From Smithella sp. (lineage in GTDB: Bacteria; Desulfobacterota; Syntrophia; Syntrophales; Smithellaceae), in assembly GCA_017993615.1 (NCBI GenBank), contig JAGOMJ010000021.1, positions 2,929 to 38,586 of the forward strand: a stretch of DNA of 35,658 nt, written 5' to 3'. How positions within the stretch are numbered: the stretch's first letter is position 1; the number at the start of each line of letters is the position of its first letter. Below the pieces are notes generated by a model. It did not search any database and was not told where the DNA came from. It saw only the letters and a program-made list of their open reading frames with translations. A program made the position numbers and the translations under genes. Shown piece by piece: positions 1 to 35,658 of this stretch.

Positions 1-76
1 ATCCAGTCGATGGGTTAAAAACAATAGTCAATGGTCTCTAAGCAAATCTCAATATTGGCGAGTTATTCAGTTGTCA

Positions 77-162
77 GGCTGGAGCGGGCAATCCAGTTGT
101 ATAAAGACCTGGCCGCCCGCTTACGCGGGAACGGCGCCTGGATTACCGCCTGTGCGGGAATG
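77..162. repeat. REP-like palindromic repeat cluster
   Basis: This short GC-rich intergenic stretch has two small hairpins: CCCGC-ttac-GCGGG at 116-129 and CCGC-ctgt-GCGG at 146-157. The second sits in CTGGATTACCGC...GCGGGAATGA, which resembles a common dispersed intergenic palindrome family of proteobacteria (CTGGATTCCCGC...GCGGGAATGAC). CTGG...CCAG around 79-95 looks like a diverged copy in the other orientation. It lies just downstream of the nitroreductase stop, where such elements often stabilise or end transcripts. Family membership is from memory. Positions 1-76 show nothing recognisable. Confidence 0.5.
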
Positions 163-176
163 ATACATTATTTCAT

Positions 177-746
177 TTAACTGATCACCCTTAGAATTTC
201 CGGCGCGTGGCGTTCGGATACCGGCGGAATTGTCTTTGGATAACCGAGAATAATTGGCGCGACAATCCGGCAGCCGTCGGGAATGGCCAGCAGGGCCCTG
301 GACTGAGGATCCCGGATGTTGGATCCCAGATTGACCCAGCAGGTTCCCAGTCCGCGCTCGACGGCAGAAAACATAATGTAGCTTGCCGCCAGCGCGCAAT
401 CCACGTCAAGCGACTTGACGCTCTTTGAACCGATGATGAAAATCACGCAGGGGGCGTTGTAGAAGACATTGAAATTTTCATCTTTCAGCATATCGATGTA
501 CTGCGGCAGGAGGGATTTTTTATTGCCGGCGTAATCCTCCAGGAGATTTGCTTTGCTTTCATCGGAAAGCGCCTTGATGGTTTTTCTGCAATGGACGATG
601 GAAAACCGGCAGGGCTGATTGTTGCTGGCCGAAGGCGCCAACGTCGATTCCTGAAGGATTTCCTCGATAAGGTTCATGGGAACGTTCTTGTCCTGAAAAT
701 CGCGAATGGACCTTCTGTTTTTTAATAAATCCGTAAAGGTCATCAT
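177..746 (-). CDS. Nitroreductase family protein
   Basis: A 189-residue FMN-dependent nitroreductase-fold protein, a usual length for the family. The N-terminal RRSIRDFQ segment (residues 11-18) is the family's FMN-phosphate-binding signature. The APSASNNQP segment near residue 37 and the GLGTCWVN segment near 132 are also typical. Such enzymes reduce nitro compounds, quinones or flavins with NAD(P)H in the cytoplasm; the substrate cannot be read from sequence. The start at 746 has GGAGG eight bases upstream; a second ATG follows directly, but the spacing favours the first. It lies 36 bp downstream of the flippase-like gene on the same strand, so the two are probably co-transcribed. Confidence 0.9.
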   Translation of the reverse strand: MMTFTDLLKNRRSIRDFQDKNVPMNLIEEILQESTLAPSASNNQPCRFSIVHCRKTIKALSDESKANLLEDYAGNKKSLLPQYIDMLKDENFNVFYNAPCVIFIIGSKSVKSLDVDCALAASYIMFSAVERGLGTCWVNLGSNIRDPQSRALLAIPDGCRIVAPIILGYPKTIPPVSERHAPEILRVIS

Positions 747-782
747 GGTTATTACCTCCGTTGTTAAAAAACTGTCCGGTGA

Positions 783-1775
783 TCATCCAGCCGACTCGCG
801 CGGTAATGCGGAGTCGGCTGCTGGCTTCACTTTTTCTATATCATGAAAATAGCCGTATTTTAAACCTATTATTATTGCGGTAACAGCCATTAAAAGTTCA
901 ACAAGGGTTATGAGAAATCGGGAGATCACCGGGAGGATCAGGGCCGCTTCAATATTGGAAAACTGCTTCAGCATGAAAAACATGGCTCCTTCCCGCACGC
1001 CGAGTCCGCCCACGGTAAAAAAAGCCAGCAATCCAAGAATCAGCGAAACGCAGATTGTCGCCATCATGGCAATGATCTGCGAAAACGGTAATGGCATGTT
1101 TACTCCCCGGGCAAGAAAATACAGGGCGATCCCGAGCAAAACACACGCCAGCGAGTAAAGCATCTGTACATAGACAAAAATGATTTTGTCGGTTCGAATC
1201 GGTTTGATGTTCAACTTGAACAATCGGTTGATGGGCCGAATCAGATAATTGACGATGGTATGGTTCGCGATAATGAAAACAACATCCATCAGCATAAACA
1301 GCGTTAAGATCAGCAGAGTTGCCCCGAGGGACATTTCCTGAACGTAAATGAAATAGTAGTACAAGAAGAACGGCACGGCGACGAAAAGCAGACAGATAAA
1401 GCTGACGAGATTGATATAAAGCAATGCGACCTTAGAAATTCCTTTGGATGAAAGCAGGGCTATCTGAGCCGCATAGGTCCATATTTTTCCCGGGATGTAT
1501 TTGAACATGGCGGATGTGCAGTAAAGCACAAAGCTTTCAGTATAGTTTAATTTTTTCTTCAAATAGCTGTTGACAAAAAGTCGCCAGACGAGAGGTCCGA
1601 CAAGCAGGGCGCAACTGCCGAAAATTACCGCCAGGCTCATCTCCAGGGGGTTAATGCTGAACTTCCAGGCGCCGATGGCGTCGGCGTTTTTTTTGAATTG
1701 CAGGTAAAAAAAGTAAACTGCAGCGGCGATAACCGTTAAAGCGGAAATATATCGCAGCATGTTTTTTGTATTCAC
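783..1775 (-). CDS. Flippase-like / LPG synthase transmembrane-domain protein
   Basis: An integral membrane protein of about 330 residues with some eight hydrophobic segments. It resembles the lysylphosphatidylglycerol synthetase transmembrane domain (UPF0104, glycosyltransferase-2-associated flippase-like family). The segments KYIPGKIW and, near the C-terminus, FFTVGGLGVREGAMF are typical: the family has conserved P-G-K and G-G-x-G-x-R-E motifs. Members are thought to move or modify lipid-linked substrates; the substrate here is unknown. The frame stays open to 1943, but that would run into the divergent tetR promoter. I chose GTG at 1775 (GGAG eight bases upstream); ATG at 1760 is the alternative. 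It probably heads a two-gene unit with the nitroreductase. Confidence 0.8.
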   Translation of the reverse strand: MNTKNMLRYISALTVIAAAVYFFYLQFKKNADAIGAWKFSINPLEMSLAVIFGSCALLVGPLVWRLFVNSYLKKKLNYTESFVLYCTSAMFKYIPGKIWTYAAQIALLSSKGISKVALLYINLVSFICLLFVAVPFFLYYYFIYVQEMSLGATLLILTLFMLMDVVFIIANHTIVNYLIRPINRLFKLNIKPIRTDKIIFVYVQMLYSLACVLLGIALYFLARGVNMPLPFSQIIAMMATICVSLILGLLAFFTVGGLGVREGAMFFMLKQFSNIEAALILPVISRFLITLVELLMAVTAIIIGLKYGYFHDIEKVKPAADSALPRESAG

Positions 1776-1936
1776 TCCGTTGTCTCCGTCTAAGGCCGGG
1801 CAGGTGATTGAAATCCGCTTAACTGCCGGACGTTCAAGAAAATTTTTTAAGCGGTTTAACTGTATATGACAAATAGGCGCTGTTGTCAAAAAATGCCCCG
1901 AAAAACGGGACGTTGATCGTTTTTGTGAAAAAAACC

Positions 1937-1976
1937 TTGACAAAGCGGTTCAATATTCATACGCTTGTTTAAAACA
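1937..1976 (+). promoter_or_regulatory. Promoter and likely operator of the tetR efflux operon
   Basis: TTGACA at 1937-1942 is followed after 17 bases by TACGCT (1960-1965), a weak -10. A perfect inverted repeat TGTTT-A-AAACA at 1966-1976 directly follows the -10, where a TetR-type repressor would block transcription. The repressor gene starts at 1989, so autoregulation is likely but inferred. Confidence 0.5.
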
Positions 1977-1988
1977 GGTGTTTGAAAA

Positions 1989-2657
1989 ATGGTTTTAGCC
2001 TCCGGGAAAACAAATTCAAAAACACGCACCGCGATCATTGAGGCGGCAGGGAAAATCTTTGCCGAAGAAGGTTACCTCAAGGCGACCGTCCGGGATATTT
2101 GCAGCAGCGCCGGGGCCAATCTGGCGGCGGTCAATTATTATTTCGGGGACAAGAAGGGATTGTATCTGTCCGTGTTGAAGTATTATCAGGAGATGGCTTT
2201 TCAGGCGTATCCGCCCGATCTGGGTATCCGGGCCTCTCAGAAACCGGAGGAAAAGCTTAAAATTTATATCCGGATGTTTCTGAAACGGATTATGGATGAC
2301 GGACGTCCCGTCTGGTTCGGCAGGCTCCTGGCGCGGGAATTCAGCGAACCGACCTGCGCGCTGGATGTTCTGGTCAACGAGACCATCCGTCCTTCTTTCC
2401 AACTCCTTACGGAAATCGTCGCCGACGTGCTGGGCAAAACGCCCCGGGAAAAAATGGTGCGGCTGTGTTCAATGAGTATTGTCGGTCAATGTCTTTATTT
2501 CCGCCATTCGCAGCCGATCATGACCAGAATTTATCCGGAAGCAACCTTCGGGGCGGAACAGATCGATGAAATAACCGAACACATCGCCTCCTTTTCCATA
2601 GGAGGCCTGAGGAAAGCGCAACAATCAGCCAGGGTGAAAAAATGCAAAAAAAGATAA
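1989..2657 (+). CDS. TetR family regulator, CecR (YbiH)-like
   Basis: A 222-residue repressor. Residues about 10-57 form a TetR DNA-binding domain (TRTAIIEAAGKIFAEEGY, then the helix-turn-helix ending in NLAAVNYYFGDKKGLY). The rest resembles the DUF1956 ligand-binding domain of E. coli CecR/YbiH, including LLAREFSEP and a QCLYFRHSQP-like segment. CecR-type genes commonly precede efflux-pump genes, and this one leads a tolC-macA-macB set. Its 3' end overlaps the next gene by 16 bp, which supports co-transcription. It probably represses its own operon until a toxic ligand binds; the ligand is unknown. Confidence 0.9.
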   Translation: MVLASGKTNSKTRTAIIEAAGKIFAEEGYLKATVRDICSSAGANLAAVNYYFGDKKGLYLSVLKYYQEMAFQAYPPDLGIRASQKPEEKLKIYIRMFLKRIMDDGRPVWFGRLLAREFSEPTCALDVLVNETIRPSFQLLTEIVADVLGKTPREKMVRLCSMSIVGQCLYFRHSQPIMTRIYPEATFGAEQIDEITEHIASFSIGGLRKAQQSARVKKCKKR

Positions 2658-3916
2658 TGCTCCTTTTTTTAATCGTCTTGATTCCGTTTGCCGCCGCTTC
2701 GGAGCCGGCAGGCGGAACGGCCTCGTATGATCTTGATCAGTGCATTGCCGTTGCTCTGGACAAGCATCCCAGCCTCAAGGCGTCCGCCGGCGACATCCGG
2801 GCCAGGGAAAGCCGGGTCGGGCAGGCCAGGTCCAAATACTATCCGTGGCTGGATGTGTCCGCCGGCTATCAGAAGATCGGTCCGACCACGCCGCCCGGCG
2901 ATTCCATTGATTCGTACGATCAGTATTCGACGGGGTTCAATCTGGGCGTGACCCTTTTCGATTTCGGCAAGACGTCAGCAAATGTCGCCATTCAGGATTT
3001 AAACGTAAACGCGTCGCGCGCCGATTATGACGATGTCAAAGCGCAAATCATTCTGAATGTGAAAAAAGCTTATTACACGCTTTTGCAGAACCAGCGCAAT
3101 CGGGATGTGGCCGTCGATACGATGCAGCAGTTCCAGCAGCATCTGGATCAGGCAAACGCTTTTTTCCGCGTTGGCACCAAACCGAAATTCGATGTGACCA
3201 AAGCGGAAGTCGATTTAGGCAATGCGCGGCTGAATGTTTTGAAGGCGGAAAATGCCGTTCGTGCTGCACGGATCACGTTGAAGGACGTCATGGGCATTCC
3301 GGAAAACGCCGATTTTACAATTGTCGATAACCTGTCTTTTCAGAAACAGGCATGGATCCTGGACGATATTTTGAACAAGGCGTATGCCGTCCGTCCTGAT
3401 CTTCTTTCGATTATAGCCAGACGCGAGGCAGCCGAGCGGTCGATCGATCTGGCGAGAAAAGATTATCTTCCGACCCTGTCGGGGAGCGCCGGATACGGCT
3501 TTTCCGGCCGTGATTTTCCGCTGGGCCGCGGCTGGAACGCGGGCGCGTCTCTCAGTTTTCCGCTTTTTTCGGGGTTTTCGACCAACTATCAGATTGACGA
3601 AGCCGAAGCCAATCTGGCAATACTGACAGCCAACGAAGAGACCGTCCGCCAGGCCATTCACTTGGATGTTCAGCAGGCCTATCTGAATGTTCAGGATACC
3701 GCTGAACAAATTGCCATGGCTGAAATGACGGTCGTTCAGGCTCAGGAAAATTACGATCTGGCGTCGGGGCGTTATCGGAGCGGCGTCGGCAGTCCCATTG
3801 AAGTTGCCGACGCGACGATTATGCTCAATAACGCGAGAGCCGGTTTAAATACGGCGCTTTGTAATTACAGGATCGCACAGGCCGTTCTGGAAAAATCCAT
3901 AGGAGCAAAACCATGA
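2642..3916 (+). CDS. TolC-like outer membrane efflux protein
   Basis: A 424-residue outer-membrane channel of the OEP/TolC family. A signal peptide covers about the first 19 residues (MQKKIMLLFLIVLIPFAAAS). Two OEP repeats follow. Each has long helices rich in Ala, Gln, Asn and Asp and a strand segment (STGFNLGVTLFDFGKT in the first, NAGASLSFPLFSGFST in the second), the expected duplicated hairpin-plus-barrel layout. It would give the MacAB-like pump an exit through the outer membrane. The start lies inside the end of tetR with AGGGTG upstream. The stop overlaps the adaptor gene by ATGA. Confidence 0.92.
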   Translation: MQKKIMLLFLIVLIPFAAASEPAGGTASYDLDQCIAVALDKHPSLKASAGDIRARESRVGQARSKYYPWLDVSAGYQKIGPTTPPGDSIDSYDQYSTGFNLGVTLFDFGKTSANVAIQDLNVNASRADYDDVKAQIILNVKKAYYTLLQNQRNRDVAVDTMQQFQQHLDQANAFFRVGTKPKFDVTKAEVDLGNARLNVLKAENAVRAARITLKDVMGIPENADFTIVDNLSFQKQAWILDDILNKAYAVRPDLLSIIARREAAERSIDLARKDYLPTLSGSAGYGFSGRDFPLGRGWNAGASLSFPLFSGFSTNYQIDEAEANLAILTANEETVRQAIHLDVQQAYLNVQDTAEQIAMAEMTVVQAQENYDLASGRYRSGVGSPIEVADATIMLNNARAGLNTALCNYRIAQAVLEKSIGAKP

Positions 3917-5097
3917 AGAAGAAAATCATTGTCATCTCCGTATTGCTGATTGCCGCCTTTGCGGCCGGGATATTATTTTATGTCAACAGAGACGGGAAAA
4001 AAGCCGTCTATAAAACGGAAAAAATTTCGCGCGGTGAAGTCAAATCCGTTGTGACCGCTACCGGCACCGTGAATGCCGTCACGACTGTTTCTGTCGGCAC
4101 GCAGGTATCGGGAACCATCAGAACTCTTTTTGCGGATTTCAATTCGCCGGTGAAAAAGGGGCAACTTCTCGCACAGATTGATCCGGCCACGTTCCGGGCG
4201 CAGGTGGATCAGGCCAGAGCAAACCTGCTTTCGGCCCAGGCCAATCTGGAGAAAGCGGGGGTTGCCGTCGTTGACGCCCGGCGAACCTACGAACGAAACA
4301 AGGAACTTTTTTCCCAGAACTTTATCGCACGCAGCGATCTCGATACGGCGGAAACGGCTTTGCATGCCGCACAAGCCCAGCAGAAAGTCAGCGAGGCGCA
4401 AGTTGCGCAGGCGCGGGCCTCTCTGAGAATGGCGGAAACCAATTTACAGTACACCAATATTATTTCTCCGGTGAACGGCACGGTGATTTCCCGCAGCGTA
4501 GATGTCGGCCAGACGGTGGCCGCCAGTTTCCAGACGCCCACGCTTTTCAGCATTGCCCAGGATCTCACGCAAATGCAGATTAACGCCAGTGTGGATGAAG
4601 CGGATATCGGTCAGATCCGGGCGGGACAGGACGTCTCGTTTACGGTGGATGCCTATCCGGACACGGACTTTTCCGGCAAGGTTTCCGAGGTGCGCAATGC
4701 GCCGACCACCGTCTCCAACGTGGTGACGTACGACGTCATTATCAAGGTGGATAATCCCGAGTTAAAATTAAAGCCGGGGATGACGGCCAATGTTTCCATC
4801 ACCATAGAAACGCGTCCGGATGTCCTGCGGGTTCCGAATGCGGCTCTTCGTTTTAAACCCGCGGAGGTCGGGGAAAAAGGCGTATCAGCGAAAGAGCTGC
4901 AGGACATCAAAGGGACGAAAGTCTGGGTTCTGGAAAACAATCAGCCCAAACCCGTCGGCGTTACGCTCGGATTGAGCGACGGGAATTTTTCTGAAATTGT
5001 GAAAGGCGACCTGCGCACGGGCCAGGAGATTGTCACGGACAGCCTGAATAAAAAAGGCAGCAGCACCACACAGCGCCCGCCTCCGAGGTTTATGTGA
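3913..5097 (+). CDS. MacA-like periplasmic adaptor (HlyD/RND-MFP family)
   Basis: A 394-residue membrane-fusion protein. An N-terminal membrane anchor (about 4-24) is followed by a lipoyl half-motif (GTVNAVTTVSVGTQVSGTI), a long alpha-helical hairpin rich in Ala/Gln (about 95-175), the second lipoyl half (INYTNIISPVNGTV-like, about 178-192) and a beta-barrel domain with LKPGMTANVSI. This is the standard MacA order. It bridges the MacB-like permease and TolC-like channel. It overlaps both neighbours by 1-4 bp, so translation is probably coupled. The substrate could be a macrolide, a peptide or a lipid and cannot be told from sequence. Confidence 0.92.
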   Translation: MKKKIIVISVLLIAAFAAGILFYVNRDGKKAVYKTEKISRGEVKSVVTATGTVNAVTTVSVGTQVSGTIRTLFADFNSPVKKGQLLAQIDPATFRAQVDQARANLLSAQANLEKAGVAVVDARRTYERNKELFSQNFIARSDLDTAETALHAAQAQQKVSEAQVAQARASLRMAETNLQYTNIISPVNGTVISRSVDVGQTVAASFQTPTLFSIAQDLTQMQINASVDEADIGQIRAGQDVSFTVDAYPDTDFSGKVSEVRNAPTTVSNVVTYDVIIKVDNPELKLKPGMTANVSITIETRPDVLRVPNAALRFKPAEVGEKGVSAKELQDIKGTKVWVLENNQPKPVGVTLGLSDGNFSEIVKGDLRTGQEIVTDSLNKKGSSTTQRPPPRFM

Positions 5098-5789
5098 TGA
5101 CTCTGATCGAAACAAGGCAGCTTGTCAAAACGTATGATGTGGGCGATGAAGGCGTTCACGCGCTGGAAAACGTCTCCGTCAAAATCGACAAAAGTGAATT
5201 TGTCGCCATCATGGGGCCGTCCGGTTCGGGCAAATCCACCTTTATGAATATCATCGGGTGTCTGGATCAGCCGACTGCGGGGGATTATTTTCTGGACGGA
5301 CAAACGATAAGCGGTCTGTCACGGGACGATCTGGCCGCGATCCGCAATCAGAAAATCGGTTTTGTCTTTCAGGGATTTAATTTGCTGTCCAGAACGTCGG
5401 CGCTGGAAAACGTCGAGTTGCCTTTGCTTTATAATCACGTCCCGGCAAGGCAACGCAAAGAGGAATCCTTAAAAGCGTTAAAAATGCTGGGTCTGGAGGA
5501 ACGGGCGTATCACCATCCCAATCAACTGTCAGGAGGACAGCAACAGCGCGTTGCCATTGCCCGCGCGCTTGTGAATCAGGCGCCTATATTAATGGCCGAT
5601 GAACCGACGGGCAATCTGGATACGAAAACCAGCATTGAAATCATGGAACTTCTGGTTCAGTTGAACCGGGATTCAGGCACAACCATTATTCTGGTTACAC
5701 ATGAGCCGGATATCGCCGACTTCAGTAAACGCATCATCCGGTTTGTTGACGGACATGTGGTCAGCGATGAGGAGGTGCAAAAATCATGA
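5097..5789 (+). CDS. MacB-like ABC transporter ATP-binding protein
   Basis: An ABC ATPase of about 230 residues in the LolD/MacB class. It shows Walker A GPSGSGKST near residue 40, Q-loop VFQGFNLL, signature LSGGQQQRVAIARAL, Walker B PILMADEPTGNLD and the switch histidine in LVTHEPD. In E. coli MacB this domain is fused to the permease; here the two are separate genes overlapping by ATGA. GTG at 5094 could also start it; ATG at 5097 gives a TGATG overlap with the adaptor stop and a GAGG eight bases upstream. It powers the tripartite pump from the cytoplasm. Confidence 0.93.
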   Translation: MTLIETRQLVKTYDVGDEGVHALENVSVKIDKSEFVAIMGPSGSGKSTFMNIIGCLDQPTAGDYFLDGQTISGLSRDDLAAIRNQKIGFVFQGFNLLSRTSALENVELPLLYNHVPARQRKEESLKALKMLGLEERAYHHPNQLSGGQQQRVAIARALVNQAPILMADEPTGNLDTKTSIEIMELLVQLNRDSGTTIILVTHEPDIADFSKRIIRFVDGHVVSDEEVQKS

Positions 5790-7015
5790 TCAGTATTTTT
5801 TCTACACTCCGCATTGCTTTAAGGGCGTTGTGGGTCAACAAAATGCGGTCGGCGCTCACCATGCTGGGCATCATCATCGGCGTCAGCGCTGTGATTATCA
5901 TGCTGGCGGTGGGCACGGGGGTCAGCCGGAAAATATCCTCTCAAATCTCCAGTATCGGCAGCAATCTGATCATCATCATGCCGGGCAGCACCACGCAGGG
6001 AGGCGTCAGAATGGGTGGCGGAAGTCAATCCACATTAACCACCGGCGATGCGGAGGCCATATTGCGGGAATGTTCAGCGGTTGCCGCCGTGGCTCCCATG
6101 CAGTTCGGCACCGCCCAGGTGGTTTTCGGGAATCAGAACTGGTCTACCGGCATTCAGGGAACGACGCCGGGGATTCTGGAAGTCAAGGACTGCGGTTTGT
6201 CGGCGGGAAGAAACATGTCCGATCAGGATATCCGCAGCGCCACAAAAGTATGCCTTCTGGGACAGACGGTTGTGGATAATCTTTTCGGCAGTATGGATCC
6301 GCTCGGTCAGGTCATCCGCATCAGGAAAATTCCCTTTACGGTCATCGGGGTGCTCGAATCCAAAGGACAGTCTCTGGGCGGTCAGGATCAGGATGATACA
6401 ATCATTGTTCCGCTAAGCACCGCACAGAAAAAACTCTTCGGGAGAACCATTCCGGGAATGGTGCGGTCGATCATGGTCAAGGCAAGAAGCAGCGAAGAAC
6501 TATCCGTGGCGGAAAGGCAGATCACGGATCTGCTGCGTCAGCGGCATCGCATCGGGCCGAACCGGGAAGATGATTTTACGGTCATGAATTTGACGCAGGT
6601 ACTGGAAATGGCGGAGCAGACAGCCAACACCTTTGCCCTGCTGTTGGGTGCGATCGCCTCTGTCTCGCTTGTGGTCGGCGGCATCGGCATCATGAACATC
6701 ATGCTGGTTTCGGTCACGGAAAGAACGCGGGAAATCGGCATTCGCATGGCTGTAGGCGCCAAGACCTGGGATATCCGCATTCAGTTTATTGTGGAGGCGC
6801 TGACCCTTTCCATGATCGGCGGTATTACGGGCATCATCATCGGCGGCACCGCTTCCTTCATCCTGTCCAATGTTTTTGAAATCCCGTCTGTCGTATCGCT
6901 TCCATCGGTTCTGCTGGCATTTTGTTTTTCCGGTCTGGTGGGCATATTCTTCGGTTTCTACCCGGCTTACAAAGCCTCTTTGCTCAATCCGATCGATGCT
7001 TTGAGATTTGAATAA
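5786..7015 (+). CDS. MacB-like ABC transporter permease
   Basis: A 409-residue inner-membrane permease of the FtsX/MacB type. The N-terminal segment LRALWVNKMRSALTMLGIIIGVSAVIIMLAVG is the first transmembrane helix with its usual preceding amphipathic stretch. A large periplasmic MacB_PCD domain follows (about 50-240), and three C-terminal helices cover about 280-400, including GGIGIMNIMLVSVTERTREIGIRMAVGA and the final FGFYPAYKASLLNPIDALRFE. The length matches stand-alone permeases of split MacAB systems. It is the last gene of the operon, with a terminator-like hairpin following. Confidence 0.93.
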   Translation: MISIFSTLRIALRALWVNKMRSALTMLGIIIGVSAVIIMLAVGTGVSRKISSQISSIGSNLIIIMPGSTTQGGVRMGGGSQSTLTTGDAEAILRECSAVAAVAPMQFGTAQVVFGNQNWSTGIQGTTPGILEVKDCGLSAGRNMSDQDIRSATKVCLLGQTVVDNLFGSMDPLGQVIRIRKIPFTVIGVLESKGQSLGGQDQDDTIIVPLSTAQKKLFGRTIPGMVRSIMVKARSSEELSVAERQITDLLRQRHRIGPNREDDFTVMNLTQVLEMAEQTANTFALLLGAIASVSLVVGGIGIMNIMLVSVTERTREIGIRMAVGAKTWDIRIQFIVEALTLSMIGGITGIIIGGTASFILSNVFEIPSVVSLPSVLLAFCFSGLVGIFFGFYPAYKASLLNPIDALRFE

Positions 7016-7037
7016 GCAGCATATCGGGAGGCCGAGG

Positions 7038-7095
7038 TTTTCATCCAGATGTATAAAAACGGACAGGTCCGTTCCTGATGAAAATTCTTATTTTT
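7038..7095 (+). terminator. Terminator-like hairpin after the efflux operon
   Basis: An outer stem TTTTCATC (7038-7045) pairs with GATGAAAA (7077-7084). It encloses an inner palindrome AACGGAC-AG-GTCCGTT (7058-7073). A T-rich run TTCTTATTTTT follows at 7085-7095. The structure is bulged, so strength is uncertain, but it separates the permease stop from the next promoter. Confidence 0.5.
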
Positions 7096-7100
7096 GACTC

Positions 7101-7129
7101 TTGACAAAGCTCCCTGCCGCGTATAGCGT
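7101..7129 (+). promoter_or_regulatory. Putative sigma-70 promoter of the lipoprotein gene
   Basis: A perfect TTGACA at 7101-7106 lies 90 bases upstream of the lipoprotein start. Candidate -10 elements are TATAGC (7122-7127, 15-base spacer) and TAGCGT (7124-7129, 17-base spacer); neither is strong. Confidence 0.4.
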
Positions 7130-7195
7130 TCCATCGATACAAAAACTTGGAACATGAAGCCAGGTTCTAAATTCTTGAAAGGAGGTTCCCAGTTG

Positions 7196-7699
7196 ATGCG
7201 AAAAATATTTGCTATTTTCATTTCTCTGTTCTTTATCGCTTCTTTAACTTTAGCCGTGACGGGTTGCAGTAAAATTGAAGAAGACTCTGCGAACTTGCAG
7301 AAAGCCGCTGCTGAATTGAAAGCGCAGGCGGAGGCGAAAAAGGCTGAAGCCGAAATGAAAGCACAAGCTGATGCGCAGCAGGCGGAGGCGGATTTAAAAG
7401 CCCAGGCCGAGGCGATGAAAGCCGAAGCGGAATTAAAAGCCAAAGAGATGGCGAAAAAGGCTACAGTGAAAGTAAAGCAGGTTAAAAAAGACGTCGAAAA
7501 AGTGGCCAACAAGGTGGCCAACAAAGTTGCCACGGATGTCAAAAGCGCCGGCCAAGAAGTGAAGGAAGCTGCAAAAGAGACGGTGGTTGACGTCAAGAGC
7601 GCCGGTACGGAAGCGAAGGAAGCCGTAAAAGAGAAAGCGGTTGAAGTCAAATCCGCCGTAAACGATGCGGCAACCGATGTCAAAAATGCCGGCCAGTAA
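7196..7699 (+). CDS. Repeat-rich helical lipoprotein (LEA/TolA-like)
   Basis: A predicted lipoprotein of about 167 residues. It has a signal peptide (MRKIFAIFISLFFIASLTLA) and a lipobox ending VTGC at residues 19-22. The mature part is Ala/Lys/Glu/Gln helix: three 13-residue units beginning ELKAQAEA, EMKAQADA and DLKAQAEA, then two 18-residue units beginning DVKSAGQE and DVKSAGTE, and a degenerate end. Such LEA-like or TolA-like helices can be spacers, envelope tethers or stress protectants; no specific function is recognisable. The frame extends 14 codons further upstream, but a near-perfect ribosome site AAAGGAGGT ten bases before 7196 decides the start (TTG at 7193 is possible). Confidence 0.82.
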   Translation: MRKIFAIFISLFFIASLTLAVTGCSKIEEDSANLQKAAAELKAQAEAKKAEAEMKAQADAQQAEADLKAQAEAMKAEAELKAKEMAKKATVKVKQVKKDVEKVANKVANKVATDVKSAGQEVKEAAKETVVDVKSAGTEAKEAVKEKAVEVKSAVNDAATDVKNAGQ

Positions 7700-7728
7700 G
7701 CGCCCTAAGCGAGATGATCAAACAGACG

Positions 7729-7763
7729 AATCGGACATTTTTAAAGAAAATGTCCGATTTTTT
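7729..7763 (+). terminator. Strong rho-independent terminator
   Basis: The stem AATCGGACATTTT (7729-7741) pairs perfectly with AAAATGTCCGATT (7747-7759) around a five-base loop and runs into T's to 7763. It ends the lipoprotein transcript. The converging CoA-transferase gene stops at 7777, so the stem may serve both strands. Confidence 0.88.
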
Positions 7764-7776
7764 TGCGTCCGCAGGT

Positions 7777-9519
7777 TCAGGCGAGGTCCTTTTTATCGAA
7801 CTTAAGTTCAAATCTTTTGCCGCTGACGATTTCCGGCGCCACCTCGGGGATGGGGGAACCCGGAATAATAAAACGAGCGGTGCTGTTTTGCAGAATATCT
7901 TTTTCGATATTAATTCCAGGCATAATTTGGACGAGCTCAAGACCTTCCTCCGTCAGTTTAAAGACGCCAACCGTTGTTACATACAGTACTTTCCGGCCTG
8001 CTTTAAGAGCTTTCCGGGCATTGAAGGTAATCTGATCCACTTTGTCGACAAATTTCGGAACGCCCGGTTTTTTAACACGGACAAGTCCATTCTTTAATCC
8101 GTACCGGGCTTCATCCATCCAGTTCCCCACAAAGATGATGGTCCGGGCATATTCGACGATATCCGTGAAACCGCCCGGTCCCACGAAATCAATAATTTTC
8201 GGTCCACGATGGGAGACATTGACATTCCCGGCTGAATCCACCTGTAGAAAACCGAGTACGCAGGTATCAAGTCTTTCTTCATAGATATGAAAAATTTCCG
8301 CAGTGCTCAGGATGCGCTGCGGGCTGATGGCTGCGCCGAAGTACACGCCTGATGCCGGAAGGCCGCCATAGGCGCCGCCTTCCGAGGTGAAGGTGATGTC
8401 CCTGTACAGACCGGATTCATAAAGCATTCGGGCAACTTCCTCTCCGATGCCGATCCCGATGTTCACGATGGCCCCGGGACCGGTCGTCTTCACGAACGTG
8501 TCGGCGCACAGGCGGGCGAGGATATCGACGACCTTGCCGCGATACGGTGTAATATCGAGAAAGGTATTAATTAACCGCATGAGTTTGACGGCTTCGTGAT
8601 CGACTTCGGACGAGCCGGCTGTAAAATGCGGCATGAACTGAGTTTGCAGAATTCCGCCGACCTGTTCATTGCGCGGGTTGACAACGATTGCATTGACGTT
8701 GTCCGCCGGGATGGCGATCTGTGAATTGTCCCGGGGAATAATTTTGGATACGGAGACAATCACTTTTCCGCCGTTGAGGCGTGCGGCGGCGGCCGCATCT
8801 TTGTAATCCAGAATCAGAGCAGCATCTTTAAAATAGATGTTGCCGTCCTTGTCGGCGTAAGGCGCCAGAAAAAGCGCCCGGTCGATGGGTGGAATACGAT
8901 ATTCCAGTTTTCCGTTTTTTGCCGTGATGAAATTGTTTGGAGCTCCGGGAGACACCGCGGAACCGCACCCGACAGCGGGATCGAGAAAGGTGTCCAGCCC
9001 GACCGAGGTCTGAATGGAGGCAAGTCCCCGGGCCTGCGCCTCGATCAAAAACGCCAGGGCTCCCTGTGACATGGTGTGCAGTTCGAGTTGGCCGTCATCG
9101 GCCAGTTGCAGAAGCGCTTTGGCGGTTTCTCCATGCCCGACGATATAGCGGGTGATGATTCCCGGCGCATCAAGTTCCTCGATCATTCCCGGTGTTTTGC
9201 CGCGGCCGCCCTGCGGGCAGGCGCCAATCACGGTCAGATTGCGGGGATGTCCGCTGCGATCAAATGCGTCGCGCAAAGCCCAGTAAAAGATGGAGGCGCG
9301 TCCTGTTGCGGCAAAACCGCCTATGGTCAGCGTTGCTCCGTCAGGGATCATGGCCGCCGCCCGGCGGGCGCTGACAAACTTCGGCCCCAGACCGGCGGGT
9401 AGATAATCCAGATCGCGTCTGGTCCAGGTCAGGCGGAAATGCAGAAGGCGGGCGATGGTTGTAAACATTTTGGCAATGTTTACGTCCTTGAGTGCGTTGA
9501 TCGTTCGTCTTACATCCAT
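7777..9519 (-). CDS. Acyl-CoA:carboxylate CoA-transferase, fused alpha-beta type (YdiF/PCT-like)
   Basis: A 580-residue family I CoA-transferase with both subunits in one chain, as in YdiF and propionate CoA-transferase. The alpha-like half begins around residue 48 (KFVSARRAAAMIPDGATLTIGGF). The beta-like half carries TSEGGAYGG, with Glu380 as the expected CoA-thioester-forming glutamate. These enzymes swap CoA between short acyl groups and acetate or similar acids in fermentative or syntrophic fatty-acid metabolism; the exact acids are not readable. The first 45 or so residues are an extra helical segment not usual in the family. GGAG seven bases upstream supports this start. It follows the monooxygenase gene by 66 bp. 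Confidence 0.9.
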   Translation of the reverse strand: MDVRRTINALKDVNIAKMFTTIARLLHFRLTWTRRDLDYLPAGLGPKFVSARRAAAMIPDGATLTIGGFAATGRASIFYWALRDAFDRSGHPRNLTVIGACPQGGRGKTPGMIEELDAPGIITRYIVGHGETAKALLQLADDGQLELHTMSQGALAFLIEAQARGLASIQTSVGLDTFLDPAVGCGSAVSPGAPNNFITAKNGKLEYRIPPIDRALFLAPYADKDGNIYFKDAALILDYKDAAAAARLNGGKVIVSVSKIIPRDNSQIAIPADNVNAIVVNPRNEQVGGILQTQFMPHFTAGSSEVDHEAVKLMRLINTFLDITPYRGKVVDILARLCADTFVKTTGPGAIVNIGIGIGEEVARMLYESGLYRDITFTSEGGAYGGLPASGVYFGAAISPQRILSTAEIFHIYEERLDTCVLGFLQVDSAGNVNVSHRGPKIIDFVGPGGFTDIVEYARTIIFVGNWMDEARYGLKNGLVRVKKPGVPKFVDKVDQITFNARKALKAGRKVLYVTTVGVFKLTEEGLELVQIMPGINIEKDILQNSTARFIIPGSPIPEVAPEIVSGKRFELKFDKKDLA

Positions 9520-9585
9520 TAATGCTCCAAAATGCCTGCTCTATGGTTACGGGGATACAAAAACTGTCGTGACAGAAAAACAGGA

Positions 9586-9873
9586 TCAGCGGATGATCTC
9601 ATAACAGGTTTTGACGTCCATACCCGGTTCCAGCAGGGGGAAAAGTTTCTCCATATTTTTCATCAAATTGGCCGAATGCAGTTTCAACGCATCTTTATCG
9701 CTGTATCTTTCGTAAAAAATAATAGTCTTGTCATCGCCGCGGACCGTATGCGGAATATAGTCCAGGCATCCGGGCTCGCTCGCCTTCACCTGCGGGACGA
9801 TCTCTTTCAGGACTTGAATAGCCTCGTCCATGTTGCCGTCTTTGACTTTCAACGTCGCAATGAGTGTAATCAT
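9586..9873 (-). CDS. YgiN-like antibiotic biosynthesis monooxygenase (ABM) domain protein
   Basis: A 95-residue single-domain ABM protein with a dimeric ferredoxin-like fold. It opens with the typical strand MITLIATLKVKDG. The segment EPGCLDYIPHTV and the segment FYERYSDKDALKLHSAN, with its conserved His, follow the family pattern. Relatives act on quinols or small aromatic or reactive compounds without a metal or cofactor, but many are uncharacterised. GGAG seven bases before the ATG fixes the start. It sits between the peroxiredoxin and CoA-transferase genes on the same strand. Confidence 0.85.
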   Translation of the reverse strand: MITLIATLKVKDGNMDEAIQVLKEIVPQVKASEPGCLDYIPHTVRGDDKTIIFYERYSDKDALKLHSANLMKNMEKLFPLLEPGMDVKTCYEIIR

Positions 9874-9977
9874 TCATTTTCTCCTTTTTTTATATTTCAC
9901 AATCTGTGGCGGCAGTATATGAGTAAGGCCGGTGTGTGTCAAAGAAATATTTATTGAAAAATATCAAATGAATAGAT

Positions 9978-10015
9978 AACCTCCCCATTCTGTCTTGCCG
10001 GAAAACGGGGAGGTT
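9978..10015 (-). terminator. Possible terminator hairpin after the peroxiredoxin gene
   Basis: A perfect nine-base stem AACCTCCCC (9978-9986) with GGGGAGGTT (10007-10015) encloses a 20-base loop, eight bases beyond the peroxiredoxin stop. No strong T run follows on the minus strand, so it may be a transcript-stabilising hairpin instead. Confidence 0.4.
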
Positions 10016-10022
10016 GAGTTGA

Positions 10023-10493
10023 TTATGCGTTTTTCAGAAAAGCAATGATTTCGTTGATGTCCGGTAAGTCGGCGACAGGATAGACTGTGACAAAACACAC
10101 TTTGCCTTTTTCATCGAGAATGACATTGGCGCGCTGCGAAAAACCATTTTGGTCGCGAAACAATCCCAGACTTTTGGCCACGCCGCCGTGGGGCCAGAAA
10201 TCAGCCAGAAGTTTGGTATGTTTTACCTTGATGGCTTTCGCCCAGGCCGCTTTGGACGGGACGCTGTCAACGCTCAAACCGACGGCAATGGTATTGAGCT
10301 TATCGAATACTTTTTTGTTTTTTTCGAGCGACTGCATCTGCCGGGTGCAGACCGGCGTCCACGCCAGCGGATGAAAAGATAAAAGCACGCGTCGCCCTTT
10401 CATTCGGGAAAGCACAAAATCTTGTCCGAATTGATCCGCCAGGGTAAAATTTTTAACGGACTTGCCCAGTATAATGATTGTTTTTTCAGCCAT
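10023..10493 (-). CDS. Peroxiredoxin (AhpC/TSA family)
   Basis: A 156-residue thioredoxin-fold peroxidase. The active site reads PLAWTPVC, matching the family PxxxTxxC, with the peroxidatic Cys at residue 49. The only other cysteine is Cys133 in GKVCFV. This is not the usual C-terminal resolving position, so the enzyme may be 1-Cys or use an external thiol. It would reduce hydrogen peroxide or organic hydroperoxides in the cytoplasm. A GGGAGG site lies just before the start. It follows the aldehyde dehydrogenase gene by about 60 bp, so the two may be co-transcribed. Confidence 0.9.
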   Translation of the reverse strand: MAEKTIIILGKSVKNFTLADQFGQDFVLSRMKGRRVLLSFHPLAWTPVCTRQMQSLEKNKKVFDKLNTIAVGLSVDSVPSKAAWAKAIKVKHTKLLADFWPHGGVAKSLGLFRDQNGFSQRANVILDEKGKVCFVTVYPVADLPDINEIIAFLKNA

Positions 10494-10554
10494 GAGTCAC
10501 CTCCCGGAAAAAGCTGCCCCATAAAGCGCAGCGGTTTTTCAGACAAAGAACATT

Positions 10555-11940
10555 CTATCGGATCAGCCTGAACAATAATTGCAGTATTGATACTCTGTCA
10601 CGATACGGCGGGTAACGCAAGGGGATATCCACCAGATTCGAGCGAAACAGAATGCCGCGCCGGTGCGTGAAGGTATCGAAACCGGCCTTGCCGTGATAGG
10701 CGCCCATACCGCTGGCTCCGATACCGCCGAACGGAAGTTCCTGGCTTCCGATATGCGAAATGGTATCGTTGATGCAGCCGCCTCCGGACGATGTTTTCTG
10801 CAGAACCTCTTCCTGAATTTCTTTGTCCTCGGAAAAACAATAAAGCGCCAGCGGCTGCGGTCTCTGATTGATAAAGGCAATCGCCTCGTCGATATCGCCA
10901 TATTCAATCAAGGGAAGCAGCGGTCCGAAAATTTCCTCCTGCATCAGAGGCTCTTCCGGAGAAACCCGGTCAATGATGGTGGGCGATATATACAAATCTT
11001 TACGGGCATATCTTCCGCCGAACAGAATCCGCCCGCTTTTCAAAAGCTCGAGCAGACGGTTGAAGTGACGTTCGTTGATAATCCGGGCGTAATCCGGACT
11101 CCTCATCGGATCGTCGCCGTAAAATGAAAAAACCGTCCTGATCATTTTCTCGGTAAAGTCGGCTTTAATTTTCCGATGAATTAAAACATAATCCGGAGCG
11201 ATACAGGTTTGACCGGCATTGAAAAATTTCCCCCAGGCTATTCGTTTAATTCCGTACTGAAGAGCGGCATCTTCGTGAACAATGCACGGGCTCTTCCCTC
11301 CCAATTCCAGGGTTACCGGAGTGAGATGGCGGGCGGCCGCGGTCATAATGCTCCGGCCGACGGCTGTGCTTCCCGTAAAAAAGATATAATCGAATTTCTC
11401 CTCCAGAAGTTTTTGCGTGGCCTGAGCGTCTCCCTGAAAAACCGTGACATCCCCCGGATCAAACAACTCGCTGATCATTTTTTCAATCGTTGCCGATGTT
11501 GCCGGTGAAAATTCCGAAGGCTTAATCAGTGCACAATTGCCCGCGGCAATGGCACCGATTAACGGAGCCATGACCAACTGAAATGGATAATTCCACGGAC
11601 CGATAATCAGGACAACCCCGTAAGGTTTCTGATCAATACGGCTTCGCGACAAGAAATGAATGAGGGGTGTCGCCGCACGCCGGGAGCGTGACCATGACGG
11701 AAGGTGACGGATGACATGATCGATTTCCGTATAAAGAATGCCGATTTCGCCGGCATAGGATTCAAAAAGAGGTTTGCGCAGATCGTCGTACAACGAGGCC
11801 ATGATCTCCGGTTCGTACCGGCGGATGCCTTCCTTGAGCTTTTTGAGCCGGGCGATGCGAGCATCAACGTCCTGTGTTTTCCCCGCGTCAAAAAATGCCC
11901 GCAGTCCGGTCAGCGTTTGCGATATGGATTCCGGCGACAT
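10555..11940 (-). CDS. Aldehyde dehydrogenase (class 3-like, NAD(P)-dependent)
   Basis: A 461-residue aldehyde dehydrogenase of the short class-3 type (YwdH/fatty-aldehyde dehydrogenase-like, lacking the N-terminal extension of class 1/2). Landmarks are IGPWNYPFQL, the nucleotide-binding FFTGSTAVG, the base glutamate in LELGGKSP (Glu212) and the catalytic Cys246 in GQTCIAPDYV. It oxidises aldehydes to acids, often fatty or aromatic ones. Two in-frame ATGs lie six bases apart; GGAGG touches the first (11946) but is six bases from the second (11940), so the second is the likely start. The acyl-ACP-reductase-like protein further along could supply aldehydes, but no direct link is visible. Confidence 0.93.
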   Translation of the reverse strand: MSPESISQTLTGLRAFFDAGKTQDVDARIARLKKLKEGIRRYEPEIMASLYDDLRKPLFESYAGEIGILYTEIDHVIRHLPSWSRSRRAATPLIHFLSRSRIDQKPYGVVLIIGPWNYPFQLVMAPLIGAIAAGNCALIKPSEFSPATSATIEKMISELFDPGDVTVFQGDAQATQKLLEEKFDYIFFTGSTAVGRSIMTAAARHLTPVTLELGGKSPCIVHEDAALQYGIKRIAWGKFFNAGQTCIAPDYVLIHRKIKADFTEKMIRTVFSFYGDDPMRSPDYARIINERHFNRLLELLKSGRILFGGRYARKDLYISPTIIDRVSPEEPLMQEEIFGPLLPLIEYGDIDEAIAFINQRPQPLALYCFSEDKEIQEEVLQKTSSGGGCINDTISHIGSQELPFGGIGASGMGAYHGKAGFDTFTHRRGILFRSNLVDIPLRYPPYRDRVSILQLLFRLIR

Positions 11941-12126
11941 CAACATCCTCCATTCACCATATGTCCTTCCTGTGATAAAAGTATAAGGAGAAGAGCGCAG
12001 AGTGTCAAAGGAATATTTCCAGACGAACCATTGTTTTCATGGATCGCAGCAATCCCTGTTGAATTTCACTAAAAATAAGCGTAAAGAATAAAAAAATCTT
12101 CTCTGAAAATTGTCTTTTGAAAAACC

Positions 12127-12720
12127 ATGACTGTAAAACCGTTCAACAAAAAGCATGTTTGCCCCTGGTGGTTGTGTTTTACGTTTGATAATCCTATGCG
12201 AAGAATTTTTCATGACCCCGTTACGATTCTCGGTTCTTACGTCCGCCGGGGCGATACGGCAGTGGATATCGGTCCGGGTATGGGCTTTTTTACGATTCCC
12301 CTGGCCAAACTCGTCGGCCCTGCGGGTAAAGTTATCGCCGTTGATATTCAACCCAGAATGCTTTCCGCGCTTGCCGCGCGCGCTCAAAAGCACGGCGTTG
12401 CCGCAATCATCAGAACGCATCTGGCCGAGCCGGATTCTCTTGCCCTTCGTGAAAAAGCCGATTTTATCCTGGCATTCTGGATGGCGCACGAGGTTCCCGA
12501 CCTGAAAAAATTTTTTTCAGAAATCCGCAAGCTGATGAAACCGCAGGGATGGTTTTTTCTGGTCGAGCCTTTGGCGCATGTGTCAAGGAAAGATTTTTTA
12601 CAGACGATCGATCTGGCAAAACAGTCGGGCTTGCTGATGAAGGAATGTCCGAAAATCCGCATGAGTCAGAGTGCTCTTTTTACGCCTGATAAAATAGAAA
12701 GGCACGAACAGCCTCTTTAA
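12127..12720 (+). CDS. Class I SAM-dependent methyltransferase
   Basis: A 197-residue methyltransferase. Motif I is DIGPGMGFFT (about residues 47-56), and the acidic residue ending strand 2 is in VIAVDIQPRM. The N-terminal block HVCPWWLCFTFDNPMRR is shared with small uncharacterised methyltransferases, which supports the first ATG despite the lack of a clear ribosome site. The substrate is unknown. It stands alone between two genes on the opposite strand. The 180 bp upstream are AT-rich with no recognised promoter. Confidence 0.82.
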   Translation: MTVKPFNKKHVCPWWLCFTFDNPMRRIFHDPVTILGSYVRRGDTAVDIGPGMGFFTIPLAKLVGPAGKVIAVDIQPRMLSALAARAQKHGVAAIIRTHLAEPDSLALREKADFILAFWMAHEVPDLKKFFSEIRKLMKPQGWFFLVEPLAHVSRKDFLQTIDLAKQSGLLMKECPKIRMSQSALFTPDKIERHEQPL

Positions 12721-12961
12721 AATTGATTTTTGGAAATCACCGGCTTCAGGCACGTTGCCTTGCTTCCCTGCCGGCGGGAATTTTGTCGACAATCCATCTC
12801 GGCGGCATGCATGCCGGCACATTCGGGAGAATCAACATCCGGCATCGCCGATGATTCAGGCGGCGCTGATCCATCATCTCTATATCCGAATTCACTAGGC
12901 AGCCGTCGAGCTGCCGGCTAGGAAACGCCTTTACGTCACGGTGCGGCTCATGGAAGGAAAA
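12721..12961. other. Convergent intergenic region with palindromes
   Basis: No gene was found between the methyltransferase and the oppositely oriented cyclase. The stretch has a perfect 14-base palindrome CGGCATGCATGCCG at 12803-12816 and a hairpin GGCAGC-cgtcga-GCTGCC at 12898-12915. Neither precedes a T run, so they are not clear terminators. They may be REP-like remnants. Confidence 0.45.
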
Positions 12962-15900
12962 CTAATTTACGTCATTTACAAAACGGAAGTTGTTTTTGCC
13001 GGCGTTTTTGACTTTATACATGGCTTCGTCAGCCAGTTTAATCAGCCGGTCCATTTCTTCACTGTGTTCGGGATAAAGCGCAATGCCGATACTGGTGCCG
13101 ACCACGGCTTGTTCACCGTTGATCATAATCGGCTGGGAAACGGTTTGAATCACTTTCTCAGCAATGTGCGCTGCGTTATCGGGATGATGAATTTCCGTTG
13201 CAATGATTAAAAATTCATCGCCTCCGACGCGGGCGACTGTATCGGTTTCGCGCACGCAGGAAAGCAGACGCTGAGCAACCTGCTTGAGCACGTAATCTCC
13301 GGCATCATGGCCGAGCGTGTCATTGACGTTCTTAAAACCATCCAGGTCGAGGAACATGATCGCCGCTGACTTTTTGTACCGGCGCGCCATGTTCATTGCC
13401 GAGACCATGCGATCTCTGGCCAATCGTAAACTGGGCAGATCCGTCAATAGATCGTGCGTTGCCAGATGTTTGATCTGCTCTTCGGATTTTTTGCGTTCGG
13501 TGATATCCCGGGTGACACCTAAAACACCGATGGGCTTCATGGACGCATCGCGAATAAACGTCAGAGAACTCTCCAGCCAGACCCAATGTCCGTTCTTATG
13601 GCGGAGATGGGATGGAAGTGTTCGACTGCGGTTCGGATCGGCGGTCGGATCGTTTTCTCGTTCGAGTTCCTCTGCGAGCAATTTCTGAGCGTCAACCAGC
13701 GATTCGGGCGTGAAAAATTCGTCGATCTTTCGCGCCATGAATTCGTCAGCCGTATAGCCCAGTGTTTTGATTACCGAGGGGCTGGAGTAAGTAAAGCGCA
13801 TGAACATGTCCATCGTCCAGATGTGATCGGCGGTGTGATCGGCAATAAAATGATAATTTTCCTCGCTTTTACGCAGAGCCTCTTCCGCCTGCTTGCGTTT
13901 GGTAATGTCCAGAATAAAGCCGCGAATACCGACCGGTACGCCGTCCACCGCGATCGGTACCGATAACGCCAGAGCATGAAAAGGACTGCCGTCTTTTTTC
14001 AGAGCTTCATATTCCAGGTATCCCTTTTGGGTGCCCTGTATTCTGTTCTGTATTTTCTCCCAAGCTGCTTTACGATCATTCGGCGATACAAAATCAAAAA
14101 TGTTTACACCTTGGGCGATGTCCTGTTCGGTAAGACCGAAATGTTTGAGGCCGTGTTCATTGGCGTACGTCAGATTGCCTTTTGCGTCCGCCTCGAAAAT
14201 CGTTTCGGGAAACACTTCGGCAAGTTGCTTGAACCTTTCTTCGCTTTTGCGCAATTTCTCCTCGCCCATTTTAAGGTCCACCGATTTCCAGACGGCATCC
14301 ATAAACAGGGTGAGTTGCAGCACATCGGTTTCGTCGTAGTCGCGGGCCTTGTTTGCGATGCCGACCACAGCGACGATTTGATCCTGATCGAAAACCGGCA
14401 CGGTTAAAAACTTGAAAAGGGGCGCATGGCCTTCAGGATATCCTTTCTTGAGAGGATGATCGGCCGGAAAGTCATTCACAATGATCGGTTTGCGCTGGCG
14501 TACCGCTTCTCCCCAGATTCCCGTTTTGGCCAGTTCATAACGCGTCTGCGGATTCGGGATGGTGCATTCTTTCATGACGTCCTTTGACCAGGAGTTCAGG
14601 ACAAATTGCCGGCTGTTTTCATTGTATAAATAAATATAACCGACCTTGCTCTCCGTGAGTCTGATGACTTCATCGAGCGCGTAATCAAGAAACTCCTGTG
14701 TTGTCTGAGTACGATGCTGCATGATATTTAAGAGGCCGGTCAAGCGCGTTGCGTTGCGTTGGATTTGTTCTTCGGCGCGTTTTTGCTCGATGAAATGGCC
14801 AAGCTGTTCGGCTACGGCTTTAAGCAATTGCCGCTCGGAATCTAAAAAAGGTTTTTCATCCGTCTGAAACCGTTCTGCCGGATAACAGACATTAACCTGA
14901 CCTTCCGGTTTGCCGTTTACGGTAATTTTTTCAGTGAGCTGCCAAGGCGTTTCTTTGAAAAGGCCTGTTTGAAAAACGGTTTCTTCCAGAATAATCCTGG
15001 CCCCTGTTATATCGGGGAACCGCATAGCCGCAGGCAGAAGCTTGACCGCCTTATTCATGATGTCGTTTAATGATATGCCAGGCTCATCCAGCACAGCCGA
15101 AATACCATAGAGACAGTTTAATTCTTTAATTCGTTCTTTAAGCGTCCACTCCGCCTGCTTTTGCTCGGTGATATCGTTGATGCTGGATAAAAGACAGGGT
15201 TCCTCGGTAATGTTGATGATCTGCGACGAATACAAACCGGTCAATATCTCCCCGTTCTTCTTGCGGAACCTGTACTCCTTTCGTACGACCGGCAATCCTT
15301 GCCGGAGAATGGAAACCATTTCTTCACGATCTTCTTTATCCACCCAGAGATTCAATCCCATGGATGATTCCTTCATGATTTCTTCACGCGAGTAACCTGT
15401 AATATTAACAAACGCGTCGTTTATATCCAGGAATTTGCCGTCTTTCATTTGCGTAATGGAGATGGCATAAGGCGATGTCTGAAACGCTTTGGCGAATTTT
15501 TCCTGATTTTGACGCAATTCCTCTGCGGTCCGCATCCGCCGGGTAAGTTCGTTCTCAAGTTCTATGGCAAGACTCCGGCTGATCAGCAGAAAAAGAGAAA
15601 ATGTCAAGGCGAAAAATAATGTTTCGTAAATCAGGACCGCAATGACGCCCGCAGCGCCGGATACAAAGGCGTTGTCGGACGGTGTTTTAATCAAATTTAT
15701 GATGATTTGGATGATATTGACAATGCAAAACGCCGCAAAAACAATTCCCGTTATTTTTGTGGCCTGACGCAACGGGGAGGCCACCCTGTAAAGCATCAGC
15801 CAGGCGCCCTGGATACAGATATAAAAAAGCGCGACTGAAAAATTTATCGTGCGCAAACCCATATGAGGGGCAATATATGTGAAAAAAATGTGAACCGAGG

Positions 15901-16216
15901 TGAAAATGGCCAGCATGACATAATTGTGTTTCTGGCGACTTTCCTGCCCCACGTAACGGCAAAGACCTTCGTAAAGGATCACCGTTCCGCCGACAATAAA
16001 GAGATTGGCGACGACGATTGTCATAAAGTCCGGCAGGATGCCTCGCAATGCGATGAGCATAATGCCCGCAAATTGAAGAATATAATCGATAAGCCAAAGA
16101 ATGATTTCCGGAGCACGTTTGCGGTTTTGCCACCAGAGAGAAACAATAACGATCAGGCAAAGCAATACAGACAAGCCATATTCGGCAAAGATGATCCTCA
16201 TATCAATTTCAATCAT
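12962..16216 (-). CDS. Membrane diguanylate cyclase with PAS and GAF sensors
   Basis: A 1084-residue sensor enzyme that should make cyclic di-GMP. Residues about 1-215 hold roughly seven transmembrane helices (a MASE-like sensor). Then follow a PAS domain (about 240-355), a GAF-like domain (about 365-490), a GAF_2-like domain (about 505-660), two PAS/PAC domains (about 675-925, ending in ITKRKQAEE and ITERKKSEE linkers) and a C-terminal GGDEF domain. The signature is intact as GGDEF at 998-1002. RETD at 989-992 is a canonical inhibitory site, so product feedback is expected. There is no EAL domain. AGGA eight bases upstream supports the start. The signal sensed is unknown. Confidence 0.92.
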   Translation of the reverse strand: MIEIDMRIIFAEYGLSVLLCLIVIVSLWWQNRKRAPEIILWLIDYILQFAGIMLIALRGILPDFMTIVVANLFIVGGTVILYEGLCRYVGQESRQKHNYVMLAIFTSVHIFFTYIAPHMGLRTINFSVALFYICIQGAWLMLYRVASPLRQATKITGIVFAAFCIVNIIQIIINLIKTPSDNAFVSGAAGVIAVLIYETLFFALTFSLFLLISRSLAIELENELTRRMRTAEELRQNQEKFAKAFQTSPYAISITQMKDGKFLDINDAFVNITGYSREEIMKESSMGLNLWVDKEDREEMVSILRQGLPVVRKEYRFRKKNGEILTGLYSSQIINITEEPCLLSSINDITEQKQAEWTLKERIKELNCLYGISAVLDEPGISLNDIMNKAVKLLPAAMRFPDITGARIILEETVFQTGLFKETPWQLTEKITVNGKPEGQVNVCYPAERFQTDEKPFLDSERQLLKAVAEQLGHFIEQKRAEEQIQRNATRLTGLLNIMQHRTQTTQEFLDYALDEVIRLTESKVGYIYLYNENSRQFVLNSWSKDVMKECTIPNPQTRYELAKTGIWGEAVRQRKPIIVNDFPADHPLKKGYPEGHAPLFKFLTVPVFDQDQIVAVVGIANKARDYDETDVLQLTLFMDAVWKSVDLKMGEEKLRKSEERFKQLAEVFPETIFEADAKGNLTYANEHGLKHFGLTEQDIAQGVNIFDFVSPNDRKAAWEKIQNRIQGTQKGYLEYEALKKDGSPFHALALSVPIAVDGVPVGIRGFILDITKRKQAEEALRKSEENYHFIADHTADHIWTMDMFMRFTYSSPSVIKTLGYTADEFMARKIDEFFTPESLVDAQKLLAEELERENDPTADPNRSRTLPSHLRHKNGHWVWLESSLTFIRDASMKPIGVLGVTRDITERKKSEEQIKHLATHDLLTDLPSLRLARDRMVSAMNMARRYKKSAAIMFLDLDGFKNVNDTLGHDAGDYVLKQVAQRLLSCVRETDTVARVGGDEFLIIATEIHHPDNAAHIAEKVIQTVSQPIMINGEQAVVGTSIGIALYPEHSEEMDRLIKLADEAMYKVKNAGKNNFRFVNDVN

Positions 16217-16424
16217 GGTAACATTCCTTTGATGGCAACATCACGTCTGTTCTTGAAAAATATTTTATGCGTCGTCATGTTTTAAGGTGGTGGAAAATAA
16301 GGGGTCCTATCCTTCAATTTTCCCGGATAATTCGTTGGTAAAGAATCAAGAAGTGACAAAATTACATAACATGTGTGAAATCTAATGATTACAGCATTGC
16401 CTGATTGCAAATGCAAAGGATGAA

Positions 16425-16510
16425 AAACAATTGCTTTTGCGGTTTTTCAAACATTGCTATTGACTTATATTATGAATTCTAAATCAATATCTTGTGAAAA
16501 GCAATTGTTT
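16425..16510. repeat. Perfect 14-bp inverted repeat in a 335-bp intergenic region
   Basis: AAACAATTGCTTTT (16425-16438) is the exact reverse complement of AAAAGCAATTGTTT (16497-16510), with 58 bases between. Further TTGC/ATTGC words recur nearby. It lies in the 16217-16551 gap upstream of the cyclase and downstream of the HerA-like gene, so it could be an operator pair, a long terminator stem or a small element's ends. Nothing else was recognised in this gap. Confidence 0.5.
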
Positions 16511-16551
16511 CTTCACCAAAGCGGTGTGCCGTTAAAATCGGGAAATTTTCA

Positions 16552-18096
16552 TTAGCGACCGCGGGAACCGCCCAGAATTGATCCCAGCACTCCCCGGATA
16601 ATCTGGCGTCCCAAAGAAGAACCGATGCTGCGCGCCACGCTTTTGGCCGCGGCCTGCACCATGCCTTCTCTCTGTCCTCCGCGGGGGCCTTTGCTGCCGA
16701 AAATCATTTTGCTGAGAGCATCCCCCATGCCTCCGCTGTCCTTTTCTTCTTCACTTTTTGCCGGAGCAGCGGAACGCTCCACTTTAATGGCGGGTTTTTC
16801 TTCAGGCGTTTCCTCTTCCTGTTGTGCTTCCCGCAGTTTTTCATAGGCGGATTCGCGATCGACGGTTTTTTCATAATGCCCGTAAATCGTGGAAGCCTTG
16901 ATAGCGGCTAGGCGCTCATCGGGCGTCATGGCGCCCATGCGTGAGAAAGGAACAATTACATTGCATCGTTCGACGATGTTCGGTCGCCCTTTTTCATCAA
17001 GGAAGGAAATCAGCGCTTCTCCGACACCCAGTTCGGTAATGGCCTGTTCGGCATCAAAGGCCGGATTCTGGCGCATCGTGGAAGCCGCTGTCTGAACTGC
17101 TTTCTGATCACGCGGCGTGAAGGCTCTCAGAGCGTGCTGTACACGGTTGCCCAATTGTGCCAGAACCGTATCCGGAATATCCAGCGGATTCTGGGTGACA
17201 AAATAAACGCCCACACCCTTGGAACGAATCAGACGGACAACCTGCTCGATTTTTTCCAGAAGCGCCTTGGGCGCGTCGCTGAACAAAAGATGTGCTTCAT
17301 CAAAAAAGAAGACCAGCTTGGGCTTTTCGGGATCGCCGATTTCCGGCATCTGCTCAAACAACTCAGCCAGCATCCAGAGCAGAAACGTCGAATAAAGTTT
17401 GGAATTATTGTAGAGCTGATCAGCGGCCAGAATGTTCATGACCCCGCGTCCCTCGCTGTCCGTCTGGATCAGATCCGAAATGTCCAGCATCGGTTCGCCG
17501 AAGAATTTGTCGCCGCCCTGCTCTTCAATGGTGAGCAGTCCGCGTTGTATCGCGCCGATGGAGGCGGCGGAGACATTTCCGTATTCCGTCTTGAATTTTT
17601 TGGCATTGTCTCCCACAAACTGAACCATGGCCCGCAGATCTTTCAAATCGATCAGCAGCAATCCGTTGTCGTCGGCGATTTTGAAGACAATCTGCAAAAC
17701 GCCGGATTGCGTGTCGTTGAGATTCAGCAGACGCGCCAGAAGCAATGGTCCCATATCGGATATGGTTGCGCGCACCGGATGACCGGATTTTCCGTATACA
17801 TCCCAGAAAACCGTCGTGTTGGCCCGAGGCTGATAATCTTTCACGCCGATGCCTTCCAGACGTTTGAGCAGTTTTTCCGAGGCAACGCCGGCCGCGCCGA
17901 TGCCGGAAAGATCGCCCTTGACGTCGGCCATGAAAACTGGAACACCGATGGACGCAAAGGATTCAGCCATTTTCTGCAACGTTACAGTCTTACCGGTTCC
18001 GGTTGCTCCGGTTATCAAACCGTGGCGGTTGGCCATTTGCGGCAGTAATGTAATTTCCTTCCCCTGCGACATGGCAATAATGAGCGGTGCGGTCAT
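16552..18096 (-). CDS. HerA-like ATPase, DUF853 family (YjgR-like)
   Basis: A 514-residue P-loop ATPase of the HerA/FtsK superfamily, close in pattern to E. coli YjgR. Walker A is GATGTGKT at residues 30-37. [12 protein letters not shown] follows, and [12 protein letters not shown] (Walker B, about 265) precedes a sensor region [13 protein letters not shown]. The C-terminal tail is low-complexity, rich in Gly, Arg and Ser, as is usual for the family. The cellular role of YjgR-type proteins is not established; DNA translocation is inferred from HerA. GGAG six bases upstream supports the start. A 304-codon open frame on the opposite strand is an antisense shadow. Confidence 0.88.
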
Positions 18097-18243
18097 GGTT
18101 TTCTCCTTGGGGCATATTTATTTAAGACTTCGAAAGTATAGGGATAATGATATAGCATGTCAATGATGAAATCGTGATTGTCCAGGCGGGAATTTATTTC
18201 AATTATTCTGATGGATGTTTCATAAAGACGTTAAACTGTTTTA

Positions 18244-18274
18244 CAGAATTGTTACATTTTGTATAAAAATTCTG
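18244..18274 (+). promoter_or_regulatory. Candidate upstream activator site for amt
   Basis: A perfect inverted repeat CAGAATT (18244-18250) and AATTCTG (18268-18274), spaced by 17 bases, lies about 130-160 bp before the sigma-54 promoter, the usual place for an enhancer-binding protein. The word TGTTACA occurs at 18250-18256 and again at 18302-18308. It is not the textbook NtrC site, so the binding protein is unknown. Confidence 0.35.
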
Positions 18275-18402
18275 ATCAGCGAAAGGTTGTCGGCTTTAAA
18301 CTGTTACAATTGTGTTCTGTCTTTAGGCGAAGAGCACAAAGATGTAGAAATTTCCTCCCGTGCCAAATTCATAACCTTACGTATTTTATAGGGAATGTGT
18401 GA

Positions 18403-18418
18403 TGGCAGGATTATTGCT
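18403..18418 (+). promoter_or_regulatory. Sigma-54 (-24/-12) promoter of amt-PII
   Basis: TGGCAGG-ATTA-TTGCT matches the sigma-54 consensus TGGCACG-N4-TTGCW with one mismatch and the required ten bases between GG and GC. Transcription would begin near 18430, about 20 bases before the amt start, leaving room for the GGGAGGAAC ribosome site. Sigma-54 control fits nitrogen regulation of amt. Confidence 0.8.
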
Positions 18419-18450
18419 AATCATTAATTATTTTCATCGGGAGGAACATT

Positions 18451-19674
18451 ATGGATCTACAGATAAGCGCGGGCGATACAGGATGGATACTGGTTTGCTG
18501 TTCTCTTGTGCTCTTGATGACCCCCGCCCTGGCGTTTTTTTACGGCGGCATGGTCAGAAGAAAAAATGTTCTATCCACCTTAACGTTAAGTTATATCTTT
18601 ATGTCGCTGATCGGCGTGCAGTGGGTGCTTTTCGGATATTCTCTTTCTTTCGGCCCGGATATCGGCGGACTGATCGGCGGATTGGATTACATCGGCTTTC
18701 AGGGCGTCGGCGCCGAACCGAACGCCGCTTATTCTAGAACCATTCCTCATGAGCTTTTCGCCGCTTTCCAGATGATGTTTGCCGTCATTACGCCGGCGCT
18801 GATTACAGGGGCTTTTGTGGAGCGAGTAAAATTCAAGAGCTTCCTGATGTTCAGCCTGCTCTGGGCAACATTGGTTTACAATCCTCTTTGTCACTGGGTC
18901 TGGGGGCAGGGCGGATGGCTGAAACAGATGGGCGTTCTGGATTTTGCCGGAGGAACAGTCGTTCATATTGCCGCCGGTTTTTCCGCCCTGGCGTTTGCAT
19001 TGGTCATCGGTCCGCGCAAAGGTCACGGAAGCGTTCCGATGGAACCGAACAATATTCCGCTTACGGTTTTAGGAACCGGTTTGCTTTGGGTCGGCTGGTT
19101 CGGGTTTAATGCGGGCAGCGCTCTCGCGGCCAACGGCGTGGCGGTGAACGCTCTGGTGACGACCAATACGTCGGCGGCGGCCGCGGGGCTGGTCTGGATG
19201 CTGCTTTCCTGGCTGGACGGAAGACCGAGCACGCTGGGCATCGCCACCGGCATGGTTGTAGGACTCGCAGCCGTGACGCCGGCCAGCGGTTTTGTAACGC
19301 CTCTGGCCGCGATGGTGATCGGAGCCGTGTCTGCTCCTCTTGCTTATTATGCCATCCGTTTCCGGGAACGGCGCAAACTGGACGAGTCTCTGGATGTCTG
19401 GGCCTGTCACGGCATGGGCAGCACCTGGGGCACCGTCGCTACAGGATTATTTGCTACCGTGGCCGTTAATGCCGACGGCGCCAACGGCATGTTTTTCGGG
19501 AATGCCGGCCAACTCGCCATTCAGATTACCGCCGTTTTGGTCACCATACTCTTTTCGTTCGGCATGACCTATATTCTGGCCAAGGTTCTGCACGTGAGCA
19601 TCGGATTGCGCGTCAGTCCGATGGAAGAAGAAGTGGGACTGGATATCAGTTCACACGGAGAACGGTCCTACTAA
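18451..19674 (+). CDS. amt: Ammonium transporter (Amt family)
   Basis: A 407-residue ammonium channel with about 11 transmembrane helices. The start region (LALMTPALAFFYGGMVRRKN-like, about 27-46) is the family signature. The twin pore histidines are present in VVHIAAGFSAL and in DVWACHGMGSTWG. It imports ammonium across the inner membrane when nitrogen is scarce. It is followed 60 bp later by a PII gene, the usual pairing, in which PII plugs the pore when nitrogen is plentiful. GGGAGGAAC precedes the start. There is no obvious cleavable signal peptide. Confidence 0.96.
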   Translation: MDLQISAGDTGWILVCCSLVLLMTPALAFFYGGMVRRKNVLSTLTLSYIFMSLIGVQWVLFGYSLSFGPDIGGLIGGLDYIGFQGVGAEPNAAYSRTIPHELFAAFQMMFAVITPALITGAFVERVKFKSFLMFSLLWATLVYNPLCHWVWGQGGWLKQMGVLDFAGGTVVHIAAGFSALAFALVIGPRKGHGSVPMEPNNIPLTVLGTGLLWVGWFGFNAGSALAANGVAVNALVTTNTSAAAAGLVWMLLSWLDGRPSTLGIATGMVVGLAAVTPASGFVTPLAAMVIGAVSAPLAYYAIRFRERRKLDESLDVWACHGMGSTWGTVATGLFATVAVNADGANGMFFGNAGQLAIQITAVLVTILFSFGMTYILAKVLHVSIGLRVSPMEEEVGLDISSHGERSY

Positions 19675-19734
19675 CAGAACATGCTTGAATGGAAACATTG
19701 ATCAGTTTTTTATTTTTAAACCGGAGAGGTTACC

Positions 19735-20112
19735 ATGCTGAAAAAAATCGAAGCCATTATTCGCGAAGATAAAGTGAACGATGTCATGTGCGCCCTGAAA
19801 GAGATTGGCATTGTGGGTATGAGTATGTTTGAAGTGAGGGGACACGGCCGCCAGGGCGGCGTCCAGCTGGTCGGACGCGCCGGTACCTATCAGGTCAATC
19901 TGCTTCCCAAGATACAACTCAATATCGTTTTAAGCGAACGCAACCTGGAAGCGGCTCTGGAGACGATTCTTAAAGCGGCCTACACCGGCGAGACGGGCGA
20001 CGGAATCATTTTTGTCACACCGGTAGAGGATGTCATTCGCGTCCGCACGCGTGAGCGCGGAGAGGGTGCGATGATATATCCGGGTGATATTGACGAAAGA
20101 AGAAAAAAATAA
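19735..20112 (+). CDS. PII signalling protein (GlnB/GlnK family) with an altered B-loop
   Basis: A 125-residue PII protein paired with amt. The T-loop runs from GRQGG to LPK; Tyr52 is aligned with the modifiable Tyr51 of E. coli GlnB, so uridylylation remains possible. The B-loop reads TGETGDGI where almost all PII proteins have TGxxGDGK, so the ATP-contacting Lys90 is Ile91 here. The C-loop arginines remain (IRVRT, Arg102 and Arg104). It should sense ATP/ADP and 2-oxoglutarate and gate Amt, but nucleotide binding may differ. A good ribosome site GGAGAGG precedes the start. The C-terminus is about a dozen residues longer than GlnB. Confidence 0.93.
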   Translation: MLKKIEAIIREDKVNDVMCALKEIGIVGMSMFEVRGHGRQGGVQLVGRAGTYQVNLLPKIQLNIVLSERNLEAALETILKAAYTGETGDGIIFVTPVEDVIRVRTRERGEGAMIYPGDIDERRKK

Positions 20113-20353
20113 ACAGAGAGATTTGATTTTCTGCTGATTAGGAAACCTGAGAAAAAAATAAAGTGCCGATTCATTGAAGTATCGGTGCAGATAAAACATC
20201 CTTATTTTTTCATTATCCTTTTCATCGATAACAAAAAAATCCGGACCACCCGATCCCGGAAGACTAATGAATGGTTTAGCCACAAATTCATGCCTGGTTT
20301 AATATAGAAAGCTTTTCTCGCAATCCCGCGAAAGCAACCATTTATGTTTGTGG

Positions 20354-20914
20354 TCATGAATCCTTCAGTTTTAGCTGAAACCGAAAATCATCATCACCTG
20401 CTGCGATGCTACTGACTTTGACCGCGGTTGTTTTTTCACCGAATATTTTGAACGCCTGCTGGTTGAATCCCATAACGAGCTCCTCGAAATAGTTATTCTT
20501 CACTGGAATTCCGGTGATAGTGATATGAGCGGTGTTGTTATCGAAATTTGACGTAAACGTACCGCCATCAAAATAAGTTGACCAGATTTTTGGCATGTTC
20601 AGTTCGACAAACTGCCTGGCATCCTTGGCAAGCATATAAGATTTGTAGGGACCTGTCGGAGAGAGAACAAATTTCGCGCCCGATTTTCCAAACATGGCGT
20701 ATTGAGTTTTATCATTGTTGAAAAATTCCCTGCATAGTTCATTAAAAAAAACAATCATCTTCTCTACCGGAATAAGGGTAACGGACATAATCATATTGTT
20801 GAAAAAACCATCTTTTTGGGTAAGACCGGCGTGAAATGCATTCCATCGCTCTTCGCCGAACGCTTCTGTTATGATAGCCTTGGTCGTGACAAAGGAACTC
20901 CCCTTAATATTCAT
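20354..20914 (-). CDS. TIGR02265/DUF2378-like protein of unknown function
   Basis: A 186-residue soluble protein with no known function. Its layout resembles the TIGR02265/DUF2378 family described mostly from myxobacteria: KGSSFVTTK at the start, FGEERWNAF, an ASP-like middle segment (FVLSPTGPYKSYM), then MPKIWSTYFDGGTF and a closing strand with GDDDFRFQLKL. The family has been linked by fold to heme-NO-binding-like domains, but no heme-ligand His is evident here. GGAGGG eight bases upstream supports the start. It is monocistronic. The gap to the PII gene (20113-20353) holds only a weak hairpin at 20163-20188. Confidence 0.6.
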   Translation of the reverse strand: MNIKGSSFVTTKAIITEAFGEERWNAFHAGLTQKDGFFNNMIMSVTLIPVEKMIVFFNELCREFFNNDKTQYAMFGKSGAKFVLSPTGPYKSYMLAKDARQFVELNMPKIWSTYFDGGTFTSNFDNNTAHITITGIPVKNNYFEELVMGFNQQAFKIFGEKTTAVKVSSIAAGDDDFRFQLKLKDS

Positions 20915-21151
20915 ATTAAGCGCCCTCCATAAATTTTTTTGTAAATTTAATACTCAAGGTATGAGGTTGCAAGTAAAAATATTAATTCGTTGATCAGGTA
21001 CGAAATGTTTTTGCGTATATTGAATGCATGGGAGGTGCGGGTATAATCTTCATGAATTAAGTTTTTAGAAAGATAAATCGAAGAGGCCGACGATATTGCC
21101 GTTTCATAAAACAATCATTTTCTCTTGACACGACATATCTGTTACTTTAAT

Positions 21152-21170
21152 TACTAGTATAATGATAGTA
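21152..21170 (+). promoter_or_regulatory. Promoter and candidate Rrf2 operator
   Basis: TATAAT at 21158-21163 is a perfect -10 but lacks a well-spaced -35 (TTGACA at 21125-21130 is 27 bases away). It lies inside the inverted repeat TACTA-N9-TAGTA (21152-21170), so a repressor bound there would block polymerase. Autoregulation by the Rrf2 protein encoded just downstream is inferred. Confidence 0.5.
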
Positions 21171-21200
21171 TCAGTAAGTATGATGTAAAAGGACAGCGTA

Positions 21201-21620
21201 ATGAAAATTTCAACACGAACGCGCTACGGCGTCCGACTGATGACGGCCCTGGCCCGCAATTACGGCAAAGACCCCGTTTTCCTCAAAAATATTGCCAAAG
21301 AAGAAAACATATCCGAAAAATACCTGAGTCTGATTATTATCCCTTTGCGAGGGGGTGGTCTGGTCAATTCGGTCCGAGGAGCTTACGGCGGATATAACCT
21401 GAACAAAGATCCCTCGGAGATAACTTTAAAGGAGGTTGTCGATGTTTTGGAAGGAGACCGCTTTCTGGTTGATTGCGTTAATAATCCGGCCGCCTGTCCC
21501 CGCGTGACGACATGTGCCAGCCATGATGTCTGGGCGGTTGTTGGAGAAAAAATTTCAGAAACCTTGAGCTCCATAACCCTTGATCGGCTTGCGAAGATGA
21601 ATCAGAAAAAAGAAAAATAA
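21201..21620 (+). CDS. Rrf2 family regulator, IscR-like with three cysteines
   Basis: A 139-residue winged-helix Rrf2 protein. It starts with MKISTRTRYGVRLMTALA, has the recognition region ISEKYLSLIIIPLRGGGLVNSVRGAYGGY and carries Cys92, Cys99 and Cys105. These match the spacing of IscR's cluster ligands (Cys92, Cys98, Cys104) within one residue, so it likely binds an iron-sulfur cluster. The partner mnmA follows after 72 bp. Rrf2 genes are often linked to cysteine desulfurase and mnmA; no desulfurase is seen here. An AAGGA ribosome site precedes the start. Confidence 0.88.
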   Translation: MKISTRTRYGVRLMTALARNYGKDPVFLKNIAKEENISEKYLSLIIIPLRGGGLVNSVRGAYGGYNLNKDPSEITLKEVVDVLEGDRFLVDCVNNPAACPRVTTCASHDVWAVVGEKISETLSSITLDRLAKMNQKKEK

Positions 21621-21692
21621 TTATGCAGAATATTTGAAAGAAAAGATAACTGCTGCAAAACATGAATTTGATATTTGATCCTGAGGATAAGA

Positions 21693-22754
21693 ATGGGTGA
21701 TAAAGTTTTGGTGGCCATGAGCGGCGGGATTGATTCATCGGTGGCCGCATGGATGCTGCTTAATGAAGGTTACAATGTTGCCGGCGTGACCATGCATTTT
21801 GGCGCCTTGACCGAGGGAGACGGGAAAAGATCCTGCACGTCCGCCGCGATTGACGACGCAAAAAAAGTTTGCGCCTGTCTTAACATTCCCCATTATGTTT
21901 TTGATTACGCCTCCCGGCTGGGAAATGAGGTCATTGCCGATTTTATCAGCGAATATCAGAAAGGGAGAACGCCTAATCCCTGTGTTCGCTGCAACCGCCA
22001 TCTGAAATTCGGTTCACTGCTGGACAAGGCGCAGGAGCTGGGTTTCAATTATCTGGCGACCGGCCATTACGCGGCCATTGAAAAAAACGAAGGCGGTTAT
22101 TGTCTTACAAGGCCGAAAGATAAAAAAAAAGATCAGACGTATTTTCTCTATGCCATTCCCTATGAGAGATTAAAAAATATATTATTCCCCCTTGCTCAAC
22201 TCACGAAGGATGAAGTGAGAAATTTGGCGATGAAAAATTCTCTGCCCGTGACGGCAAAGCAAGAGAGTCAGGATATTTGTTTTGTGACTCAGAAAAATTC
22301 TCAGACATTTCTTTTGGAAAGAGTAAAAGACATCGCGCCGGGTCCGATTGTTGATGTGCGGGGCAATGTGCTGGGCAGGCATCGCGGGATTATCTTTCAT
22401 ACTATCGGCCAGCGGGGCGGTCTGGGTATCAGCCATCCCACGCCGTTGTATGTATTGTCCATTCATCCCGGGAACAACCGCATCGTTGTCGGTGATAAGA
22501 AAGACTTGATGGGCAAAGCGCTTATCGCGTCCGGCATCAATAGGCTGGCGAAATCCTGGCCGCAGCAGATGCATGCGAAGATCAGATACCGGAAAAAAGA
22601 AGCGCTTTGCGAAGTCCGGGAAGAAAAAGAAAAATTGAAAGTTATCTTTGCCGAAGAACAGGAGGCAATTACACCGGGTCAATCGGTAGTCTTTTACGAT
22701 CACGATTGCGTTCTGGGCGGCGGGATCATTGAGAAAGTCATCCCTTTCGGATAA
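21693..22754 (+). CDS. mnmA: tRNA-specific 2-thiouridylase MnmA
   Basis: A 353-residue PP-loop enzyme that puts sulfur on U34 of tRNAs for Lys, Glu and Gln. The ATP-pyrophosphatase motif SGGIDSS is at residues 10-16. The catalytic pair is Cys97 in TPNPCVRCN and Cys196 in QDICFVT, matching E. coli Cys102 and Cys199. The C-terminal domains (GQRGGLGIS and later) are complete. The open frame begins six codons earlier at a TTG, but TGAGGA seven bases before ATG 21693 decides the start. A sulfur donor gene must lie elsewhere. Confidence 0.94.
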   Translation: MGDKVLVAMSGGIDSSVAAWMLLNEGYNVAGVTMHFGALTEGDGKRSCTSAAIDDAKKVCACLNIPHYVFDYASRLGNEVIADFISEYQKGRTPNPCVRCNRHLKFGSLLDKAQELGFNYLATGHYAAIEKNEGGYCLTRPKDKKKDQTYFLYAIPYERLKNILFPLAQLTKDEVRNLAMKNSLPVTAKQESQDICFVTQKNSQTFLLERVKDIAPGPIVDVRGNVLGRHRGIIFHTIGQRGGLGISHPTPLYVLSIHPGNNRIVVGDKKDLMGKALIASGINRLAKSWPQQMHAKIRYRKKEALCEVREEKEKLKVIFAEEQEAITPGQSVVFYDHDCVLGGGIIEKVIPFG

Positions 22755-22781
22755 GGCAAAATACAGGTAAAAGAAACAAAA

Positions 22782-23216
22782 ATGAAAATTCTGGCGGTGA
22801 ACATCTCTCAGAAAAAAGGGGGAAAAAAGAATAATATCGGCTGCGGTCTTTTTTTAGAAAATCTGGGGCTGGAAAGCGATGCCCATGCCCAGGCCGATAT
22901 CATCCGGCAGGTCAGTCTTCTGGCCAAAGAAAGCATTGAAAAAATCAGAGCCAAAGGCCTTGACGTTCAATACGGCGATTTTGCCGAAAATCTGACGACC
23001 GAAGGAATTGATCTGCCATCGCTTCCTGTCGGTACAAGGTTGCAAGTCGGCGCCAATGTTCTGCTGGAGGTTTCGCAAATCGGCAAGGTCTGCCATAATC
23101 GATGCAATATTTTTTATACTGTGGGCGATTGCGTCATGCCCCGGGAAGGTATATTCGCTAAAGTGCTCATCGGCGGAGAAATTAAAATCAATGATGAAAT
23201 CCAAATCAGTAAATAA
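22782..23216 (+). CDS. MOSC domain protein
   Basis: A 144-residue stand-alone MOSC (MoCo sulfurase C-terminal) domain. The core has DAHAQADIIRQVSLLAKESI, YGDFAENLTTEGIDL and GKVCHNRCNIFYTVGDCVMPREGIF. Cys104, Cys108 and Cys117 fall in the region where the family keeps its sulfur- or molybdopterin-handling cysteine. Such small MOSC proteins are usually linked to molybdenum-cofactor sulfur transfer, but their exact role is unknown. It lies 28 bp after mnmA and 22 bp before the next gene, so all three are probably one transcript. The ribosome site is weak. Confidence 0.88.
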   Translation: MKILAVNISQKKGGKKNNIGCGLFLENLGLESDAHAQADIIRQVSLLAKESIEKIRAKGLDVQYGDFAENLTTEGIDLPSLPVGTRLQVGANVLLEVSQIGKVCHNRCNIFYTVGDCVMPREGIFAKVLIGGEIKINDEIQISK

Positions 23217-23237
23217 AATATCGCTGAATCGGTTTAT

Positions 23238-24308
23238 ATGATCAAATTTGCATTTGTACTCAATCCCTTCAATATTCAAAATGTTTACGATTATTGTTTC
23301 CTTTCAAGACTTGCACCTCAGGCGTTGATAAAAATAATTGTAAGGTTGTTGCCGCCTTTTAAAATTCATCGTGCAAAAAATTTGCAATCTGCCGCTGGTG
23401 CGGAAATTGATGGCAGCTTCATTGTCTGTCCGCTGCTTTCTGAACAGATTCTTGCTATGAAGGAAAATGCCGTTTTAAATAAGATCCTGAAAGCGGTGCG
23501 GATCGGGGAACGAAGCGGAGCAAAGGTTGTCGGGCTGGGAGCCTTGATGGGTGTTGCCGGAAAAGGAGGGCAGAGGATTGCGGAGCAAACGCCCGCGGCG
23601 ATCACGACGGGTTCGAGCCTGGCCTCGGCAGCCATTCTGGAGACGCTGGACAGAGCGGCGGCGATGCGTAATGTGGATCTCTCCAAGGCAAAAGTAGCCA
23701 TCGTCGGCGCAACCAACGCCATCGGCCAGAATTGCGCTCTGGGATTTCTCAACAGGGTGGATACGGTTTTTCTGCTGGCCAGGAACGCCGACCGGCTCGC
23801 GGAGCTGAAGGAATTTCTCAACGCTCAAAAATCAAAAACAAATATTATTGATCAAGGTCCTGCGTTGGAGGATGTCATCACGGAAGCCGATCTTGTCATC
23901 TTCACCACGTCCGCCATCGAGGTGCCTTCCGCAGCAACAGCTAAGAATCTTAAAAAAGGAGCGATTATCTGTGACATTCCCTCCCCGCGTAACATTGCCC
24001 GGGAAATCTGCGATCAGCGTAAAGACATCCTTGTTATTGACGGCGCAGTGATCGAACCCCCGCCGACCGCGCAGCTCGGATTAAAACTGCCGATCCAAGA
24101 CGGATATATTTACGCCTGCATGGCGGAAACCATGATCCTCGCTTTTGAAGGACAGACGCAGGATGATTTTTCCACAGGCTTCAGACCGGATTTGCATAAG
24201 GTTGCCCGGATCAAAGCGCTTGCTGCAAAGCACGGCTTCAACATCAAATTCACCAGCTTTGGCGTGCCTGTTCAAAATATTGATAAAAGTCTGTTTTCAC
24301 GCTTATAG
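23238..24308 (+). CDS. Acyl-ACP reductase-like oxidoreductase (COG5322 type)
   Basis: A 356-residue protein with the layout of cyanobacterial long-chain acyl-ACP reductase. A variable N-terminal domain is followed by ITTGSSLASA, a Rossmann nucleotide site AKVAIVGATNAIG (about 151-163), ARNADRLAEL and the C-terminal block YIYACMAETMILAFEG. Cys294 in that block lines up with the Cys that carries the acyl group in the cyanobacterial enzyme (FACFAEAILLEFEG). If active, it would reduce an acyl thioester to an aldehyde with NAD(P)H. An amino-acid or shikimate-type dehydrogenase is the alternative. The ribosome site is weak. It is the last gene before the ATPase promoter. Confidence 0.72.
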   Translation: MIKFAFVLNPFNIQNVYDYCFLSRLAPQALIKIIVRLLPPFKIHRAKNLQSAAGAEIDGSFIVCPLLSEQILAMKENAVLNKILKAVRIGERSGAKVVGLGALMGVAGKGGQRIAEQTPAAITTGSSLASAAILETLDRAAAMRNVDLSKAKVAIVGATNAIGQNCALGFLNRVDTVFLLARNADRLAELKEFLNAQKSKTNIIDQGPALEDVITEADLVIFTTSAIEVPSAATAKNLKKGAIICDIPSPRNIAREICDQRKDILVIDGAVIEPPPTAQLGLKLPIQDGYIYACMAETMILAFEGQTQDDFSTGFRPDLHKVARIKALAAKHGFNIKFTSFGVPVQNIDKSLFSRL

Positions 24309-24319
24309 ACAATATCTCA

Positions 24320-24348
24320 TTGACATACCATATCGTAATACCTATAAT
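24320..24348 (+). promoter_or_regulatory. Consensus sigma-70 promoter of the V-type ATPase operon
   Basis: TTGACA (24320-24325), exactly 17 bases, then TATAAT (24343-24348): both hexamers are perfect. The untranslated leader would be about 130 bases to the first likely start. Leader hairpins AGCAT...ATGCT (24381-24396) and CTCC...GGAG are short and of doubtful meaning. Confidence 0.88.
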
Positions 24349-24482
24349 ATAAATAAGTAAAAATCATTTACTATCAAGCAAGCATAAGGGCATGCTCCAT
24401 CACAGGAGTTTTGTCTTCAAATGTTTTCAACCTGTACGTAAAAACTTTTAACAACCAAAATATCAAGACATGGGTGGCCGAT

Positions 24483-24791
24483 ATGGATGATGTAATCACC
24501 CGGATTGTCGATATTGAAAAGCAATGCTCTGCTGATGTAGAAGCAACACAGCTTGAGTACGGGAAAAACATTGAAGCCCACAAACGGTTTCTTGAAGCAA
24601 AGAAGACCCGAGAACGCGCCGAGATTTTATCCGCAGAAAACAAAAGACAGTCTCAAGCCGTAGAAGACGCAAAACGAAACATAGAGGCCGTCTCTGCAGA
24701 TTTTATTACGGATATGGAAAATCTTTTCCGAGATCAGGGGCTGAACGAGGCGATAAAAAAAGACATAGTTTCCATTTTACTTGGAGGCTAG
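24483..24791 (+). CDS. ntpF: V-type ATPase peripheral stalk subunit G/H
   Basis: A helical protein of about 102 residues with long coiled-coil character (VDIEKQCSADVEATQLEYGKN and onward) and no membrane segment, the pattern of the NtpF/AhaH stalk subunit that pairs with subunit E. Sequence is poorly conserved in this family, so the call rests on length, coiled coil and first position in the operon, where Enterococcus also has ntpF. The frame is open from a TTG at 24411, but that start is only two bases from GGAG and the extra residues look unlike the family; ATG at 24483 is preferred, with weak ribosome binding. Its stop overlaps the next gene's GGAGG region. Confidence 0.7.
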   Translation: MDDVITRIVDIEKQCSADVEATQLEYGKNIEAHKRFLEAKKTRERAEILSAENKRQSQAVEDAKRNIEAVSADFITDMENLFRDQGLNEAIKKDIVSILLGG

Positions 24792-24796
24792 TGGTC

Positions 24797-25747
24797 ATGA
24801 GAAATTACGCCGATCAGGCTAATCTTCACGCCCGTATATATGCCATGAAAGGGCGGCTCCTCTCTCTGCAGGACTATGCCGTCATGGCCAGGGAACAACG
24901 GACGTTTGCACCAAAGTCATCAAGCGTTCAGGATCTGATTGATGCAAAAGAGAATCTTTTCAGGGAACAGATAGCACCTGTTATCGCACTGGTTGAAGCA
25001 TACGACAAATACACTCCAGTATTTCTTGCTTATCTCCGTCAATTCGAGACACACAACGCCAAGGTTCTTCTGGCAAAGGCAGCAGGAAAGGACATTCTGG
25101 AACAATGGTATGATATCAGTCCTTTTGCTTCCCTGGATAAAAGTCTGTTGAACAAGAATCTATCCATGGATGATGTCACGTCACTTCTTACCAATACTTA
25201 TCTTGGAGCCGATTTCAAGCCCTCTTCCAGTTACCGGCGAATGCAGATGAATTTAGATATCAGTTCCGCGAGAAATATCTATAACGCTTCATCTTTAATT
25301 TCCGACCAGGCCAGAAAAGAATTTCAGGAAATGATCCTGAGAAGAATTGCGGTACAAATGGTGATCCGGTCATACAGGCTTCGCGTTTACTATCACTGGA
25401 GCGAGAAGGACACCCGGCTTTATTTGGAAAAAATAAACAATCGCTTAAACATCCATGCGGAATCTCAAATCCATTCAATAGACGAGGATTTAAATCAGCA
25501 TATTGAAACGTTGCGCAAAAGCAGCGGGCAGGAACCATCTGTCATTGATATCGAACAGCATCTTGAGCAGATTTATTACCTATGGCTTTCATCAATTTTT
25601 TATCGAGACTTTCACTCGATTTACGGTGTTATTGCTTATCTAGGGTTACTCCTCATTCAGATAAAAAACCTGTTTCGTATTATCGACGGCCGGCGTTTCG
25701 GTTTTTCAGCCGATGCGATACTCAGTAAAATAATATGTAAAGAATAA
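24797..25747 (+). CDS. ntpC: V-type ATPase subunit C (AC39/d-like)
   Basis: A 316-residue soluble subunit that couples the central stalk to the membrane ring. The N-terminus ANLHARIYAMKGRLLSLQDY, an ETHNAKVLLAKAAGK block and the C-terminal FHSIYGVIAYLGLLLIQIKNLFRIIDG fit the AC39 family, whose three repeated helical bundles end with a conserved I-A-Y...E/Q-I-x-N-L pattern. ATG at 24797 has GGAGG nine bases upstream; GTG at 24791 is too close to it. Subunit C normally follows E in these operons; here it precedes I. Confidence 0.85.
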   Translation: MRNYADQANLHARIYAMKGRLLSLQDYAVMAREQRTFAPKSSSVQDLIDAKENLFREQIAPVIALVEAYDKYTPVFLAYLRQFETHNAKVLLAKAAGKDILEQWYDISPFASLDKSLLNKNLSMDDVTSLLTNTYLGADFKPSSSYRRMQMNLDISSARNIYNASSLISDQARKEFQEMILRRIAVQMVIRSYRLRVYYHWSEKDTRLYLEKINNRLNIHAESQIHSIDEDLNQHIETLRKSSGQEPSVIDIEQHLEQIYYLWLSSIFYRDFHSIYGVIAYLGLLLIQIKNLFRIIDGRRFGFSADAILSKIICKE

Positions 25748-25755
25748 TTAAAAAA

Positions 25756-27642
25756 ATGTTTTTAAAATCTGACATACGTCACATTACGATCGCTTTGGAA
25801 AAAGCCTATTATTCGGACGTATACCTTGCATTGGGTCAGGCAGGTATCATTCATCTGGCGCGTTTTTCAGAGAAGGATTCCGGAACGGACAGCGGACTTC
25901 AGAAAGAAGAGGCATTAACCAGAGAAATTATTTCGAACACAGAATACGCGTTGAATGCACTGATGATTGCCCCGGAAGAATCCGAGATATTTATGCCGGC
26001 TGTCGATAAGAGCGGCGATTTGATTTTTGTTTCCCGGATAAAAAAAACCATTGAACAAGCCGTGCGACTCAGGGCAAAGATCAGGGAAAAGGAAAACATT
26101 ATCATTCGACAGATGGGGTACGCTGAAGCATTGAGTAAGATGGCTATCGATCCTGTCGCGATAAAAAAGGCGAGGCTTGTTAAAATCCTTTTCGGCACGG
26201 TGGAAAATATGACGGATGATGTTCCACCGAACAGTCGTTTCATGTTAAACAAAATTAACAATTACGTTCTCGGTATTTGCTTGCCTGATGATTATCCGGC
26301 TCTCTTTCGTTTTTTAAAAAACTATGGATTTATAGATTTATCAGATGATGTAACTCCTGTTTCTTTGGAAAGTTTAAAAAAGCGGCGGGAAGGTCTGAAA
26401 CGGCGCCGCGACATGATGGATGCATATCTTGATCGACTGAAGACAGAACAAGGCCGCCGGCTTCAGAATCTGAATAAATCCTACCATCACTACGAGGAAA
26501 TACTCAAGGCGATGCGGATGTCGCTATTTTCAGCGAAGGCATTGTTTATTACGGGTTGGATAGACATCCGAAACAAGCAGCGGCTTTTGAAGATTCTGGA
26601 AAAGATTTGCGGCAATAGATTTATTTTCTCTGAGCGTAAAGATCCGGATGCCCCTGTTCATCTGCGGAACATGAAACTTTTTAAGCCGTTCGAGCTGATC
26701 GTGAAAACAATGGGTATTCCGTCTAATAGAGAAATTGATCCGACACCGCTTACCGCAATCACTTTTGTGCTCATGTTTGGTCTGATGTTTGGTGATCTGG
26801 GTCAGGGATTGGTGCTCCTGCTTTGCGGGATAATGCTGAAAAAGTATGGCCAAAAAAAAATAAAGGAAAATCTGAAACAAGCCGGCGGCATTCTGGTCGC
26901 TTGTGGATTTTCCGCCGCCATTTGTGGTTTAATTTATGGCAGCGTTTTTTCCAGCGAACACCTGCTTCCAGCCCTTTGGTTTCACCCGACTGCAAACATT
27001 ATGACACTGTTTGCCGCAACGATTCTCATAGGCATTTTGTTTATCATGACCGGTCTTCTTGTGAACATCATCAATAATATCCTGAACGCGGATTACACGG
27101 AAGCCCTTCTGGATAAGCGGGGACTGGTGATTCTGGTAATTTATGCCGCTACTGTCCTTTTTGCGTTCAATTATCAAAGGTCCGGTCAGGTTCCTGCAAT
27201 ATGGGAGATCAGCGCTTTTATAATGCTGCCCCTGACATTGTTTGCACTCAGAGGCGTCATTGGCCCGGCATTTTTTCATCAAGAGAGCCCGCACAGTGCT
27301 TCAGAATATATCATAGAAACCGTCATGGAAATTGTGGAAACCGGGCTGAGTCTGTTTGCCAACACGATATCATTTATCAGAGTCGGTGCTTTTGCTCTTT
27401 CACATGCGGGGTTGAGTATCGTGACCTACACGCTTGCCGGAATTGCCGACCCCGGTTTGCAATCAGCGGGTGCGATCTTAATCATCATTACCGGTAATAT
27501 TTTTATCATCGGTTTTGAAGGTTTAATTTGCGGCATTCAATCCATGCGTCTTGAATATTATGAATTCTTCAGCAAATTTTTCCAGGGAGATGGAGTCGTC
27601 TTTTCTCCATTTACCTTAAAGGCACAAGCATCGGAGGTGTAA
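25756..27642 (+). CDS. ntpI: V-type ATPase subunit I (a-subunit homologue)
   Basis: A 628-residue stator subunit. The N-terminal half (to about 330) is cytoplasmic, with coiled coils that contact the peripheral stalks. The C-terminal half has about seven or eight membrane helices starting at PLTAITFVLMFGLMFGDLGQG. Arg542 in NTISFIRVGAFALSHAGLS matches the essential arginine of the ion channel in the same motif of yeast Vph1 (YLRLWALSLAHAQLS). The protein ends with RLEYYEFFSKFFQGDGVVFSPF, also typical. No clear ribosome site precedes it, so translation may depend on the upstream gene nine bases before. Confidence 0.94.
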   Translation: MFLKSDIRHITIALEKAYYSDVYLALGQAGIIHLARFSEKDSGTDSGLQKEEALTREIISNTEYALNALMIAPEESEIFMPAVDKSGDLIFVSRIKKTIEQAVRLRAKIREKENIIIRQMGYAEALSKMAIDPVAIKKARLVKILFGTVENMTDDVPPNSRFMLNKINNYVLGICLPDDYPALFRFLKNYGFIDLSDDVTPVSLESLKKRREGLKRRRDMMDAYLDRLKTEQGRRLQNLNKSYHHYEEILKAMRMSLFSAKALFITGWIDIRNKQRLLKILEKICGNRFIFSERKDPDAPVHLRNMKLFKPFELIVKTMGIPSNREIDPTPLTAITFVLMFGLMFGDLGQGLVLLLCGIMLKKYGQKKIKENLKQAGGILVACGFSAAICGLIYGSVFSSEHLLPALWFHPTANIMTLFAATILIGILFIMTGLLVNIINNILNADYTEALLDKRGLVILVIYAATVLFAFNYQRSGQVPAIWEISAFIMLPLTLFALRGVIGPAFFHQESPHSASEYIIETVMEIVETGLSLFANTISFIRVGAFALSHAGLSIVTYTLAGIADPGLQSAGAILIIITGNIFIIGFEGLICGIQSMRLEYYEFFSKFFQGDGVVFSPFTLKAQASEV

Positions 27643-27643
27643 G

Positions 27644-27979
27644 ATGATCAAGAATAAATTGTTCAAGCATTTTGTGTTTGCAGTCTTCACCGGTTTCATT
27701 TGGTTCGCATTGTTGCCCACCGTCATTAATGCAGCCGAGAATGTTCAGGTTAACTCCGGAGCAAACTGGATGGGTTTGGCTTACATCGGTGCGGGGCTGG
27801 CTGTGGGGTTGGCCTGTATCGCCAGCGGCTTTGCCGTAGCACGGATAGGGTCTGCCGCCATTGGCGCAGTGAGTGAAAAGCCGGAACTCATGGGAAGAAC
27901 GCTCGTTTTTCTCGGGCTGGCGGAAGGCATTGCGATTTACGGTTTGATTATTGCGATCATGATTTTAAATAAACTGTAA
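27644..27979 (+). CDS. ntpK: V-type ATPase subunit K (rotor ring c-subunit, single hairpin)
   Basis: A 111-residue membrane protein. A signal-peptide-like N-terminus (to about Ala30) precedes one helical hairpin, so this is a two-helix c-subunit, not the doubled four-helix form of Enterococcus. The ion-binding glutamate is Glu94 in GLAEGIAIYG. Residues that bind sodium in the Enterococcus ring are missing: the Gln110 equivalent is Val65, and Gly follows Glu94 instead of Thr. Proton coupling is therefore more likely. GGAGG six bases upstream, one base after the subunit I stop, should give strong translation, as a ring subunit needs. Confidence 0.93.
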   Translation: MIKNKLFKHFVFAVFTGFIWFALLPTVINAAENVQVNSGANWMGLAYIGAGLAVGLACIASGFAVARIGSAAIGAVSEKPELMGRTLVFLGLAEGIAIYGLIIAIMILNKL

Positions 27980-28029
27980 TTACATTTTCAAATCAGGATG
28001 ATACCGCGGCGGCAGTGAAACTTAAATTA

Positions 28030-28170
28030 CGGAAACGAAGTGAACCGAAATTAAATGGTTGAACTGTCCCGCTTCAGCGGGGCAAGGAGGAGGCTCCGCA
28101 GGCGTATTGCTAACCCAGTGACCTTTAGGTTATACGTCGAGGAAGCCGACGACGCCAACAAAGGTAGCGC
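28030..28170 (+). ncRNA. Structured intercistronic RNA of unknown class
   Basis: The K-F gap (27980-28191) is far longer than any other in the operon and folds well. An eight-pair hairpin at 28065-28084 (core CCCGC-ttca-GCGGG) is followed by GGAG-gagg-CTCC (28086-28097). Then comes a three-way junction closed by GGCGT (28101-28105) with ACGCC (28152-28156). Its arms are AACC/GGTT (28112-28115 with 28128-28131) and CGTCG-aggaagc-CGACG (28135-28151). GGCGTAT can instead pair with ATACGTC (28132-28138), so two folds compete. The GGAAGC loop and overall order recall domain I of group II introns, but no domain V or reverse transcriptase is present. Confidence 0.45.
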
Positions 28171-28191
28171 TTGACTTGGAAAGGGAATGTC

Positions 28192-28497
28192 ATGGAAAAG
28201 ATATACATCATCGGAGACATGCATACGGTCAGCGCGTTTCGCCTTGCCGGGGTGGAAGGGATGGTCTCAACGGCAGACAGTGCATCGGTGCGACTCGAAG
28301 AAATTATAAAAAAAAGAGATGCCGGTATCGTCTTGATGACGAATGACCTTGCTGCAGCATTACAGGAGCGTATCAGAGAGATTAACCTCAATAGGCAGAA
28401 CCCTGTGGTGATAGAAATTCCGGGCATGGATGATATCGGGGGGCTGCGTATGTCGGCAATGAATTATATTTCCGAGGCTCTCGGTATTCGTTTGTAA
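28192..28497 (+). CDS. ntpG: V-type ATPase subunit F (central stalk)
   Basis: A 101-residue central-stalk subunit. The N-terminal IYIIGDMHTVSAFRLAGVEG is the family's Rossmann-like first strand and glycine loop. AGIVLMTNDLAAAL and VVIEIPGMDD follow as expected. It binds subunit D and can regulate ATP hydrolysis. The frame opens seven codons earlier at TTG (28171), but AAGGGA seven bases before ATG 28192 is convincing. It directly follows the structured RNA, so that RNA may affect its translation. Confidence 0.9.
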   Translation: MEKIYIIGDMHTVSAFRLAGVEGMVSTADSASVRLEEIIKKRDAGIVLMTNDLAAALQERIREINLNRQNPVVIEIPGMDDIGGLRMSAMNYISEALGIRL

Positions 28498-28506
28498 GGA
28501 TAGAGC

Positions 28507-29112
28507 ATGGACAATACAACATTGGAAAATTCTATCCGTGAAGAAGCCTCTCGCGCAATAACCGCCATCAGGGAAAAAGAGGCTCTGGAGATGAGGCAGA
28601 TGGATGAGGTCTTTTCGATGGAGATGGAGGACTTCCGGAGGCAGGCTGAAGCGGAAACAGAAAGTCACATCCGGCAGGAAATTTCTAAACTGGAAAATAA
28701 AGCGCTTCTCGAGCGAAAAAAGATGAAGCTTCAGAATGCAGAGCAATTTATCAATCGCATTGTCGATGAGGTCATGAAAAACATTCGTAACGATCGCCTT
28801 TACAAACAATTTCTTCTGGAAGCAATCCGCGATGGCGTAAAAATATCGGGTGCTGATGTAGATATAAAACTCAGCAACGAGGATATTTTCCTGAAGAAAG
28901 ATATCGTCGCAGCCATCGCGGCTATGGACGGAAGAAAGAAAGTTTCCATCACGGAAGATTCGAAAGTCCAATGGGGCGGATGTCTCATCCGGGATAAGGA
29001 AACAGGTCGTATTTTTAATCATACGCTGGAAAGAATCTATTTCAGAAAATCTCTGCTGATCAGGCAGCAAGTCATGAGTTTACTGATGCGGAAAGCGGAA
29101 GGAAATCAATGA
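28507..29112 (+). CDS. ntpE: V-type ATPase peripheral stalk subunit E
   Basis: A 201-residue subunit. Residues about 5-90 form a long charged helix rich in Glu, Arg and Ala (the stalk that pairs with subunit G/H). The C-terminal globular domain includes SKVQWGGCLIRDKETGRIFNHTLERI, where the family has the conserved G-G-x-x-x-x and N-x-T-x-x-x-R pattern. The RBS AAGGA is close to the ATG. It lies 9 bp after subunit F and 25 bp before subunit A. Confidence 0.88.
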   Translation: MDNTTLENSIREEASRAITAIREKEALEMRQMDEVFSMEMEDFRRQAEAETESHIRQEISKLENKALLERKKMKLQNAEQFINRIVDEVMKNIRNDRLYKQFLLEAIRDGVKISGADVDIKLSNEDIFLKKDIVAAIAAMDGRKKVSITEDSKVQWGGCLIRDKETGRIFNHTLERIYFRKSLLIRQQVMSLLMRKAEGNQ

Positions 29113-29137
29113 CGCAGTTAACTTTTAAGGAGCGTAT

Positions 29138-30901
29138 GTGGACGAAATATTAAAAGGAAATGTGATTTCGGTGAATGGGCCTATTGTCAAGGTTGTCGGG
29201 CTGACCGGAATAAAAATGTTCGACATTGCCGAAGTGGGACAGGAACGACTGATCGGAGAAGTCATCAGGCTTGCCGGAGAAATCACGATAGTCCAGGTGT
29301 ATGAGGATAACACAGGCTTGAAGCCGGGTGACGACGTCATTTCATACGGACGTCCTCTTTCTGTGCTCCTGGGGCCGGGACTGATAGCCAATATTTACGA
29401 TGGTATTCAACGGCCTCTCGTCGGTATTTCCGAGGTATGCGGAAGCTATATTAAAAAAGGCATTAAACTTCCGCCCCTCGATGTCAATAAAAAATGGGAC
29501 TTCCAGCCACTGGTCAAAACCGGTGAGGATATAAACGAGGGGACTCTGGTTGGAGAGATTAAAGAAAGCCCGCTTGTTGTACATCGGGTGCTTGTTCCGC
29601 CGGGCATTGCAGGGAGATTGACCGCTATCGTGAATGCCGGGTCTTACACGATAGAAGACGATATCTTTGAAATTGATACAGGTTCCGGCAAGTACAACGG
29701 GAAACTTGCCGCTCATTGGCCGGTGCGCAAGCCCCGTCCCAGCCGAAACAGAAAAAAACCTTTTATGCCGTTAATTACAGGCCAGAGAATTATCGATACG
29801 TTTTTCCCCATTGCCAAAGGAGGAACGGCAGCCATTCCCGGCGGCTTTGGCACGGGAAAAACCATGACACAGCATGCTCTGGCAAAATGGTGTAACGCCG
29901 ATATTATCGTTTATATCGGCTGTGGCGAACGCGGCAATGAGATGACAGATGTTCTCACAGACTTCCCGAAACTTATTGATGAACGCAACGGCCGGCCTCT
30001 GATCGAACGAACCGTGATGATTGCTAATACATCCAACATGCCGGTTCCCGCCCGCGAAGTAAGCATCTATACCGGCGTGACGATTGCGGAGTACTACCGC
30101 GATATGGGCTACAGCGTGGCGGTCATGGCCGATTCCACATCACGCTGGGCGGAAGCGCTGCGGGAACTTTCCAGCAGGTTGGGCGATATGCCGGCCGAAG
30201 AAGGATTCCCGCCTTATCTGGGGACACGGTTGGCCGAATTCTACGAAAGGGCCGGTCTTGTGGAAACGCTGAGCGGCAGTAACGGCGACATTACCATCAT
30301 CGGAGCGGTTTCTCCTCCGGGCGGAGATTTTTCGGAACCGGTCACGCAACACACATCAAGATTTGTGAGATGCTTCTGGGCGCTTGATAAAATTTTAGCC
30401 GACGCCAGGCATTACCCGTCGATTAGCTGGATCGACAGTTATACGGAATACCTTGTCGATATTGAAGATTGGTGGAAAAATCTCGACAGCGAATGGCTGA
30501 CAACCAGAAATGAGGTCATGAATATTCTTTTGGAAGACCATCGTTTGGAGCAGGTCGTGAAGCTTGTCGGCAGTGACGCATTGCCGCCTTCTGAACAGTA
30601 TATTCTCTTCTGCGCCGAAATGATCAAGAATGCCTTCCTGCAGCAGAATTCTTTCGATTCGCAGGACAAGTTCTGCAGTCCGGAAAAGCAACTCAAACTT
30701 TTAAAGTGCCTTTTGGTCCTCTACCAAAAAGGCATGACGCTGATTCAAGAAGGTGTGTCCGTCAAAGATATCAGTCAATCGGACGTTGTTTCGGAAATGG
30801 TACGGCTTAAGTCGGCAGTTCCCAATAAAGAACTTGTTGAGATTGACGATTACTTGAAAAGACTGGAACAGGAATTGATGTCGATAAAATCGTCATCGTG
30901 A
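29138..30901 (+). CDS. ntpA: V-type ATPase catalytic subunit A
   Basis: A 587-residue catalytic subunit, standard length for V/A-type enzymes. The beta-barrel domain and the A-specific insert (about 115-190, with VPPGIAGRL) are present. The P-loop is GGFGTGKT at 235-242, followed by GCGERGNEM (catalytic Glu in GER) and [18 protein letters not shown]. It hydrolyses or makes ATP at three sites with subunit B. The start is a GTG with AAGGAG upstream; the overlapping ATG two bases earlier is out of frame. It is followed by subunit B after 10 bp. Confidence 0.97.
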
Positions 30902-30911
30902 GGATTGTAAA

Positions 30912-32303
30912 ATGACCATGGAAATTGAATATACAAACCTCTCCGGAATTTCCGGGCCCCTGATTTTCGTCGACGGAATCAAAGGCGTCGGATACGGCGA
31001 CATTGTAGAAATCCGCGATGCTTCAGGAGATTTACGTATCGGTCAGACGCTGGAGGTGGATGAACAGAGAGCCGTTGTTCAGGTCTTCGAGGGGACAAGC
31101 GGCCTTTCGGTGAAAGAAACAAGAGTCACCTTTGTGGGAAGGGCGTTGGAAATACCTGTTGATCGTGAAATGCTGGGCAGAGTTTTTGACGGCCTGGGCA
31201 GACCTGTTGATGGCGCTCCGCAGGTCATCACAGACAGGATGATGAATGTCAACGGTCTGCCGATTAATCCCTGGAGTAGAGAATATCCCAGAGATTTCAT
31301 ACAAACCGGGATATCGGCGATTGACGGCATGAACACGCTGATCCGCGGCCAGAAACTCCCGATTTTCTCGGGAAGCGGTATGCCGCACAATCGTATTGCC
31401 GCCCAGATAGCCAGGCAGGCAAGAATTCTGACTGCAGAAGAGGAGTTCACCGTTATCTTTGCTGCGATGGGAGTCAAATTCGACGTAGCCAGATTCTTCA
31501 TCGATTCCCTCGAAGAGTCAGGAGTTCTCACGCATTCCGCAATATTCCTGAGTCTTGCCGACTCACCATCCATCGAACGGCTCGTAACGCCTCGTTCAGC
31601 GCTAACGCTTGCTGAGTATTTGGCCTTCGAAGAAGGGATGCATGTACTGGTGATTTTAACGGATATGACAAACTACTGCGAAGCCTTGAGGGAACTCTCC
31701 AGTTCGCGTGGTGAGATTCCGTCACGAAAAGGTTATCCCGGCTATCTTTACAGCGATTTGGCTTCAGTCTATGAACGTGCCGGTCGACTCAAAGGCGGTA
31801 AAGGCTCCATTACCCAGATGCCGATTCTGACCATGCCCAGCGACGACATTTCCCATCCTGTTCCGGATCTGACAGGGTATATCACCGAAGGTCAGATTGT
31901 GCTGGAAAGAGAGCTGTTTAATAAAGGAATCTATCCGCCGATTGCCGGCCTCCCTTCCCTTTCCCGGCTGATGAAAGACGGTATCGGTGAAGGTCGAACA
32001 CGCAAGGACCATGGCCAGGTTGCCGCGCAGCTCTTTGCCTCGTATGCTAAAGTCAAACGCATAAGAGCGTTGGCGGCCATCGTGGGAGAGGAGGAACTTT
32101 CCGATCTGGACAAAATTTACTTGAAATTCGGAACCGCTTTTGAGGAGGCTTTTTTGCGTCAGGCTTATCATGAGAATCGTTCCATTGAACAGACCCTGGA
32201 AATTGGTTGGAAGATGCTTTCTCTGCTTCCCCGTGATGAATTGTATCGCATTGCTAGAGAGGATATCCAGCGATACTATATGTCTGAGACGGAGAAAACG
32301 TAA
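30912..32303 (+). CDS. ntpB: V-type ATPase regulatory subunit B
   Basis: A 463-residue non-catalytic nucleotide-binding subunit. It opens with [18 protein letters not shown], carries [45 protein letters not shown] (the P-loop position without GKT, as expected for B) and the arginine-finger region [34 protein letters not shown] lies ten bases upstream of the ATG. Its stop overlaps the subunit D start in TAATG, which couples translation. Confidence 0.97.
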
Positions 32304-32923
32304 TGCCGAAAATAGAATTACCCCCGACAAAATCATCGCTGCGAAAACTCAAGGAAGATCTGGCTTTCGCTTACGAAGGCTATGATCTGCTTAATCAGAA
32401 ACGGGAAATTCTGGCTATTGAAATCGTTCGGAAGATTGATGTCATCCGGAAAATTGAAGCCGAATTTCAGGATATTGTAAATCGTTTATATTTGGCTTAT
32501 CGACAGGCTGCCGTCGATATGGGTTCCGAAGCTGTTACATTACAAAGTTGTTCCGAAATGAGAAGCTATTATCTTCATATGAATTTAACAAAACTGATGG
32601 GACTGAAACTGTTAAATTTCACTCTTGATCTCAAGAACAATCTTCCCGCTTTTACTTTGCCGCCAACAACATCTGCTTATGATAACGCAAAAGAACAATC
32701 TCGGAAAGCTCTTCACATCGTGGTGCAATACGCGACAATAATGAAATCCGTCATCATGCTTTCAAGAGAACTGAAAAAAGTGCAACGGCGGGTGAACGCT
32801 CTGGAGAAGATCTTTATTCCACAACATGAGGAGGCTAAAAAATACATCACCGACAGGATTGAGGAAATGGAACGCGAGGAAATATTCGTGAAAAAACTTA
32901 TTCGACAGCGCCAACAACGCTAA
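32303..32923 (+). CDS. ntpD: V-type ATPase subunit D (central rotor shaft)
   Basis: A 206-residue helical subunit. The N-terminal PTKSSLRKLKEDLAFAYEGYDLLNQKREIL is the family signature, and the C-terminal helix RRVNALEKIFIPQHEEAKKYI with the downstream charged end matches the second half of the coiled-coil shaft. It rotates inside the A3B3 ring together with subunit F. It is the last structural ATPase gene; the next gene begins 38 bp later with its own ribosome site. Confidence 0.94.
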   Translation: MPKIELPPTKSSLRKLKEDLAFAYEGYDLLNQKREILAIEIVRKIDVIRKIEAEFQDIVNRLYLAYRQAAVDMGSEAVTLQSCSEMRSYYLHMNLTKLMGLKLLNFTLDLKNNLPAFTLPPTTSAYDNAKEQSRKALHIVVQYATIMKSVIMLSRELKKVQRRVNALEKIFIPQHEEAKKYITDRIEEMEREEIFVKKLIRQRQQR

Positions 32924-32961
32924 ATCAATTCCTTCAGTCCGCTAATAAAAGGAGATGAACT

Positions 32962-33486
32962 ATGAAATCGAAATCAGATGTTTTGAAATATTTGGAGCTG
33001 GCAGAAAGACAAGCCCGGGACAAGAAAAAGAAATCAAACATGAAAACATACGCCTATAAATATCTGGAACTGGCTGAAAAACACGCGGAGAAGATTGCCG
33101 CAAGATGGGTAAAGGACGTTAGAAACAACACCCGAACGCAGACTTATAAAAAGCTGAATGAAAAGCAATTAGTCGATCAGTGTACAGAGTTTTATCAGCA
33201 ATTCAGTAAGATGTTCATTTATGAAAAAATTACGGATGACGTGACGAAGTATTTTCAGAAATACGCACTGGAATGTTATGCTCTTGACATTCCCGCGAAA
33301 GAAGCTATTTACGCGCTGATATTGATGCGACGGAATATCTGGCTATACGCGGAATTTCAAATGATCTTCAACTCAGCTATTGCCAAGCAGGAATCCCTGG
33401 ATACCCTCAACCGAACTATCCTGCTGTTTGATTACGCGGTGTATGAGGTCACCAGGGAATACCTGGAATTGATGAAAACTACTTAG
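32962..33486 (+). CDS. RsbRD_N-like helical protein at the end of the ATPase operon
   Basis: A 174-residue soluble, all-helical protein. The core from about residue 38 (AEKHAEKIAARWVKDVRNNTRTQTYKKLNEKQLVDQCTEFYQQF) resembles the RsbRD N-terminal sensory domain found at the front of stress regulators and kinases, here with no output domain. YLELAE occurs twice near the N-terminus (about 10-15 and 34-39), a short duplication. It is not a known ATPase subunit, but it follows subunit D by 38 bp on the same strand with AAGGAG, so it is probably co-transcribed. A regulatory or adaptor role is inference. Confidence 0.65.
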   Translation: MKSKSDVLKYLELAERQARDKKKKSNMKTYAYKYLELAEKHAEKIAARWVKDVRNNTRTQTYKKLNEKQLVDQCTEFYQQFSKMFIYEKITDDVTKYFQKYALECYALDIPAKEAIYALILMRRNIWLYAEFQMIFNSAIAKQESLDTLNRTILLFDYAVYEVTREYLELMKTT

Positions 33487-33742
33487 CGGTCGAAATTCAT
33501 TATTGCTGACGGTGAATCATGCCATCGATTAGGCACGGGTGCATGAGGTGCTGGTTTATGCCTGGTGACTTCCGCAACCCTAGAAACGTTTTTTTGGCAG
33601 TGTCTCGAATCGTCATTGCTTTGCCATTAGAGAATCGGTGGCTAAGATTATGACAATATGTTCTGCTAGGAGAAGGCATTCTTACCGCAGTTTATCTGGC
33701 AGTAAAAAATTAATGATAAAATCGAACTAAGGCGCATAAGCT

Positions 33743-33773
33743 CAGTCGGGTCTTTTGGACTCGACTGTTTTTT
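33743..33773 (+). terminator. Terminator of the ATPase operon (first R palindrome)
   Basis: CAGTCGGGTC-TTTTG-GACTCGACTG (33743-33767, one G-T pair) followed by six T's is a good factor-independent terminator on the plus strand. It is the first hairpin of the 64-bp R element, so two further copies (34033-34063 and 34323-34353) exist and act antisense to hrpA. The 253 bp between 33487 and 33739 hold no recognised gene or structure. Confidence 0.65.
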
Positions 33774-33823
33774 AACGACAGCCAAGTCAAAAAGACTTGG
33801 CTGAACAAGGATTAAATAAATCA

Positions 33824-34114
33824 CTAATATTTTTCAATGTCTTCCATCAACTGATTCAATTTCTTCGGCGAGACGGGGTAGGGGGTTTTAAGCTCCTGAG
33901 CGAACAGAGAGACCTTGTATTCTTCTATCATCCAGAAGAATTCTTCAACCATTGTTTTCTTTTCATCCGGACAATCTATGGTAATGTTTTCTTTTAAAAG
34001 AATCATTTCTTTAAATCCGGTTCCTTTAGGCTCAGTCGGGTCTTTTGGACTCGACTGTTTTTTAACGACAGCCAAGTCAAAAAGACTTGGCTGAACAAGG
34101 ATTAAATAAATCAC
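33824..34114 (-). pseudogene. Duplicated C-terminal fragment of hrpA
   Basis: This 96-codon open frame repeats the last 89 codons of hrpA, from QPSLFDLAVV to the stop, at the same DNA sequence. It is preceded by seven new codons (GTG ATT TAT ...). Its GTG shares the last base of the hrpA stop codon (TAGTG at 34114), so re-initiation by terminating ribosomes is conceivable. There is no ribosome site of its own and no helicase domain, so it is best treated as a duplication remnant. Confidence 0.8.
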
Positions 34115-35658
34115 TAATATTTTTCAATGTCTTCCATCAACTGATTCAATTTCTTCGGCGAGACGGGGTAGGGGGTTTTAAGCTCCTGAGCGAACAGAGA
34201 GACCTTGTATTCTTCTATCATCCAGAAGAATTCTTCAACCATTGTTTTCTTTTCATCCGGACAATCTATGGTAATGTTTTCTTTTAAAAGAATCATTTCT
34301 TTAAATCCGGTTCCTTTAGGCTCAGTCGGGTCTTTTGGACTCGACTGTTTTTTAACGACAGCCAAGTCAAAAAGACTTGGCTGGACACGGCCATTTACCA
34401 TCTGCTGCAGTTTTTGCGAATAAATTAAAACGTCCTGCATTTTCCTTTGCGCCGCGGAAAGATTTAAATTTCCCCGTTCGGCTCGCAGAGCAAGCGCCTT
34501 GCAGTAGCGCGGCAGTTCCTTCATCCGTTCAAAGGTATAAAGCTCGGGGAAATCGACGGGCACAAGACGGGAGATCTCTGTTTGGATGTCTTTTATAAAA
34601 TTCAAAACAGGATTGTTGTTTCTATTTTTCGTCATGAGTTTGCCGATAACGGTACAGGTATCGGCACAGGCTTTCAATACCGGTTCGATCGCTATCAATA
34701 CCTGCTGGCCATAAGGCAGAATTTGGGAATTCAGACAACCGGCGTGCGCGATAAATTCCTCCTGTCTTCGCCACGGCTTGTAAAATAAATCTTTCCTGAC
34801 CCGGTTAATGATGGATTGTTCCAGTTGTTTGGGAGGGCCGATGCCGGCAGCGCTGGTCTTCATTGCGCCAGTCAAAGCGACATTCTTTTTAAGTTGTTTC
34901 ATCTTGTCGGCGAAGTGAATGTCGTAGAGCGCCGCAATACCGTGCAAATGATGGAAGGCGCTTTGTTTTTCGTCGGCGAAAAGCCGCAGATCAATGGAAT
35001 CATCGCTAATCGTCAGCGCCGGATAGGCGTAACCGATCAAGCCGTGAGTTCCCCGAAGGGGAATCTGCCGGGGCAAGTCCCCGAAATCCCAGCCAGTGAT
35101 TCCCTCTTTTTCCCACTCACCTCTGATTTTATCCATGGCCGATGTACTGACCGTATCGGTCAGTTCTTTTTGCAGCAGATGAATGTCCCGGCTTTCTTTA
35201 ATTTCGTTTCCTTTTTCATCAATGACGCTGTAGCGGACATTCAGATAATCCGGCAGTTTTTCCGTTGCCCAATCATCCTTAGGAACCTTTATCTTGTATT
35301 TGTCGAGAAGCAACTGGCTGAGCGCCTGAGGCAAAGGCTTGTCCAAATTCGATTTATCTTCCACCAAAAGCTCAACAATTTTAGCGGGCGGCGGCAATTT
35401 GAGGCGAATGGATTTAGGAAGCGACTTCAATAAGTGAACGGCCTTTTCCTTTAATAACGAAGGCAGATGGCGATCGATGTTTGCTGTCGCGGCTTTGGAA
35501 ATAAAACCCAGAGGCACTTTAACGGTGACGCCGTCATCATTTTTTCCCGGTTCAAAATTATAGCGGCAGTTGAAAGCGGCATCGCCGATTTTTATCCGAT
35601 CGGGATATTGCGATATTTCTTCAGCATCCGGTTCACGGGCAATCAGGTCCTCTTCCCG
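34114..35658 (-). CDS. hrpA: ATP-dependent helicase HrpA, C-terminal part (truncated by window edge)
   Basis: The C-terminal 514 residues of an HrpA-type DEAH helicase. The frame is open to the window end, so helicase motifs lie outside. Recognised parts are FEPGKNDDGVTVKVPL (about residues 32-47, at the start of the DUF3418 region), GWDFGDLPRQIPL, KPWRRQEEF and the closing WMIEEYKVSLFAQELKTPYPVSPKKL, which is nearly invariant in HrpA. HrpA acts on RNA, including stalled ribosomes in E. coli. A segment just before the C-terminal block (from QPSLFDLAVV to about DPTEP) is encoded by the palindromic R element and is not usual for the family. The stop is within the duplicated unit. Confidence 0.92.
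   Translation of the reverse strand, partial: REEDLIAREPDAEEISQYPDRIKIGDAAFNCRYNFEPGKNDDGVTVKVPLGFISKAATANIDRHLPSLLKEKAVHLLKSLPKSIRLKLPPPAKIVELLVEDKSNLDKPLPQALSQLLLDKYKIKVPKDDWATEKLPDYLNVRYSVIDEKGNEIKESRDIHLLQKELTDTVSTSAMDKIRGEWEKEGITGWDFGDLPRQIPLRGTHGLIGYAYPALTISDDSIDLRLFADEKQSAFHHLHGIAALYDIHFADKMKQLKKNVALTGAMKTSAAGIGPPKQLEQSIINRVRKDLFYKPWRRQEEFIAHAGCLNSQILPYGQQVLIAIEPVLKACADTCTVIGKLMTKNRNNNPVLNFIKDIQTEISRLVPVDFPELYTFERMKELPRYCKALALRAERGNLNLSAAQRKMQDVLIYSQKLQQMVNGRVQPSLFDLAVVKKQSSPKDPTEPKGTGFKEMILLKENITIDCPDEKKTMVEEFFWMIEEYKVSLFAQELKTPYPVSPKKLNQLMEDIEKY

Follow-up and report, generated by a model that had tools for sequence, protein, structure and literature searches.

Results

The window, by which we mean the whole analysed stretch of 35,658 nucleotides, belongs to one of the 105 contigs of a 2.52-Mb draft genome of Smithella sp. 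(G000). Two genes converge near its end: one on the plus strand for an RsbRD_N-like protein of 174 aa (32962..33486), and hrpA on the minus strand (34114..35658), of which the DUF3418 part (514 aa) is visible, the 5′ end lying beyond the contig end. A tandem array of the form R-X-R-X-R, with a period of 290 bp (TRF score 1289; 2.2 copies), occupies positions 33740-34383. The 64-bp sequence R occurs at 33740-33803 (R1), 34030-34093 (R2) and 34320-34383 (R3), and the 226-bp sequence X lies between these copies at 33804..34029 (X1) and 34094..34319 (X2). All three R copies are identical (64/64), as are both X copies (226/226). No exact direct repeat in the window exceeds the 354 bp (290 + 64) contained in the array; with the array removed, the maximum drops to 17 bp, and shuffled sequence gives 13-16 bp. 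Two palindromes make up R, CAGTCGGGTC..GGACTCGACTG and CAGCCAAGTC..GACTTGGCTG, and its folding has a z of -5.6. The borders of the array coincide with R ends. The exact repetition of the 290-bp unit, the clean end of the third copy after its 64-bp part and the palindromic nature of that part had all been described in the first-pass annotation and hold; it had overlooked that R is a dispersed REPIN-like element and that the copy in hrpA is translated. TRF also reported two imperfect tandem repeats in coding sequence, of 39 and 54 bp and rich in Lys/Ala/Glu, at 7299-7441 and 7538-7658 of the window.

The C-terminal half of HrpA is a minus-strand ORF that runs from the contig end to 34114. Its match to DUF3418 and its orthologues in congeners and, among named records, in two Smithella MAGs agree with the original naming of the host gene. 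The frame stays open through R3 (VQPSLFDLAVVKKQSSPKDPTEP; minus strand), which encodes residues 426-447 (QPSLFDLAVVKKQSSPKDPTE...), into X2 (minus strand), which encodes residues 447-514, including the most conserved segment of the protein (MxEEYKVSxFAQELKT), and then has the stop codon (34114-34116), followed by some 20 bp. X2 is the functional hrpA 3′ end. R2, X1 and R1 are all located past the stop; X1, an exact duplicate of the hrpA tail on the minus strand, has no plausible start and is probably not translated. R3 is an in-frame insertion into a conserved gene with no loss of frame, as Rickettsia palindromic elements are. In the structure predicted by AlphaFold, the mean pLDDT is 85.6 and falls below 50 at residues 425-448, so that the R-coded residues coincide with the lowest-confidence stretch, between two helices. 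According to this model, the position of the insertion in a low-confidence linker would explain why it is tolerated. Our literature search returned no report of palindromes inserted in HrpA.

A genome search for the 64-bp R, as proposed in the first-pass annotation, showed that the element is dispersed. By sequence search, R-family members occupy about nine further places in G000 as full or half units, nearly all of them intergenic, and the further full doublets are 72-91% identical to the array R. Copies were found in nine of 16 congeners and in none of the 23 genomes searched from other genera, i.e., R is confined to one genus among 40 genomes. Full copies (alignment A2) consist of two REP-like palindromes in inverted orientation around a variable spacer, with common outer ends (AAGYTC on the left, GGCTGAAC on the right). 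Pairing is kept in 93% of pair cells, and covariation is weak yet above that of shuffles. The alignment and folding of this inverted doublet, together with its dispersed, mostly extragenic, multi-copy distribution, are those of a REPIN, at a number of places per genome (about a dozen) that is low for a REPIN population. Nearly every copy has GTTC/GAAC as its outer tag, and not the GTAG or CGTC found at the stem end in the GTAG/CGTC REP superfamily. Searches of plasmid records for R, of Rfam and for tRNAs returned no match.

RAYT tyrosine transposases are believed to mobilise REPINs. The genus does have RAYT genes, and several of these have their own REPs, distinct from R, at their flanks. A scan of 30 RAYT loci and further Y1 hits of the genus, in drafts that are incomplete, found none with R units beside it; neither G000 nor G011, an R-bearing congener, has a RAYT gene flanked by R, and no Y1_Tnp is detectable in G011. 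The sole Y1 transposase detected in G000 is an IS200-type TnpA (L021 1393-1903, contig C8) that runs off the contig end, carries a terminal hairpin (CCACAGGCGTGAGCCTGTGG) and has no R beside it. R resembles a REPIN in anatomy, but the association with a RAYT gene, a defining trait of the class, was looked for and not found; we describe it as a non-autonomous, REPIN-like palindromic element and do not count it among RAYT-linked REPINs.

The hrpA ends of congeners were compared with that of G000. G011, the congener most similar to G000 (82.1% at rpoB, with the others below), carries a single R at the same linker of hrpA and none downstream. The insertions of G000 and G011 are likely orthologous, judging by their position and a shared flank (GAnCCTAA), and the two elements are 78% alike, no closer than other family members. 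No congener has an array of the R-X-R-X-R type. The regions downstream of hrpA are not visibly alike among congeners; since these are at most about 82% identical at rpoB, no empty R1 site is found among them.

Other palindromic families occupy the same linker in congeners, which was less expected. A repeat that we call S (..PSLDGRGRGRVDND..) is read in frame in HrpA of G015, G003, G012 and G001, and beside R in G011; a second one, T (..HKDCH..CRELAMTNENCD..), is read in frame in G012 and G001, and a T-like repeat is found in the linker of G018, from another genus. The S and T families are dispersed in the genus. HrpA of genomes without such inserts has a short linker or none. The inserts, seen at loci L023, L025, L032, L033, L037 and L031, belong to unrelated families, in Smithella genomes and one neighbouring genus. 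A candidate fourth family in the linker of G014 was set aside, as its multi-copy status could not be demonstrated.

Inside the array, the sequences adjoining each R differ in an ordered way. R1 (plus strand), the intergenic copy between the convergent genes, has ends that equal the family consensus on both sides (AAGCTC...CTGAAC); therefore, it appears to be an independent insertion. Neither end of R3 is consensus (TAGGCTC...CTGGAC), these ends being decayed or constrained by coding. R2 (minus strand), the middle copy, has mixed flanks, the left one as in R3 and the right one as in R1, a join that necessarily results when R3 and R1 exchange unequally. R is thus present at both borders and at a join with mixed flanks, as expected of a tandem duplication by exchange between direct repeats. 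The core of all three copies carries a private G (GTCGGGTC) and a private spacer that are not seen in 13 other copies, and their mutual identity is 100% vs. at most 91% to any other copy.

Further REP-associated duplications were noticed during these searches. G011 has an 84-bp stretch, a related REP with its flank, in two copies that are identical and 875 bp apart (L165, C331:4000-9000, about 1982-3021; L069 1495-2540), adjoining a dinB-like gene and a lexA/umuD-like gene, the end of the latter being present as an 84%-identical duplicate; this locus is an older REP-bounded duplication of a gene tail. G005 has a 203-bp tandem pair (97%) with a REP-like palindrome, adjoining a RAYT gene (C210; L080 1167-1572), another REP-linked tandem duplication in the genus. 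In G000 itself, a diverged tandem duplication is located inside an R-family element that separates the substrate-binding-protein gene of an ABC transporter from a permease gene of the transporter (C51:10397-10538; L012 1498-1649).

Discussion

The history best supported by the flanks of R1, R2 and R3 and by the single R of G011 is the one put forward in the first-pass annotation: one R within hrpA, a second just downstream and an unequal exchange between them, to which we add the homogenisation of the R cores. We give this extended history a probability of about 0.7. The original version was incomplete, since exchange alone does not make R1 equal to R3 and, therefore, local copying or gene conversion is needed too; the shared private core of the three copies fits such homogenisation. 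One R would have been inserted in frame in the disordered linker of HrpA, probably long ago, because a congener has R at the same place; the state of G011 fits a stage at which only this inner copy was present. A second R would then have been inserted just past hrpA in the same direction. The two direct copies, 226 bp apart, may have recombined unequally between sister chromosomes, or replication slippage helped by their hairpins may have had the same outcome, giving R-X-R-X-R with homogenised cores. The extra X would be a silent duplicate. A reverse exchange would remove either one X, with no effect, or both, in which case HrpA would lose its C-terminus.

A single X with R at either side is the firm part of this anatomy, and the presence of two X copies is unproven in a draft of 105 contigs. 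It is possible, although we consider it unlikely, that the true genome has R-X-R and that the assembler walked the R/X loop twice. The fragmented draft and 354 bp of perfect identity would agree with such an artefact, and, in a short-k graph, 226 bp of unique sequence between copies of a 64-bp repeat would be expected to form a simple loop. No contig-end overlap from which the assembler k could be deduced was found among ten contigs. On the other hand, the window contains no N and, outside the array, no exact repeat above 17 bp; even with an artefact, R3 and R1 have different outer flanks, so that X would still have a genuine R on both sides.

Two further readings concern the origin and the retention of the extra unit. 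Instead of homologous exchange, a segment already composed of R-X or X-R could have transposed to the side of hrpA, driven by a transposase in the manner of REPINs or IS200-like elements. The REPIN-like anatomy of R and the coincidence of the array borders with R ends are what transposition would give, yet the only Y1 transposase of G000 has no R beside it, G011 has R with no detectable Y1_Tnp, and X, being the tail of hrpA, already sits where it belongs, so that transport is unnecessary; we find this very improbable. The native origin of X also led us to drop the idea of an integron with attC sites, X not being a cassette. Only slightly less improbable, in our judgement, is that the array is kept for a purpose, either with hairpins 3′ of hrpA acting as an mRNA stabiliser or terminator, or with a spare tail that guards the HrpA C-terminus from deletion by R x R recombination. 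R1 is located between convergent genes, a usual place of REPs (PMC3733652), and each R, R1 included, has a hairpin plus T6 on the plus strand that resembles an intrinsic terminator. However, no T run follows the stem on the hrpA strand, the count of terminator-like structures (3 vs. 1.7 in shuffles, sd 1.3) is within reach of the shuffles, and congeners do without such an array.

Returning to unequal exchange between two R copies, its ingredients are known from other bacteria, and we regard the locus as a new, clean example of them. In Pseudomonas fluorescens SBW25, REPINs are inverted REP doublets with peaks at 71 and 110 bp, and tandem REPIN arrays that include flanks have been described (PMC3116915). 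The R array is likewise a tandem of inverted REP doublets with flanks; in contrast to those clusters, the repeated flank here is the tail of a coding gene, one element is translated, copies are far fewer and the search for a cognate RAYT was negative. Palindromic units in frame in conserved genes are known as well, namely intragenic GTAG/CGTC REPs and Rickettsia palindromic elements, with dimers that code for 20-30 residues, and REP targets include RNA helicases and recB (PMC3733652). R is read in frame in a conserved gene as these are, but its outer ends are GTTC/GAAC, and several unrelated families share one HrpA linker. A parallel to this last point is known in Xanthomonas recB, where different REPs are present at about the same site (PMC3733652). 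Finally, for enteric bacteria, tandem duplications with REP sequences at their joins have been reported (Shyamala et al. 1990, according to the passages that cite it in PMC11708052 and PMC7661048). As those citing passages present them, direct REP copies serve there, as here, as sites of unequal exchange; the duplications are large and chromosomal in that case, and in ours the duplicated unit measures 290 bp and probably spares gene function.

The expansion leaves HrpA unchanged, since the promoter-proximal R-X unit would always supply the reading frame and the stop codon. Deletion of everything between R3 and R1, on the other hand, would leave HrpA with 24 foreign residues in place of all that follows residue 446 or so, the invariant MxEEYKVSxFAQELKT block included. 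A bolder proposal, which we offer as speculation and think unlikely, joins these points: both in Smithella and in a neighbouring genus, the HrpA linker would be a recurrent landing site for unrelated palindromic families (R, S and T), each read in frame, and the tail with its R copies at either side would form a recombination module in which R x R deletion swaps the invariant C-terminal segment for a short foreign tail, the spare X buffering the loss.

At this locus, REP-mediated duplication is seen on a very small scale: the join, the two parental flanks and what the event means for the gene can all be read at one site. The HrpA comparison also shows that a single linker in a protein can repeatedly accept different palindromic repeats with the frame preserved, and Smithella HrpA is therefore a natural test case for selfish palindromes becoming protein sequence.
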